A stretch of 64,000 nt of DNA from Candidatus Obscuribacterales bacterium (GTDB lineage Bacteria > Cyanobacteriota > Vampirovibrionia > Obscuribacterales > Obscuribacteraceae), in NCBI GenBank assembly GCA_020050835.1, contig JAGVKB010000102.1:1-64000 (forward strand), in the 5' to 3' direction. A program made the position numbers and the translations under genes. The notes beneath the pieces are model-generated. The model saw only the letters and a list, made by a program, of their open reading frames with translations, did not search any database and was not told the origin of the DNA. Of the stretch, positions 1-64,000 are shown in pieces. Numbering within the stretch: the first letter of the stretch is position 1; every line of letters starts with the position of its first letter.

Positions 1-1
1 T

Positions 2-2767
2 CCCCGAGATCCACATAATCCCAAAGACCCAGAGAATCCTCGCGGGCAACATTGTCCGCGCGACCCGCATAATCCCCGAGATCCACATAATCCCAAAGAT
101 CCAGATAATCCACGCGGGCAACATTGTCCGCGCGACCCGCATAATCCCCGAGATCCACAAAATCCCAAAGATCCAGATAATCCACGCGGGCAACATTGTC
201 CGCGCGATCCGCATAATCCCCGAGATCCACATAATCCCAAAGATCCAGATAATCCTCGCGGGCAACATTGTCCGCGCGACCCGCATAATCCCCGAGATCC
301 ACATAATCCCCGAGATCCACATAATCCCAAAGACCCAGAGAATCCACGCGGGCAACATTGTCCGCGCGATCCGCATAATCCCCGAGATCCGCATAATCCC
401 CGAGATCCCCACAATCCCCGAGATCCCCGGGATCCCCGGGATCCTGAGAGTCCGCGGGATCCCCACTGTCCCAGAGACCCACACAATCCCCGCGAGCCCG
501 AAAGTCCTCGCGGACCAAGAGATGGTGGCAAGGTAGATCCCGGACGCAACGATCCTCAACCGGGCCCCGGACCCGACCGCTGCCCTGATACCCGCAATCG
601 TCCCGGACCAAATCCAGACGATTGCTCTGGCCGCAAACCACCGAGCGATTGCCCTGGAGACGGACGAGATGGACGTCGTCCTGGCCAGGGCGGCGGACCG
701 GTCGATGGTCCGGCCGTTCCCAGACCAGGCGACGGTCGAGACAATGGACGTAACTCTGACGGGCAGGGCGGTTGCCCGCCCCCGACGACCGATTGTGGTA
801 GCGGCCGTCGTCCAACCGGTGGCCGTCCTGCTGATGATTGCAGTCCAGGAAGACCACCAGACTCGAGTCATCGCCCCGATGTCCCGATCCCCGGGCGGAG
901 CATACCTGATAGCCCGCCATCAGTTCAGACTTATGAAAGGCGTACTGTCAGTGATGCAATACCAGTGCAGGCTCCAGAACGAAGACAGCCGGACGGACCG
1001 CGGCCAGCAGACCGAAAAAGCGAGTCGGTTCAGCCACCCGAACCGGTTCGAAAGAATGAGCGAGACAATTACCCTGCCGATAAACCAGTGGAGCGATCGA
1101 CTTCCCGAACTGAAATTACTAGAGAACGAGAAATCAGCCTGCCGGCTGAGCGTATCATTGCACCGGAACGAACTCGTGAAAGTGCGCCGCAAAAGCAGTT
1201 AGAGCAAGCACCAAGACAAAGTAAGGATTCTACTCCTGACAGCGGTTTACCAAATCAGCCCAGATATCCTGCTGCAAGCCTGTTTCAAGCAGGCGAACAG
1301 ATGATGAATCGAGATTTGCCACCATTTTGGCAAACTCGCTCGAGCCGTTTAAGATCTGAATCAACCGGCGAGAATTTCACAACGCTTGGACAGAGAGCCG
1401 AGCTGGTGAAGAATCCGGATGGATTGAGCGCAATTGCCGGATTGAAGAATGACCCAGTAATCAAAGAGATTATCCTGGGTGTGAAACCCCAATCTGGCGA
1501 AATTGGAACAAACAAGGAATCGGATGTCGTAAAGATCGCCAGTTCCAGAGGCGATCATGCTGACCCTAACCGTTCGGATCGAGTGAGATCTGGCGACTTG
1601 ATTGCAACTGCTGGTGGACGCAATCCTGATGCAGCCAAGGCTGGAGAGACAACTTCTCAAGCCAATGGTGTCAGAGCCGACCAGGCTAAGGGGGGAGATG
1701 GTACTGGCATTGTCAGCGGAAACAAACTGGACCCACGCCTTACTGACAGTACGAATCAGGCAAACATGCCGCCAAATTCGGTGCGAGGAAGCTACACTGA
1801 AATAGCTGGCTTGAAGGATACCGAGCCGGTCCCAGGACGGCGAGGAGAGGCGGTTGCTACGGTCTCTGAGGAGCTTTCCGGCAAGGATGTTAAGCATGTT
1901 CCCGTCAAAGGTAGCTGGGAAGGCGATGGAGTCGGTGTAACCATTCCGGACTCCGGGCTTGCAACGATTTTTGCCACCGCGCCGTCCGGTGACGAAAAAG
2001 ATGGGGCCGATCGGAAGAATGATGACAAGGCTGCTAAGAAGGAGCCCGAGCGCAGGCAGAAGTATGTGGTGAAGAAGGGTGACACGCTAGAGTCGATCGC
2101 TCTAAAGATGCTTCGCAACGTCAAATTGAATCTGCTGCTATTTGAGATCAATCGCAATCTGATTCCGGTCAGGATTTTAAATGGACGACTGCTGCTCGAA
2201 CTCAGGCCGAAACTTGTAATATTCTTGCCGACTTCCAAGGAGATACAGGAATTCTGCGGTAGACCCGGTTCCGGCAATTTCAGAAAGTTTGACTATTCTG
2301 CCTCTCAGGATTCAGAAGAGGAATCAGAGGAAGAACAAAAACGCTTTCCTGTCATTCCTAATCGTACTGTTCGCAGACAATCAAATCGCAATAGTAAACA
2401 AACGATTATAGAGCCGCTCAGCCCAACCATCCCGCAGAGCTGTCCGGATAGAGAGCTCTTTCTGGTTCCAACCGCTGAGACCGTGCGCGAATCTGTACTC
2501 AACGTGAAAGACAATGCTCGAGTGGTGAAGTCTACTGAAGGTGAGTTGACCTGCTTTCGTTTGGAGATCTGTCAGGATGAACTCTGGTCGCCGGTCATCT
2601 CTTATGAAACTTCAGAAACTTCCTCGGTTCGCCATGAGTATCAATCTGACGGGCGGAAAAAGACTATAAAGATAGATCTGCCTAGTTTTGCAGTGCGCGA
2701 ACTGGCCGAGAATGATCTCCTGAGTAACTGGTCCGAATACTGCCGTGGATTTGTGTGTGCTCACTGA
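2..2767 (+). CDS. Large LysM-domain protein with N-terminal DPxNP tandem repeats (5' partial)
   Basis: The frame is open from the first bases of the window to the TGA at 2765-2767, so this is the 3' part (about 921 codons) of a longer gene whose start lies outside. The GTG at 965 is only an internal codon: the frame upstream codes continuously. Residues about 3-145 are a 24-residue repeat of the type DPHNPKDPDNPRGQHCPR, then a Gly/Pro/Asp/Arg-rich stretch, a charged linker, and near residues 687-730 a LysM-like segment (YVVKKGDTLESIALKML). LysM binds peptidoglycan or chitin-like glycans, so a wall-associated or secreted role is likely, but no signal peptide can be checked because the N-terminus is missing. 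The last 190 residues match nothing I recognise. Coding capacity is certain; function is inferred from LysM only. Confidence 0.8.
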   Translation, partial: PRDPHNPKDPENPRGQHCPRDPHNPRDPHNPKDPDNPRGQHCPRDPHNPRDPQNPKDPDNPRGQHCPRDPHNPRDPHNPKDPDNPRGQHCPRDPHNPRDPHNPRDPHNPKDPENPRGQHCPRDPHNPRDPHNPRDPHNPRDPRDPRDPESPRDPHCPRDPHNPREPESPRGPRDGGKVDPGRNDPQPGPGPDRCPDTRNRPGPNPDDCSGRKPPSDCPGDGRDGRRPGQGGGPVDGPAVPRPGDGRDNGRNSDGQGGCPPPTTDCGSGRRPTGGRPADDCSPGRPPDSSHRPDVPIPGRSIPDSPPSVQTYERRTVSDAIPVQAPERRQPDGPRPADRKSESVQPPEPVRKNERDNYPADKPVERSTSRTEITREREISLPAERIIAPERTRESAPQKQLEQAPRQSKDSTPDSGLPNQPRYPAASLFQAGEQMMNRDLPPFWQTRSSRLRSESTGENFTTLGQRAELVKNPDGLSAIAGLKNDPVIKEIILGVKPQSGEIGTNKESDVVKIASSRGDHADPNRSDRVRSGDLIATAGGRNPDAAKAGETTSQANGVRADQAKGGDGTGIVSGNKLDPRLTDSTNQANMPPNSVRGSYTEIAGLKDTEPVPGRRGEAVATVSEELSGKDVKHVPVKGSWEGDGVGVTIPDSGLATIFATAPSGDEKDGADRKNDDKAAKKEPERRQKYVVKKGDTLESIALKMLRNVKLNLLLFEINRNLIPVRILNGRLLLELRPKLVIFLPTSKEIQEFCGRPGSGNFRKFDYSASQDSEEESEEEQKRFPVIPNRTVRRQSNRNSKQTIIEPLSPTIPQSCPDRELFLVPTAETVRESVLNVKDNARVVKSTEGELTCFRLEICQDELWSPVISYETSETSSVRHEYQSDGRKKTIKIDLPSFAVRELAENDLLSNWSEYCRGFVCAH
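8..439 (+). repeat. 72-bp in-frame tandem repeat array
   Basis: Units beginning GATCCACATAATCCCAAAGA start at 8, 80, 152, 224 and 314, a period of exactly 72 nt (24 codons). An extra 18-nt DPHNPR module sits at 296-313. From 386 the array decays into shorter DPHNPR and DPR steps. Units differ by only a few bases (for example GAC/GAT, CAT/CAA). The array enters the window already in progress, so total copy number is unknown. It is coding and lies inside the LysM protein. Confidence 0.92.
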
Positions 2768-3035
2768 GTCCCTTCCCCTACCGGCCAGTTCTAATCAGCG
2801 TAATGATGATTGCTGCGAGCTCTCAAATGCTGTGGTTTTCACGGAATTTTCACAAGGATAGCGTTTACTAGCTCTACTCTCAGGTTAAGCAATTTATCCC
2901 GCAACCCTTAGTAGTAATCCGGATCATTGAAGGTCGGATTTAATGCAGCAGAATTGTTTGAAGCTGAGCGTTACCAGGCATTCGGCAGATTGGGTATAGG
3001 AAGTGAATCAAAAGATTCTCTCGGAGGCACCGACA

Positions 3036-3428
3036 ATGCCAACAGGCCAGACCAGCGAACCACAGGGCTGGTACCATTTTATAGCCAGAGGAAATGCGGC
3101 CTGCTCGCTGCAACGTTATGACATTGCTGAGCAACACTTTAGAAACGCAGTCCAAGACGGAGAGAAGACCGGAGTTCGCACAGACAAGTTAGCACACGCC
3201 GTATTCAATTTGGCATGGGTCTGTCATCAGCAATCAAAGCGCACGGAAGCCGAACAGTACTATCTGCAGGCGCTCGGGCTGGTCGAAGAAGTCTATGGTC
3301 CGGAGCATCCAGATGTGGCAATAGTAGCCAGCTGCCTCGGTCGTCTCTACCGGGAAACAGACAAGCATCACGAGGCGCAGCCGCTTTTCGATCGAGCATT
3401 ACAGATACTGGAACAGTACGCCCTTTAA
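3036..3428 (+). CDS. Small tetratricopeptide-repeat protein
   Basis: About 130 residues with two to three TPR-like helical hairpins; the clearest run is AHAVFNLAWVCHQQ, then AEQYYLQALGLVEEVYGPEH and ASCLGRLYRETDKHHEAQPL. The EVYGPEHPDVA spacing is typical of the TPR_10/TPR_12 (kinesin-light-chain-like) type. I chose ATG 3036 because GGAGG at 3023-3027 lies 8 nt upstream; the GTG at 3003 has no usable ribosome-binding site. No signal peptide or membrane segment. Presumably a cytoplasmic protein-protein interaction adaptor; the partner is unknown. Confidence 0.75.
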   Translation: MPTGQTSEPQGWYHFIARGNAACSLQRYDIAEQHFRNAVQDGEKTGVRTDKLAHAVFNLAWVCHQQSKRTEAEQYYLQALGLVEEVYGPEHPDVAIVASCLGRLYRETDKHHEAQPLFDRALQILEQYAL

Positions 3429-3594
3429 TGCCGCGTCGTCAGTACAATTTCCTATCTTCACTTTTTCGATCCTGATTGAGAATCATACCAGGAGTCAGGA
3501 GCATGCAAAATGACATTTCCTGACTGAACAAGCGATCTGGAAATTGAAGGATGTGCGTGTCCGAGAAATCCTTCTATTCTGGGATGTTACAGAA

Positions 3595-4164
3595 TCACTC
3601 GGTAGTCACGTCTGGAAAAATGGACAGCTCCCCGTCATGAGTGCGATTGCGCATCCGGTAGACTACCTCGGTTGTGATCGGTTCACCGTTGACTAATAGC
3701 TTGTGGACCTTTCCGGTCTGGTCAAACCAGCCGGCATAGTGTTTGATCGAATCAGGAGCGCGCTCGCCCAGCCACCAGATATCGGCGCCACCAAATTTGG
3801 CCCCGGCGATCTTTCGCGGTTGATTGATCTCATTGAGCAGCACTCCGCGCTCATCGGTATGAATTCCGATGTCTTCAGAGTTGCCGAGCTCCTCGAAAGG
3901 CTTCTGCGGAGGGTGGAGAACCAGGAATTCCTCTGTGAATTCCGCCACTGGTGCATTTCGACCGGCAGCTGAAAACAGCCGTCCGCGGTTGCCGAATATG
4001 AGCTCTCGCAGGTCTTGTACACCGAGCTCATCGACCAACGAAACATTTTCGTCATCGCCTGTACCGGCGGAAGCTTGGGGCTCAGCCGGTTTCTCCGTCG
4101 AAGAGGAATTCGGCTCCGACGGACTGGCGTTCGCGGCTGTGTCCTGATCGCTATCCAACTTCAA
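3595..4164 (-). CDS. Hypothetical protein coupled to the HerA-like ATPase
   Basis: About 189 residues: a Ser/Glu/Pro-rich, probably disordered N-terminus (residues 1-40), then a compact domain with GADIWWLGERAPDSIKHYAG and a C-terminal HDGELSIFPD. I do not recognise the family. The TTG at 4164 overlaps the TGA of the upstream ATPase gene (TTGA); a second TTG at 4158 has better spacing from the GGGAG element. Either way the gene is translationally coupled to the 1069-residue ATPase and very likely works with it. No membrane segment or cysteine motif. Confidence 0.7.
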   Translation of the reverse strand: MKLDSDQDTAANASPSEPNSSSTEKPAEPQASAGTGDDENVSLVDELGVQDLRELIFGNRGRLFSAAGRNAPVAEFTEEFLVLHPPQKPFEELGNSEDIGIHTDERGVLLNEINQPRKIAGAKFGGADIWWLGERAPDSIKHYAGWFDQTGKVHKLLVNGEPITTEVVYRMRNRTHDGELSIFPDVTTE

Positions 4165-7100
4165 GCTCCCTCAGTGGACTCTCCTCCACCTTCGGCGCCC
4201 TCGCGCTCAAAGTTCTCGAGAGCCTGCCGTACTTTGTGCAGCAATACCAGCTGTGCGTCCGTTGATAGCTGCTGGTCTTTGATCAGGTGGACTGCCAAAC
4301 AATAAGACAGATCAACGTCGCTCTGCCCGATTAGGCGCTCGGTGAGCAGGCGGCAGAACCAGGCAGCCGAATCGGATGCCGGCGTGTCCTTGCGGTTAAT
4401 TGATGAATTGAAATCGAATTTGATCTTAGGGTCTCTGACGGTTTCAGATACTTCGAAGCGATAGAGGCACTTTGAAGTGCATGGCCCGCAAGTCGGCAGA
4501 GGACCTTGATCTCGCTTGTGCAGCTCGACAAAATCATCACGCCACTGTCTGAGCACTTGAATGTCCAGCCGGCGATTGACTTCAGTCGGTTGAAATGCCG
4601 GTCGCAAGAGGTTGAGCCAGCGCAAATGCTGCTCACGTACCTGATCGAAGAACCAGTAGTTTTCTTCGCCCTTGCGCTCGAAGTAACGTTCAGTAGATTG
4701 AGTAAGAGCGCACCAGGTGATCCCGGTCAGATTGCCGGAGCGGGCGCGACCACCGATGATACGCTGAATTTCGTGAATGATCTGAGCTCGGAAGTGAACG
4801 AGTTGGGTCAGATCTTTTACGGTGGAAAGGATGTAGCGATTGTAGACTTGTCGAAAGAGCGGATCGTCGGCGACCGGGATCGCTGTGTCCAGAATGGCCG
4901 AATCGCATCGGTGCAAGCAGAACTTGCAACCCAAGTGACGGTCGAACGTCGAGACGATATCGAGCCCCTTCATCGCTTCCCGCACTACATTGTCCGATTC
5001 TTCCGGCGTCTCCGGTGGTGGCACTTCGGCGGTTTTGTCATAGATAATGGCCAGGTGATAAGGCATTTCCATCTTCTCCGCGTACACGATTGCGCGCCCT
5101 TGCCCGAGCGCTGTGACGTGTCGCTTTTGAATGTCGTCCAGATTCATGGCACCGCCCATGGCGTCACGGTCGTCGACTGCGACGATCCGGTGCATGACCT
5201 TCAAGTTTGTGTTCTTGAGCGCTTCGGGCGCCAGCTTGTTGGGGATTTGGTCGGCGATGATGAAGCCCTGTCCGTAAGAACGGATTTCTGCCAGCATGTT
5301 GGTGAAGAATTCCACCGCCTTTCCTGCCGGGTTGGCTGAATCCGAGCTTTGACCGGTGGGGACGTTCTTCAGCAAGCGGTGGGCTTCTTCGATGATCATG
5401 ATGTGCTGCAGGCTGTCGTGTGGTCCGAGCGCTTCTCGATATTCATACAGGAAGACGAGAAGCATCCCCATCAGGAAGGATTTCTCGCTGTCTTCCGAGA
5501 CCATCTTCAACTCGACCACGGTCGGTCGGCCGAACAGGATGTCCATCGGAATCGATCGGCGAGTATTGAGCATCTGTCCCTTACCACCGATTAACAGCGA
5601 GCCGATTCTGGCTTTGAGAGCAGCTTGCACGTCAGGCCCAATCCGCTCTGAATATCCGAATCCTTCGACTGTAGGATCGATAATTTCGTAGAGATCTTTC
5701 ATGGTCGGATAGATTTCCGGCGGGCAATCAACATCGCCTGGCACCATTCCTGGTGGCAAACGGCGGTTGCGGTTTTGCACAAGGTCCCAGCCGCGAACGC
5801 CGTAGATGGAGTTTAGTGCCTTTTCCAGAACCTGCGGCATCGGGGAATACATTTCAAACGATGCGTTGAACACTGACTTCAACGCGTCGAGGTGAGTTTG
5901 TACCTTGACGCCCTTCATGATTTCAAACGGGTTGAGCCGGAACGGGGAGACGGTTTCGTCACCTAGTGAAAAGGCCTGCCCAACGCCCTTAAATGTCTCG
6001 GACATCAGCATCATATGCCGATATTCCGATTTGGCTGGCTCGCACACCATGAATGGAATTTTGAACTTCCACAGTTGGTTCAGTAGATAGAAGCAGGTGT
6101 TCGTCTTGCCACCGCCGGTGACACCGCAGACGATTGTGTGCTTCTGGAGAGCGTCCACGTCGATGTAATAGAGGTTGCCGGTGTCTAATCCTCTGTCCAA
6201 GATATTGCCTACGGCTATTACCCTGTCCGGGTTCTTGGGAGCAATTTGGGCCAGGCTGAATTCGGCGGAGCGTTTGACACGAAAGCCCGGCATCTCCCTT
6301 TTCGGAAGGTGGGCATAGGCGGAGAGCATTCGCGAATTAAGCGGGGTGAGAAATCGATAGCTCAAGAGCGACTGGATGTTCTGCTCCGTGCGCTGATTTC
6401 GCAGCAAGCCAAACTGCTCGATATGTGGTTTCAGACCGCGAATCTCATGAGTCCGAAGCGGGGTCGGTCGGCTCGTTTCGTCAGTGTAGGTTGCTCTGAT
6501 TAGAGATTGCAATCGAACGAAGACCGACCTGTCGGCTGCAAAGAAATAGCAACCAACCTGCCAGCTGCCGATCGCTGTTCCGAGCTGAAGATGCTTAAGA
6601 TATGCGTCTTGCAGTTCCAAATAGTACTTGATCCGGCGCTTCTTTTCGGGGTCCTCATTCTCCTGTGCCCGCTGCATCTGATCGACTACTGAGAATTCTT
6701 CCTGGTTGACGAATTTACCGGGTATTGGCACGGCCAGAACCAGAATTCCGAAATCATGACCTTGCAGACCGTTGGCGAGGCGCTCGATCTGCTCCGAATC
6801 AAACGTATCTCCCCCGGTCGATTTGAGCGCCGGAATGCCGGTGACGATGCCGGTATGAGTGGTAAGCGGAGCGACCAGATTCTTGATTTGGTCGCCGGTG
6901 AAAGGCTCTTTGTAGATGTCGACGCCGTTGTAGACGCTGTGCAGGATCGACTTAACAGTCTCGTAAGAGACAGTGCTCGACTCGGCTGCGCCATTTCCAC
7001 CCTCGCCAATTCCGGGCAGAGAGACACCCATGTAATAGTTGACGCCGGCCTTATGGCCATGAACGAAGTAGCAGAGATTGGCTTTCTGACTGTGCAGACC

Positions 7101-7370
7101 GGTCAACGCGTCTTCCATCAGGTACATGCGCTGAGGAAGCTGGTTGGGATCTTTCTGCTGGTTAGGTTGCTGATTCTGCTGCTGCTTCTCCCGTTCGATG
7201 TCCCACGATCTGAGCACCCCGTCGACCCGCACGAAAGTGAGCTCCGGGACGGACCAGCTGATAATGTCCATCGGGTTGATGCCTTCCAGCTCGAAGGACT
7301 CCAGATCGTACCGGCGTAAGTCGGCGATCTTGTCTTCCCAGATATTGCGGCCAGTGGCTTCTTGAACCAT
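4161..7370 (-). CDS. HerA/DUF87-type ATPase with two C-terminal CxxCxxxC motifs
   Basis: 1069 residues. The middle holds a HerA-like (FtsK-HerA superfamily, DUF87) ATPase core: Walker A CGVTGGGKTNT with Lys422, followed by the family-typical FMVCEPAKSEYRHM. Walker B is HIMIIEEAHRLL with Glu661-Glu662, and a downstream sensor region runs GFIIADQIPNKL to LGQGRAIVYAEKM. Such proteins form hexameric DNA or protein translocases. The first 370 residues are a family-specific module with no motif I can name. The C-terminal region has CKFCLHRC (815-822) and CGPCTSKC (961-968), six cysteines that could hold zinc or a cluster; HerA proper lacks these. No transmembrane segment. It precedes and overlaps the hypothetical gene at 3595-4164 and lies 135 nt downstream of the VirD4-like gene on the same strand, so the three probably form one operon. 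No NurA nuclease gene is adjacent, which argues against the classic HerA-NurA repair pair. Confidence 0.85.
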   Translation of the reverse strand: MVQEATGRNIWEDKIADLRRYDLESFELEGINPMDIISWSVPELTFVRVDGVLRSWDIEREKQQQNQQPNQQKDPNQLPQRMYLMEDALTGLHSQKANLCYFVHGHKAGVNYYMGVSLPGIGEGGNGAAESSTVSYETVKSILHSVYNGVDIYKEPFTGDQIKNLVAPLTTHTGIVTGIPALKSTGGDTFDSEQIERLANGLQGHDFGILVLAVPIPGKFVNQEEFSVVDQMQRAQENEDPEKKRRIKYYLELQDAYLKHLQLGTAIGSWQVGCYFFAADRSVFVRLQSLIRATYTDETSRPTPLRTHEIRGLKPHIEQFGLLRNQRTEQNIQSLLSYRFLTPLNSRMLSAYAHLPKREMPGFRVKRSAEFSLAQIAPKNPDRVIAVGNILDRGLDTGNLYYIDVDALQKHTIVCGVTGGGKTNTCFYLLNQLWKFKIPFMVCEPAKSEYRHMMLMSETFKGVGQAFSLGDETVSPFRLNPFEIMKGVKVQTHLDALKSVFNASFEMYSPMPQVLEKALNSIYGVRGWDLVQNRNRRLPPGMVPGDVDCPPEIYPTMKDLYEIIDPTVEGFGYSERIGPDVQAALKARIGSLLIGGKGQMLNTRRSIPMDILFGRPTVVELKMVSEDSEKSFLMGMLLVFLYEYREALGPHDSLQHIMIIEEAHRLLKNVPTGQSSDSANPAGKAVEFFTNMLAEIRSYGQGFIIADQIPNKLAPEALKNTNLKVMHRIVAVDDRDAMGGAMNLDDIQKRHVTALGQGRAIVYAEKMEMPYHLAIIYDKTAEVPPPETPEESDNVVREAMKGLDIVSTFDRHLGCKFCLHRCDSAILDTAIPVADDPLFRQVYNRYILSTVKDLTQLVHFRAQIIHEIQRIIGGRARSGNLTGITWCALTQSTERYFERKGEENYWFFDQVREQHLRWLNLLRPAFQPTEVNRRLDIQVLRQWRDDFVELHKRDQGPLPTCGPCTSKCLYRFEVSETVRDPKIKFDFNSSINRKDTPASDSAAWFCRLLTERLIGQSDVDLSYCLAVHLIKDQQLSTDAQLVLLHKVRQALENFEREGAEGGGESTEGA

Positions 7371-7505
7371 CTACCTATCAGTCCCAAATGCTGAAACCGG
7401 TGCGGTTCCAGCCTTCTCAATTATAACTGTTTCACCGGCGCGCGCTGCTCTGTTCGCCTTCCGACCCGGCTTTCATTTGCTCGCTTGCGGCGTTGCCGAA
7501 CCGGC

Positions 7506-10500
7506 TTACACCTCATTCTTCTTATTCCCGTAGATCTGATCGACAAGAGTCCAGTTCACATCTTTATCCGGCACATCCTTGAACTCGTGAGCCTTCATGT
7601 GGAAAACACCGGCAACGGAACCGACTCGATAGCAGAAATAGGTGCGCTCCTCCTGACCGACCAGGCGATCTATGTTGAGCTTTTCTTCGTCTGAAATCAG
7701 CTCGAACTGCGGAGATGTATTGACCTTGTTGAAAATGTTCTGAATAGTCTGGTGTTTGACCTTGCGACCGTCCACGCGGAACATTGATGGTCCGAGCACG
7801 TCTGCGTCCTTCTTCGCCAGCGAGAAGGCACAGATCGTGCCGACGTTGATCACCAGCTGGTTTCGAAAATCCTCGGGCAAATGCTGCACGCTCTTGATCG
7901 ATGCCGTAAAGCCGATTTGAAACTTTCTGGTTTCAGAGGTGATGGCATCGAAAGTTTCCTTCTCAATGAAGTTGTCAAACTCATCGAGATAGATCGCGGT
8001 GAAATGCTTCTTAGTGCTGTTCGTGGAGAGGGAGAGAGCAGCTTGCTTGACACCAGTCACCAGCAAGCTGCCAAGCAGGGCGGCGTTTTGATCGAGCTGT
8101 CCTTGCGGTATCTTGACTAGAAGAATCTGTTGGTCCTGAATGATTTGCCTGAGGCTGAGATCGCCTTTTGGATTAGTTAGAATCGGTCGGATTCTCGGAT
8201 CTCCCAACATCGGAGTGACCCGGTTGAGGATCGGCTCCACCCAGGTGATCCACTGATCTGTTCTGGCCAATCTCTTGTACTGCGCCCACTGGTCGAGCAA
8301 AGTAATGAATTCAACGCGCTCGTTCTTTCGTCTTTCAATTTTCTCGAGCAGCTCATCGCGGAAATCGTTGTCACCGAGGAGGCGTGGCAAGTCAGTCAGA
8401 GTTCTGCCGTTGGACATGAGCAACATGGCCGAGTTGCGCAGAATATTTGCAGTTTGCTGATTCCACTGTGTCTGAGAGCCGGGCGGCTCGGTGTAAATTG
8501 CTTTGAAACCGTAAACTACTGCTGAGGCTGCCCCTTGATAATCGCCATCATCAGGTATCTCCAATGGATTGTAGGCGGCACAGCCCGACTTATTGGTGGG
8601 GTCGACAACCAGCACTCGGCGGGAGTACTCCTTGCCTTTCGGATGAGAAGCGAGCCAACGCAAGATCAAATCGACCAAGTGCCCATCCGAATCGATCACC
8701 ACTAAGGCGCGGTCGCCGCTTTGAATGTCGTGGGTGATCATATTGGCTATCAACCGGCTCTTTCCTTTCGCGCCAGCACCCATAATCAACATGTGCGGAT
8801 TCTGATCGCGGGTTTCCGGTGGCAGGTGAAGCTCTTTGGGCTCTCCGACTTTCATAGCGTGCCAGTCTGCCCGTTCGCCAAGCGGCAATCCACCTGGTTT
8901 CAAAGGTTTCCCTAGCTCTTTGAGCATCTTCTTGTGCTGCGACTTGAACTGAGAAGGAATGTACTCCTGCTTCGACCAGATGTTGATCAATCCGCTCGGA
9001 CCAAAAAGCTTCAGTGAGCCGATTACAAGCAGAACACCCAGGAACAACAACCCGACTGCGACTTTCATGAAGAGCTCGGGCAGATTCACGCCCGCGGCGG
9101 CGCTGGTATCTTGCTGCTGTTGCTCTTCGCCGGTTGGAGCCCCGCTGCCGGTGCTGGGTTGCTGCTGTTGGTCCCGGTTGAAATTGGTTCGCACATCGCC
9201 GGGCTGTCGGACTGCCACCATCTCAGCTTGCCAGCGCCCGCGCACTTCTTCTAAATGGGCTGAAGTAAACACTCCTTTCTTGATGTAAGCGACGAACTGG
9301 CCTTCCATAAACGGTTGTCCTTGGCCTTGTTTGGGAAATGTCACCATCCCGCTCCAGGTAATCGGCTTTCCTTTAGGTTGACCGTCGACAACATATTGCT
9401 TGCTGAGCATTATTTTGGGGGGATTAAACGTGCCTTGCATGACGAAGAATGCTTCATCGCGCCCTTCTCCGTACAAGCTGCTGCCCTTCTGATTGAATGA
9501 AACCTGCCCGGCGTGGACCTTTTGTTCTGTCAGAGATTGATAGGCAAACTCCCAGGGCCCGGCCAAGCTTGGATATTGCGATGCTGCACTGTTGGCTGCT
9601 TGCTGTTGCATACCGCCCAGCGCTCCACCAATCCCTTTGCTGACCATGCCGAACATTGCAAAGCAGACTTGGATTCCGATCACGGTAAGCACTGCGCCGC
9701 AGACCAGGACCTGCTTTTTAGGGAGCATCTTACCCAGCACGTTGCATTCGCCGTCCAAATCTTTCAGGAACTCCATCGCCTGCTCAAAGAACGAGCCTTT
9801 GCGTTCCGGGGTGTCTGCTTCTTGGGCGGCCCGATCTCTCAGCGATGCGCCGGTCTTTTCCTTAGCAGCAGCTTTCTTATCTTCGGCCGCTTCGTCTTGC
9901 GAGTTATCCTCGCGCTCGAGTCCTGAGTAAGTGGGTACATCGGACTTCGGGCCGCTGGTCGAACCAGCGGTTGATTGTCCGCCGCCGGAGAAGAAATCCG
10001 CGCCGGAAGTGGGAGCGCTGCCGCCGGAAGGAGCAGCAGCGTCTGTGTTAACTGCGGCTGCTGGTGGTGAGCTCAGACCGGCGGATGGGTCGAAGCTCTG
10101 TATGTTTGGAGCAGCAGCGGCTGGTGACGCTACGCCGTCGTAAAAATTGCCGCTGGCAGAAGTCGAGTTCGGAGCAGCCGCTCTCGGCGGAGCCGGATCG
10201 AATTCATGCGATATTTGCTGTGGTGGCGTCAGATTGGGTTGTGGTCCGGTCGAACCAGGTGGATGCGAGATTACTTCGCTTTGAAAGAGGTCCAGCGGGG
10301 AGCTCTGTACCGCTGGCGGGACAGCTGCTTGAGGTTGGCCTTGATGCTGCGGAGCTGGTGCATTCACGGCTGAAGCCGGCGCATTGAAGAAGTCAAATCC
10401 GCTGGTGACGGCATTTTGCTGGGCGGCCGCAGCGCCGGTTGCGGCAAAAGGTCCGTCCGGTTGAGCCGTTTGGGTTGATTGAGCGGGCGTGCTGCTCGGT

Positions 10501-12080
10501 GCTGGCGGCGGCTCCGGTCCGGAGACCGGATAGAGCGGAGGAAGAATTGCTTCGGCGCTCGGTGAGGTGATCGTCGGCTCTCCAAAGGAAAATGCCGTCG
10601 GGTTTACTGATTGTTTTCCAAATATGCCGGTGTCGCGCGGATCTGGCGGTAGCGCCCCTGGCATCGTACCACCGCCGGCGGCATTGCCTGCCGGCGCAAA
10701 CATGTCCGGTAGAGCAGCCGCTGGTGGAGTGTAGGCTGCAGTCTGCGCTGCGGCCGGCACCGGATTAAACAGCGGGTCGGATTGGACCTGGTTGGCAACC
10801 GGTGCCGGCGCTGCCGGCGCAAACAGTGGGTCGTTCGGCACTACTGCCGAACCAGGCAGGCTTTGGGCAGGCGTAAAGAGTGGATCGTTTTGTCCGACCA
10901 CCGGATAGGGTGCCGATGCTGGTGTGAACAACGGATCGTTAGGCAATCCGGCTGGCGGAATGGCAGGAGATTGACTAAAGAAGGGATCGTCTGTCAGTGA
11001 GCCGAATGGTTGTGTCGCTGCCGCTTGGTTTGTGGCTGAGGGTGTGCTTGCCGCGACCGGAGTAAAGGCAGCCGCAGGGTCAGCCGCGGTCGAGGCTGCC
11101 ACAGCATCCAGCTCCGCTGAGCTTGGTTGGCTGCGCAGGAAATTGGATGGACGAGGCAGAAAGGGAATCGGCACTCGCGCTGAAAAGACCGGACCGCTGG
11201 TGGTCGTCGCCGTGGCTGAAGATGAGTAGCTAGATCCGCCAGCTTGAGCGATAACTGGCGGCGGCACTAACGGTCCGGTTGCTGAATCCGCCGGTGGTGC
11301 TGCTGGCGCCTGTTCGGCAGCTGAGGATGGATATCCTCCCAAGGTAGCGGCCGGATTGGACATAGCTGCTGACTGAAGAGGCAATTCGCTGCCGGGGCTG
11401 CTAAACATAGCGGCTGAAGCTGGCGCGGTGAGAGCTTGTTGTTGACCGGGATAACCGCCAAGCGGAGGCAGGGACGGATTTGGCGTACTTTCAGCTGGTC
11501 TGGCCGCTTCGGTTGGAAATCCCCCGAAAGAATCGGGGGTGGACGGTGATTGATAGGAGACTTGAGGCTGCTGTAAAGCTGGCGGTTGTGCGGGCGGAGC
11601 GGGTCCTGTGCTCATGGGCGGAAGCGGGTCCGGCGCCGGTGGGGCAGCCGGCTCCTCGTCGAAGGATATTAGGCTGGTAGCATCGGCTGCAAACGAATTC
11701 CGTTTGTTGGAAACTCCCTTCAGCACAGAGCCTAACAAAGAAGTTGGTCCGCTCGAATCAGGTTGCGGCGCAACTGGCTCGCCATGAGCGTTGCCGCCGG
11801 AATTGGCAAGACTACCGGCAGGGTCAGAATGACTGCCATTGCCACCATTGGACCCGTTGCCATCGGCATTTTTTCGATATTGGTCGAGTTGTCGCCTGGT
11901 GATTGCCTTTTCCATGACCAGCGGGTCGGGCGCAAAGTTAATCGTCAACGGGCTCGATGAGCGAGTCGCTGACGTAATCGAGGTCGGTGAAAACCGCGAC
12001 ACGAAAGCTCCGCAGCCGGTGCAATATTTGCTTTTGCCCCGAAGAATTGAACCGCAAGCCTGGCAAAGAAGTATTTCCAA
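7506..12080 (-). CDS. Giant membrane ATPase of VirD4/TraD type with N-terminal zinc ribbon
   Basis: 1524 residues. Residues 6-24 form a zinc ribbon (CQAC...CTGC). Residues 60-720 are Pro/Ala/Ser-rich low complexity, including a block (about 360-445) where DPLF/DPFF recurs five times. A hydrophobic segment lies near 787-812 (KQVLVCGAVLTVIGIQVCFA) and a second near 997-1023, with about 180 residues between them that would be outside the membrane. The C-terminal 450 residues are an ATPase of type IV coupling-protein kind: Walker A GAGAKGKS with Lys1107, Walker B YLDEFDNF with Glu1367 after Asp1366, and a conserved tail. In known systems such proteins hand DNA or protein to a type IV secretion channel. 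TTG 12080 is preceded by AGGAG at 10 nt. No relaxase or VirB4/6/8/9/10 gene is present, so conjugation is not supported. The enormous disordered linker is unusual for the family. Confidence 0.82.
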   Translation of the reverse strand: MEILLCQACGSILRGKSKYCTGCGAFVSRFSPTSITSATRSSSPLTINFAPDPLVMEKAITRRQLDQYRKNADGNGSNGGNGSHSDPAGSLANSGGNAHGEPVAPQPDSSGPTSLLGSVLKGVSNKRNSFAADATSLISFDEEPAAPPAPDPLPPMSTGPAPPAQPPALQQPQVSYQSPSTPDSFGGFPTEAARPAESTPNPSLPPLGGYPGQQQALTAPASAAMFSSPGSELPLQSAAMSNPAATLGGYPSSAAEQAPAAPPADSATGPLVPPPVIAQAGGSSYSSSATATTTSGPVFSARVPIPFLPRPSNFLRSQPSSAELDAVAASTAADPAAAFTPVAASTPSATNQAAATQPFGSLTDDPFFSQSPAIPPAGLPNDPLFTPASAPYPVVGQNDPLFTPAQSLPGSAVVPNDPLFAPAAPAPVANQVQSDPLFNPVPAAAQTAAYTPPAAALPDMFAPAGNAAGGGTMPGALPPDPRDTGIFGKQSVNPTAFSFGEPTITSPSAEAILPPLYPVSGPEPPPAPSSTPAQSTQTAQPDGPFAATGAAAAQQNAVTSGFDFFNAPASAVNAPAPQHQGQPQAAVPPAVQSSPLDLFQSEVISHPPGSTGPQPNLTPPQQISHEFDPAPPRAAAPNSTSASGNFYDGVASPAAAAPNIQSFDPSAGLSSPPAAAVNTDAAAPSGGSAPTSGADFFSGGGQSTAGSTSGPKSDVPTYSGLEREDNSQDEAAEDKKAAAKEKTGASLRDRAAQEADTPERKGSFFEQAMEFLKDLDGECNVLGKMLPKKQVLVCGAVLTVIGIQVCFAMFGMVSKGIGGALGGMQQQAANSAASQYPSLAGPWEFAYQSLTEQKVHAGQVSFNQKGSSLYGEGRDEAFFVMQGTFNPPKIMLSKQYVVDGQPKGKPITWSGMVTFPKQGQGQPFMEGQFVAYIKKGVFTSAHLEEVRGRWQAEMVAVRQPGDVRTNFNRDQQQQPSTGSGAPTGEEQQQQDTSAAAGVNLPELFMKVAVGLLFLGVLLVIGSLKLFGPSGLINIWSKQEYIPSQFKSQHKKMLKELGKPLKPGGLPLGERADWHAMKVGEPKELHLPPETRDQNPHMLIMGAGAKGKSRLIANMITHDIQSGDRALVVIDSDGHLVDLILRWLASHPKGKEYSRRVLVVDPTNKSGCAAYNPLEIPDDGDYQGAASAVVYGFKAIYTEPPGSQTQWNQQTANILRNSAMLLMSNGRTLTDLPRLLGDNDFRDELLEKIERRKNERVEFITLLDQWAQYKRLARTDQWITWVEPILNRVTPMLGDPRIRPILTNPKGDLSLRQIIQDQQILLVKIPQGQLDQNAALLGSLLVTGVKQAALSLSTNSTKKHFTAIYLDEFDNFIEKETFDAITSETRKFQIGFTASIKSVQHLPEDFRNQLVINVGTICAFSLAKKDADVLGPSMFRVDGRKVKHQTIQNIFNKVNTSPQFELISDEEKLNIDRLVGQEERTYFCYRVGSVAGVFHMKAHEFKDVPDKDVNWTLVDQIYGNKKNEV

Positions 12081-12664
12081 CTAGCTACCGCTCCTGCAAA
12101 GCGGACAATCGTCCACCTGACTCGATAATAGCGTTAAATGCGCAGTTTCGGATAGAGATTGTAAGAGGTAAAGGATGCATACAGTCCCGGTCCTGATTAA
12201 CCGGCTAGGTAATCCCGGTTGCCCGGGACGAATGCTCTTGAATTCTGGCTGGTAAGCTGCCAATTCTACATCTTAATATGTATTAGCGGCAGCTGCATCG
12301 TACAGATGTGGCAGCTTCTTGTCAAGTGTAATTTTATCTCCTGGGAATCAGGCATTTGGGGGTATACTATTGGTACGCACCGCAAGCAATTTTGGGGGTA
12401 CTGACAGCTCAAAAACTTTCGAAACTCAATAACTTCATGGTTTCACGGGGCTAAATTATTCTCCGTGAAAGTGGTGTTATATAGACGGCGGTTAAACTGA
12501 GCGCAATTCGGGCAAGCTGGTATATGGAGGGATAGCACCCTGACTTATTCCTTTCCGATTTGCAATTTTGATGCGATAAGCAATGATTAGTAACGTCAGC
12601 CAGGTTGGCTCTGTTCCATAAGTTGATAGAGCGTCTTTAGATCAGACTAAGAAAGGATGGCCGA
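12081..12664. other. 584-bp divergent intergenic region with short repeats
   Basis: No credible gene. It separates the leftward ATPase genes from the rightward coiled-coil gene and must hold both promoters. Visible structure: a small TCCCGG/CCGGGA hairpin at 12213-12228; TTTGGGGGTA repeated at 12355-12364 and 12391-12400; a TATACT box at 12363-12368 that could be a -10 element; and an inverted repeat TTTCACGG/CCGTGAAA (12441-12448 and 12463-12470, 14-nt spacer). No -35 element is convincing. Confidence 0.5.
12441..12470. promoter_or_regulatory. Inverted repeat, candidate operator
   Basis: Perfect 8-bp arms TTTCACGG and CCGTGAAA separated by 14 nt, about 195 nt before the coiled-coil gene. 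There is no U-tract, so an operator or RNA hairpin is likelier than a terminator. Function is not shown by the sequence. Confidence 0.35.
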
Positions 12665-14716
12665 ATGGCTCGGGAGGACAAGGGTAAGTCGATGGGATCT
12701 TATGACGACATGCCGCCTAGCAAACAGCCGGGTGACGAACCCACGTCGCTTGCTGCCAGGCGAGCTCGATTGCGCGGATCTCTGGCTAAGGCAGCATTGC
12801 CGGAGGAGGCTTTCGGAGCAGGCGATGGCGGAGACAATCCTGCGCCTCCAGTCGAGCCGGCAGAACCAGATTCGGTGCCTACTTCTTTTCCTGGACCCTC
12901 CGCGGAGATGCCGCCGCCGCCCTCAGCAGCCGAGGCTGCTCCGCAGTCTAGTTTGACTTCGGTCATGGATTCACTGTTTCCTCCTTCGGTCGGCACACCC
13001 GGCCATGTAGCGGCCGCTACGCTGATGCCAGCGCTGCCGCCAGCGCCTCTGCCACTACCAGCAGCTCCACCGGAGCCGATTGAACCTGCTTTGCCGCCAA
13101 TCGTTCAGGAGTATATGCAACAGACGGTTCAGGCAGCCTCCTTGCCTTCTGAATTGCTGGAGATGATTGCGCATATCGATCAATCTACCAACGCTTGTGC
13201 CACCAATCTGGCTGTTTTACAGATATCGGCGCAGTCTCCGCCGCCGGCGATTCCAGCTGCCGTCACCGAGCTGTTGACCAATGTCGATTCAGCAATGAAC
13301 GCATGTGCGCTCAATCTTGCCGCCCTGCAAAGGATTGCCGACGAGCAAACAGAGGTCATGAGAAACCTCTCCGACACCTTGAAGAATCAAACTCTCTACG
13401 AGATCGGTCTTAACCTGAACAGTCTGACCGAGTCTCTTTCGGCTGCGCTCGAGCCGATGAAAGCGGTCGGTGAGCTTGTTCCTGCCATCGATCAGTTGGT
13501 AGCAGCGATGGAAGCCAAGGCTTCAGTAGATGATAAGTATTCGCCAGATCAACTCGTGATGAACTTGGCCGATCAGCTGTCGACCGGTTCAATCGATCCC
13601 TGGACATTTAAATGTGCGTATATGGCAATTTTTCCGGCCGATCACCCGGCCGATCTGTTGCGGCGCCTGGTCGAATTGCTGGGAACGCAGCGGCTTTCCG
13701 GCGATCTCTTCCGGGCCGCTTATGAGGCTGTTCAAGCTGCCGAGCCGCCGCCGCGATCTACCATCTCCGTTCGACAATCTAGTCCCGGATCGGCTGCCGG
13801 AGACGAGCCGGGAGGCGGCGGAAGCGCTGTCCCTTTTGATGATCCGGAAACCCGAGCCCAACTCGAAGCTTTGCGCGCTGCCAATGAAGAGATGCGCAAA
13901 GCCCTTGAAGAGAGGGAAAATGAGTTCGAGCAGCTGCTGGCGGCGAAAGATCAGGAACTCGCTGAGGCGCAGGACATGCTCAATTCACGCTATGAGGAGT
14001 TTAATACTCGTTATGCTGAGCTGACTGAAGCTCTCAACAAGCGCGAGGACGAATACTCCAACTTGCTTGAAAACAAAGATATGGAGCTCACTGAAAAGGA
14101 ATCAGAGCTTAGCCTATTGCGCCATCAGATGGAAGAGTTGCGCAGTCAGACCGAAGATATGGTCAAAGAGCTGCAAGTGCAGATGACCGATATCCGGATC
14201 GCCAAAGAGGCTGCCAATCAAACCCCCACCACGCCGAGCAAGCCACCGGCCTCGGGAAGTTTCTTTGATACAGCGCCTCCGGCCAAGCCGTCTTCGCTCT
14301 TCGATGCTGCTCCAGCAGCGCAGGAGAAGCCGTTCTTCGTTGCTGATTCGACGCCCGCTCTGGCTCCGGTGCAAGCTAGTCCGCCGCCTGCTCCAGCGCC
14401 GCAACCGGCACCACCGCCGACGCCGGCACCACCTCCGCAACCGGCTCAGCAACAGTCGGTTGCGCAACAAGCGAGTACACAGCAGATGAATCGACCAGCT
14501 ACGATGCCGGCTGCTGCTGCTACCACGCCATTTACTTCCGGGGCCGGCAGTTATGGCAGCGGAGTGCGAGCTCAAGTGTTCGAAGTGATTGTTCGTCAAG
14601 CACTAGCTGGAGCTCCCTGGCGTGAGATCTGCGCCGGACCGATGCAAGTCAACAACATAACGCAGGAAGAGGTTGAAGCCGAGGTCAAGCGACGTCAGGC
14701 CATGCTCAACAAGTAA
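12665..14716 (+). CDS. Coiled-coil, proline-rich protein of the HerA/VirD4-like locus
   Basis: 683 residues. Basic N-terminus (ARRARLRG), a Pro/Ala-rich segment to about residue 150, then two similar helical repeats carrying NACATNLAVLQ and NACALNLAALQ (about 169-222). Heptad-rich coiled coil spans about 395-518 (EELRSQTEDMVKELQVQ and preceding). A second Pro/Ala/Gln-rich linker follows, and a short folded C-terminus (VFEVIVRQALAGAPWREICA) ends the protein. No signal peptide or membrane helix. ATG 12665 has AAAGGA upstream. It faces away from the ATPase operon across a shared promoter region. Its linkers contain SFFDTAP and SSLFDAAP, reminiscent of the DPLF/DPFF elements in the VirD4-like protein, which suggests a scaffold or adaptor for that machine. 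I recognise no family. Confidence 0.75.
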   Translation: MAREDKGKSMGSYDDMPPSKQPGDEPTSLAARRARLRGSLAKAALPEEAFGAGDGGDNPAPPVEPAEPDSVPTSFPGPSAEMPPPPSAAEAAPQSSLTSVMDSLFPPSVGTPGHVAAATLMPALPPAPLPLPAAPPEPIEPALPPIVQEYMQQTVQAASLPSELLEMIAHIDQSTNACATNLAVLQISAQSPPPAIPAAVTELLTNVDSAMNACALNLAALQRIADEQTEVMRNLSDTLKNQTLYEIGLNLNSLTESLSAALEPMKAVGELVPAIDQLVAAMEAKASVDDKYSPDQLVMNLADQLSTGSIDPWTFKCAYMAIFPADHPADLLRRLVELLGTQRLSGDLFRAAYEAVQAAEPPPRSTISVRQSSPGSAAGDEPGGGGSAVPFDDPETRAQLEALRAANEEMRKALEERENEFEQLLAAKDQELAEAQDMLNSRYEEFNTRYAELTEALNKREDEYSNLLENKDMELTEKESELSLLRHQMEELRSQTEDMVKELQVQMTDIRIAKEAANQTPTTPSKPPASGSFFDTAPPAKPSSLFDAAPAAQEKPFFVADSTPALAPVQASPPPAPAPQPAPPPTPAPPPQPAQQQSVAQQASTQQMNRPATMPAAAATTPFTSGAGSYGSGVRAQVFEVIVRQALAGAPWREICAGPMQVNNITQEEVEAEVKRRQAMLNK

Positions 14717-14824
14717 TCGCTTTGGCCTGGCACTTTCGCTAGTTTTGGCTGGTTTGCGCCGCTGAGTTGAGCCAGCGGTGTGATCGTTCGCTCACAGTTG
14801 GGCTTTTGCAAGGCCGCAGAAAGA

Positions 14825-14864
14825 CGACTGAATCAGTCCGGTGGACGTGGTTCAGTCGCTTTTA
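14825..14864 (+). terminator. Candidate intrinsic terminator
   Basis: CGACTGAA (14825-14832) pairs with TTCAGTCG (14851-14858) and is followed by CTTTTAA. It sits about 110 nt after the coiled-coil gene and before the convergent small membrane-protein gene. The loop is 18 nt and the U-tract short, so strength is uncertain. Confidence 0.45.
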
Positions 14865-14964
14865 AGGAGCAAGCAACGACCGAATGTGCCGGAGCCCGTG
14901 AAAGCTTGCGCGGCGAAACAACGGTCTCGCCCGGCAGCCGATTACAAACTGAGAGCGGAGCTGA

Positions 14965-15237
14965 CTATTTGTCGTCAGCTTTCTCAATCATGACTTTGCC
15001 CTTGCCCTGATTAGCTTCGTAGAACTTCCATTGAGCGACGACGTTTGGTAGGTTCGTCATATACTGCAGCATAATTGCGCCTGGTAGAAGGGAGAATACC
15101 TGCACGACGATCCAAAAGAGAACACCCATGGTCGCTGCCGTGCAGACTAAGATAATCGCTCGGGTGAATCGTGACTGATCCTGAACCTGTTTGGAAAGTT
15201 CAGCTACTTTTTGTTCGAGGGACGAATCTTCTGCCAT
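14965..15237 (-). CDS. Small two-helix membrane protein
   Basis: About 90 residues starting MAEDSSLEQKVAELSKQVQD. The start ATG at 15237 follows GAGG by 5 nt; the longer reading from 15300 lacks a site. A charged amphipathic N-terminal helix (possible coiled coil) precedes two hydrophobic stretches, AIILVCTAATMGVLFWIVVQ and FSLLPGAIMLQYM, then a lysine-rich tail (GKGKVMIEKADDK). Not a family I recognise. It converges with the coiled-coil gene; a link to the ATPase locus is only positional. Confidence 0.65.
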   Translation of the reverse strand: MAEDSSLEQKVAELSKQVQDQSRFTRAIILVCTAATMGVLFWIVVQVFSLLPGAIMLQYMTNLPNVVAQWKFYEANQGKGKVMIEKADDK

Positions 15238-15593
15238 ATCTGCCTCATCTTTTTGAGTGGAACTGTTACCTTCCTTGTGCCGCAGAACCCTTTGTGTCAA
15301 TCGCTCGGATTTGCGATCTTTACAGTCAAAACTAGATTCGCGGAGAACGATCTTGGATTATATCCCCTTGAATTGAAAACGGAGATCGAGTTGCTGTCCT
15401 AATCACCGGTGCATGATGCGAGCTGGCTCAGGCTGCCATGTTTGAAGCGAGCGCTCGTTGGGGTACGTGCGGCACAAGGATAATTTCGTCGCTTGATTTG
15501 AGGTACAACCTCCCGGGAAATTCAATTTCAATGGAGATTATCTGCTTCACGAATCTCCAAGAAGGTCTCGCTTGTCCGGTTAGACAAAACCTG
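15238..15593. other. 356-bp intergenic stretch, no recognised gene
   Basis: Lies between two leftward genes: downstream of selA and upstream of the small membrane protein. It must contain the latter's promoter. A minus-strand frame of 66 codons (15428-15628) overlaps the end of selA but has no homology I can name and no ribosome-binding site. A short palindrome CGAGCGCTCG near 15449 is the only structure I see. Confidence 0.4.
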
Positions 15594-17033
15594 CTAGTGG
15601 CTGGCAGATAATTGACTGTCGATCGCAATCAATGCTGCCAGCAGAGTCTCTTCGTCTGGCTGAAAGACCGTCAAGAGATCGAGGATAACCTGCTCCTCCT
15701 TAACGATGGCGACAACTGGTGGTTGATTGCGGCGCAACATTGCTGCCAGCTGATTCGGCTGTACCTTTGAGTCAAGCGCAACTCCGTAGCTGCTGAAAGT
15801 CTTTCCGGGCAGTGAGCCGCCACCGGCAGCAGAAGTGGTAGCAACTGCTGCACAGGCGATGTGTTTCAAGCAGAGATCTGCTTTACTTGCAAACGCTTCC
15901 GCTCGAGCTCTCAATTCGCTTGCTTTGGAGCTAGCCATCTCGACTGTCGGCACGAGCTTCTCGACTGATGGCGACAGATAATGCGCAAGCAGTATCTCGA
16001 GAGCGGCAAGCGTCAATTTGTCTGGACGCAGCGCTCGATAGAGCGGGCTCTTGTGCAAGCGTTCAATCGCCGGCCTCTTCCCGACGATGATGCCAGCCTG
16101 CGGTCCGCCCAGCAATTTGTCTCCGGAGAAGGAGACGAGATCGGCGCCGGCCTTAAGCTGAGATTGCACGGTCGGCTCACCGGCGAAGCCCAGCTGACCC
16201 AGGTCAATCAAGGCGCCGCTGCCGAGATCTTCCAATACCGGAATGCCGGATTCGGCCGAGAGCAAAACCAGCTCCTCGAGCGCAACTTCCTGGGTAAAGC
16301 CGACTATCTCGAAGTTTGAGCGGTGGCAGCGGAGCAACAAACCGGTGTTTGGTGTAATCGCCTGTCGAAAGTCGGACAATCTCGTTCTGTTAGTCGTTCC
16401 AACTTCTTTTAAGTTGCCGCCGGCAGCTCGGATTACATCCGGCAAGCGAAAGCTTCCGCCGATTTCAATCAGTTCGCCGCGTGAAACTATCACCTCGCGG
16501 TCGCGAGCAAAAGTGCTTACTACCAGTAAGACTGCGGCGGCGTTGTTGTTGACTACAAGCGCCGCTTCGCAGCCGGTGAGGATTCTCAAGAGCGCTTCAA
16601 TCTGCCGGGAGCGCTCACCGCGTTTACCGGAGTCGAGGTCAAACTCCAGATTGCAGTAGCCGGAAGCTACTTCGCAGATATGTTTCAATACTGATTCCGC
16701 CAGCGGTGCCCGGCCTAAATTAGTATTGAGTATTACTCCTGTGGCATTTATCAGACGTGCCAGTCCCGGTTTGAGAAGGCGCTCCGCTTGCAGGGCTATT
16801 GATTGGGCGATCGCCTCTAAATCGGGCAACTCCTTGCCTTTACTCAAGTCAAAGCGCAGCTGATCGAGTCGTTGTCTCGTCAACTCAGCGATCAATTCTC
16901 GGCGAATTCGCTCCTGCAGTGTAACCAGTCGCGGGTGCCTGAGAATCTTATCTACTTGCGGAAGCCGTGCTGCTCCAGCGTTTGTCTCCACAATCTCTCC
17001 CCGGCCCGGCCCGTTAGATCGACCATTTGTCAC
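15594..17033 (-). CDS. selA: L-seryl-tRNA(Sec) selenium transferase
   Basis: 479 residues, the usual SelA length. This PLP enzyme converts seryl-tRNA(Sec) to selenocysteyl-tRNA(Sec) with selenophosphate in the cytoplasm. The N-terminal domain has the family-typical LPQVDKILRHPRL; the PLP lysine is in SFSGDKLLGGPQAG (Lys306); LINATGVILNTNLGRAPL and NLEFDLDSGKRGERS are characteristic. GTG 17033 is taken as start. Its presence implies a selenocysteine pathway, but selB, selD and tRNA(Sec) are not recognisable here. It stands alone on the minus strand. Confidence 0.95.
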   Translation of the reverse strand: MTNGRSNGPGRGEIVETNAGAARLPQVDKILRHPRLVTLQERIRRELIAELTRQRLDQLRFDLSKGKELPDLEAIAQSIALQAERLLKPGLARLINATGVILNTNLGRAPLAESVLKHICEVASGYCNLEFDLDSGKRGERSRQIEALLRILTGCEAALVVNNNAAAVLLVVSTFARDREVIVSRGELIEIGGSFRLPDVIRAAGGNLKEVGTTNRTRLSDFRQAITPNTGLLLRCHRSNFEIVGFTQEVALEELVLLSAESGIPVLEDLGSGALIDLGQLGFAGEPTVQSQLKAGADLVSFSGDKLLGGPQAGIIVGKRPAIERLHKSPLYRALRPDKLTLAALEILLAHYLSPSVEKLVPTVEMASSKASELRARAEAFASKADLCLKHIACAAVATTSAAGGGSLPGKTFSSYGVALDSKVQPNQLAAMLRRNQPPVVAIVKEEQVILDLLTVFQPDEETLLAALIAIDSQLSASH

Positions 17034-17162
17034 AGCGAAACTCTGTGCGTATGATCATAAACGGTTCGATTCGCTCTTGTCAGAACTTGACTGACCGCTC
17101 AAAATTACAATTGATGGGAAAGATAATTTTGAGTGATGCTGATGCAAGGTAGGTAGCAAACC

Positions 17163-17414
17163 GTGGGAAAGAGTTTGAGAACAAAGACGCTCTATCAGGA
17201 TAAAGACTGGTTGACTCAGAAGTATGTGAAGGAAAAGCTCAGTACTGTCGAAATTGCGCGCATCTACCGTGAGGAAGAAAATAAGTGGTGTGATCCCAAT
17301 ACCATCTCCCGCTGGCTCAAAAAGCATGATATTCAGATGCGCTCCTTGGCTGAAGCCCAGCAAAACAGGCACGGTACAGCCACAAGCACCGGCAAGCCCG
17401 GCAAATCTCGCTAA
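17163..17414 (+). CDS. Small helix-turn-helix-like protein
   Basis: 83 residues, very basic. The middle (WLTQKYVKEKLSTVEIARIY, then NTISRWLKKHDIQMRS) reads as a homeodomain-like helix-turn-helix of the sort seen in small phage or endonuclease-associated DNA-binding proteins. The Ser/Thr/Gly/Lys tail resembles a disordered basic end. GTG 17163 is preceded by AGGTAGG. A 141-codon frame on the other strand is the hydrophobic shadow of this gene. Likely a DNA-binding protein; target unknown. Confidence 0.6.
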   Translation: MGKSLRTKTLYQDKDWLTQKYVKEKLSTVEIARIYREEENKWCDPNTISRWLKKHDIQMRSLAEAQQNRHGTATSTGKPGKSR

Positions 17415-17552
17415 GACCAGTTCATTTTCTCGGTTAAGAATTCTAAGAACGGATGAACCGCCCAGATTGAGCTTGACCACCTGAAGGGCACCGGTCGCAA
17501 GCCTTGAACAGAGGCGATGCCTTTCTCGCTCATTGTTTGCCGAAAGCCGTCC

Positions 17553-17771
17553 TTAGACGCCAGCGCCTACTCCCAGCCAGCCGCTCGCCATCATAGCCCC
17601 ACATATAAGATACAGGAGTACCTCACGTCCTCCGACCAGGTAGTATACCGAGTAGGCTGTGAGGAAGAATGCTGGTCGCCAGAACTTCTCATCAGCTTCT
17701 CTGACAGCATGCGCGCCCAGACAAAGGGCCAGCGCCAGTGGAAATCCCAGGAAAAATACATCGAACAGCAT
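17553..17771 (-). CDS. Putative small membrane protein
   Basis: 72 residues with two strongly hydrophobic segments (MLFDVFFLGFPLALALCLGA and YLICGAMMASGWLGVGAGV) around a charged middle containing READEKFWRP. No clear ribosome-binding site precedes ATG 17771. The organised hydrophobicity favours a real gene over a chance frame, but there is no recognised family and nothing supports a function. Confidence 0.45.
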   Translation of the reverse strand: MLFDVFFLGFPLALALCLGAHAVREADEKFWRPAFFLTAYSVYYLVGGREVLLYLICGAMMASGWLGVGAGV

Positions 17772-17900
17772 AATGGCTCAATTTGCTACCATCTTGGTTC
17801 AGAATAATGCCAGCCAAGGTCAGTGTCGATGGGAGATCTACGCTGGCGAGTCGAACAGTATCGCAGGCTTTATGCCTTTTGCATTTTTGGAGCGCGTGTA

Positions 17901-18854
17901 ATGGACCAGGACGAATTGATTTTCGGTAAGAATGCAGTCTTGAGCTTTCTCGAGTCGGACGAGCAATTTGCCGCCAGCGAAACGGCCGACCCTGTCCGTG
18001 AGAAGCGACTGCTGGAGGCGCTTTCGAAAAGGAGGGCCGAAAGTGGCGCAGCTGCAATTGAGTTGCCCGATCTCCGGCAGCTCAGCAAAGGTTCGAAGGT
18101 GCGCATCAATAAGATCATGCTGGCAACAGGTGGAAGACCTGACGTTCGAATCGATCAGATTCAATCGCTGGCTAGAGCGCAGCGCATCCCGGTGCATACT
18201 TGCGAACGGCAAAAGCTCGATCAAATCTGTGGACCGGACCAGCGCCATCAGGGCGTGGTGGCTTTTATCAGTCCGGCCGAGCTGTGGCAGTTGGAAACCT
18301 TCTTGGAAAAGCTGGAGCTGGACCGGGCTGAACTTGACCTGGCTGGTAAGTCTTTCGATGGATATATGGTGGCGCTGGCCGACGGTATAGAAGATCCGCA
18401 TAATCTCGGGGCGATTATTCGAGTAGCTGAAGCAGCCGGGGTCAAGGCGCTTCTGATTCCGCAACGACGCGCGGTCGGTTTGACCGGTACCGTGGCCAAA
18501 ATAAGCGCCGGAGCGATCGCCAACCTGCCGGTAGTACGCGTATCCAACCTGGTGCAGGCGATCGAGACGCTCAAGAGATATGGCTTTTGGGTGGTCGGAC
18601 TGGACGGCTCCTCTCGACAACTGCACACCCAAGCTGATCTCAAGCGCCCGCTGGTGGTTGTCATTGGCAGTGAAGGCGCTGGCATCGGTCGACTTGTCAA
18701 AGAACACTGTGACTTTCTCGTAAAGATTCCAATGTTGGGAAAGACGGAGTCTCTGAACGCGTCCGTGGCGGCTGGAATATTTTTTTATGAAGTTGTGCGG
18801 CAATCAGGAGCCGGAAATAATTCAGAAAAACCCAGAAAAATTGACAGTGTATAA
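17901..18854 (+). CDS. rlmB: TrmH/SpoU-family 2'-O-ribose RNA methyltransferase, RlmB-like
   Basis: 317 residues. The C-terminal SPOUT domain shows the three family motifs: EDPHNLGAIIRVAEAAGV, VIGSEGAGIGRLVKEHCD and VKIPMLGKTESLNASVAAGI. The N-terminal region (FGKNAVLSFLES, then a HQGVVAFISP junction) matches the substrate-binding domain of RlmB, which methylates G2251 of 23S rRNA. ATG 17901 has GGAG 9 nt upstream; an earlier in-frame start at 17823 adds 26 residues unlike the family. The N-terminal domain has an insertion (about residues 30-90) compared with E. coli RlmB, so the exact RNA target is less certain than the family. Confidence 0.88.
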   Translation: MDQDELIFGKNAVLSFLESDEQFAASETADPVREKRLLEALSKRRAESGAAAIELPDLRQLSKGSKVRINKIMLATGGRPDVRIDQIQSLARAQRIPVHTCERQKLDQICGPDQRHQGVVAFISPAELWQLETFLEKLELDRAELDLAGKSFDGYMVALADGIEDPHNLGAIIRVAEAAGVKALLIPQRRAVGLTGTVAKISAGAIANLPVVRVSNLVQAIETLKRYGFWVVGLDGSSRQLHTQADLKRPLVVVIGSEGAGIGRLVKEHCDFLVKIPMLGKTESLNASVAAGIFFYEVVRQSGAGNNSEKPRKIDSV

Positions 18855-18894
18855 AGCCAGCTAGTAGAATTTTCCCTTGCGCCTGTGCGCCCGT

Positions 18895-18966
18895 GCCGGT
18901 GTAGCTCAACGGCAGAGCAACGGTTTTGTAAACCGTAGGTTGCGGGTTCGAATCCCATCACCGGCT
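18895..18966 (+). tRNA. tRNA-Thr(UGU)
   Basis: 72-nt cloverleaf: acceptor GCCGGTG pairs with CACCGGC, D-arm GCTC...GAGC, anticodon stem ACGGT/ACCGT with loop TTTGTAA (anticodon TGT), T-arm GCGGGTTCGAATCCC, discriminator T. CCA is not encoded. First of three tRNAs ahead of tuf. Confidence 0.95.
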
Positions 18967-18970
18967 GTGG

Positions 18971-19053
18971 GGGCGGATGTCCGAGTGGCTAAAGGAGACG
19001 GGCTGTAAACTCGTTGGCGAAAGCCTACGCTGGTTCGAATCCAGCTCCGCCCA
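18971..19053 (+). tRNA. tRNA-Tyr(GUA)
   Basis: 83-nt class II tRNA with a long variable arm. Acceptor GGGCGGA pairs with TCCGCCC; anticodon loop CTGTAAA gives anticodon GTA; the T-arm is GCTGGTTCGAATCCAGC; discriminator A. It starts 4 nt after the tRNA-Thr(UGU), so they are surely co-transcribed. CCA is partial or absent (ends CCCA then ATTTTT). Confidence 0.95.
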
Positions 19054-19150
19054 ATTTTTGTCCTTCCGATTCGAAAGAATCAAAGAGGACAGCAGTAAAG
19101 AGGCTCACAGGCAATTAAAGAGGTAGGTCCCAATTAAGGAGAACAAGCAA

Positions 19151-19225
19151 GCCCATGTAGCACAGCGGTAGTGCACCCCCTTGGTAAGGGGGAGGTCACG
19201 AGTTCGATTCTCGTCATGGGCTCCA
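19151..19225 (+). tRNA. tRNA-Thr(GGU)
   Basis: Acceptor GCCCATG pairs with CATGGGC, anticodon stem CCCCC/GGGGG with loop TTGGTAA (anticodon GGT), T-arm CGAGTTCGATTCTCG, discriminator T, and an encoded CCA at 19223-19225. It lies 134 nt before tuf, as the last tRNA does in the E. coli thrU-tyrU-glyT-thrT-tufB cluster, but no tRNA-Gly is present here. Confidence 0.95.
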
Positions 19226-19359
19226 TTTAGCAACCCGAATTCCCACGGCCAGACCAGCCCGGGATGTCCCGTTCGGCAAAACGGTAGCCTGTGCCGTCGG
19301 GGTGGGTGATTCGAGAGAGACCGGTACGAGAAAGCTAACAAGCAAGGAGAGGAAAGAGG

Positions 19360-20544
19360 ATGGCTCGCCAGAAGTATGAAAGAAACAAACCTAACGTGAA
19401 CATCGGCACGATTGGACACGTCGATCACGGCAAGACTTCCCTGACAGCAGCCATCACCAAGATTTTGGCCGAGCAGGGCAAAGCTAAGTTCAAAGCCTAC
19501 GATGAAATCGATGCAGCTCCGGAAGAAAAGGCCAGAGGCATCACTATCAATACAGCGCACGTCGAGTATGAGACCGATGCGCGTCATTACAGCCACGTAG
19601 ACTGTCCTGGACACGCCGACTATATCAAGAACATGATCACCGGCGCCGCCCAGATGGACGGAGCTATTCTGGTCATCTCGGCTTCGGACGGACCGATGCC
19701 TCAGACCCGTGAGCACATCCTGCTCGCTCGTCAGGTTGGTGTTCCTCACATCGTGGTTTGGTTGAACAAGTGCGATATGGTCGACGATCCAGAATTGCTC
19801 GACCTGGTCGAAATGGAAGCACGCGAATTGCTTTCAAAGTATCAGTTTGACGGCGACGCGATTCCATTTGTGCGCGGCTCGGCTACCAAGGCTCTGGAAG
19901 GTGAAGCTGCCCAGAGAGATAATATCCATGCCTTGATGAAGGCGGTCGACGAGTACATTCCGACTCCAGAACGTGAAATTGATAAGCCGTTTTTGCTGGC
20001 GGTTGAAGACGTGTTCTCGATCACCGGTCGCGGCACGGTAGCCACCGGACGGATTGAGCGCGGACAGATCAAGGTCGGTGATGAAGTCGAAATCGTCGGT
20101 CTGCAAGAGACCCGCAAGACGACCGTAACCGGTGTCGAAATGTATCAGAAGACGCTTGATTCCGGGATCGCCGGCGACAACGTCGGAATCCTCCTGCGCG
20201 GTGTCGACAAGACCATGATTGAGCGCGGGCAGGTGCTCGCGAAGCCGGGTTCAATCAAGCCGCACACCAAATTCAACGCCGAAGTCTACGTTTTGAGCAA
20301 GGAAGAAGGCGGACGTCACACTCCGTTCTTCCCGGGCTACAGACCGCAGTTCTACATTCGCACAACCGACGTGACTGGATCGATCCAGTTGCCGACCGGG
20401 GTCGAAATGGTCATGCCCGGCGATAACGTCAACATGGTGGTGGAGCTGATCCAACCGGTTGCCGTCGAGCAAGGGATGCGATTCGCTATCCGCGAAGGCG
20501 GTCGTACCGTCGGAGCTGGTGTGGTCGCTTCGATTATCGAGTAG
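19360..20544 (+). CDS. tuf: Translation elongation factor Tu
   Basis: 394 residues, full length. EF-Tu delivers aminoacyl-tRNA to the ribosome and hydrolyses GTP. G1 GHVDHGKT (19-26), switch region with [15 protein letters not shown]3 DCPGHADY (Asp81), G4 NKCD and G5 near GSATKAL are intact; the domain 2-3 signature [16 protein letters not shown] is present. A purine-rich GGAGAGGAAAGAGG lies directly upstream of ATG 19360. Placed after three tRNAs, like tufB. The usual neighbours secE and nusG or rpsG and fusA are absent; a terminator and a kinase array follow. Confidence 0.98.
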
Positions 20545-20570
20545 AAAGCTCGGAAGCGAAATGCAAGTCA

Positions 20571-20600
20571 AAGGGGGCGGTGCTTGAGCATCGCCCCTTC
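20571..20600 (+). terminator. Hairpin terminator after tuf
   Basis: AAGGGGGCGGTGC pairs with GCATCGCCCCTT (12 pairs, two G-U) around a TTGA loop, 26 nt after the tuf stop. Only two T follow, so termination may be partial. It also shows that the TTG at 20584, inside this loop, is not the start of the following kinase. Confidence 0.65.
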
Positions 20601-20760
20601 GATTGTGTTAAGCGGAACGACACATAAACTGAAAGGTCGAACCTGTACGGGCGATGCAACAGATCGTCCTTACCTTTTGGTCCGTTTTTTTTTTACGAGG
20701 TATAAAGCATTTGGGTGCTTTGAAACACCCGCTCCGCCGACCATCTTCAGGGTAAAGCGC

Positions 20761-23700
20761 TTGAATCTCAAGGTCTTTCATCGGGGACTTATCCTGGTTG
20801 GAGTTCCGCTTGTCTGCGGTATGGCCATCCTGGCTTGCCTGTTTCTGGTAGTGCTGCGCACTGATCAAGAGGTGCTGCAAGGGCAAAGATACAAGCAAGT
20901 AGAAGAAAGAGTCTCCATTCTGGTGGTCACGGTTTACCACCTCGGGTGGGAGATGTCCGACATGTTGAGACATGGTTCGCTCGATAAATTGTCGGATATC
21001 ACGCAGAGTCTAAAAACGATCTTGAAGTTGAGGAATGAGCTGGCTTCAGAGGACGGAGATCCAAACGATCCGCAGTTTATAAAAACCAGAGACACTCTGG
21101 TCCAAGGGCTTAGGGTCGCGGCTGACGTGCTGAGAACCTGCTTAAAAAAGACTTTGACTGTACAAGCGGCCACCACCGGTCAGAATTTTACGAAGGAGCG
21201 CAGGCAGATCGGCGTCGAGCTGGATCGCACTTATGCTGCGATGCAGACTGTTCTGTCCAAGTCCCAGGACGAGATGGTTGAAGCTAATTTGCGCAAGCAG
21301 GCAGAGCTGCTCCGCATGCAAGCTTATATTCTCTTTGCTGGTCTGGTAATCAGCATCAGTCTGGCAGTGCTTCTTGCTGGTTTTTTTATGAAAAGCATCG
21401 TCAAGCGGCTGGCAGTGATCACTGATAACACCAGGCGGCTGCCGGAGGGATTGCCGCTCAATCCTGGACTGAAGGGCGCAGACGAATTGGCGGCAGTCGA
21501 CCGCGCTTTCCATCGTATGGCCTACGCGCTCGAGCAAACCAAAGAAAGAGAGCGCGCTCTGTTTGATAATGCCAGCGATGTAATCTGCGTAGTAGACAGC
21601 CAAGGAAAGTTTTCGCGGATTAATCCGGCATCACTTGAAGTCTGGGGAATTGGACCGGATGAAGTCCTCGGCAGCCCGCTCATTCAGCTGGTTTATAGTG
21701 AGGACAGGGATGCTGTTCTCAAAGCGATCAATCAAGCCCAGAGCGAGTCTCCCTCACTCGAGTTCGAATGCCGGCTTCAGTCGAAACACCAAACCTGGAT
21801 GGAGACTCTCTGGTCAGTCTACTGGTCGGAGAGTGAAGAGAGTCTCTTTTGTGTCGTTCACGATATCAGCGAGCGCAAGAAACTCGAGCGGATGAAGCAA
21901 GAATTCCTGGCAATGGTCAGCCACGACCTGCGCAGCCCACTCTCATCCATTGCCGGAGTATTTGAGCTGCTTGGTCGCGGCCGGTATGGCGAGCTGCCAC
22001 CACCGGCTGTTGAAAAGGTGGCGATGGCCAGCCGCAATGTCTCCAGACTTTTGACGATGGTCAATGATTTGCTGGACATGGAAAAACTTGATGCCGGGCA
22101 ACTTGAACTTTCCTTGCGACCGGTCGCTCTTAACGAGCTCATGGAGCGTTGTTTGCAAGAGGTAGCGACAGTTGCCGAGCAGCGCGGTGTAAGGCTCGAG
22201 CACGAGGTAAGTGGCGGCGAAGCGCAAATTGACGGTGATCGAATCATTCAGGTAGTGGTAAATCTTCTTTCCAATGCCATCAAATTTTCGCCCGAAGGCG
22301 CAGTGGTAAGGCTTTCTGCAAGCACTGACGGCGAGCTGCTGAAGATCAAAGTGGAAGATCAAGGGCGGGGAGTGCCACCAGAATTTCGCGAAGCAATTTT
22401 TGAAAGGTTCAAGCAGGTCGAGGCGGCTGACGGCAAGCCAAAGTCCGGCACCGGATTAGGATTGCCAATCTGCAAGCAGCTGGTCGAATTGCATGGCGGA
22501 ACTATCGGTGTAGACAGCGAAGAGGGAGTGGGCAGCTGCTTCTGGCTGAGGCTGCCGCTGACACCAGCGCTGGTGAAAGTTACGGATGGCGAGGCGACAG
22601 TGAGAATGGCCGCTGTCAGGGCTAGTTTGAACGAGAACAGCGCTGGGCAGTCCATCGCGAGCGATTCGCTGGAATCAACTGCTCCGGCAAGGCAGAGATT
22701 CTCCCTCCGCAACGATTTGTGCTTATTGCACAAAGGCTTGCTTCTGGTAACTGTTCCGGTGTTGTTCGAGCTCATCCTGGTGGGATTGTTGACGGTCGTG
22801 CTGGTGCAAGTGAATCAAGAAAAGGCTTACGAACGTTATCTGCACTCCGTCACTTATTATGCGACAAAGGTCGTAGCTGATTTCATGAAGGTAGGACGAG
22901 CGGTTTCCGGTCCGCGCAGTGAAGAGGCTTGGCGTTCCTTTCAAACTGCCGGGCTGGATGCTGGCTTGCAGATTGAAAAGTTGCGCGCTCAGACCAGTCG
23001 CGTTCCGTCCCTGGCTCGTGAATTCCAGGATTTCGAGCGCACCTACAAAAAAGGGCTGGCATACTTCGTGCACGTTCAGGAGCGGAGCAAGGGCAAGCCG
23101 TACAGCCGGGCCCTCGCCGACGATGTTTTTGCCGACCGTGAAAGTCTCGGACCGATTTGTGACCAGCTCGGAGCCCATCTGGTCATGACCATGGGAATTG
23201 TGGACGACATGCAATCCACCTCTCCCGAGCGCCAAGGCCAGTTGAGGCGCCAGCAAGGGATGCTGTTGACAGCCGGAGTGGCAGTGAATGTTGTTCTGTC
23301 ACTGATTTTGGCCATTTTCTTTGGCAAGGGGATTACCAGCCGGCTTTCAGTGCTAATGGAAAATGCCGAGCTGATGTCTCGGGAGCGGGAGCTCAGGCCG
23401 CCGTTAGCGGGCAGGGATGAGATTGCGCACCTCGATCGAGTCTTTCATGCCATGGTCTTAGCGCTGAGAGAAGCTTTCAGAAAGGAGCGAGCTGTCTTCG
23501 ATAACTCGCAAGATGTGATCTGCGCCATCGACGAACAGGGCGTTTTCAGGCAGATCAATTCTGCTTGTCTGCGAATGTGGGGATACACACCCGAGCAATT
23601 GCTGAACAACTCCGTATTAGGTCTTGTCAGCGCAGGCGATTACGATAGTTTGATGCACCAGGTTTCTGCTGCTCATTTAGCCGAAAGGGCAGTTCAATTC

Positions 23701-24528
23701 GAGAGCAGAGTGGAATGCAAGGATGGCAGCGTAAAGGAGATCTTGTGGTCTGCCAATTGGTCCGCTGACAGAAAGCTGCTCTTTTGTGTCGCTCATGATA
23801 TCTCCAAGCGCAAAGAGCTGGAACGGCTGAAACAGGAGTTTCTGGCGATGGTCAGTCATGATTTGAGGACTCCTCTGACTGCCATTAATGGAGTTGCCAA
23901 GTTAATGCTCGCCGCCGCGCTTGGCCCGCTGCCGGATCTGGCTAAGCAGAAATTGCAAGTGGTGGTAAAGAGCGTCGACCGACTGCTGAATCTCATCAAC
24001 GATCTCCTGGATATCGAAAAGCTCGATGCCGGTGAAATGCAGCTTTCAATCGAGCCGACTTCGATGGTCTCTGTTCTCGAACGCTCCAGTCAGGCGCTGG
24101 AAGGCTTGGCTCGGGACAAGCAGATTGAAATAGTAGTCAACTCCAGTGAGGGCAAGATTGCCGCCGACGGAGAGCGTCTGATTCAGGCGATCGTCAATCT
24201 CTTGTCCAATGCGATTAAATTCTCGCCTGAAGGCGCAACTGTCAGGCTCAGTGCGGAGCTGTCCGAAGGCTATTGCGAATTCAAAGTACAAGATCAAGGA
24301 AGAGGTATTCCTGAGGCATACCGCGGGGTTATCTTCGAGCGCTTCAAGCAGGTGGAAAATGATGATGGCAAGCGCGCTCGTGGAACCGGGCTGGGTTTGC
24401 CAATCTCCAAAAAGATTGTCGAGCAGCATGGTGGCATCATCGGTGTGGATAGCGAGATCGGCAAAGGCTCCACATTTTGGCTTCGGATTCCCGGTGTATC
24501 TGCTGAGGCGTTAAGAGAATGCAGCTGA
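20761..24528 (+). CDS. Duplicated hybrid-free sensor histidine kinase, copy 1 of 3
   Basis: About 1255 residues built as two complete sensor kinases in one chain. First half: TM helix (GLILVGVPLVCGMAILACL), helical sensory region, second TM near residues 190-215, HAMP, PAS (FDNASDVICVVDSQGKF), HisKA with His388 in MVSHDLRSPL, HATPase with GTGLGLPICKQL. Second half from about residue 640: TM, sensory region, TM, HAMP, PAS (FDNSQDVICAID), HisKA with His1033 in MVSHDLRTPL, HATPase with GTGLGLPISKKI. There is no receiver domain. I start at TTG 20761 because it aligns with the paralogues (NLKVFHRGL); the frame is open upstream but runs through the tuf terminator. It overlaps copy 2 by 10 nt. No response regulator is encoded nearby, so the phosphorylation target is unknown. 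Confidence 0.85.
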   Translation: MNLKVFHRGLILVGVPLVCGMAILACLFLVVLRTDQEVLQGQRYKQVEERVSILVVTVYHLGWEMSDMLRHGSLDKLSDITQSLKTILKLRNELASEDGDPNDPQFIKTRDTLVQGLRVAADVLRTCLKKTLTVQAATTGQNFTKERRQIGVELDRTYAAMQTVLSKSQDEMVEANLRKQAELLRMQAYILFAGLVISISLAVLLAGFFMKSIVKRLAVITDNTRRLPEGLPLNPGLKGADELAAVDRAFHRMAYALEQTKERERALFDNASDVICVVDSQGKFSRINPASLEVWGIGPDEVLGSPLIQLVYSEDRDAVLKAINQAQSESPSLEFECRLQSKHQTWMETLWSVYWSESEESLFCVVHDISERKKLERMKQEFLAMVSHDLRSPLSSIAGVFELLGRGRYGELPPPAVEKVAMASRNVSRLLTMVNDLLDMEKLDAGQLELSLRPVALNELMERCLQEVATVAEQRGVRLEHEVSGGEAQIDGDRIIQVVVNLLSNAIKFSPEGAVVRLSASTDGELLKIKVEDQGRGVPPEFREAIFERFKQVEAADGKPKSGTGLGLPICKQLVELHGGTIGVDSEEGVGSCFWLRLPLTPALVKVTDGEATVRMAAVRASLNENSAGQSIASDSLESTAPARQRFSLRNDLCLLHKGLLLVTVPVLFELILVGLLTVVLVQVNQEKAYERYLHSVTYYATKVVADFMKVGRAVSGPRSEEAWRSFQTAGLDAGLQIEKLRAQTSRVPSLAREFQDFERTYKKGLAYFVHVQERSKGKPYSRALADDVFADRESLGPICDQLGAHLVMTMGIVDDMQSTSPERQGQLRRQQGMLLTAGVAVNVVLSLILAIFFGKGITSRLSVLMENAELMSRERELRPPLAGRDEIAHLDRVFHAMVLALREAFRKERAVFDNSQDVICAIDEQGVFRQINSACLRMWGYTPEQLLNNSVLGLVSAGDYDSLMHQVSAAHLAERAVQFESRVECKDGSVKEILWSANWSADRKLLFCVAHDISKRKELERLKQEFLAMVSHDLRTPLTAINGVAKLMLAAALGPLPDLAKQKLQVVVKSVDRLLNLINDLLDIEKLDAGEMQLSIEPTSMVSVLERSSQALEGLARDKQIEIVVNSSEGKIAADGERLIQAIVNLLSNAIKFSPEGATVRLSAELSEGYCEFKVQDQGRGIPEAYRGVIFERFKQVENDDGKRARGTGLGLPISKKIVEQHGGIIGVDSEIGKGSTFWLRIPGVSAEALRECS

Positions 24529-27500
24529 ATCTCAAAGTCTTTCATCGTGGCTTGATCTTAGTGGGAGTACCGCTGCTCTGCGGGATTTTTATCCTCTCCA
24601 GCCTGTTTGTGGTAATTATTGAAACGGACAAGGAGGTGGCGCAGGGGCAGAAGTATAAACGGATCGAAGAAGAGGTCTCGATTCTGGTCGTGACGCTTTA
24701 TCATCTCGCATATCAGATGAAACTGGTGGTGCAGGAGGGTGCATTCGGGCAGATTTCGGAGATGACGGACAATCTGCGCACCATCGTTCAGGTAAAAAAG
24801 CAGCTTTTTGCCGATATTAGCGACTTCAAGCAGAGTAAGTATGACGAGGCTAGATATGCGATTAACGCGGGCTTGGGTACTGTCGCTCGTATTCTCAAGT
24901 CCTTTCTCGGCCGCGGGAGCAGTCTCCAAGCGATGTACGGCACCGACTTTCGCAAAGAGCGGCAGGATGTCGCCGTTCAGCTCGAGCAAGCATACAACGC
25001 CCTGCAAACACTCTTGTCGGAATCGCAGGAGCACCTGGTGGAAACCAGCTTGCGGAAGCAAGAGACGCTGCGTCAATTGCAGGCTTTTATCCTGTCCGGT
25101 GGTCTTTTGGTAAGCATCGTCTTGGCCATCGTATTGGCCAGATTTTTCATGAGCGGTATTGTTAAGCGTCTTGCCGTCATCACTGATAATACCGAACGGC
25201 TTTCTTCCGGGCAAACATTGAATCCTGGTTTGACCGGCGGCGATGAGATCGCCGAGGTCGACGAAGCCTTTCACGAAATGGCTGCCGCTCTAAGCCAAAC
25301 GGCTGAGCGCGAACGGGCTCTGTTCGACAACGCCAGCGACGTTATCTGCGTACTGAGTCAAGCCGGACGATTTACCAGGGTTAATCCGGCAACCTGGCGA
25401 GTATGGGGACGCCGCCCCGAAGACCTCAACGGCGCGGACCTGATCGAGCTGGTTTATCCCGAGGACAGAGAAGCGGTAATGACTGCCGTCGGGCGCGCTC
25501 AATCCGAGTCGCCTTCGCTTTCGTTCGAGTGTAGATTGCTCGCCAGCGATGATCGCTTGATGGAGACGCTCTGGTCGGTTTACTGGGCTGAGAGCGAAGA
25601 GAGCCTCTTCTGCGTGGTGCATGATATCAGCGAGCGCAAGAAGCTCGAGCGAATGAAGCAAGAGTTCCTGGCCATGGTAAGTCATGACCTGAGAAGTCCG
25701 CTCACCTCAATTACCGGCGTATTCGAGCTGCTCAGCCGAGGGAAGTACGGTGTGCTTTCCGCCGCGGCGATTGATAAGGTTGGCATGGCGAGAAGAAATG
25801 TCGCTCGTCTGCTATCGATGGTAAACGATCTGCTCGATATGGAAAAACTCGAGGCCGGACAGCTCGATTTGCAGATTCAGCCGGTGGAGATCTCAGATCT
25901 GCTTGGTAGCTGCCTGCAGGAAGTGGAAGGTTTGGCGGAGCAGCGCAAGGTCAAGCTCGATCTCAATTCCTGCCAGATGGAAGTCTCAATCGATGGCGAT
26001 CGCATCACTCAGGTGATCGTCAATCTACTTTCCAATGCTATCAAGTTTTCTCCGGCCGATGGCTTGGTGACGCTATCAGCGTGGGCAGTGGGCGATAAGC
26101 TGGAGATTCGAGTAAAAGATCAAGGTAGAGGTGTACCAGCGCTGTACCGGCAGTCTATCTTTGAGCGATTCAAACAAGTCGAAGCTGCTGATGGCAAGCG
26201 CAAGGCAGGTACTGGACTGGGATTGCCAATCTGCAAGCAGCTCGTCGAGCTGCACGGAGGGTCGATCGGGGTTGACAGCCAAGACGACCAGGGAAGTACT
26301 TTCTGGGTAGTACTGCCTCTGGTGCCGCAGGTGGTGGGACTGCAAGAGCTGGTGCGGACGGCTAGGTTGAGTGCCGTGCCCAGACCGGAGGGAGCGCGCG
26401 CCGAGGCCAAACTCAGTACTAAGACAGTTCAACCGGTTTCTGCGGTCGAGACCGGCAAACCACGATTTTCCCTGCGCAGCGATCTCAGCATGTTCCATAA
26501 GGGCGTCTTACTCGTAGGCGTACCGCTCACTTTCGAACTAATCCTGGTGGGATTGCTGACGGTGACATTAGTGCAGGTCAATAAAGTCAAACAGTACGAG
26601 CACTATCTGCACCAGATCAGTTATTCTGCCACTAAAATCGTCGCTGATTTCACGATGGCCGGCCGGATCGTATCCAGCCAGCACAGTCAAAGCGGTGTCA
26701 GTGCGTTTGCGGAGGTAGGCACAGATCTACTACAAGAGTATGAAAAACTGAGGGCGTTGGTCGCTCGTGATCCCGCTTTGACCGAAACGTTCGCCGAGTT
26801 CGATGAGAAGGCCAGGCCAGGTCTGGATTTCATCGTCCGCGATCTTAAAATTTACAAGCAGGTCTCTGATCCGAAATTGGCGCTGGGAATCGCCTTCAAG
26901 GATCGTGAGATGATGGAACCGGTAGTAGACAATCTTTCAGTCTATCTCGTTCGGTTTCTCACTCGTCTCGATGAGTTAAATTCAACCAGCCCGGAGCAGC
27001 AAGCCAGACTGCGCCGAGAACAAGGCATACTGCTGATTGCCGGTGTCTGCATCAACATTGCTCTTTCCATCTTGCTGGTGGCCTTTTTCAGCAGAGGCAT
27101 TAAGGACCGTTTGGCTGTCCTGAAGGAGAATGAAGTGCTGTTGGCTCGCGAGCAAGCGCTTCGCCCGCCGATGGCCGGTCGAGATGAAATAGCTCATCTG
27201 GACCGAGTGTTTCACAAGATGGCGATTAGCTTGAATGAAGCGCTGCATAAAGAGCGAGCAGTCTTCGACAACTCCCAGGACGTAATCTGCGCGATTGATC
27301 CTGACGGAGTTTTCCGGCAGATTAACTCGGCTTCTTCGAGATTGTGGGGCTATCAGCCGGAGCAGCTCTTGAATTCGTCTGTTTTCGGTCTGGTGGTGGC
27401 AGCGGATCACGATTCATTTTTCGAGCAGCTCCAGGCTGCTCAAAGTGGTGGCACGATCGTTTATTTCGAAAATCACGTTGACTGCAAAGACGGACAATCA

Positions 27501-28274
27501 AAGGACATCCTCTGGTCTGCCAACTGGTCAGAGCAACGCAAGCTGTTCTTCTGTGTGGCTCATGACATAACGGAGCGCAAAGAACTCGAACGTCTGAAGC
27601 AGGACTTCCTCTCAATGGTCAGCCACGACTTGCGGACGCCATTGACCGCGGTCAATGGCGTAGCCAAGCTGATGCTTGCTGGTGCGTTGGGACCGCTGCC
27701 GGAGCTGGCTGGTCAGAAGCTGCAAATTGTAGTGAATAACGTCGAACGCTTGCTCAATCTGATCAACGATCTGCTGGACATCGAAAAACTTGAAGCGGGT
27801 GAAATGCAGCTGTCTTTCGAGCCGACTGCCGTTGTTTCCATCCTGGAGCGCTCTGCCCAAGCGCTGGAAGGGCTGGCTAGAGAGCGGCAGGTGGAGGTGA
27901 TGGTGAAAGCCGGTGATGGGCAGATCAATGCCGATGGCGACCGTTTGATTCAAGCGCTCGTAAATCTTCTTTCCAACGCCATTAAATTTTCGCCGGAGGG
28001 AGGCACCGTCGCACTGTCAGCTGAGTTCAAAGATGGGTTTTGCGAGATGAGAGTAGCGGATCAAGGTCGAGGCATTCCGGAGAGTTATCGCAGCACTATT
28101 TTCGAGCGTTTCAAACAGGTCGAGGCCGCAGACGGAAAACGCTCAAAGGGAACTGGATTGGGCTTGCCAATTGCCAAGAAAATTGCCGAACAACACGGTG
28201 GTGCGATCGGGGTGGAGAGCGAAATCGGTAAAGGCTCGACCTTCTGGCTCAGAATTCCTGGTGCAACGCCCTAG
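24519..28274 (+). CDS. Duplicated sensor histidine kinase, copy 2 of 3
   Basis: 1251 residues with the same double architecture as its neighbours. Half one: TM 12-33, periplasmic-side helical domain to about 190, TM 190-213, HAMP, PAS 271-385, HisKA with His389 (MVSHDLRSPL), HATPase ending near 610. Half two: TM about 660-685, TM about 836-860 (ILLIAGVCINIALSILLVAF), HAMP with GRDEIAHLDRVFHKM, PAS, HisKA with His1036 (MVSHDLRTPL), HATPase with GTGLGLPIAKKI. The H, N (VNLLSNAIKFSP), G1 (DQGRG) and G2 boxes are complete in both halves, so both modules should be active. ATG 24519 lies inside the end of copy 1 with GAGG upstream, so the genes are translationally coupled. Confidence 0.88.
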   Translation: MQLNLKVFHRGLILVGVPLLCGIFILSSLFVVIIETDKEVAQGQKYKRIEEEVSILVVTLYHLAYQMKLVVQEGAFGQISEMTDNLRTIVQVKKQLFADISDFKQSKYDEARYAINAGLGTVARILKSFLGRGSSLQAMYGTDFRKERQDVAVQLEQAYNALQTLLSESQEHLVETSLRKQETLRQLQAFILSGGLLVSIVLAIVLARFFMSGIVKRLAVITDNTERLSSGQTLNPGLTGGDEIAEVDEAFHEMAAALSQTAERERALFDNASDVICVLSQAGRFTRVNPATWRVWGRRPEDLNGADLIELVYPEDREAVMTAVGRAQSESPSLSFECRLLASDDRLMETLWSVYWAESEESLFCVVHDISERKKLERMKQEFLAMVSHDLRSPLTSITGVFELLSRGKYGVLSAAAIDKVGMARRNVARLLSMVNDLLDMEKLEAGQLDLQIQPVEISDLLGSCLQEVEGLAEQRKVKLDLNSCQMEVSIDGDRITQVIVNLLSNAIKFSPADGLVTLSAWAVGDKLEIRVKDQGRGVPALYRQSIFERFKQVEAADGKRKAGTGLGLPICKQLVELHGGSIGVDSQDDQGSTFWVVLPLVPQVVGLQELVRTARLSAVPRPEGARAEAKLSTKTVQPVSAVETGKPRFSLRSDLSMFHKGVLLVGVPLTFELILVGLLTVTLVQVNKVKQYEHYLHQISYSATKIVADFTMAGRIVSSQHSQSGVSAFAEVGTDLLQEYEKLRALVARDPALTETFAEFDEKARPGLDFIVRDLKIYKQVSDPKLALGIAFKDREMMEPVVDNLSVYLVRFLTRLDELNSTSPEQQARLRREQGILLIAGVCINIALSILLVAFFSRGIKDRLAVLKENEVLLAREQALRPPMAGRDEIAHLDRVFHKMAISLNEALHKERAVFDNSQDVICAIDPDGVFRQINSASSRLWGYQPEQLLNSSVFGLVVAADHDSFFEQLQAAQSGGTIVYFENHVDCKDGQSKDILWSANWSEQRKLFFCVAHDITERKELERLKQDFLSMVSHDLRTPLTAVNGVAKLMLAGALGPLPELAGQKLQIVVNNVERLLNLINDLLDIEKLEAGEMQLSFEPTAVVSILERSAQALEGLARERQVEVMVKAGDGQINADGDRLIQALVNLLSNAIKFSPEGGTVALSAEFKDGFCEMRVADQGRGIPESYRSTIFERFKQVEAADGKRSKGTGLGLPIAKKIAEQHGGAIGVESEIGKGSTFWLRIPGATP

Positions 28275-28291
28275 GCTTGGAGCAGATTCAA

Positions 28292-31200
28292 TTGAACCTT
28301 AAGGTACTTCATCGCGGTCTGATTTTAGTGGGAGTGCCTTTGCTATGCGGAATTTGTCTGGTGTGTTGCCTGTTTCTGGTGATACTAGAAACTGATAAAG
28401 AGGTGGCGCTCGGACAGAAGTACAAGCGCATTGAAAAAGAAGTCTCGATGCTGGTGGTCAACGTCTATCACCTGGGGTACCAGATGACGGTGGTGGTAAA
28501 AGACGGCGCTTTCGACCAGTTGGGCGGCATGATGGAGACTCTGCGTGAAGTAGTGCGGCTCCGAAAGGTGCTCTTTGCCGATCTGGCGGATCTAAACGAG
28601 GCTAAGTACTCGCAGACTAAAGAGACAATCAATCGCTTTCTAGCTATGGTGGCCGATATCATCAAGTCATTTCTGGGGCGTGGCAGTTCGCTTCAGTCTG
28701 CGTATGCAACCGACTTCAATCGGCAGCGTGTGGACATCGCTGTTCAGCTAGATGGTATTTATGGCGCTTTGCAAAGGCTCCTGGCCGAGTCGCAAGAGCA
28801 GTTAGTGGAGACTAGTTTGCAGAAGCAGGAGTCTCTGCGCAATGTGCAAGCAGGAATTCTTTTCGCGGGTCTGCTTTCAAGCGTTCTACTGGCATTCATT
28901 CTGGCTAGGTTCTTCATGCAAAGCGTCGTGGGACGGTTAGAGGTGATCACTGACAACGCCCGAAGGCTCTCGACCGGACAGCCATTAAATCAGAGATTAA
29001 CCGGCTCAGATGAGATTGCCGAAGTAGATCTCACCTTTCATGAGATGGCCGATGCGCTCAAGCAGACCATGGAGCGCGAGCGAGCGCTGTTCGATAATGC
29101 CAGTGATGTGATCTGCGTGCTCGATAGAACGGGCCGGTTTCTGCGGATAAATCCGGCTTGCTGGCGAGTCTGGGGGCGTCGTGCCGAAGATCTGGTGGGC
29201 GTACCATTGATCGACCAGGTCTACAGCGAAGACCGCAAACTGGTGCTTGACTCAATCGAGCAGGCGCAGACAGTCACGCCGGCTCTGTCCTTTGAGTGCC
29301 GGCTATTTTCTAGCCAGGAGCAATTGATGGAGACGCTCTGGTCGGTTTACTGGGCGGAAAGCGAAGAGAGTCTCTTTTGCGTGGTGCACGACGTAAGCGA
29401 GCGCAAAAAAGTCCAGCGAATGAAGAGAGAGTTTTTGGCAATGGTAAGCCACGACTTAAGGAGCCCGCTTACATCCATTACCGGCATCTTCGAGTTGCTC
29501 AGCCGGGGCTTGTTCGGTGAGCTGTCGGCGAAGGCTTTGGACAAGGTTTCGATCGCCAAACGCAATGTCTCGAGACTGCTGTCACTGGTCAATGACTTGC
29601 TGGATATGGAGAAGCTTGAGGCTGGGCAGATCGAGCTACAGATTGAGCCGGTGGAGATCTCCGATCTTCTCGGGTCATGCTTGCAGGAAGTCGAGGCACT
29701 AGCCGCTTCGCGCCAAGTAAGATTGGACCTCAATCCGTGCCAGCAGGAGATTCAATTGGACAGCGATCGCATTATCCAGGTGGTGATCAATCTTCTTTCC
29801 AATGCCATCAAGTTTTCGCCAAGCGGGGGATTGGTGACGCTTGCCGCGCGGGTTGTCGGTGAAGAGATACTGATCTCAGTTTCGGATCAAGGTCGGGGAG
29901 TTCCGGCGCAATACCGTCAGTCGATCTTCGAGCGCTTCAAGCAGGTAGAGGCCGCCGACGGAAAGCGAAAGTCAGGGACAGGGCTGGGCTTGCCGATTTG
30001 CAAACAGCTGGTGGATTTACATGGCGGAGAGATCGGAGTAGACAGCGAGGAAGGCAAAGGCAGTACTTTCTGGATTAAATTGGCGATGGTACCGCAGGCG
30101 ATGAATGTCGAAGAGCGGGCGGCAACTTCCGGTGCTGGTGCGTACCAACCGACAAATTTGGACGGAAAGACCGAGCCAGTAAACCGCGCCGTCCAACCGG
30201 CGATGACAAACCAGCCAAGCTCCGGGAGGCTGTCTCTCCCGCGAGATTTCGGTATGTTGCAAAAGGGTTTGGTGTTGGTGGGTGTTCCCGTCCTCTTTGA
30301 ACTGGTGCTAGTCGGGCTCTTGACGGCAGTTCTTGTGCAGGTCAATCAGGTCAAACACTACGAGCATTATCTCCACCAGGTTACCTATACTGCCACCAGG
30401 ATAGTTGCTGACTTCACCAAGATCGGCCGGATAGTATCGGGCGAGCGCAACCAGGCTGCGGTGAACGAATTCAACAAGGTCGGCAGCGATCTCCTGGTTG
30501 AGTATGAAAAGATGAGAGCGTTAGCTGCTCGCGATCCGTCCTTGCTGGAAGTCTTCTCCAGTTACGATCAGCTGGTTAGACCAGGCATGCAATTTGTCGC
30601 AAATGGCTTGGAGACTTTCAAGCGAGCTCCCGATCCGAAGCGGTCAATTGCCTTTGCTTTTAAAGACCGAGAGATGTTGGGTCCGCTGGTCGACAGACTG
30701 GCCCAATACTTGATCAAATTCGGCGACCGGCTCGATCCGATGCAAGTTATAAGCCCGGAGTATCAAGCCAGGCTGCGCGGCCAGCAAGGCGCTCTCTTGA
30801 TCGCCGGGGCCGGTATCAATCTGGCTATTTCAATGCTTCTAGTAGTCTTTTTTAGTCGCGATATCAACGATCGCTTGGCTGTACTTAAGGAAAACGAGCT
30901 GCGCTTAGCCCGCGAGCAAGTGTTAAGAGCTCCGATGCCCGGGCGTGACGAAATTGCCCGGTTGGATAGTGTCTTTCACCGCATGGCCATCAGCTTGAAT
31001 GAAGCGCTGCAGAAGGAAAGAGCGGTCTTCGACAACTCTCAGGACGTGATCTGCGCATTTGACAGTGGTGGTCTGTTCAGACAGGTAAACTCGGCATCGA
31101 TCTCGTTGTGGGGATTCAAGCCCGACCAACTTTTGAATTCTTCCGTTTTCGAGCTGGTGGTGGCAGAAGAGCAAGCGGAGTTGTTCTGTCAATTTCAATC

Positions 31201-32029
31201 AGCCAAGGATAGCGGTCAGGTGGTCAATTTCGAAAGTCGCCTTCGGTGCTCCGACGGTACGCTCAAGGATACTTTCTGGTCTGCAAACTGGTCGGCTGAA
31301 AGGGAGCTTTTGTTTTGTGTCGGTCACGATGTAACCAAAGTCAAAGAGCTGGAAAGATTGAAGCAGGAGTTCCTGGCAATGGTTAGCCACGACCTGCGCG
31401 GACCGCTCAATAATATCAATGGAGTGGCCGAGCTGATCCTGGTTGGCGCCATGGGACCGCTGCCGGAGCTGGCGGAGCAGAAGCTGCAGATAGTGGTAAA
31501 GAACGTCGAACGTTTGCTCAATTTGATAAACGATCTGCTCGACATCGCAAAACTCGAAGCGGGAGAGATGCAGCTGTCTCTCGAGCCGACACCGGTTGCC
31601 TCCATCCTGGAGAGATCGGCGCAGGCGCTCGAAGGAATGGCCAAAGCGAAGCAGGTGGATTTGGTTGTAGAAGCCGGTGACGGACTGGTCAATGTTGATG
31701 CCGACCGGTTGATTCAAGCGCTCGTAAATCTGCTTTCAAACGCCATCAAGTTTTCACCAGAAGGAAGTACCGTTACTCTTTCAGCAGAATTTAGCGATGG
31801 CAGCTGCGAGTTGAAAGTGGCGGATCAAGGACGAGGTATTCCGGAGAGTTATCTCAACGCCATCTTCGAGCGGTTTAAACAAGTCGAGGCCGCTGACGGC
31901 AAAGGCGCAAAGGGGACCGGCTTGGGATTGCCGATCGCCAAGAAAATCGTGGAGGGTCATGGCGGCTCGATCGGGGTCGAAAGCAAATCCGGTGTGGGGT
32001 CCAGTTTCTGGATCAGGCTGCCTGGGTAG
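28292..32029 (+). CDS. Duplicated sensor histidine kinase, copy 3 of 3
   Basis: About 1245 residues, again TM-sensor-TM-HAMP-PAS-HisKA-HATPase repeated twice. His387 (MVSHDLRSPL) and His1033 are the phosphoacceptors; the second box reads MVSHDLRGPL, with Gly where the paralogues have Thr, a small change in the HisKA motif. N box VNLLSNAIKFSP and GTGLGLPI are intact in both halves. The second-half D-to-K change DIAKLEAG replaces DIEKLEAG. I start at TTG 28292, which has GGAG 9 nt upstream and aligns with the family; TTG 28277 is the alternative and is only 3 nt after copy 2. Last gene of the kinase operon. Confidence 0.87.
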   Translation: MNLKVLHRGLILVGVPLLCGICLVCCLFLVILETDKEVALGQKYKRIEKEVSMLVVNVYHLGYQMTVVVKDGAFDQLGGMMETLREVVRLRKVLFADLADLNEAKYSQTKETINRFLAMVADIIKSFLGRGSSLQSAYATDFNRQRVDIAVQLDGIYGALQRLLAESQEQLVETSLQKQESLRNVQAGILFAGLLSSVLLAFILARFFMQSVVGRLEVITDNARRLSTGQPLNQRLTGSDEIAEVDLTFHEMADALKQTMERERALFDNASDVICVLDRTGRFLRINPACWRVWGRRAEDLVGVPLIDQVYSEDRKLVLDSIEQAQTVTPALSFECRLFSSQEQLMETLWSVYWAESEESLFCVVHDVSERKKVQRMKREFLAMVSHDLRSPLTSITGIFELLSRGLFGELSAKALDKVSIAKRNVSRLLSLVNDLLDMEKLEAGQIELQIEPVEISDLLGSCLQEVEALAASRQVRLDLNPCQQEIQLDSDRIIQVVINLLSNAIKFSPSGGLVTLAARVVGEEILISVSDQGRGVPAQYRQSIFERFKQVEAADGKRKSGTGLGLPICKQLVDLHGGEIGVDSEEGKGSTFWIKLAMVPQAMNVEERAATSGAGAYQPTNLDGKTEPVNRAVQPAMTNQPSSGRLSLPRDFGMLQKGLVLVGVPVLFELVLVGLLTAVLVQVNQVKHYEHYLHQVTYTATRIVADFTKIGRIVSGERNQAAVNEFNKVGSDLLVEYEKMRALAARDPSLLEVFSSYDQLVRPGMQFVANGLETFKRAPDPKRSIAFAFKDREMLGPLVDRLAQYLIKFGDRLDPMQVISPEYQARLRGQQGALLIAGAGINLAISMLLVVFFSRDINDRLAVLKENELRLAREQVLRAPMPGRDEIARLDSVFHRMAISLNEALQKERAVFDNSQDVICAFDSGGLFRQVNSASISLWGFKPDQLLNSSVFELVVAEEQAELFCQFQSAKDSGQVVNFESRLRCSDGTLKDTFWSANWSAERELLFCVGHDVTKVKELERLKQEFLAMVSHDLRGPLNNINGVAELILVGAMGPLPELAEQKLQIVVKNVERLLNLINDLLDIAKLEAGEMQLSLEPTPVASILERSAQALEGMAKAKQVDLVVEAGDGLVNVDADRLIQALVNLLSNAIKFSPEGSTVTLSAEFSDGSCELKVADQGRGIPESYLNAIFERFKQVEAADGKGAKGTGLGLPIAKKIVEGHGGSIGVESKSGVGSSFWIRLPG

Positions 32030-32279
32030 GTTGAGACAAGCATCCCAAATGCGAACAGCGGGCGGACAATTTCCCGTCTAGAAGCAGAAGCGACTGGTTG
32101 TGTGCTCAGCTAACCAGGTTGGCCAGATCTACCCCGTAACGCTCAGCGTTGCGTTGTATATATAAAAGTAGCGCGGCTCCAGAGTTTCATCTTTGCTTGC
32201 AGCAGAAGCGCTCCTTCCTAAATTGTGCCTCATAATTCATGTCTTGCTCGTCTTGACCGCTCTGCAGTCGACGCGGTCG

Positions 32280-32319
32280 GATTTAGAATTTCAACCGATA
32301 TCGGTTGAAATTCTAAATC
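32280..32319. repeat. Perfect 40-bp palindrome
   Basis: GATTTAGAATTTCAACCGAT (32280-32299) is followed immediately by its exact reverse complement (32300-32319), with a GATATC centre and no spacer. Flanking bases 32279 and 32320 do not pair. There is no U-tract on either side. It could be an operator, a cruciform site or a relic of a small inverted-repeat element. Confidence 0.9.
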
Positions 32320-32519
32320 ACAATCTCGCTCTGGTGCAGAATCGAGCGGCGAGCAGCGGCTTTTACCGCGATCTTTTCGCTCGCTTGACTCGAAGCGGCT
32401 GATAGCTTGACAAGTGAATTAAGCAGATCAGGCATCAAAAAGTTATTTTGAAATAAATATTGGCGAACACTCCTCGACATTAGTTAGAATATGAGATTCG
32501 TCCCGTATTGATGAATCTA

Positions 32520-32818
32520 TGAGCGATTCCAATATAAGAGCGGTTTAAGAAACCTGCTTTCGGGGCGAAGGTGCGAGTCGGCGGTTGCTTTATAAAGCCC
32601 GCATGGCAAGCGGGTTTGACCCCAGGGTCGGACGGTGGGCGGCTCGTGTCGCCGCAAACGGTCCCCGGGGTTTGGGCGACGGAGAGTTGGTCTAGCCGTC
32701 GACTGAGGTAGAGATGGCTTTGGCTATCGAACGCCGAAGGGCCCTTGAAACTAGGGGTTCCCTCGTAAGCGAAGCTGACACTCGGGATAAATTGCCGGAC
32801 GGAGAGGATATATAAAAG
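32520..32818 (+). promoter_or_regulatory. Candidate structured 5' leader of the S10 operon
   Basis: GC-rich, strikingly different from the AT-rich DNA just upstream. Local hairpins: AAGCCCGC/GCGGGTTT near 32597-32620, GACC/GGTC, GGCGGC...GTCGCC, CCCCGGGG, CCCT/AGGG near 32740, TCG-TAAG-CGA. No frame looks coding. In other bacteria S10 operon leaders bind L4 or fold into attenuators; that role here is inference only. Confidence 0.4.
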
Positions 32819-33175
32819 ATGGCGCGCGCCAAAACATCTAATAAGACGGAAGGTGCAGCAGCAGGATCCAAGGTTCAGCGGATTCGTATCCGTTTGAAAT
32901 CCTACGATCATCGGTTGCTCGACAAGTCTGCTGAGCAGATTGTGGAAACGGCCAAGCGCACTGGCGCGACCGTATGCGGACCGATACCGCTGCCGACCAA
33001 GAAGCGCATCTATTGCGTTTTGAGATCGCCGCACGTCGATAAGAAGTCGCGCGAGCACTTCGAGATTCGCATTCACAAACGGCTCATCGATATCAACGAC
33101 CCAACACCAACGACTGCCGATGGGCTTATGCGGCTCGATCTTCCAGCCGGTGTCGAAATTGAAGTGAAGCTCTAA
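32819..33175 (+). CDS. rpsJ: 30S ribosomal protein S10
   Basis: 118 residues against about 103 usual; the extra length is a basic/Ala N-terminus ([16 protein letters not shown]). The core is typical ([20 protein letters not shown], then GPIPLPTKK and [11 protein letters not shown]-like strands, [16 protein letters not shown]). S10 sits in the 30S head and with NusB also acts in antitermination. GGAGAGGA lies upstream of ATG. First gene of the S10-spc-alpha run. Confidence 0.97.
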
Positions 33176-33201
33176 AGAAAGCTGCTTAGAGGTTTGAAAG
33201 A

Positions 33202-33840
33202 ATGATTGGTTTGCTTGGAAAAAAAGTTGGCATGACGATGGTCTTCGATCAGGAAGGTCTGTCTGTACCGGTGACGGTAATCCAACTCGGAAAGAATATC
33301 GTCACTCAAAAAATGACGAAAGAAACCAACGGCTATACGGCTGTTCAAGTTGGTGGCTTCCAGGTCAAAGAGAAGAGGCTCAACAAGCCGGAAATGGGTG
33401 CTCTCAAGAAGCGCGAGTTGCCGGCAATGAAGCCTCTCAAAGAGTTTCGTGTCGATGATCTGTCCGGTTACAACGTAGGTGAAGCGCTCAAGCCGGAAGC
33501 GATCGTGGTCGAGGGTGCTCTGGTTGACGTGCAGGGAAGATCGATTGGTAAAGGCTTTCAAGGCACAATCAAGCGTTATAACGCCGGCCGCGGACCGATG
33601 AGTCACGGCTCGAAGTTTCACCGCAGCATGGGCTCGATTGGAGCCGGCACTACGCCAGGTCGCACCTTCAAGGGCTTGCATATGCCGGGCGATATGGGCA
33701 ATGAGACGGTGACAGTGCGTCATCTCAAGGTTGTGCGTTTGGATGCGGAAAAAGGACTGCTGCTCGTCCGTGGGGGTACCCCCGGTGTCGACGGCGGTCT
33801 TTTGGTAATCAAGCCGTCCAAGACCAAGTGGAATCCATAG
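33202..33840 (+). CDS. rplC: 50S ribosomal protein L3
   Basis: 212 residues, normal length. Begins MIGLLGKKVGMTMVFDQEG, the L3 N-terminal signature, and has the central loop MSHGSKFHRSMGSIGAGTTP that reaches toward the peptidyl-transferase centre (the Gln normally methylated by PrmB in E. coli is not obvious). Follows rpsJ by 26 nt. Confidence 0.97.
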   Translation: MIGLLGKKVGMTMVFDQEGLSVPVTVIQLGKNIVTQKMTKETNGYTAVQVGGFQVKEKRLNKPEMGALKKRELPAMKPLKEFRVDDLSGYNVGEALKPEAIVVEGALVDVQGRSIGKGFQGTIKRYNAGRGPMSHGSKFHRSMGSIGAGTTPGRTFKGLHMPGDMGNETVTVRHLKVVRLDAEKGLLLVRGGTPGVDGGLLVIKPSKTKWNP

Positions 33841-33921
33841 ACGGCTTAGAGAGTTTTTCGTAGCGGCGGCTTAAAAGTCTGCCGCCCCGGAAGGAAATGA
33901 ACGGACAGAGGGAATAAGTAA

Positions 33922-34806
33922 ATGACATCCGCTCAGTTGGTAAATCTAAAAGGCAAGAACGTCGGAGAAGTAAATCTGAGCGATACCGTCTTTGGTATCG
34001 AGCCGAATACCGGCGTGCTATTCGAAGCGTTGCAACGCCAGTTGGCCAATGCTCGTGCCGGTACCGCCAAGGCTAAGACCAGAGCGGAAGTTTCAGGTGG
34101 CGGCCGCAAGCCGTGGCGCCAAAAAGGGACCGGTCGTGCTCGCGCCGGTTCGATCCGTTCGCCGCTTTGGGCCGGTGGTGGCGTAGCGTTCGGACCGCAG
34201 CCCCGTGACTATTCCAAGGCGATGCCGAAGAAAGTTCGCCGTCTGGCTCTCAAATCGGCCCTGGCTGCCCGCAAAGACGAGCTGGTGGTCGTGAAGGATT
34301 TCTCCGAGTTGAAGGAAGCCAAGACGAAAGAGTTTGCTGTCGCACTGAAGCAATTGGGCATCGACGATAAAAAAGTATTGCTTGTGCTCGATTTCGCTTG
34401 CGAGACTTGCGAAAAGGTTGAGCGGGCAGCTCGTAACATCGATCTCCTGAAAGTGGTACATGTCAATGACCTCAATGTCAAAGATCTGCTCGAATGCGAA
34501 GCTGTCTTGACCACCGAAAGAACGGTCGAAGCGATCAATACGAGATTTACTGCTGAAGCGACGAAGACTGAAAAACCGGCACGCAAGTCCAAGTCGGATC
34601 GAAAGGCAAAAGGCGAAGCTAAACCAAAGGCGGAACCCAAGCCTAAAGTAAAAGCAGCGCCGGCCGCTAAAGGCAAAGCTCAAGATGCCGAGAGCGCCGA
34701 GCCGGAAAAGGAAAGCAAGGCCAAGGCTCCTAGGAAAAAGGTAGAAGAGGCGGAAGCAGAGACCAAACCGAAAGCCAAGAAAAAGGCTAAGGAAACGGAA
34801 GAGTAA
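33922..34806 (+). CDS. rplD: 50S ribosomal protein L4 with long charged C-terminal tail
   Basis: 294 residues against about 205 usual. Residues 1-210 are a normal L4 (RAEVSGGGRKPWRQKGTGRA, SPLWAGGGVAFGPQPRDY). Residues 211-294 are an added Lys/Ala/Glu/Pro-rich tail (KPKAEPKPKVKAAPAAKGKA and similar) that must be disordered. L4 lines the exit tunnel and in E. coli represses its own operon. GAGGG precedes ATG by 9 nt. An 81-nt gap after rplC contains a GGCGGC/GCCGCC hairpin. Confidence 0.96.
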   Translation: MTSAQLVNLKGKNVGEVNLSDTVFGIEPNTGVLFEALQRQLANARAGTAKAKTRAEVSGGGRKPWRQKGTGRARAGSIRSPLWAGGGVAFGPQPRDYSKAMPKKVRRLALKSALAARKDELVVVKDFSELKEAKTKEFAVALKQLGIDDKKVLLVLDFACETCEKVERAARNIDLLKVVHVNDLNVKDLLECEAVLTTERTVEAINTRFTAEATKTEKPARKSKSDRKAKGEAKPKAEPKPKVKAAPAAKGKAQDAESAEPEKESKAKAPRKKVEEAEAETKPKAKKKAKETEE

Positions 34807-34839
34807 GGGTTCAGAGAACGGAGCACTTGGAGTAAGACT

Positions 34840-35145
34840 ATGAATAGCCGCCAGGCAAGCATAATCGTAAGCCCAATTATCAATGAGAAGACGACCTCGT
34901 TGGCCGCTCTCAACCAGTTCACTTTCGAAGTGGTAAAGGATGCCAACAAGATTGAAATCGCTCAGGCGGTCGAGCAACTGATTAAGGAGCTCTACCCCAA
35001 AGCAAAGTCCAAAGTGGTGAAGGTCAATACCAGCGCCATTCGTGGACGTATCCGTCGCAGCAAGCGGCATGGCCGCACGCCGAAGGACGGTAAGAAGGCG
35101 ATCGTGTGGATCGAAGGCGATCCGCTCGAGCTATTCTTCGCATAA
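34840..35145 (+). CDS. rplW: 50S ribosomal protein L23
   Basis: 101 residues. IIVSPIINEKTTSLAALNQF and FEVVKDANKIEIAQAVEQL are typical of L23, which lies at the tunnel exit and docks SRP and trigger factor. The basic loop (RGRIRRSKRHGRTPKDGKKA) contacts 23S rRNA. GGAG is 7 nt before ATG; 33 nt after rplD. Confidence 0.96.
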   Translation: MNSRQASIIVSPIINEKTTSLAALNQFTFEVVKDANKIEIAQAVEQLIKELYPKAKSKVVKVNTSAIRGRIRRSKRHGRTPKDGKKAIVWIEGDPLELFFA

Positions 35146-35217
35146 GGCCGACCAGTTCGGCGAAATTCCAGGTATCGCGAATAAGCAACGCGGAAAAGGA
35201 AAAAGGAACGAGAGACA

Positions 35218-36048
35218 ATGCCTCCCCGGAAAGTAAATCCAACATCACCCGGCCGTCGGAATATGACGATGAACGATTTTTCGGACATCACGACCGACCG
35301 TCCGGAAAAGTCGCTCTTGAGACCGCTCAAGCAGAGCGCCGGGCGTAACAATCAAGGACGCCTGACCGTTCGCCACAAAGGCGGCGGGCACAAGCGCGCC
35401 TATCGAATCATCGACTTCAAGCGCAACAAGCACAATATTCCGGCGGTAGTATCGACCGTCGAATACGATCCCAATCGCAATACGCGCATCTGCTTGCTGG
35501 TCTACAAGGATGGCGAGAAGAGATATATTTTGGCTCCGCTGGGAGTGAAAGTCGGCGAAGAGCTGATGTCCGGCCCGCTGGCTGAAATCAAGAACGGCAA
35601 TGCGCTGCCTCTTCGCAACATTCCGCTCGGTACATTCGTTCATAACGTCGAAATGACTCCTGGCAAAGGCGGTCAACTCGGTCGCTCTGCCGGCGCTCAG
35701 ATTCAAGTTCTCGCCAAAGAAGGCAAGTACTGCACGCTTCGTCTGCCGTCGAGTGAAATGCGCATGGTGCACATCGATTGCATCGCGACTGTCGGTCAGC
35801 TGAGCAATACCGATGCCAAAAACATCCGAATCGGCAAAGCCGGTCGCAAACGTTGGATGGGCATCAAGCCTGCTAACCGCGGCGTGGCAATGAACGCCGT
35901 CGATCACCCGCATGGTGGTGGCGAAGGCAAGTCGCCGATTGGTGGCAAGCCGCAAACACCATGGGGCAAGCCGGCGATGGGTTACAAGACTCGTCGTGGC
36001 AAGCACAAAACATCCAGCAAATACATCGTCAAGCGCCGCAGTAAGTAG
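35218..36048 (+). CDS. rplB: 50S ribosomal protein L2
   Basis: 276 residues, normal. [20 protein letters not shown] and the C-terminal [20 protein letters not shown] (the conserved His region needed for peptidyl-transferase assembly) are intact. 72 nt after rplW and 9 nt before rpsS. Confidence 0.98.
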
Positions 36049-36057
36049 GAGGAGAAA

Positions 36058-36339
36058 GTGTCTCGCTCGCTAAAAAAAGGACCTTATGTTCACGCCTCGC
36101 TTCAAAAGAAGATCGAGGACATGAATCGCAAGGGTGAGAAAAAGGTGGTCAAATGCTGGGCTCGAGCATCAATGATTGTGCCCGACATGATTGGCCATAC
36201 AATCGCCATCTACAACGGTCGCAAGCATGTGCCGGTATTCATTACCGAGCAGATGATCGGCCACAGATTGGGAGAGTTCGCTGCGACCCGCTTCTTCAAG
36301 GGACACGCCGGCGGAGACAAGACGGCTAAGAGAGGCTAA
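36058..36339 (+). CDS. rpsS: 30S ribosomal protein S19
   Basis: 93 residues. Starts at GTG 36058 with AGGAGG 5-6 nt upstream. [20 protein letters not shown] and [20 protein letters not shown] are the family signature. S19 pairs with S13 in the 30S head. Confidence 0.97.
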
Positions 36340-36341
36340 TC

Positions 36342-36689
36342 ATGCAGAGCAAAGCACAAGCTAAATGGATAAGAATGTCGCCGCGGAAGGTGCGCCGCGT
36401 GATCAATGAAATTCGCGGCAAATCTTGCGGCGAAGCAGCAACGATGCTCAAATTTATGCCGTTTGCAGCGGCACGGGAAGTGGAGAAGGTTTTGCAGTCA
36501 GCGATGTACAACCTGATCAACAACGACAAGACGCCGATTTCCGAAAATGAAGCCGGCAATCTCAAAGTAGTCGAAGTGTACGCTGATCAAGGTCCGACGC
36601 TCAAGAGAATCCAGCCGCACGCTCGCGGGCGCGCGTTTCCGATTCTCAAGAAATCCAGTCACATCACCATCGTCATCTCGGACGTATAA
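36342..36689 (+). CDS. rplV: 50S ribosomal protein L22
   Basis: 115 residues. KWIRMSPRKVRRVINEIRGK and the C-terminal beta-hairpin region ending RGRAFPILKKSSHITIVISD are typical; the hairpin lines the exit tunnel. Two nt after rpsS, so coupled. Confidence 0.96.
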   Translation: MQSKAQAKWIRMSPRKVRRVINEIRGKSCGEAATMLKFMPFAAAREVEKVLQSAMYNLINNDKTPISENEAGNLKVVEVYADQGPTLKRIQPHARGRAFPILKKSSHITIVISDV

Positions 36690-36704
36690 GTAAGGAGAAA
36701 GATC

Positions 36705-37478
36705 TTGGGTCAGAAAGTACATCCTGTCGGCTTTCGTCTCGGCATCCATAAAGGATGGTCGTCGAATTGGTTCGTGCAGAAGAAAGACATCGGTTTCCAT
36801 ATCGAAGAGGACAACCGGATTCGTACCTATCTCAAGAAGGAGCTTTCCAATGCTGGCGTCTCCAAGATAGACATCAGCCGCAAAGCGGATCAGATCCAGA
36901 TCGAGATCTATACTGCTCGCCCCGGCGTTGTGGTCGGCAAAGGCGGGCAAGGAATCGAGACTCTTCACCAGAAGGTGAAAGCGATGCTCAATCGCGTCGG
37001 AGTCGAAGTTCGCATCAACATTTTGGAGATCAATCGAGTTGACTTGGAAGCGCAACTGGTCGCTGAATCGATCGCTCAACAGCTAGAGAAGCGGGTCGCC
37101 TTCAGGCGTGCTCTCAAGCAAGCGATTCAACGCTGCATGCGCTCCGGAGCGCTCGGTATCAAGGTGATGGTGGCTGGTCGTTTGGGTGGAGCGGAAATCG
37201 CCCGCACCGAATGGACCAAGGAAGGTCGCATTCCGCTGCAGACGCTGCGAGCCGATATCGATTACGGGCTTGCGCAAGCCAGCACCGTGATGGGAATTAT
37301 TGGAGTCAAGGTCTGGATTTTCAGAGGCGAGCTCGAGCCAGGCCAATGGTCTCCACCAAATGTCAAGACGCAATCTGAGCGACAACAAGAAGGTCAACGT
37401 CCTGAGCGTGGCGAGCGTGGTGAGCGCGGCGATCGTCCAGGCGGCAAGTCCGGTCGCCGTCCCAAAAAGGCAGGTTAA
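36705..37478 (+). CDS. rpsC: 30S ribosomal protein S3
   Basis: 257 residues, somewhat long. TTG start at 36705 with AAGGAG 7 nt upstream. [19 protein letters not shown] domain [20 protein letters not shown] and the C-terminal domain ([16 protein letters not shown]) are complete. The last 45 residues are Arg/Gly/Glu-rich and disordered. S3 helps form the mRNA entry channel. Confidence 0.97.
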
Positions 37479-37480
37479 TC

Positions 37481-37903
37481 ATGCTTTTACCGAAGCGAAC
37501 AAAATTCCGCAAACATCATCGCGGCCGGATGACCGGCTGTGAGTCTCGCGGCGTCGAAGTGCAATTCGGCGAATATGGGCTGCAAGCGCTCGAGCCGGCG
37601 TGGATTACCTCCCGCCAAATCGAGGCTGCTCGTAAAACCGTCAGCCGAAGCGTTCGCCGCGGCGGGCAGATGTGGATTCGCATCTTCCCGGATAAATCAG
37701 TCAGTAAGAAACCAGCTGAAACCCGGATGGGATCTGGAAAAGGCAATCCCGAGTTTTGGGTAGCCGTGGTCAAACCAGGCCGCATGATATTCGAACTTTC
37801 CGGCGTCAATGCTAAAGATGCGGTTGAGTCCTTGAAGCAAGCGGCTCAGAAGCTGCCGATCCAATGCCGGATTGTGCAGCGTCATATAGGAGGCGCGCAA
37901 TGA
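37481..37903 (+). CDS. rplP: 50S ribosomal protein L16
   Basis: 140 residues, normal. [20 protein letters not shown] and [20 protein letters not shown] are diagnostic; [20 protein letters not shown] follows. L16 contacts the A-site tRNA. Two nt after rpsC; its stop overlaps rpmC by 4 nt. Confidence 0.97.
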
Positions 37904-38094
37904 GAGTCCGTGAGATGAGAGAGCTTACTGCAGAAGAGATTCGCACTCGTATTGACGAGTCGCGCAAGGAGTTGCTCGAATTGCGTTTTCAGCACGCTGC
38001 TCGGAAGCTGGAGAATCCCGCCAAGTTGCGCGTTACACGCAAGCGCCTGGCCAAGCTGCTCACAATTGAGACCGAAAAGAAAGCGCAAAGATAG
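37900..38094 (+). CDS. rpmC: 50S ribosomal protein L29
   Basis: 64 residues, an all-helical L29 (MREL, then [34 protein letters not shown]). ATG 37900 overlaps the rplP stop (ATGA). An upstream in-frame start at 37864 lies deep in rplP and is not used. Confidence 0.94.
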
Positions 38095-38132
38095 CACCAG
38101 GAAAGATCAAGTAGAACGAAGGTAGATTAACG

Positions 38133-38408
38133 ATGCCAAGGAAGGAAATTGTCGGAAAGGTCGTGTCCAACAAAATGGACAAGACGGTCGTTGTAGCCGT
38201 CGAGACTCGCTTTCCGCATCCCAAGTATGAAAAGCCGATCGTGAAGACGAAGAAATTCAAAGCTCACGATGGCGACAACAAGTGTCAGATCGGCGATATC
38301 GTTCGCATTCAAGAGTGCCGGCCGATATCCAAAGAGAAGACTTGGCTGGTTACCGAGATCACCGGCAGAGTTCATCAGCAACTTGGCCTAGCTGAGGAGT
38401 CCAACTAA
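38133..38408 (+). CDS. rpsQ: 30S ribosomal protein S17
   Basis: 91 residues. [20 protein letters not shown] and [15 protein letters not shown], then [18 protein letters not shown], are the S17 OB-fold signature. 38 nt after rpmC; the final base is shared with the rplN start. Confidence 0.97.
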
Positions 38409-38776
38409 TGATTCAGCAACAAACACGTATGACTTGCGCAGATAATACCGGCGCCCGTGAGTTGATGTGTATCCGCGTTCTGGGCGGCTCCGGTCGTCGC
38501 TACGCCACCGTCGGCGATGTGATCGTCGGAGTGGTCAAGGATGCCTTGCCGAATATGCCGGTCAAGAAGTCCGAAGTTGTCCGTGCGGTAATTGTGCGCG
38601 TGCGCAATAACGTCCGCCGTCCGGATGGCTCGACTATTCGTTTCGATGACAATGCAGCCGTCATTATTCAGAAGGACGGTAATCCCAAAGGTACACGTGT
38701 GTTCGGTCCGATTGCTCGTGAACTGAGGGACAAGAACTTCACAAAGATAATCTCGCTGGCGCCGGAGGTGCTGTAA
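38408..38776 (+). CDS. rplN: 50S ribosomal protein L14
   Basis: 122 residues, exactly the usual size. [20 protein letters not shown] and ending [12 protein letters not shown] are textbook L14. ATG overlaps the TAA of rpsQ by one base. Contact point of RsfS in other bacteria. Confidence 0.98.
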
Positions 38777-38778
38777 AA

Positions 38779-39231
38779 ATGGCTCACGCCGTCAAACCAG
38801 AAATTCGCTATACAAAGGCTCCCTTGCCCAAGAAAGTAAAGATGGGCGGACACGCGCTCGTATCGGAAGCGCTGGTCAAGCAAGGTGCAACCAATTTGGT
38901 TCCGAAAGTGCATGTCAAGCGGGGCGACACCGTCAAGGTCATGAGCGGCTCGGAGCAATCCGGGCGCGGCAAGACCGGCAAAGTGTTGAGCGTCTTGACT
39001 AAAGAAGGAAAGGTCATCGTCGAGGGCATCAACATGATCACGCGCGCCACCAAGCAGCGCACTCCGATGGGACAGAGCGGGCTCGTCAAGAAGGAAGGCC
39101 CGATCTTCGCATCGCGAGTGATGCTCTTCTGCAGCGGCTGCAAAAAGACGACGCGCATCGCCCACAAGGTTCAAGATGGCGGAAAGAAAGTCCGCATCTG
39201 TAAGCACTGCAAAGAAGCAATGGATACGTAA
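38779..39231 (+). CDS. rplX: 50S ribosomal protein L24, extended zinc-ribbon form
   Basis: 150 residues against about 105. The KOW core ([34 protein letters not shown]) is preceded by about 45 extra residues ([20 protein letters not shown]). It is followed by a zinc ribbon, Cys118-x2-Cys121 and Cys141-x2-Cys144. The ribbon form occurs in several phyla; the N-terminal extension is less usual. Two nt after rplN. Confidence 0.95.
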
Positions 39232-39241
39232 GGTAGAGATC

Positions 39242-39778
39242 ATGAAGTTGAAAGAACGATATAACACGGAAGTCGTTGCTGCGCTGAAGAAGCAGTTCAG
39301 CTATGCCAACGATTTGCAAGTTCCGAAGGTCGAGAAGGTAGTCATAAACATGGGTATTGGTGAGGCGACTTCCAATGCCAAGGCGATTGACGGTGGGGTG
39401 AAAGATCTCATAGCGATTACCGGTCAAAAGCCGGTGATCAATCGCTCGCGTAAATCGATCGCTACCTTCAAGCTCCGTGAAGGACAGGCAGTAGGCGTAT
39501 CGGTGACGTTGAGGGGAGCTCGTATGTACGACTTCCTCTCCAAGTTGATCAACGTCGCGCTACCGAGAATCAGGGATTTTCGCGGAGTTTCCGGCAAATC
39601 GTTTGACGGACGCGGGAATTTTTCCCTGGGTGTCAAAGAGCAGATCATTTTCCCTGAGATCAATTACGAGCAGGTCGACATGGTTCGCGGTATGGATATC
39701 GCGATCGTCACAACTGCCCGTACCGACCAGGAAGGACGAGCGCTGCTGGCCGAACTTGGAATGCCATTCAAGAAATAG
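39242..39778 (+). CDS. rplE: 50S ribosomal protein L5
   Basis: 178 residues. [37 protein letters not shown] and [20 protein letters not shown]-like core (here [19 protein letters not shown]) are typical. L5 binds 5S rRNA. I take ATG 39242, 10 nt after rplX; an in-frame start at 39176 lies inside rplX and is rejected. Confidence 0.97.
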
Positions 39779-39828
39779 CCGTCCAAGAAATAGTTGATTC
39801 GCTTGGGATTTAAAGAGGACTCAAGAAC

Positions 39829-40035
39829 GTGGCCAAAACATCGATGGTTGATAAGGAAATGAAGCGCAGGGTGCTATCTGCCAAAGGCAAGTATCCAGCC
39901 GTGCGCTTGCACAATCGCTGCAGGATTTGCGGCAGACCGCGCGGCTATTACCGCGATTTCGGTCTCTGCCGTTGCTGCTTGCGAAAGATGGCTCACGAAG
40001 GTTTGATCCCTGGCGTTACGAAGTCGAGTTGGTAG
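39829..40035 (+). CDS. rpsZ: 30S ribosomal protein S14, zinc form
   Basis: 68 residues beginning at GTG 39829 (AAGAGGA upstream). Short type Z S14 with the zinc knuckle [20 protein letters not shown], four cysteines, followed by FR-like [16 protein letters not shown]. The long zinc-free form would be about 100 residues. Between rplE and rpsH as usual. Confidence 0.96.
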
Positions 40036-40045
40036 GAGAGAGTAA

Positions 40046-40447
40046 ATGCCCGTTACAGATCCAATTTCCGACATGTTCACTCGCATCAGAAATGCTGCGC
40101 GCGTTCACGCGCCGGCTATCGAGATGCCTGCCTCCAAGCAGAAGGTAGCGCTGGCTGAGCTTCTCCGTAACGAGGGTTTCATCTCCTCGTTCGAGACGAA
40201 GTCAATCGGCACGCCTGAGCAGAAGATGCGTATCGTTTTAAAGTACGGTCCCCGGGGTGAGCAAGTTATCCAGGGAATCAAGCGAATTTCTCGTCCGGGT
40301 TTGAGAATGTATCGTCCGGCCAAGAAAACGCCCCGAGTTTATGGCGGCCTTGGAATCGCCATTGTCAGCACAAGTCGCGGGTTGATGACGGATCGCCAGG
40401 CTCGCAAGAGCAATATTGGCGGTGAAATCGTCGCCCACGTTTGGTAA
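40046..40447 (+). CDS. rpsH: 30S ribosomal protein S8
   Basis: 133 residues, normal. VTDPISDMFTRIRNAARVHA at the start and STSRGLMTDRQARKSNIGGE near the end are the S8 signature. In E. coli S8 represses the spc operon by binding near rplE; I did not find an obvious mimic here. Confidence 0.97.
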   Translation: MPVTDPISDMFTRIRNAARVHAPAIEMPASKQKVALAELLRNEGFISSFETKSIGTPEQKMRIVLKYGPRGEQVIQGIKRISRPGLRMYRPAKKTPRVYGGLGIAIVSTSRGLMTDRQARKSNIGGEIVAHVW

Positions 40448-40461
40448 TTGAGGTTATACCT

Positions 40462-41007
40462 ATGTCTCGTATCGGCAAATTACCGATTCCAGTTCCGCAG
40501 GGCGTCACCATCAAAATCGATGGCTCGAACGTCTCTGTCAAGGGACCCAAAGGCGAGTTGTCTCGCACCTTAAGACCGGAGATCTTGGTCACGCAAGAAG
40601 ATGGAAAGCTTGTCGTGGCGCGCAAGTCCGAAGACCGGATCGTGCGCGGACTGCATGGTCTTTCGCGTACGCTCGTGGCCAATATGGTCAAGGGCGTTAC
40701 CGAAGGTTTCACCCGCAATCTGGAGATCGTCGGAGTCGGCTATCGAGCTGCCATGGAAGGACGCAATCTGGTCATGCAGCTTGGCTATTCGCATCCGGTC
40801 ACGGTGATTCCGCCTGCCGGGTTGGAGATCACCGTCACGAAAAATACTCAGCTCACCGTCAGCGGCATCGATAAGCAGGCAGTCGGCGATCTGAGTTCGT
40901 TTATTCGCGGCAAGCGGCCGCCCGAAGTCTACAAAGGCAAGGGTGTGAAGTATGCCGGCGAGTTGATCCGCCGCAAGGCTGGCAAAGCAGCCGCCAAGAA
41001 GAAGTAA
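40462..41007 (+). CDS. rplF: 50S ribosomal protein L6
   Basis: 181 residues. MSRIGKLPIPVPQGVTIKID and the C-terminal RGKRPPEVYKGKGVKYAGEL are diagnostic. ATG 40462 has GAGG 9 nt upstream; the TTG at 40441 inside rpsH is rejected. Lys/Ala-rich tail. Confidence 0.97.
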   Translation: MSRIGKLPIPVPQGVTIKIDGSNVSVKGPKGELSRTLRPEILVTQEDGKLVVARKSEDRIVRGLHGLSRTLVANMVKGVTEGFTRNLEIVGVGYRAAMEGRNLVMQLGYSHPVTVIPPAGLEITVTKNTQLTVSGIDKQAVGDLSSFIRGKRPPEVYKGKGVKYAGELIRRKAGKAAAKKK

Positions 41008-41076
41008 GGTTTTGTCCCGCGGCACGACGAAGTAGTGCCAAATCAAGTAGAGCAAAACGCCAAGGACCCGATAACC

Positions 41077-41445
41077 ATGATTCAGAAGCCCAACAAAAAA
41101 ATTACTCGCGTCAAGCGACATATGCGTATCCGCCGCCGTCTGACCGGCACCACGGAGCGTCCGCGCCTGTGCGTTTATCGCTCTAACAAGCATATTTACG
41201 TCCAGATTATCGACGACAGCGAAGCCAAAACCTTGGTGGCAGCCAGCACGCTCGACAAAGAGCTGAAGGGCAAAGTCGAGAAATCCTGGAACCGAGACGG
41301 TGCCAAGGCTGTCGGCGAGCTGGTCGCTCAGCGCGCAAAGGAAAAGGGCATCGACTCGGTTGTTTTCGATCGCGGCGGCAACATTTATCACGGACGGATT
41401 GCGGCAGTCGCTGAAGCTGCGCGGGAAGCCGGATTGAACTTCTAA
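41077..41445 (+). CDS. rplR: 50S ribosomal protein L18
   Basis: 122 residues from ATG 41077, matching the family length; an in-frame GTG at 41035 would add 14 unlike residues. [20 protein letters not shown] and [19 protein letters not shown] are typical. L18 binds 5S rRNA with L5. The 170-nt gap that follows holds a terminator-like hairpin. Confidence 0.96.
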
Positions 41446-41521
41446 GAAGCATCATTGAGGATTATGAGCGCGCACGTAGAATGCCAGGTGATAGCGAAGC
41501 AAAGGAGAGCGAAGAGCTTTC

Positions 41522-41562
41522 CGGCGCGGAGCGTCGGTTATGCGCAGCGCCGCAATTTTTTT
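41522..41562 (+). terminator. Terminator-like hairpin between rplR and rpsE
   Basis: CGGCGC (41522-41527) pairs with GCGCCG (41547-41552); an inner GCG/CGC can extend the fold. It is followed by CAA and seven T (41556-41562). Placed inside the spc operon, it would act as an attenuator or partial terminator rather than an end. Confidence 0.5.
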
Positions 41563-41615
41563 GCCGGAGTGGTTAGCAGTTGGATTCTGGGCTGCGCTAA
41601 TAAATAGAGGAAAAA

Positions 41616-42221
41616 ATGGATAAAGAGGAAAAGGTAGTCGTTGCAACGGAAGAAAGCGGCGCTGAAAGTCAACGAAAAGGTCGCCGTTCTTCCTCTCGCG
41701 ATTCCAATCGTCGCGGTGGCGATGACAATCGCCAGCGCGAGCAGAGCGAGTGGGAAGAGAAGATCATCCAAGTTCGCCGCGTGACCAAGGTCGTCAAAGG
41801 CGGCAAGAAGTTGAGCTTCCGGGCCGTCGTCGTTGTTGGCAACCACAAGGGCCAAGTTGGCATCGGGGTAGGCAAAGCGGCCGAAGTAATCGGTGCCATC
41901 CAGAAGGGTGTCGTTGATGCCAAGAAAAGCTTGATCAATGTTCCGCTGGTCGGCGCGACCGTACCGCACTTGATCGTCGGCAAGCAGGGCTCCAGCCGCA
42001 TCATGCTGAAGCCGGCTGCCAAAGGTACCGGTATCATCGCCGGTGGCGCTGCTCGTCAGATCCTCGAATTAGCCGGAGTGGGAGACGTTCTGGCCAAAGC
42101 GCTCGGATCGCGCTCGCCGTTGAATGTGGCGCGTGCCACGATCGATGGTTTGAAACGGCTGCGCACCTTCGAAGAGGCGGCGCGCTTAAGAGGAATCAGC
42201 ATCCGCCAGATGTTGGCGTGA
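41616..42221 (+). CDS. rpsE: 30S ribosomal protein S5 with charged N-terminal extension
   Basis: 201 residues. The first 45 are Glu/Arg/Ser-rich ([20 protein letters not shown]) and not part of the fold. The core begins [20 protein letters not shown] and contains the double-stranded-RNA-binding-like S5 N domain and [23 protein letters not shown] is 5 nt before ATG. S5 affects decoding accuracy. Confidence 0.96.
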
Positions 42222-42306
42222 AAAGTATCTGCTTCGTCCAATCTGCGTCTCGATCGTTTCAAAGACGGGATGCAGAACGGGGAAGCGCTAAGGAGAGGAT
42301 GAATCC

Positions 42307-42522
42307 ATGTTGAAGATCACGCTCACAAGAGGGCTGGTTGGCAAGAAAATGACTCAGCGAAAGGTTGTGCTAGCGCTCGGCCTCGGCAAACAGAACAGCT
42401 CCGTGGTCCGTCAGGACACACCGGTGATTCGCGGCATGCTTAACAAAGTCCATCATCTGGTGACGGTCGAGCCGCTCGCTAGTGCGACGGTCGAGCAGGT
42501 GAAGAAGGCGAAGTCGAAATAG
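42307..42522 (+). CDS. rpmD: 50S ribosomal protein L30
   Basis: 71 residues, a little longer than the usual 60. [20 protein letters not shown], then [20 protein letters not shown], fits L30. GGAGAGG lies upstream of ATG. The 118-nt gap to rplO contains a GAGGCGC/GCGCCTC hairpin. Confidence 0.93.
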
Positions 42523-42640
42523 ATGCGAGAGGCGCGGGTAACTGCGCCTCGCCCGGTTATTGGAGCCGGCAATTGGGAATGACAAGCCGAGTCGATGGTG
42601 CAGGCCGCACCCCAGGCGCAAGGCGAAGGAGAGATGAGAG

Positions 42641-43114
42641 ATGACTTTGAATTTGACGGATCTGCAGCCGGTACCCGGTTCCAGGAAAGTTCGCAAGCGT
42701 GTCGGTCGCGGTCGCGGCTCCGGTCACGGCAAGACAAGCACCCGCGGTGCAAACGGGCAGGGTCAACGCTCCGGTGAAGGCAAGCGCTTCGGATTCGAAG
42801 GCGGTCAAACTCCGTTGTACAGAAGATTGCCCAAGATCCACAACTTCGATCAAGTGCCGGGTCGTGATTGGGTGGAAGTCAATGTCGGAGCGCTCAACGT
42901 TCTGTCTCCGAATTCCGATGTTACTCCCGATAGCCTGTTGGAAGCGAAGCTCCTGCGCAAGCCGACCGATAGTTTGAGAATTCTCGGCAACGGCGAGCTC
43001 AAAGTGGCGCTGAAAGTCAAAGCTCATCACGTGTCGGCCGGGGCCCGCGGCAAGATTGAAGCTGCCGGCGGCAGTGTGGACATCATCGGGCCTGGCCAGA
43101 AGAAAGAGAAGTAA
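42641..43114 (+). CDS. rplO: 50S ribosomal protein L15
   Basis: 157 residues. LTDLQPVPGSRKVRKRVGRG and GRGSGHGKTSTRGANGQGQR are the Gly/Arg-rich L15 N-terminus; GFEGGQTPLYRRLPK follows. GGAGA precedes ATG by 10 nt. Precedes secY as in the spc operon. Confidence 0.96.
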   Translation: MTLNLTDLQPVPGSRKVRKRVGRGRGSGHGKTSTRGANGQGQRSGEGKRFGFEGGQTPLYRRLPKIHNFDQVPGRDWVEVNVGALNVLSPNSDVTPDSLLEAKLLRKPTDSLRILGNGELKVALKVKAHHVSAGARGKIEAAGGSVDIIGPGQKKEK

Positions 43115-43222
43115 AATGAGCTCTGGGGGCAACCGGCCGGTCGCTCTAATTCAGACTGCGGTAGCTGCTGGTAGTAAGGGCGCTGTTTTGTTGCGCTATC
43201 CACATGATGCGGAGAGAAGTCA

Positions 43223-44683
43223 ATGACCCAATCGGCTGGTCGGCGCGGTGAGAAGATCGGATCTATTGAGGACTTTATAAAGATGATTTCGGCCGCCGGG
43301 CTGAAAGAGCGAATCATCTTTACCCTCATGATGATTGCGCTTTATCGGATCGGCGTGCATATTCCGATTCCCGGTGTGGATCCCAGCGCCTTTCAGCGGC
43401 ATCCCGAGCTGGCCCAAAACTTGCTCGGCATGATCGATCTGTTCACCGGCGGCGCATTGAATAAGCTGTCGGTCTTCTCAATGGGGATTGGGCCTTACAT
43501 CACGGCCTCGATCATTATGCAGCTGATGTCGGTGGTGATTCCGAAACTAGAAGAGCTGCAGAAGCACTCCGGCGAGCAGGGGCGCAAGCAGCTGCAGCAA
43601 GTGACCCGCTATGCCACCGTCTTCCTGGCCTTGTTCCAGTCTTTCATGCTTGCCAAGCTGCTGGGACAGATCCACAATCCCGACGTCGTGACGACCCCGG
43701 GGATTGGCTTCCTGATTAATACGACGGTAATTTTGACTGCCTCTGCCGTGTTCATTATGTGGATCGGTGAGACTATCACCGAGCGTGGCGTCGGCAACGG
43801 TGCCTCCTTGCTGATCTTCCTGGGTATTGCCGCCAGGCTGCCGGTGATGATTCGCAACACCTGGGATGCCGTCCAAACCGGTCAATCTCCAGTCTGGGGC
43901 GTAACCGCTCTGGTAATTGTCTTCCTTCTGTTGGTCGGATTGATTGTCGCGCTTCAACAAGGTGTCAGAAAGCTGATGGTGCTCGGCGCCAGGCGTAATG
44001 TCGGACGGCAGACCTTTGCCGCTCCCGATGATTACATGTACCTGCCGGTCAATCCCTCGGGTGTGATGGCGATTATCTTCGCCTCTTCGTTGTTGATGTT
44101 TCCGAGCACGGTAATGTCTTTTGCCGGAAAGAGCGGAGTCAATCCTGCTCAGGCTCTATATGATTTAAGCCGCAGCACGCCTGTTGTCGGTCCGCATATC
44201 GAATCGCTCTCGCAACATCCGGCTGTCAAGTCGGTGGTCGACTTCATCGGCACCGAGCTGATTCATACCTTCTCTTATTATCATTGGGAGCATTCGGCGC
44301 TCTACTTCGGATTGATCGTCTTTTTCGCTTTCTTCTACGCATCGATCGTTCTGCCGGTGCGCGATATGGCCGAGAATCTGCGCCGAAGCGGTCGGGCCAT
44401 CCAGGGCGTGAGACCGGGCAGACCGACTGCGGAGTTTCTCGAGAAAACGCTCAACAAGCTGATCTTCATTGGTGCATCGGCGGTCGGTATCATCGCTATT
44501 TTGCCGATTCACGTCGAGCAGGCGACGATGGTGAACACGCTGCAAGGCTTGGGAAGCACCTCGCTGATCATCCTTGTGGGCGTGGCAATTGATACGCAAC
44601 GTCAGATCAAGACTCATGCGCTTTCGGCTCGTTATCAGGCTCGAGGCTTGTTTCGAACGCCGGGCGAAAAGAAGGATATTTAG
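43223..44683 (+). CDS. secY: Protein translocase subunit SecY
   Basis: 486 residues, about 45 longer than E. coli SecY. Ten membrane spans are readable; the first (RIIFTLMMIALYRIGVHIPI) and the plug region (LGMIDLFTGGALNKLSVFSM) are typical, as is the cytosolic loop LEELQKHSGEQGRKQLQQVT. An insertion near residues 300-345 (DLSRSTPVVGPHIESLSQHP) accounts for the extra length and lies in the loop before a late TM. SecY forms the channel with SecE and SecG; neither is in the window. Confidence 0.97.
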   Translation: MTQSAGRRGEKIGSIEDFIKMISAAGLKERIIFTLMMIALYRIGVHIPIPGVDPSAFQRHPELAQNLLGMIDLFTGGALNKLSVFSMGIGPYITASIIMQLMSVVIPKLEELQKHSGEQGRKQLQQVTRYATVFLALFQSFMLAKLLGQIHNPDVVTTPGIGFLINTTVILTASAVFIMWIGETITERGVGNGASLLIFLGIAARLPVMIRNTWDAVQTGQSPVWGVTALVIVFLLLVGLIVALQQGVRKLMVLGARRNVGRQTFAAPDDYMYLPVNPSGVMAIIFASSLLMFPSTVMSFAGKSGVNPAQALYDLSRSTPVVGPHIESLSQHPAVKSVVDFIGTELIHTFSYYHWEHSALYFGLIVFFAFFYASIVLPVRDMAENLRRSGRAIQGVRPGRPTAEFLEKTLNKLIFIGASAVGIIAILPIHVEQATMVNTLQGLGSTSLIILVGVAIDTQRQIKTHALSARYQARGLFRTPGEKKDI

Positions 44684-44685
44684 TC

Positions 44686-45342
44686 ATGCAGATACTGTTT
44701 CTAGGCGCGCCAGGAGCCGGCAAGGGTACTCAGTGTAAGATGCTGGCCAGACATCTGGATCTCCTGCATCTGTCTTCCGGCGACCTTTTGCGCGAGGCGG
44801 TCAAGCTAGGCACCGCGGCCGGGGTGGCCGCCAAGTCTTTCATGGACAAGGGGGTGCTCGTTCCGGACAGCATCTTGATCGATATGTTTCGGGAAAAGCT
44901 CCATACGCCGGAATGCCAGAAGGGTTTCATTCTGGACGGATTTCCGCGCAATGTGGCTCAGGCCAAGGCGCTCAATGAGCTTTTCGAAGAGTTGAATCGA
45001 AAGCTGTCAGTAGTTGTCAACCTGCAGGTTGACCAGAAGCTCCTGACCGAGCGAATTTGCGGACGCCGGATCTGCTCTAACAAAGAATGCAACGCTCCTT
45101 ATCATGTCAAGTTCGCTCCGCCTAAAGAGGAGAATGTTTGCAGCCTGTGCGGCGCGCCGCTTACTCATCGCAGCGACGATCGCGAAGAATTGGTCGCCGC
45201 TCGTCTCAAGACTTACTTCGAGCAGACCGAGCCGTTGATCGAGTTTTATGACAAGCAACTGTTGCTGCGTACGGTCGATGGAGAAGGCGATCCCGACGAG
45301 ATTTTTGCCGATCTTCTGCGGACGCTCAAGGTATTGGCATGA
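44686..45342 (+). CDS. adk: Adenylate kinase, long zinc-lid form
   Basis: 218 residues; ATP + AMP to 2 ADP. P-loop GAPGAGKGT (7-15), AMP site LSSGDLLREAV, and GFILDGFPRNVAQA are conserved. The LID has a cysteine set for zinc: Cys130-x4-Cys135 and Cys152-x2-Cys155. The first pair is spaced by four residues instead of the usual two (CSNKEC). Two nt after secY and overlapping map by 4 nt. Confidence 0.97.
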   Translation: MQILFLGAPGAGKGTQCKMLARHLDLLHLSSGDLLREAVKLGTAAGVAAKSFMDKGVLVPDSILIDMFREKLHTPECQKGFILDGFPRNVAQAKALNELFEELNRKLSVVVNLQVDQKLLTERICGRRICSNKECNAPYHVKFAPPKEENVCSLCGAPLTHRSDDREELVAARLKTYFEQTEPLIEFYDKQLLLRTVDGEGDPDEIFADLLRTLKVLA

Positions 45343-46166
45343 TTCTGACCGACAGCAAAGATTTAGAGCTGATACGCAAAGCCGGCGAAATAGACGGCTA
45401 TGTTCTGGAAGAGCTCATGAAAATGGTGGCGCCCGGGGTGACCACCTGGGAAATAGACGAGCGGGCCGAGAGGCTTATTCGTGAAGCTGGCGCCTTACCG
45501 ACCTTCAAAGGTTATCGCAACTTCCCGTGCACAATCTGCGCCTCCATCAATGAGGAGGTTGTGCATGGCATTCCAAATAAGAACAGAGTGCTCAAGGACG
45601 GCGACATTATTTCGCTGGATATCGGCTCGACCGTAAGGCGTACGCTCAACGGTGCAAAAGATGCCGGTGCGACCGGCGGCAAAGGAAAGAACCGGGACTA
45701 CGAGGACTTCATCGGAGACACAGCTGTAACTGTGCCGGTGGGTCAAATCTCCGCCAAGCTCGAGAAGTTGTTGGCCGACACTCAAAAGTCGCTCTATGCC
45801 GGCATCAAAGTTTGCCGCGCCGGCGCCACGCTCGATGATATCGGCGGCGCGATTGAAGATGTGGCTCTGGAAGCGGGTTACGGCATCGTGCGAGAGTACG
45901 GCGGACATGGAATCGGGTACAACTATCATGAGGATCCGTTCATCCTCAATTATCGTTCGGGTAGCAGGACTAAACTGAAACCTGGTATGGTAATAGCGAT
46001 CGAACCGATGTTTAATCTGGGGGGAGATCGAGTGAGGCTGAAGCAGGACGGTTGGACTGTAGTTACGCAAGATTACAAACCATCGGCGCATTTCGAGCAC
46101 TCGCTTTTGATAACCGAAGGGGATCCCGAGATCCTTACAAAGCGCCCCAGTGAGGTAATCGCATGA
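45339..46166 (+). CDS. map: Methionine aminopeptidase type I with insertion between metal ligands
   Basis: 275 residues. Removes the initiator Met from new proteins. The five metal ligands are Asp94, Asp127, His190, Glu222 and Glu253, with [20 protein letters not shown] around the His. Between the first two Asp there are 32 residues instead of about 10: a Gly/Lys/Asn-rich insertion ([19 protein letters not shown]). The rest is canonical. ATG overlaps adk by 4 nt and its own stop overlaps infA by 4. Confidence 0.96.
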
Positions 46167-46384
46167 CGAAGCAAAGCGTAATCGAGTTCGAAGGAACGAT
46201 CAGGGAATCGCTGCCCAATGCTATGTTTCGCGTGGAGCTGGACAACGGGCACAAGGTGCTCGCTCATATTTCCGGCAAGATTCGCAAAAACTTTATTAAG
46301 ATACTTCCAGGCGACAGAGTGCGCGTAGAGCTCACCCCGTATGACTTAACGCGCGGAAGAATCACATACAGAATCAAGAATTGA
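46163..46384 (+). CDS. infA: Translation initiation factor IF-1
   Basis: 73 residues, an S1-like OB fold: [60 protein letters not shown]. Overlaps map (ATGA). Normal length. Confidence 0.98.
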
Positions 46385-46386
46385 GG

Positions 46387-46462
46387 TATAATTCTCGGTT
46401 TGTCCGCGGCTGCATTGGTTTGGATGCCCGGCCGGTTCTTTTTGCATCTGCCAAAAAGCCGG
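46387..46462 (+). promoter_or_regulatory. Possible internal promoter and hairpin between infA and rpmJ
   Basis: A perfect TATAAT at 46387-46392 starts three bases after the infA stop; no -35 element is convincing. Further on, CCGG-TT-CTTTTTG (46432-46444) can pair with CAAAAAG-CCGG (46452-46462) around a 7-nt loop, just ahead of the rpmJ ribosome-binding site. Confidence 0.4.
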
Positions 46463-46484
46463 AAACCCACATGGGAAGCGTGAA

Positions 46485-46598
46485 ATGAAAGTTAGAGCGT
46501 CAGTAAAGAAAATATGTGACAAGTGTAAGGTAATCCGTCGTAAAGGGCGTGTAGCCGTCATTTGTGAAAATCCTAAACACAAACAGAGACAAGGTTAA
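46485..46598 (+). CDS. rpmJ: 50S ribosomal protein L36
   Basis: 37 residues, zinc form: [20 protein letters not shown], then [16 protein letters not shown], with Cys11, Cys14, Cys27 and His32 as ligands. GGGAAG precedes ATG. 100 nt after infA and 8 nt before rpsM. Confidence 0.97.
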
Positions 46599-46606
46599 CA
46601 AAAATT

Positions 46607-46999
46607 ATGGCTCGAATTGCAGGTGTTGATCTGCCAAGACACAAACGTACTGAGATAGCGCTTTGCTATATCTACGGTTTGGGACGGACGTCCGCCCGGA
46701 AGATCTGCGAAAAGCTGGGCATTCCGGAAACACGAAGAGTGCAGGACCTGACGGAAGACGAAGTCAACCGCATCCGCGAAGAGATCGATAAGAACTGGGC
46801 GGGCAAGGTCGAAGGCGATCTCAGGCGGGTTGAAGGTCTGAACGTCAAGCGCTTGATTGAAATAAATTGCTACCGCGGACAGCGTCATCGCCGTGGTTTG
46901 CCGACGCGTGGACAGCGCACCAAAACTAATGCGCGCACACGCCGCGGTCGTAAGCGCATGACGGTGGCCGGTAAGAAGATCGCCCCATCGAAGGGCTAA
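46607..46999 (+). CDS. rpsM: 30S ribosomal protein S13
   Basis: 130 residues. [20 protein letters not shown] and the C-terminal [27 protein letters not shown] are typical. S13 bridges to L5 in the large subunit. Followed by a GATGCGG/CCGCATC hairpin at 47007-47027 without a U-tract. Confidence 0.97.
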
Positions 47000-47128
47000 T
47001 GAACCAGATGCGGTGCAAAGCCGCATCACGTGTTTGTTGGATTTCGACTCGAGACAGGAAAGGATTGAAGGGTTGGCTCCAAAGCCGCCCGGGGAACCGA
47101 AAAAGCAAAAAGGAACGAAGAGAAGGTT

Positions 47129-47521
47129 ATGGCTAAATCCCCCAAGGCAAGGACAAAAAAGAAAGAGCGCCGATATGTGCTCCAGGGCGTTGTGCACATT
47201 CAGTCGACGTTCAACAACACGATAGTATCCTCCACCGACCCTCAAGGTCAGGTCATTGCCTGGGCTTCAGCAGGCACCGTCGGTTTTAAGGGTGCCAAGA
47301 AGGGCACTCCTTTTGCCGCGCAACAAGCTGCCGAAGCGGTTGCTCGCCGGTCGATGGACCAGGGCATGCGGCAGGTCGAGGTGTTGGTGAAGGGTCCCGG
47401 CTCCGGCCGCGAGACTGCCATCCGAGCGCTGCAAGCGGCCGGATTGGAGATCACCTTGATCAAAGATGTCACCCCAATTCCACACAATGGTTGCCGGCCA
47501 CCCAAGCGCCGTCGCGTATAA
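47129..47521 (+). CDS. rpsK: 30S ribosomal protein S11
   Basis: 130 residues. [40 protein letters not shown] and the tail [17 protein letters not shown] are diagnostic. 129 nt after rpsM. Confidence 0.98.
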
Positions 47522-47546
47522 GTAGTTTTTCAGAGGAGTTTCGGCC

Positions 47547-48170
47547 TTGACCAGATATACGGATTCAGTTTGCAAACTTTGTCGCAACGAAGGAGAGAAG
47601 CTCTTTTTGAAGGGCTCCCGTTGCTACACAACCAAATGCGCGATCGATCGCCGGCGCTACGGTTCTGGTCAACACGGTCAAGACCGCAAGAAACAGACCG
47701 AATTTGCTCTGCAATTACGCGAGAAGCAAAAGGTAAGAAGAAGCTACGGCGTGCTCGAGAAGCAGTTCTCGGGTTACATGGAAGAAGCCAGCCGGCAGAA
47801 GAAAGTCCCGACCGGTCTTAGGCTTTTGCAGCTGCTCGAGTCGAGACTGGACAATATCGTTCACAGATCCGGTATGGTGCCTTCGCGCGCGCAAGCAAGA
47901 CAGTTGATCCTGCACGGACATTTCACCGTTAACGGCAAGAAAGTGAATGTAGCTTCGTATCGGTTGAGACCAGGCGACATCGTGTCGGTGTCCGAAGGCA
48001 GCACGAAGTTGGTCAAAGCAGTGATTGAAGCAAACCCGGTCGCCGGACAACCGAGATGGCTGAACGCCGATCTGGAAAGTCTCAAAGCCTCGATCATCAA
48101 TCTGCCGGAGAGAGAAGATCTCGATCAATCCATCAAGGAAGCGTTGATCGTTGAATATTATTCACGTTAA
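47547..48170 (+). CDS. rpsD: 30S ribosomal protein S4, zinc-binding form
   Basis: 207 residues. TTG 47547 with AGAGGAG upstream. N-terminal zinc site Cys9-x2-Cys12, Cys26-x4-Cys31, as in the zinc-containing S4 of many Gram-positive and deep lineages. S4 RNA-binding domain RLDNIVHRSGMVPSRAQARQ is intact. S4 nucleates 30S assembly and regulates the alpha operon in E. coli. Confidence 0.96.
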   Translation: MTRYTDSVCKLCRNEGEKLFLKGSRCYTTKCAIDRRRYGSGQHGQDRKKQTEFALQLREKQKVRRSYGVLEKQFSGYMEEASRQKKVPTGLRLLQLLESRLDNIVHRSGMVPSRAQARQLILHGHFTVNGKKVNVASYRLRPGDIVSVSEGSTKLVKAVIEANPVAGQPRWLNADLESLKASIINLPEREDLDQSIKEALIVEYYSR

Positions 48171-48320
48171 CGCTGAATTGACATCGACAGTCTTTCTGCA
48201 CTGAAACTTGGGCAGGCAGAAATTCACAGAATAATCTCAAGTAAGGACACATAGAAAAAATTGAGCATAGAACTGGGACGACAAGCCACCATCTTCAAGC
48301 CCACATTCGACGGAGAAATT

Positions 48321-49268
48321 ATGGAGCCTCTCAAGATCAAATGCCTGGAAAATAAGACCGCGGCCGACGGATCAATCTACGGTAAGTTCGTTATCGAACC
48401 CCTAGAGCGTGGTTATGGCACCACGATCGGCAATGCGCTCCGACGAGTACTTCTTTCGTCGCTCGATGGGTCTGCTGTAACGGCAGTCCGCATCGATGGC
48501 GTGACTCACGAGTTCACTACCGTACCGGGTGTTGTCGAAGATGTGATCGACGTCATGCTCAATCTGAAAGGATTGGTTGTGAAGTCGTACAGCAACGATC
48601 CGCAGTACCTGCATCTGGATGTGGATCGTCCCGGACCGGTTACCGGTCGCGACATTCACTGTCCGGCCGATATCACGATCATCAATCCGGATTGGCAAAT
48701 AGCCACAATCGCTGAAGGTGGACGCCTGCGTTCGGAGATCACGGTCGAACGTGGTCGCGGTTACGTGTCGGCAGACACCCACAGTCATTACAAGCAAGCG
48801 ATCGATGTGCTGCCGATTGACGCCGTGTTCATGCCGGTTCGTCGGGTCAGCTACAACGTCGAGCCGACCCGGGTCGGCGAATCGACTGATTTCGATAAGT
48901 TGACGATTGAAATTTGGTCTAATGGCTCGATCGATGCGACCGAAGCTGTCAGCCAAGCGGCGCGGCAAGTGATCGAGCACCTGGTGCCGATCGCCGAGCT
49001 GTCGGGCAGACCGATGGTTCCTGCTGCAGCTATTCCGGCGCCGACCGACGGCAAGCATACTTCGATCTCGATCGAAGAGCTCGAGCTTTCGGTTCGTGCA
49101 TACAACTGCTTGAAGCGGGCTAACATCAACTCGTTGGGTGAGCTCCTCAAGCTCAGTTATGACGATCTGATGAATATCAAGAACTTCGGTAAGAAATCGG
49201 CAGACGAAGTGATCGAGCGGCTACGCCAGTTCGGTTTGACTCTGTCGGATACTCCCAAGGATAAATAA
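48321..49268 (+). CDS. rpoA: RNA polymerase alpha subunit
   Basis: 315 residues from ATG 48321. N-terminal dimer domain FVIEPLERGYGTTIGNALRR, and a C-terminal domain with ISIEELELSVRAYNCLKRAN and FGKKSADEVIERL for UP elements and activators. The start aligns with cyanobacterial RpoA; an in-frame TTG at 48261 would add 20 residues and cannot be excluded. A 150-nt gap separates it from rpsD. Confidence 0.96.
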   Translation: MEPLKIKCLENKTAADGSIYGKFVIEPLERGYGTTIGNALRRVLLSSLDGSAVTAVRIDGVTHEFTTVPGVVEDVIDVMLNLKGLVVKSYSNDPQYLHLDVDRPGPVTGRDIHCPADITIINPDWQIATIAEGGRLRSEITVERGRGYVSADTHSHYKQAIDVLPIDAVFMPVRRVSYNVEPTRVGESTDFDKLTIEIWSNGSIDATEAVSQAARQVIEHLVPIAELSGRPMVPAAAIPAPTDGKHTSISIEELELSVRAYNCLKRANINSLGELLKLSYDDLMNIKNFGKKSADEVIERLRQFGLTLSDTPKDK

Positions 49269-49276
49269 GCAACTGC

Positions 49277-49303
49277 CGGAGCGCGGCTTGCCGCGCTCCG
49301 TTT
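49277..49303 (+). terminator. Hairpin after rpoA
   Basis: CGGAGCGCGG pairs with CCGCGCTCCG around CTTG, then TTT. A strong 10-bp stem with a short U-tract, 9 nt after the rpoA stop; probably attenuates transcription before rplQ. Confidence 0.6.
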
Positions 49304-49370
49304 AGGTGTTTGCAAAGCTCGAAAAAATCGAGAATGAACAGGAAGAACTAGGAATAAAAGGACCAGGACC

Positions 49371-49796
49371 ATGCGCCACCGAGTACCAGGCAATCGTCTC
49401 AGCCGCCCATACGACCAGCGAAAGGCTCTGCTTCGCTCGCTGGCAACCGAGCTGCTTCGCCATGACGAAATAATCACCACTTTGGCCAAAGCGAAGGCAT
49501 TGCGCAGTGAAGCCGAGAAGCTAATCACTCTGGCCAAGAAAGGACAGATCGCTGACCGAGAGGCTGTCTCGAAGAAGGCGAAAGATGGTGATGCTGATTC
49601 CGCCAGGAAGATCGCCAAGTCGCTTCATTGCCGCCGGCAAGTTGCTGCTTACCTTTACGATAACGATGTCGTGAAAAAGGTCTTTAATGAGACCGCCCCG
49701 CGCTACAAGGAGCGCAGTGGTGGTTACACTCGCATCATCCGCGCCGGAATTCGCCGTGGTGATGCGACTGAAATGGCCATCATTCAGCTCGTCTAA
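49371..49796 (+). CDS. rplQ: 50S ribosomal protein L17
   Basis: 141 residues. [20 protein letters not shown] and the C-terminal [20 protein letters not shown] are the family signature. The middle is longer than in E. coli ([20 protein letters not shown]). 102 nt after rpoA, separated by a hairpin. Confidence 0.96.
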
Positions 49797-49846
49797 GCCG
49801 GATAAAGTATTGCACTCAGACGCGCTATGCGTGTGTGCCGCTTCGC

Positions 49847-49880
49847 GAGCCGATGAGCGTACGCTCATCGGCTCTTCTCA
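49847..49880 (+). terminator. 28-bp perfect palindrome, probable terminator after rplQ
   Basis: GAGCCGATGAGCGT (49847-49860) is followed directly by its exact reverse complement ACGCTCATCGGCTC (49861-49874), then TTCTCA. In RNA the central 4 nt would form the loop. It lies 50 nt after the rplQ stop and before truA. The U-content of the tail is modest. Confidence 0.6.
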
Positions 49881-49957
49881 ATTGGGCGCTTTGGACGATA
49901 ATGCCAACGCTGCCGGTCCAGAAGATGCCGAATAATACAATTTTTTAGAGGCAGACG

Positions 49958-50764
49958 GTGCGGATCGCAATCTTAGTCGAATACGACGGTACCAAGCTTT
50001 GCGGCTCCCAATACCAGGTCGGAGTTCGCACGGTCCAAGCCGAGTTGGAATCAGCTCTGGCAAAGTTTGCGCGTAGTCCGGTTACTGCCATATTCAGCGG
50101 GCGCACCGACTCCGGTGTGCACGCTGCCGGTCAGGTGGTTCACTTCGATTGGCCGGAGGAGAAGGTCGATCTCTGGCGGTTGGCCTGGGCGTTAAACGGC
50201 ATTATGGGTGATGACATTTCAGTCGCCAAGATTCAAATCGTCGAGGATAAGTTTCATGCTCGCTACAAGGCGATCAGCCGCCAGTATGTTTATCGCATAC
50301 TCAACCGCCCTCAGCGGTCAGCTCTCTTAAGAGATACTCATCACTTCGTGCCGCTCACGCTCGACCTGGAGGCGATGGCCAAAGCGGCCGGCGACCTTTT
50401 GGGAGAGCATGATTTCATCGCTTTCAAGTCAACTAATTCAGACCGAGTCAATTCGGTTTGCCAGGTGACCCGTGCGGAATTATTGATTTTAAGTGAAGGT
50501 GTGCTTGAATTCTGGATTGCCGCTAATCACTTCGTGTACAATATGGTGAGAATAATTGTCGGAACGCTTCTAGAGATAGGGCTCGGCAAGAAATCGCCCG
50601 AGAGCATTCGCGATGCGCTTACCGGGAGGAAACGAGACCTGGCTGGTCCAACCGCTCCGGCTTGGGGATTGTGCCTGAATTCGGTACAATATCCTGAACA
50701 GTACAATCTGTTCGCATCGAGCTCGCCAAAGCTAGTTCATTCCGTACATGGACCGGAGATCTGA
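49958..50764 (+). CDS. truA: tRNA pseudouridine(38-40) synthase
   Basis: 268 residues; isomerises U38-U40 in the anticodon arm of tRNAs. Catalytic Asp51 lies in FSGRTDSGVHAAGQVVHFD. RQYVYRIL and NHFVYNMVRIIVGTLLEIG are typical. GTG 49958 with AGAGG upstream. Usually next to rplQ or rplM in bacteria, as here; 3 nt before rplM. Confidence 0.97.
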   Translation: MRIAILVEYDGTKLCGSQYQVGVRTVQAELESALAKFARSPVTAIFSGRTDSGVHAAGQVVHFDWPEEKVDLWRLAWALNGIMGDDISVAKIQIVEDKFHARYKAISRQYVYRILNRPQRSALLRDTHHFVPLTLDLEAMAKAAGDLLGEHDFIAFKSTNSDRVNSVCQVTRAELLILSEGVLEFWIAANHFVYNMVRIIVGTLLEIGLGKKSPESIRDALTGRKRDLAGPTAPAWGLCLNSVQYPEQYNLFASSSPKLVHSVHGPEI

Positions 50765-50767
50765 TTC

Positions 50768-51205
50768 GTGAAAACCTATTCTGCAAAACCGCAAGAGATA
50801 GCGGGACAATGGTATGTGGTAGACGCTGAGGGGCAAGTGCTCGGGCGGATGGCTACCCAAATCGCCAGTATTCTGCGCGGCAAGACGAAACCGGAATTCA
50901 CCCCGCACGTTGATTGCGGCGACTTTGTAGTCGTGATCAATGCTGAGAAGGTGAAAGTTACCGGCAAGAAAGAGACCGCCAAAATTTACCGTCACCACTC
51001 CGGCTATCCCCATGGCTTCAAGGAAGAGACTCTCAAGTCGCTTCGCGAGCGCCGTCCGACCGTAATTATCGAGAAGGCCGTACGCGGCATGTTGCCTCAC
51101 ACGCGCCTGGGAGATCATCTCTACACCAAACTGAAAGTGTATGCCGGGGCGGAGCATCCGCATGCGGCACAACAGCCGAAAGAATTGAAATTGGGAGTTA
51201 AGTAA
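50768..51205 (+). CDS. rplM: 50S ribosomal protein L13
   Basis: 145 residues from GTG 50768. [36 protein letters not shown], and [13 protein letters not shown]-like core ([17 protein letters not shown]) are diagnostic. Three nt after truA. Confidence 0.97.
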
Positions 51206-51275
51206 GGCGACTCCGGTACGCCGGAGCAGAGTTGCCGCACCGCGTCGCGGAGCATGCGAGAGGAAAGGAAGTTAG

Positions 51276-51674
51276 ATGACAAGCGTTATTCAGTACTACG
51301 GAACCGGTCGAAGAAAGACAGCGACGGCGCGTGTGCGTTTAATTCCTGGCACGGGACAGGTGTCGATTAACGGTCGCACGATCGAAGATTACATCGGCGG
51401 TCGTCCCGGTCTGGCTAAGGAAGTGTTCCAGCCGTTTCAAATTGCTGATGCGATGGGGCGTTTTGATGTAGTGTGCACCGTCTGTGGTGGTGGTATCGCT
51501 GGTCAAGTCGGGGCTATCCGTCACGGTATCGCCCGGGCGCTTGCTGAGGCTGCGCCGCAAAACCGACCGGTGCTGCGTACTGATGGCATGCTCACCCGCG
51601 ATTCGCGCGTGAAAGAAAGGAAGAAATACGGACGCAAACGTGCCCGTAAACGCTTCCAATTCTCCAAGCGTTAA
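51276..51674 (+). CDS. rpsI: 30S ribosomal protein S9
   Basis: 132 residues. YYGTGRRKTATARVRLIPGT and the invariant C-terminal RKKYGRKRARKRFQFSKR (the tail that reaches the P-site tRNA) are intact. Last gene of the ribosomal run, followed by a strong terminator. 70 nt after rplM. Confidence 0.97.
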   Translation: MTSVIQYYGTGRRKTATARVRLIPGTGQVSINGRTIEDYIGGRPGLAKEVFQPFQIADAMGRFDVVCTVCGGGIAGQVGAIRHGIARALAEAAPQNRPVLRTDGMLTRDSRVKERKKYGRKRARKRFQFSKR

Positions 51675-51681
51675 ACGATTC

Positions 51682-51711
51682 AAGGTCCGGTCGAAAACGA
51701 CCGGACCTTTT
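51682..51711 (+). terminator. Strong intrinsic terminator after rpsI
   Basis: AAGGTCCGGTCG pairs perfectly with CGACCGGACCTT around an AAAA loop and ends in TTTT. It starts 8 nt after the rpsI stop and marks the end of the ribosomal gene run. Confidence 0.92.
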
Positions 51712-51754
51712 GGTAACAGTGGTCGAGATTCCGACATGAGCGCAGGTGCAGGCG

Positions 51755-52309
51755 ATGACTGAAGGCGAAACTGAGGGCCGGCAGGCTTTGGAATCTCCGG
51801 TGCTACTTGAGAATGAGGGGCGGATCAAATCAATCTATCTGCCTGCCGGCTGGCGAGAGGTCTGGTTCGCGGATGGTCCGGACCCATCAGTCTTGCGAAC
51901 CGAGCGAATTTTCAAGCCTGCCACCGACAACGAAAGCGAGATTGTCTTTTTTCTGCGCGGCAGGCGTTTGGTTGAGTCCGATGGCAGACAGTTTGTCGAG
52001 ACGCTTCAACGTAGCATTCATCTACTGGCCGAAGACGAGCTCTCTGCCCTGGTTTTAGTGCTCGCCGATCTGTCCGAGCCGGAATCTTTCGAGTTAACCG
52101 AAGCGCGCACGCGAGAGCTCGCTGGCCTGACTGTGCTCGAGGTTCGTGGTCTCTGGCTGTACGACGAGCGATCGTATCATGGAGTATTGTTTCCAGTAGA
52201 AGATACCGGGCAGATTGTGCAGCAGATTTATCTTCTGTCGCCTGCTGAGCCGTTTGCGCTCGTAGACAAACTGTTTGAGGCGGTGCTGGCCACTATCCAA
52301 TGGCGCTGA
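51755..52309 (+). CDS. Hypothetical protein
   Basis: 184 residues, acidic, no signal peptide, membrane helix or cysteine motif. Contains SIYLPAGWREVWFADGPDPS, a central IVFFLRGRRLVESDGR, and a C-terminal amphipathic helix. I do not recognise the family. The start is ambiguous between GTG 51746 and ATG 51755. It begins 44 nt after the ribosomal terminator and 55 nt before a TPR gene, with which it may be co-transcribed. Confidence 0.65.
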   Translation: MTEGETEGRQALESPVLLENEGRIKSIYLPAGWREVWFADGPDPSVLRTERIFKPATDNESEIVFFLRGRRLVESDGRQFVETLQRSIHLLAEDELSALVLVLADLSEPESFELTEARTRELAGLTVLEVRGLWLYDERSYHGVLFPVEDTGQIVQQIYLLSPAEPFALVDKLFEAVLATIQWR

Positions 52310-52364
52310 GGCCGCTTTGATCGGGCAAGATTGGTTCTATCAATCAAGAAGGGGATGATTGCAA

Positions 52365-52982
52365 ATGAAAGTAATGCTGACAATCGCACTGGCATTTTCG
52401 ATCGTTCTTGGCAGCTCTTCCGCCGCTGCCGAACAGAAGCATTCTACACTTCAAGAAGCCAACTCGCTGTCCGCTCGCGGTCAATATCAAGCAGCTGTGG
52501 GATTGTATGAGCGCGCAGCCGCCGAACAACCAGGCAATCCAATGGTCTATCACATGTGGGGGCGGACGCTCGCTCTAATGAGTAATCTGTCCGCGGCCTG
52601 CCAGCAGTATCGTAAGGCGGTTGAATTGGCTCCCAAGAATGCCGAGCTGATAAACGATCTGGGAGTAGCCTTGTCAGCGAGCGGATTTCTAGACGAGGCT
52701 GTTGCTCAATTTCGAAGAGTCAACGCAATCAGCCCGCAGTTTGTTCAGGCTTACAATAATCTCGGTGTAACGCTGATGAGAAAGGGCAAGTACAACGATG
52801 CAGTTGAGTCCTTCAAGTTCTCACTGAAGCTTCAGCCGAAAAATACTGCGATTCAAAGCAAGCTTAAAGAAGCGACCAAGTACGCAGGTCAAGAGAACGC
52901 GACGAATTCGGATCGCTCAGACAACGATTCTGGTGCGGGCAATGCCAAACTGGAAACAAGCAAGGCGGAGTCTGCAAAGTAA
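52365..52982 (+). CDS. Exported TPR-repeat protein
   Basis: 205 residues. Signal peptide MKVMLTIALAFSIVLGSSSA with an AAA-type cleavage site near residue 22. It is followed by three or four TPR units (NSLSARGQYQAAVGLYERAA, NPMVYHMWGRTLALMSNL, AELINDLGVALSASGFLDEA, FVQAYNNLGVTLMRKGKYND). A Ser/Asp/Asn-rich tail ends the protein. ATG 52365 has AAGGGG upstream. Likely a periplasmic or secreted scaffold; partners unknown. Confidence 0.8.
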   Translation: MKVMLTIALAFSIVLGSSSAAAEQKHSTLQEANSLSARGQYQAAVGLYERAAAEQPGNPMVYHMWGRTLALMSNLSAACQQYRKAVELAPKNAELINDLGVALSASGFLDEAVAQFRRVNAISPQFVQAYNNLGVTLMRKGKYNDAVESFKFSLKLQPKNTAIQSKLKEATKYAGQENATNSDRSDNDSGAGNAKLETSKAESAK

Positions 52983-53025
52983 GTTGGACGGAGCTCGCTG
53001 CGCTCTACCGAGAAAGCTTTACCGG

Positions 53026-53331
53026 TCAGGATACTGATTCCAGCTTGCGATCTGGCGGATCTTCGGCGGGGGTGCGGTCCAGCACCTTGCCGTCCTCAAT
53101 TCTGGCAATTTGACCGCCTACTCGCAATTTGTTCTGAAAGCGGAAGAAGATCACGAAGGCGGAGACCATGATCGATATACCGATTCCCAAAAAGAGAAAG
53201 CCGAGTGCATAGCCGCTATATAGCAGAAAGATGCCGGCAGAGCTGATCAGCGTAGCAATAAAGAGACCTGCTGGTATGTAATAGGCCTGCATCGATTGAA
53301 TTAGTTCGGCTTTATCTGCTTCGTTACGCAT
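53026..53331 (-). CDS. Two-helix membrane protein
   Basis: 101 residues. Two adjacent hydrophobic spans (YYIPAGLFIATLISSAGIFL and ALGFLFLGIGISIMVSAFVI) and a hydrophilic C-terminus with DRTPAEDPPDRKLE. A TTG two codons upstream (53337) is an alternative start with similar support. Unrecognised; convergent with the TPR gene. Confidence 0.65.
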   Translation of the reverse strand: MRNEADKAELIQSMQAYYIPAGLFIATLISSAGIFLLYSGYALGFLFLGIGISIMVSAFVIFFRFQNKLRVGGQIARIEDGKVLDRTPAEDPPDRKLESVS

Positions 53332-53556
53332 GAACAAAAGAACCTCTGGCAGTCAAGGACTATATTATAAGCTCAAAGTTGAAAATGTGAGATTAGCTGG
53401 CGCTGGATCCCAGGCGGACTACCGGTTCAGCTCAGCAGTTTGAAGCCAGATGAATCACTAATGTAAGCGGTAGCTTTCTGTTTCAAACTGGTCGTGGCTG
53501 GAGTATTATTGGCAGTGTGGAATCCTGTGTCTCTGTCGCAGAGCGAGGATAGGGCG

Positions 53557-54753
53557 ATGGACACTGGTATATGCAATCGATGTAAATCCGAATTTTGTTC
53601 GGACGATAACTTTTGCCAGGATTGCGGCATGCCGACCAAGCGGTCGGAGCAACCAGCGGCGGCCGACGATGTCAGTCCGGCTGCGGTGCTTACTTGCCTC
53701 AATTGCGGTTCGCAACACGATAGTACGAGCGTACATTGTGACTCCTGCGGCAGTTTGATGTCTGATATGGGTGTCTACACGACAACCGTCAAGGCGATTA
53801 GCAAAATTGAGTCGAATTCATCGGGCTCTGAGAGCGAGCGACCGTCCCGCGCTAATCAAAGGGGACCGTTGCTTGAGTCTCCCTTGCTAAGACGGAGTTT
53901 CCGTCACGACAGCAGCGAAGCGGTAGGTGTCTATAAAGAACAACCGCTGTCGCAAACTTTGGTTGATCTCTCTCCGGGACTTTTGGTGCTGGCATTTTTT
54001 GCGCTTACGGTGTTGTGGCTGGTCGACTACGATCGCGTGCGCTCTACCGACGGCACCATGGCTCAAGCTCAAGCTGCTGCGGCGGAAAATCATATCGACC
54101 GGGCGATCGGTTTGCTGGACAGGTTGTCGATTGTTCGCTCCGGCAATTTGAAGGTAGATGAGCGCAATCTGTTGAACAACTCTTTACTCAAGCGCTCGGC
54201 AGTCTTTGAAAGCAACGGTAATCAGGCATTGGCGATGGCTGACCTGCTTCGCATAACGCCGGATTGCGCCAGTTATTCAGAAGCGCGCCGGAAGCTCAAG
54301 GAATACGGAAAGCACGCTGCGACCGAATCTCCGGCTAAGGCAGAGGATGCGACGGCAGCAGAGCGCAAGACGATGCCGGACTTAGTGCGTGCGGCGGCAC
54401 AAAATGCGGTGCCGCGCCAGATCGCCTCGAGAGAGCAGTCGCTTTCTACAACAAAGCACTCACAGCAATCTGAAGAGGCTGGACAGTCCGCAAGCTCGAT
54501 CGAGCCTTCCGCCGAAAGTGCTGCCGCTCTGGTAACTAATGCAAACCATCCGGTGGAATCAACTAAAGCTGGGCAGTCGGCAAGAGTTAAGTACAGCGAC
54601 GCCGATGTCGCACAATACAACAAGCTGCTTGCCGAGTATTTCATCGCCTCACAAACAACTTCCGATCCGGCTCGCCAACAGAGTGGGAGCGCCGAAAGCA
54701 AGAGCCCTCCTTCGTTGAAAGAGTGGTTGGAGCAGGGACGGCCAGCGTTCTAG
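53557..54753 (+). CDS. Membrane protein with two N-terminal zinc ribbons
   Basis: 398 residues from ATG 53557 (AGGATAGGG upstream). Two zinc ribbons: CNRCKSEF...CQDCG (about residues 6-27) and CLNCGSQH...CDSCG (about 48-68). A Ser/Arg-rich linker leads to one transmembrane segment near 140-158 (LLVLAFFALTVLWLV), then a helical, TPR-like stretch (AQAAAAENHIDRAIGLLDRL), and a long Ala/Ser/Glu-rich tail. The topology puts the ribbons in the cytoplasm and the tail outside. The ribbon-TM layout recalls the VirD4-like protein at 7.5-12.1 kb. No named family. Confidence 0.72.
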   Translation: MDTGICNRCKSEFCSDDNFCQDCGMPTKRSEQPAAADDVSPAAVLTCLNCGSQHDSTSVHCDSCGSLMSDMGVYTTTVKAISKIESNSSGSESERPSRANQRGPLLESPLLRRSFRHDSSEAVGVYKEQPLSQTLVDLSPGLLVLAFFALTVLWLVDYDRVRSTDGTMAQAQAAAAENHIDRAIGLLDRLSIVRSGNLKVDERNLLNNSLLKRSAVFESNGNQALAMADLLRITPDCASYSEARRKLKEYGKHAATESPAKAEDATAAERKTMPDLVRAAAQNAVPRQIASREQSLSTTKHSQQSEEAGQSASSIEPSAESAAALVTNANHPVESTKAGQSARVKYSDADVAQYNKLLAEYFIASQTTSDPARQQSGSAESKSPPSLKEWLEQGRPAF

Positions 54754-54869
54754 TATCTCGTTTCGGAAGTGACGCGCCACTGTAGAGGCTGTGCCATGCA
54801 TTGCCCGCAGCGTTAATTCTGAATCGCTGTACTAGACCTCTACTTAAATGCGCAAGAGCACTGCGTTGC

Positions 54870-57038
<2,169 letters not shown>

Positions 57039-57163
57039 AACCAACCTCCCTGCCGGTCCTGCCTGCTTACATCATGTATATTCTAGTTGCTTGGCTTCTT
57101 TCTCTCAGGGGTGGCGAACGCACCAAATCGCCTTTAGTTTTGCCATTTTGCGCTCCTGGCAGA

Positions 57164-57540
57164 TCAAATGCAGCCCAGCTTTCTGCTTTCACTTGTCGCG
57201 ACTTTCAGATGTAGCCAGCTTGGCTGATAGCAATAAAGTTTTGCAGCGTCGAAGCTGGCAGTGCGCGTGACATAGGGCAACTCGTCGATTCGCTGCCAGA
57301 TCGGTACGCTTGTATCAAATACCGGAGAGTTGTGAAGTTGACCGCAGTCATGCAACACGGCCATCGTGCGCACGCATTTCGGGCATTGCGAGCAGTTGCC
57401 GTAAGCGCTGCGATTCTCAAAACACACTCGAAGATGATTTTGCACCAGCGGTTGAAAGGCGATCGCTCGTATCCGTTCAGCGCGCGAGAGCGCCGAAATT
57501 GGCTTTCAAGATTGACTCGTTCTACATCAACTGAATTCAA
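57164..57540 (-). pseudogene. Frameshifted 3' remnant with an LRVCxEN...CxxCxKCxRTM motif
   Basis: On the minus strand one frame reads SALSRAERIRAIAFQPLVQN, then HLRVCFENRSAYGNCSQCPK and CVRTMAVL to a TGA at 57164. An in-frame stop (TGA near 57503) blocks it upstream, while a second frame supplies MNSVDVERVNLES just before. The pattern LRVCWEN-(G)xYNCGxCxKCxRTM is one I know from the C-terminus of enzymes of the MurL-like/uncharacterised group, so this looks like the tail of such a gene with a frameshift and a lost 5' end. The upstream part is replaced by the end of the 57548-58456 gene. The family name is from memory. Confidence 0.45.
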
Positions 57541-57547
57541 AAAAGTT

Positions 57548-58456
57548 TCACCGCTTTTTGAGGATGTAATGCTTGAGCATAAATCTGCCAGGATATGCTT
57601 CCGATTCAGCGCATATATGAAATCTTGAATCGAGGAGACCCAACATGCTTTCCATTGCGAGCGTCCCGGTCAGGAAGGGGTCGCGCAGGATGATCACTGC
57701 ATCGGGTCGGGCCGTGGCTGCCAGCTGCTCCATGATTGCCAGTCTGGGGGTCGCAAATGGATCCCAGTTGATCACGTCAAACGCTCCGTAATCGAAGTTG
57801 GCTGCATCTCCTTCAACAATCTTTATACGCTCGAGCTCGAAGCTGTTGACCAGCTGGCTGGCCATTGTCAGCGCCTGGGGATCACGCTCGATGCCGGTAA
57901 GCGAAGGAATACTCGTCCAATCGTGCAAGTAAAAAAGACTGGCTGGAACCTTGCCGCAGCCCATCATGGCATAGCTTTCGCAGCGCGAGAAATCGACCAG
58001 CTGGAGTAAGTCGGATACTCGCTCATAAGCGCCTCTGGTGTGAGGTCCTAAGATGTCGCCAAGTTTTTGCTCGCCCGCTAATGTACGGCCAATCATGTAA
58101 GCGAACGTTTTCTCCTCCATCAGCCAGGTAAATCGTAGAACTACTGGTTGGAAGAACCTTTGATATGAAAGAAAGAGCGAGCTTCGCTCAAAGTCGGCAA
58201 AAGTTTTTTTGTCTTTGTATGTGCGAATGAAGGTCAAAAACTGATGGACTGCCGAGATAAATGCAGTCTCGTTTTCCGTCGAACACTCCTCTTTCAGGAG
58301 GTCGAGCTGAGCGATTAAGGCAGCTAGCGGGTTGGAACCATCGAATGATGCAGGAGAAGAGAGCGAATCACGGTCGGCGCTGGCGGTTGACATCTCTCGA
58401 AACACCTCATCAATTGGGCGATTGTTATCTTCTGCTGCTGGTTGTCCGAGCGCCAC
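57548..58456 (-). CDS. Nicotianamine-synthase-like SAM-dependent enzyme
   Basis: 302 residues. An N-terminal helical region (residues 1-145) leads to a Rossmann-type SAM fold: YAMMGCGKVPASLFYLHDW (motif I-like), LTGIERDPQALTMASQLVNS, KIVEGDAANFDYGAFDVINW, ARPDAVIILRDPF, and FMLKHYILKKR. The GCGxVPxxLxxLH motif with a helical front domain resembles nicotianamine synthase and its bacterial relatives. Those transfer aminopropyl (aminocarboxypropyl) groups from SAM to make metallophores. A plain class I methyltransferase is the alternative. GTG 58456 is taken as start; ATG 58393 is possible. Convergent with the pseudogene remnant, divergent from the binding-protein gene. Confidence 0.6.
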   Translation of the reverse strand: MALGQPAAEDNNRPIDEVFREMSTASADRDSLSSPASFDGSNPLAALIAQLDLLKEECSTENETAFISAVHQFLTFIRTYKDKKTFADFERSSLFLSYQRFFQPVVLRFTWLMEEKTFAYMIGRTLAGEQKLGDILGPHTRGAYERVSDLLQLVDFSRCESYAMMGCGKVPASLFYLHDWTSIPSLTGIERDPQALTMASQLVNSFELERIKIVEGDAANFDYGAFDVINWDPFATPRLAIMEQLAATARPDAVIILRDPFLTGTLAMESMLGLLDSRFHICAESEAYPGRFMLKHYILKKR

Positions 58457-58544
58457 ATCTTATCACGGTGCTGGATTGGGGCTGATTGAAGTGAAGAGTT
58501 GACTTAAGAACAAATAATGGCAAGTTAACCAAAGAATGCTAAAA

Positions 58545-58613
58545 GCTAGAAGGACAGGGCTAGTCTGGACTATCGTTCTAGCTCGTGCCGCGAGCTAGAA
58601 GCAGTTTCTAGAC
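58545..58613. promoter_or_regulatory. Inverted and direct TTCTAGCT repeats, candidate operator
   Basis: A perfect 10-bp inverted repeat TTCTAGCTCG/CGAGCTAGAA lies at 58576-58585 and 58591-58600 with a TGCCG spacer. A further AGCTAGAAG stands at 58545-58553 and a TTCTAGAC near 58605. The cluster lies in the 204-nt divergent region between the NAS-like and NMT1-like genes, about 60 nt before the latter. No U-tract, so a regulator site or an RNA hairpin is likelier than a terminator. Confidence 0.5.
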
Positions 58614-58660
58614 CGGGCTCAACCACTGAAAGTTTCCAAAATTTAAAAGGCAGCATCAAT

Positions 58661-59536
58661 ATGAGCACCATCAATATGGCTTTGTTGCGCGGCATCTGTC
58701 AGTTGCCGGCATATCTTGCTTTTGAGAAGGGGTTCTTCAAGGCAGAAGGACTGGACGTTGAGGTTGAAGTTGCTTCTACTGCCGGGCTGGTTCCCCAGAA
58801 GCTGGCCAGCGGTCAGACTCAATTTGCGGTGATGCCGTGGACGCGGGTCGCCGCCGAGAGAGATTGTCCGCTCGTGCTGTTGGCCGGCTCGGGCTGCGAA
58901 GAAGCAGCGATCGTAATGCGTCCGGGCATCACGGAGTCGGAGATCAAAAAGGTTGCCATTCCGCAGCGTGGCGGTATCAAAGATTTGACTGCGATGGGGA
59001 TGCTTAAATCGTTGGGGTTGACCGAGATTGAGTTAATCCGTCAGCCGTCAGGCGATGGTGCGATCATCGCCTTCTGGGGGCAAGGTGCTGATGCTGCTTC
59101 GATGGTGGAGCCGTATGCCACGATGCTTGAACTGTTGGGAGTGGGAAGAGTAATTCGAAGAACTGGCGATCTTTGGAAAGGTGCTCCCGGTTGTTCGTTG
59201 ACGACGACTGCTTCGTTCAAGCAGAGCTCGCCGGCGGTAGTAGCGGCAGTGGTGCGAGCCTTTGTTCGTGGTGCTGAGTTCGTTCGGGCCAATCATGAAG
59301 AGTCAGCTGCGGTTGGATCGCGCTACATTGGGATTAACAGCCGATTTATTCTTCACGCGTTAAGTAAGAATGGACCGAATTTAGATGCGCTGCGAAATCA
59401 GAAGTCAATGGACGAAATACTGGTGCTGATGAGAGAGCTTGGTTACATCGATACGGACTCCTCCAGTTATCTGGATCTGAGTTTCCTGGACAAGGCGCTC
59501 GAAGTTTCGAATCAATCGTGCGGGGTAACGATTTGA
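58661..59536 (+). CDS. NMT1/SsuA-type substrate-binding-like protein without signal peptide
   Basis: 291 residues. MSTINMALLRGICQLPAYLA, FEKGFFKAEGLDVEVEVAST and QTQFAVMPWTRVAAE are the NMT1/periplasmic-binding fold used for taurine, nitrate or thiamine-precursor uptake (SsuA, TauA, ThiY/Thi5). It begins directly with the fold and has no signal peptide or lipobox, and no ABC permease or ATPase gene is nearby. A cytoplasmic, possibly enzymatic role (as in yeast Thi5) is conceivable. AAAGG lies 10 nt before ATG. The TGA overlaps the TTG of the next gene. Confidence 0.78.
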   Translation: MSTINMALLRGICQLPAYLAFEKGFFKAEGLDVEVEVASTAGLVPQKLASGQTQFAVMPWTRVAAERDCPLVLLAGSGCEEAAIVMRPGITESEIKKVAIPQRGGIKDLTAMGMLKSLGLTEIELIRQPSGDGAIIAFWGQGADAASMVEPYATMLELLGVGRVIRRTGDLWKGAPGCSLTTTASFKQSSPAVVAAVVRAFVRGAEFVRANHEESAAVGSRYIGINSRFILHALSKNGPNLDALRNQKSMDEILVLMRELGYIDTDSSSYLDLSFLDKALEVSNQSCGVTI

Positions 59537-60585
59537 AGGCTCCGCAGCCGGAGGCGCAGGGTGAAATTTCTGTGACGGCGAATCTTGATTTAATCGAAAG
59601 CCTTTACCAGCAGATAGACTCGGTTCTTGAGCCGCTAGTGCCGGTGGGATCAGCTTGTGCGTTGATTGACTACCCGTACTTTCCCAATGTTGGTGATAAT
59701 GCAATCTGGCTTGGTCAGTGGCAATATCTCAGAAGCCGCGCTGCCAAAGTTGTTTATTCTTGCGATCATCTCACCTATTCGCGAGAGTCGATGGCCGCCA
59801 GCATCAACCCCGAAACCATCATCCTGCTGCAGGGTGGTGGCAACTTTGGTGACCTTTATCCACTGCATCAGCAGATTAGAGAGTCGGTGGTTGCCGACTT
59901 CCCTCACAATAAGATTATTGCTATGCCGCAGTCGATTTACTTTCGGAATCCCGAAAGACGAAAGCAAGCGAAGTTAATTCTGGACGCACATCCTGATCTG
60001 ACTATTCTGGTTAGAGACCGCCGCAGCTTGGAGCTGGCTCGCCAGGAATTTAGAAACGCAAGCGCCTTGTGTCCGGACATGGCATTCGCGCTTGGAAGGC
60101 TTACGCGTTTTGCTCCAAAAGAAGAGATTTTCTGTCTATTGCGTAGGGATGCAGAAGCGCTCGGACATTCAATGCCGGTTAAGTTTGAAAGCCTGTCGAC
60201 CGCTGATTGGTACGGCGAGCGTGATAGCCTCCAAGCTTTCAGGCAACTTCTGCTCGGGCACCGGCAGTGGCTACGCAACTGGTGGCAACGTTCCATTTCG
60301 TGCCGGGAGTTAGTTTATTCTCTTTTGGCAAAGCAGCGACTGGCACGAGGGTGCCGTGCGCTCAGTAGTGGCAGGGTGGTGATTACAGATCGTTTGCATG
60401 GACACTTACTGTGTCTGCTGATGGGAATTCCGCATGTTGTAATGGACAATAGCTACGGGAAGTTGAAAGACTGCTATGAAACCTGGACCGGCCGCTCGAA
60501 GCTCGTGCAATGGGCAGACTCCCCGGCCGATGCATTGAGAGCGGCAGACAGTTTGGCTGGCAGTGTCGGTGTTCATGCCAACTAG
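59533..60585 (+). CDS. Polysaccharide pyruvyltransferase-family protein
   Basis: 350 residues. The family signature is a GT-B-like fold: YPYFPNVGDNAIWLGQWQYL near the N-terminus, ILLQGGGNFGDLYPLHQQI, IAMPQSIYF, and the C-terminal ITDRLHGHLLCLLMGIPHVV, DNSYGKLKDCYETW. Such enzymes add pyruvyl ketals to exopolysaccharide or cell-wall glycans (CsaB, PssM) using PEP. TTG 59533 overlaps the TGA of the preceding gene (TTGA) with GGGG 7 nt upstream; a GTG at 59518 is the alternative. Coupled to the NMT1-like gene. Confidence 0.85.
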   Translation: MKAPQPEAQGEISVTANLDLIESLYQQIDSVLEPLVPVGSACALIDYPYFPNVGDNAIWLGQWQYLRSRAAKVVYSCDHLTYSRESMAASINPETIILLQGGGNFGDLYPLHQQIRESVVADFPHNKIIAMPQSIYFRNPERRKQAKLILDAHPDLTILVRDRRSLELARQEFRNASALCPDMAFALGRLTRFAPKEEIFCLLRRDAEALGHSMPVKFESLSTADWYGERDSLQAFRQLLLGHRQWLRNWWQRSISCRELVYSLLAKQRLARGCRALSSGRVVITDRLHGHLLCLLMGIPHVVMDNSYGKLKDCYETWTGRSKLVQWADSPADALRAADSLAGSVGVHAN

Positions 60586-60642
60586 AGTTCCGGCAGAGTC
60601 AATTACTGTCTCTTCTGCAAGGGAGCATGCTGCTATATTTGC

Positions 60643-61845
60643 TCACCTTTTGGCGGCAGTCGGATTGTTATCGACCGGACATTTTGAATGAACCGCCAAT
60701 CGATAGGCTTCAAGCGTGGCTTCCACGCAATTGTTCCAACTGGTGGATTGAGCCACGGCTGTGACATGTGAGCGCAATCGCTCATACAGCGCAGAGTCGT
60801 CCATCAAGTCTGTCATGAGATCAGCGAGTCTGCCTGCATCGAGGTGATTATCCAGGATCAGCGCGTTTTGTCTGTCAGTGAGAAGCTCCGACACACCCAT
60901 GCAACGGCTGACAATTGGCGGTAGCCCCCGGTGCATCGCTTGCAGCGGAGCCATACCGAAGACGTCATGGCGAGACGGCATTACGAATGCCCGGGCTTGT
61001 TTGTAGACGTTGTCCATGTCTTGGCGAAAACCGAGATATTCGACGTCAGCGGCTATGCCCAGGATGTTCAAGCGCAGAGAGTCAATCGGCTTTTTTGAGA
61101 GTCCGGCGATTTGTAATTTAAACGATTTGCCTTTGCGACGCAGAATCGAGCAGGCTTTGAGCACTGTGTCGAGACCTTTGCGGCGGTAGCCTCGTCCGAC
61201 AAAGAGAAAGGTAAACAAACTGCCCCGCGCAGGCAGTTGAGCGGTGGTCGCAAACTGGTTCTCACTTTCCAGGTCTGCGCCCGGATGTGCTACTACATAT
61301 GGTGTTATGTCCAAGTCGCAGCTCGACTTCATCGCCGCGCGAAAGTCATTGCGGCAGACGTGCGATGGAAAGATGAAGCTGCCTGCATTCTGGCAAAGTA
61401 TGCGGTCGTAACGGTCGCGAGCTTTGTAAGCCGGCGCGAAAAGCTCCTTGCCTTTGTTTAGCAGGTTCTCCCAGCCGGTACCGACTTTTGACAGGTGCTG
61501 TACTGAATGGTTGTGAAACGTAACGACATTAGCGCCATCAATTGGAAAGTGTTGCGTGTGAATCAGGTCAAACGGGCCCGACCGGGCTGCAGCCTCGGTA
61601 GCTGCTTTGAACTGATGCTCGAGCTTCTGCCATTTAGGTAGGCGCTTGTCCGGTTCGGAAAAGAGAACGACAGAAAGATTGGCCGCGGCCAGCTCGGTCT
61701 TCTGCTCCTGGCAGATGACGGTTACTTTGAATCCCTGCGCGAGCAGACCTTCGATTACTTTGTGGGTATAGAGCTCGAGCCCGCCTCCGGTCGAGAACGA
61801 GCGAACGACCATAGCGATGTGAAGGGGTTCGTTCATCCCTGACAT
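60643..61845 (-). CDS. Glycosyltransferase family 4 protein
   Basis: About 400 residues. GT4 features: an N-terminal IAMVVRSFSTGGGLELYTHK (acceptor domain), FTFLFVGRGYRRKGLDTVLK, then the donor motif with MPSRHDVFGMAPLQAMHRGL, PPIVSRCMGVSELLTDRQNA. The EX7E glycosyltransferase motif is read as D-x-F-G-M-A-P-L-Q-A, so the first Glu is replaced by Asp and the second by Gln, an atypical active site. Start uncertain: ATG 61845 (MSGMNEP) or ATG 61836; upstream TTG/GTG codons add residues unlike the family. A cytosolic enzyme of surface-glycan or lipid glycosylation; convergent with the pyruvyltransferase gene. Confidence 0.82.
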   Translation of the reverse strand: MSGMNEPLHIAMVVRSFSTGGGLELYTHKVIEGLLAQGFKVTVICQEQKTELAAANLSVVLFSEPDKRLPKWQKLEHQFKAATEAAARSGPFDLIHTQHFPIDGANVVTFHNHSVQHLSKVGTGWENLLNKGKELFAPAYKARDRYDRILCQNAGSFIFPSHVCRNDFRAAMKSSCDLDITPYVVAHPGADLESENQFATTAQLPARGSLFTFLFVGRGYRRKGLDTVLKACSILRRKGKSFKLQIAGLSKKPIDSLRLNILGIAADVEYLGFRQDMDNVYKQARAFVMPSRHDVFGMAPLQAMHRGLPPIVSRCMGVSELLTDRQNALILDNHLDAGRLADLMTDLMDDSALYERLRSHVTAVAQSTSWNNCVEATLEAYRLAVHSKCPVDNNPTAAKR

Positions 61846-62045
61846 TATAGTCGGCAGCTTGCAGTTGAAAGCCGCCAGCTGGCACACCTGCTGGCGGCGC
61901 CTCCGCCTGTTTCAAGGCAGGGCCGGGCAGCTGAGCGCCGCTCTCAAGGTATCTCCAGATTGTCATGCCATATACTTTCGCCATTGAGAGCCCTTAATAA
62001 ACTTGTTAAAATCGAGTTCTTTTCTTCTCGGGTGCCGTTCTTGCT

Positions 62046-63206
62046 ATGTCCGTAGATTGCGAAGTGATTGTGTTAGGTGCCGGCGCGATGGGCGGTGCGG
62101 CAGCCTATCAATTGGCTAGAGCCGGTGTTTCCGTTCTCCTTCTTGAACAGTATGAAGTCGGTCATACGCGCGGTGCCTCGCACGGAGAGAGCCGGATCAT
62201 CAGGCTTTCTTACGACCATCCCCATTACATTGAGATGTGCAGGCGCTCCTATCGGCTGTGGGCGGAGTTAGAATCTGACGCCGGTGAAACGGTGCTAACC
62301 AGGACAGGCATGCTCGATCTCAGCCCGCCCGGTCATCCGGCCATGGCAGCATGCCTCGAAAGCATGCGAGCAACTGCGGTTGAACATGAGATCTGGAGTA
62401 GCGCTGAAGTAATTCGACGTTATCCGCAGTTCAAGCTGCCGTCCGAGTATTTTGGAGTCTGGCAGTCCGATGCCGGCATCTTGAGTCCGCAACAATGCGT
62501 TTCCTTGCTGGTCCGAACGGCTCAAAAGCATGGGGCGGTAATTAAAGACAATACTAAAGTGGAGGCGATTTTGCTTCAGGACGACAGAGTGACGGTCGTT
62601 ACTCAATCCGGAGAGTTTCACGGCAAAAAGTTGATTGTCTCTGCCGGTCCCTGGGCCGGCACGGCTCTTCAACAGGTTGGGTTGCGCTTGCCTTTGACTG
62701 TTACTCAAGAATCTTATGTGTTCTTCCAGCCTCGAAGACCTGACCTTTTTGAGGTAGGCAGATTCCCCATTTTCGCCTTTTATGGTGACACGCCTCACGG
62801 GCCTGACCTTGCATTTTACGGATTTCCGGTTTTTGGAAAAGCCGGCATCAAAATTGCTCGGCATCACGCCGGTCCTGTCACGACCGCCGACGATCGATCA
62901 TTCGATGTGCCACCAGAGACAGTCGACCGCTTGCAGGGATATCTTCAGCAATTCCTGCCTGATGCTCAGGGCGTGCCAATCCATGCGATGACTTGCCTGT
63001 ACACCAACACTCCCGATCGCCATTTCGTAATCGATACCTTACCGGGATACCGGCATGTTGCAATCGCCTGTGGCTTCTCCGGGCACGGCTTCAAGTTTGC
63101 TGTTTTGATTGGCGAGCTGCTCGCTGATCTCGTCACCAAGCAGCGGACTGACTGCTCGATCGAACTATTTTCACTTTCGAGATTCGACTCGGTTTCGGCA
63201 AAGTAA
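62046..63206 (+). CDS. FAD-dependent amine oxidase of the sarcosine/N-methyltryptophan oxidase family
   Basis: 386 residues, like E. coli SolA/MTOX and monomeric sarcosine oxidase. N-terminal dinucleotide site GAGAMGGAAAYQLARAG, then HTRGASHGESRIIRLSY (family signature around the substrate and flavin), and the covalent-FAD cysteine Cys317 in the conserved MTCLYTNTPDRHFVID. SGHGFKFAVLIGELLADL near the end matches the FAD-binding tail. Substrate is probably a secondary or N-methyl amino acid; which one is not shown. Stands between the GT4 gene and the dimetal oxidase. Confidence 0.9.
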   Translation: MSVDCEVIVLGAGAMGGAAAYQLARAGVSVLLLEQYEVGHTRGASHGESRIIRLSYDHPHYIEMCRRSYRLWAELESDAGETVLTRTGMLDLSPPGHPAMAACLESMRATAVEHEIWSSAEVIRRYPQFKLPSEYFGVWQSDAGILSPQQCVSLLVRTAQKHGAVIKDNTKVEAILLQDDRVTVVTQSGEFHGKKLIVSAGPWAGTALQQVGLRLPLTVTQESYVFFQPRRPDLFEVGRFPIFAFYGDTPHGPDLAFYGFPVFGKAGIKIARHHAGPVTTADDRSFDVPPETVDRLQGYLQQFLPDAQGVPIHAMTCLYTNTPDRHFVIDTLPGYRHVAIACGFSGHGFKFAVLIGELLADLVTKQRTDCSIELFSLSRFDSVSAK

Positions 63207-63212
63207 GAGCGA

Positions 63213-63971
63213 TTACCGGTCCGATTCGAGCGTCTCTAAAAGCCCGTCGTAAAGCAAGCAATTCGCGTCGAGCACAGCGTTTAAGCCAAACATTACTTCG
63301 CCGGCCGCATTGTACCGAGCGATGAAATGAAGAGCCAGTGCCAGCGACTCGTCGGAATGTTCATTTTCTACTTCGATGTGATTGAACCAGATGTGTCTTT
63401 CCAGTCCGAGCTTCCTAAAAAAATGCTGCATATGGACGAATTCTTTGATCGCTAAGAGCTCGGTGGCGGTGATTGCACCAGCGGCGACAGCCGCCGGCCG
63501 AAAATGAGTTGGGAGGCTGGCTTTGACTGGAAAGTAAAGCGGAGTTACCTGAGCGATAAACGCTTTGACACCGGTTGCGATGCGCTGTGTCTTGAATTGC
63601 TCCTGGCTTATGCCGGACTGGCGCGCCAGGTCCAGCAACTGCAATTGGTGACGGCAGTCCGGATCGCCGTTGCCATACTCATTCCTGACATTCTCGAGGA
63701 TGTAGCAGCAGGCTTCCTCAGGCATCAGACATACTGCTTTCAGTAGAAGCCGACGCAGGACAGACGCATGCGCATCGTAGTTGCGTAATAGCCCGGCCAC
63801 TCTATAACCGGTTGGACTGCAAACGCTTAGTCGGGCGAACAACGGATGGCAAGAGCAGCGGTGGGAGCTGGCGAATTCCCTCAGAAACCGCTTCCAATCG
63901 GCAAGCGACGCATCCGGCGAAAGCAAAGGCAGGCGCTGGTCCTTAGTGAGGTTAGCGGTCTTAACTTCCAT
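63213..63971 (-). CDS. Haem-oxygenase-like dimetal oxidase (iron-containing redox enzyme family)
   Basis: 252 residues, all-helical. The metal-binding set is visible: ENVRNEYGNGDPDCRHQLQL gives a Glu and a His, and NHIEVENEHSDESLALALHF gives the HxExExEH pattern of the second pair. These HDO enzymes (BesC, UndA, SznF type) use a diiron centre with oxygen to cleave or oxidise amino acids and fatty acids. It begins EVKTANLTKDQRLPLLSPDA, ATG 63971. Seven nt separates its stop from that of the flavin oxidase, convergent. Other helical oxygenase families (TenA-like) are the alternative. Confidence 0.78.
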   Translation of the reverse strand: MEVKTANLTKDQRLPLLSPDASLADWKRFLREFASSHRCSCHPLFARLSVCSPTGYRVAGLLRNYDAHASVLRRLLLKAVCLMPEEACCYILENVRNEYGNGDPDCRHQLQLLDLARQSGISQEQFKTQRIATGVKAFIAQVTPLYFPVKASLPTHFRPAAVAAGAITATELLAIKEFVHMQHFFRKLGLERHIWFNHIEVENEHSDESLALALHFIARYNAAGEVMFGLNAVLDANCLLYDGLLETLESDR

Positions 63972-64000
63972 GGTTACCCAGATGCCCGAACCGAGTTGCT

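Follow-up and report, generated by a model that had tools for sequence, protein, structure and literature searches.

The nearest described counterparts of the proteins discussed here are split histidine kinases and kinases with two transmitter modules. CheA3 and CheA4 of Rhodobacter sphaeroides form a split histidine kinase, made as two separate proteins; EnvZ can be split artificially, and modelling predicts that split kinases give switch-like responses (PMC3591291). As for double transmitters, the sections cited here of a 2010 survey of prokaryotic two-component genes list 2 non-hybrid kinases with two transmitters (‘TT’) among 15,704, and there the other double transmitters accompany receivers, as in TodS (PMC3018481). 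In the open-access literature we found no description of a split kinase with fused partners, and a search of it for kinases of Obscuribacter or Vampirovibrionia brought up nothing on double kinases of the kind described below.

The locus lies in a 64-kb stretch of DNA (‘the window’), part of a 274-kb contig in the genome (7.0 Mb, 154 contigs) of a Candidatus Obscuribacterales bacterium. Photosystem reaction-centre genes occur in genomes of the same phylum and in none of the same-class genomes tested, so the host class belongs to the non-photosynthetic Cyanobacteriota. The initial annotation described three adjacent, co-oriented genes of about 1250 codons, overlapping or nearly so, each encoding two complete TM-sensor-TM-HAMP-PAS-HisKA-HATPase kinases with intact H, N and G boxes, and this description stands in every part. 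The genes, K1–K3, are listed with their halves and flanks in the table. By Pfam, each protein has two HisKA domains, two HATPase_c domains and two PAS stretches, with HAMP weak but detected; on hydropathy, each half has two TM segments, which makes four in a protein. All six modules retain intact H, N, G1 and G2 boxes (motif table), and both halves of each protein thus carry the phosphoacceptor His and the ATP-site boxes of a HisKA-type sensor kinase. K1 and K2 overlap by 10 bp and K2 ends 2 bp before K3, which suggests a single, translationally coupled operon; the terminator-like hairpin after tuf suggests that this is a transcription unit separate from tuf. A perfect 40-bp palindrome, GATTTAGAATTTCAACCGATATCGGTTGAAATTCTAAATC, lies between K3 and rpsJ (window 32280-32319). 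It is a single copy in the genome, allowing up to three mismatches, which rules it out as a member of a repeat family; it is a possible operator or terminator.

Features of the double-kinase locus and its flanks (window coordinates; boundaries of halves are approximate)
Feature	Position	Strand	Remarks
tuf (EF-Tu), left flank	19360..20544	+	ORF; 87-94% identity to relatives' tuf
Terminator-like hairpin 3' of tuf	20572..20599	+	12-bp stem, 4-nt loop; consensus match only
K1, double histidine kinase	20761..24528	+	1255 aa; TTG start; H boxes at residues 388 and 1033
K1 first half (sensor-HAMP-PAS-DHp-CA)	20761..22593	+	First-half clade 100/100; HDLRS; N/G boxes intact
K1 second half	22708..24525	+	Second-half clade 99/97; HDLRT; N/G boxes intact
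K2, double histidine kinase	24519..28274	+	1251 aa; H boxes at residues 389 and 1036
K2 first half	24519..26354	+	First-half clade; motif table
K2 second half	26481..28271	+	Second-half clade; motif table
K3, double histidine kinase	28277..32029	+	1250 aa; TTG start; H boxes at residues 392 and 1038
K3 first half	28277..30121	+	First-half clade; motif table
K3 second half	30239..32026	+	HDLRG: Gly replaces Thr at phosphatase-motif position
rpsJ (S10), right flank, first gene of S10 operon	32819..33175	+	79-90% identity to most relatives' rpsJ

The three copies are real. Their pairwise DNA identity is 62.1-67.7%, the longest identical run is 32 bp, and their GC content is in line with that of the window. 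An assembly artefact or duplication, the circumstance named at the outset as fatal to the triplication, is ruled out by this divergence, by the shortness of the identical runs and by the length of the contig.

The model of the K2 first-half sensor has a mean pLDDT of 82, and its best Foldseek match is a fragment of NarQ (PDB 5jgp; 14% identity, E 3e-4, TM-score about 0.5); both are TM-flanked helical bundles with HAMP, sharing the same general fold at most. Among solved structures, the nearest relatives of the second half of K2 are HK853 of Thermotoga maritima and VicK/WalK-type kinases (PDB 2c2a, 3dge and 4i5s), which have the same HisKA-HATPase core, with one module per chain. In the AlphaFold model of K2 residues 205-1251 (pTM 0.48) the domains are confident and their mutual arrangement is not, so the packing of the halves cannot be read from it.

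The position of the kinases inside a core translation locus was initially thought odd. It is not special. In 28 relatives a single stretch covers both tuf and rpsJ, mostly arranged as selA-trmH-tuf-rpsJ, and the gap between the two genes (L096-L132) ranges from 333 to 7031 bp. The gap is bare (<750 bp) in nine and filled with unrelated cargo in the other 19: to go by names read from translations, serine/threonine-kinase-like pairs with TPR proteins, pilus-like genes, TPR genes, a spermidine-synthase-like gene, one unrelated PAS kinase and others. This cargo differs between genera of the family. A search for the same tuf-kinase-rpsJ order, which the annotation had proposed, found double kinases there in none of the 28. 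The gap is a recurrent variable cargo slot in the family, and its content in the source genome need not concern translation. A functional tie of the kinases to translation, argued from position, is unsupported, since none of the 28 shares the placement and the cargo is unrelated.

Double kinases are not confined to the window. A profile search across 50 genomes of the family returned 28 doubles (a few run off the end of a contig) from nine genomes: six in the source genome (K1–K3 and three elsewhere) and 22 in eight others (G006, G011, G016, G026, G028, G032, G034 and G065). G015 has fragments and a probably broken double. Two split doubles of G034 stand in tandem, 14 bp apart (C506; L145:3090-10618), so tandem amplification is not unique to the window. 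Outside the family we found none: not among the best two candidates per genome (E 1e-140) when 386 genomes of the phylum were sampled, the source genome excepted; not among the best 12 candidates per genome in three genomes of the same order; and, among the loci found in other phyla, none of the K1–K3 kind.

How the doubles arose can be read from a tree of 66 modules. It resolves three clades: one of 19 first halves (100/100), one of 19 second halves (99/97) and one of 28 single kinases (100/100). Each half of K1–K3 falls in its own-half clade, with no pairing within genes, as had been anticipated, and a separate duplication inside each gene is thereby ruled out. The branching K1,(K2,K3) is identical in the two half clades; the double therefore has a single origin, and tandem duplication enlarged the locus step by step. 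The proposal that the double kinase arose once and was then triplicated survives as to the single origin and the tandem growth, and needs correcting as to the place: the fusion predates the locus, 25 doubles lying elsewhere. When short kinases serve as the outgroup, the two halves come out as sisters (SH-aLRT 87), which favours internal duplication over a fusion of two unlike kinases. The double thus probably descends from a membrane kinase with a PAS domain that was duplicated internally. G013 (L144:7157-14465) and G066 (L220:778-8092) each have a row of four intact single kinases of this family, whose genes overlap or almost do; arrays of this sort could give rise to a double.

The two halves of the doubles have decayed in complementary ways. 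According to the motif tables, all 28 doubles keep the second-half His and 27 have intact first-half ATP-site boxes; the first-half His is kept in 6, and the second-half ATP site in 7. No single residue substitutes for the lost His: S, Q, F, R, G, Y and N all occur in its place. Both losses occur together in 21 doubles, and to judge from these motifs neither half of those proteins should be able to autophosphorylate alone. All 36 solitary kinases of the source genome that we examined retain both sites. Sequence drift follows the same division: among the 21 split doubles, the DHp domain has a mean pairwise identity of 38% in the first half and 54% in the second, and the CA domain one of 54% and 26%, respectively, while in the five intact doubles (K1–K3, C85 and G006a) all four values are 60-70%. 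One double of the source genome, C56, has lost only the first-half His and is an apparent intermediate; the G016 double shows the opposite decay, loss of the first-half ATP site. Owing to shared ancestry the 21 split doubles are not 21 independent events. The split feature—one partner without acceptor His, the other without ATP site—is absent from K1–K3, which belong to an unreduced branch of the doubles.

The same division is found between unfused neighbours. The partners within K1–K3 are fused in one frame; at other loci they are separate adjacent genes. In three such pairs (C114 and C141 of the source genome, and G007) the first gene has lost the His and kept the ATP site, and the second has kept the His, its ATP site being lost or eroded. 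The genes of each pair are mutual sisters (support 98, 98 and 99), so their split evolved independently of that of the doubles. Similar adjacent kinases at C12 105545-108829 show the reversed order of loss, and the His-less gene has an in-frame stop. In the wider region of G000 C12 (about 105.5-110 kb; L148:6516-10973) this appears as an in-frame TAA within the ATP domain of the His-less kinase, whose gene is possibly decaying. Parsimony on a quick tree calls for six changes for loss of the His and six for loss of the ATP site, the latter counting this truncated C12 gene.

What is conserved across the doubles, then, is probably a core in which the first-half ATP site acts on the second-half His. 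We consider it probable that the doubles form a family of single-chain split kinases, in which autophosphorylation from half to half is obligatory, with the same division of labour having evolved repeatedly from tandem kinases in the bacterial family and the window holding the unreduced starting form amplified threefold. As for the window's own proteins, we lean slightly towards regarding K1–K3 as tandem paralogues of a four-TM double kinase in which the ATP site of the first half would serve the His of the second within a pseudo-dimer. The two DHp domains of one chain would pair as in a homodimer, the first-half ATP-binding domain would phosphorylate the second-half His, and from there the phosphate would move on to a response regulator whose gene lies elsewhere; the helical-bundle sensors and PAS domains of both halves would in this way feed a single output. 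Histidine kinases are usually dimers, autophosphorylating in trans or in cis (PMC5956149), and the phosphate might instead cross between the two chains of a double-kinase dimer, from the first half of one to the second half of the other. This arrangement has the same half-to-half flow, differing only in the use of two chains rather than one, and the data accommodate both equally; we rate it as improbable.

The decay of the relatives also bears on whether the halves need one another at all. Each half might be an independent kinase, autophosphorylating with its copy in the neighbouring chain and serving its own response regulator, with fusion doing no more than equalising amounts. The intact boxes of the six window modules are compatible with this, as is the existence of intact tandem kinases as separate genes (C35, G013, G066 and G072), but for the family it is contradicted by the 21 doubles in which neither half could act alone, and we think it unlikely. 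Loss is seen in relatives, and K1–K3, C85 and G006a are intact, so a need for cooperation is not implied for the proteins of the window; cooperation of the halves in K1–K3 themselves is likely but not forced, and their first-half His, being intact along with its ATP site, could be phosphorylated too. Alternatively, the first half might be a regulatory, ATP-binding pseudokinase that acts allosterically on the second, whose His would be phosphorylated by another kinase of the cell. First halves that lack the His do still carry ATP-site boxes, and His-less kinase-like proteins with a regulatory role exist, DivL for example, a solved structure of which is among the PDB relatives. Conservation of the first-half catalytic boxes while the second-half ATP site was lost, repeatedly and in unfused adjacent pairs as well, speaks against such a role, and a phosphate donor within the same double or pair is the simpler assumption; this we regard as decidedly unlikely.

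The phosphatase motif HE/DxxN/T includes the residue four after the His (PMC3591291). That residue is Thr in 21 second halves, including those of K1 and K2, and Asn in one. The second half of K3 has Gly there, and each first half of K1–K3 has Ser. If the motif applies here, phosphatase activity would reside mainly in the second half.

Receivers are plentiful in the genome (142 matches, with 94 for HATPase_c) and remote from the locus. The window contains none, as first reported, the nearest on the contig being at 131610, some 100 kb away, and there is no receiver match in K1–K3 or in the other doubles scanned. The best lead to a cognate partner for the double-kinase family comes from G016, where a 227-aa response regulator is encoded 62 bp downstream of the double (L143:3773-8276). 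Elsewhere, large hybrid kinases, one of them 2143 aa long, form a cluster with many receiver domains on G000 C128 (L152:5371-16385).

One organism thus holds the stages of decay, from doubles with both halves intact (K1–K3 and C85) through a single loss (C56) to a full split (the C12 double). This makes the passage from a homodimeric kinase to an obligate two-part kinase directly testable, and likewise the idea that a fused split kinase merges two signals into one output; split kinases, modelling suggests, can act as switches (PMC3591291). Like TodS of Pseudomonas putida, K1–K3 have two transmitter modules in one polypeptide, each preceded by a PAS domain. TodS, as described in the sections cited, has a receiver between its modules and works by a T-R-T phosphorelay (PMC4321377, PMC3018481), whereas K1–K3 have four TM segments and no receiver, either between or after the transmitters. 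In this they resemble the TT proteins of the survey, where, in the sections cited, receiver-free double transmitters are almost absent (2/15,704; PMC3018481); here they constitute a lineage, with six in the source genome alone. In CheA3/CheA4, ATP-binding and phosphate-accepting roles fall to two partners, neither sufficient alone, and the acceptor partner holds the transfer and phosphatase functions (PMC3591291), as we suppose for the split doubles. Unlike the doubles, CheA3 and CheA4 are separate chemotaxis proteins that are missing whole domains (PMC3591291); the split doubles are full membrane sensor kinases in one chain, inactivated by substitutions and drift, and K1–K3 show no reduction of any kind.
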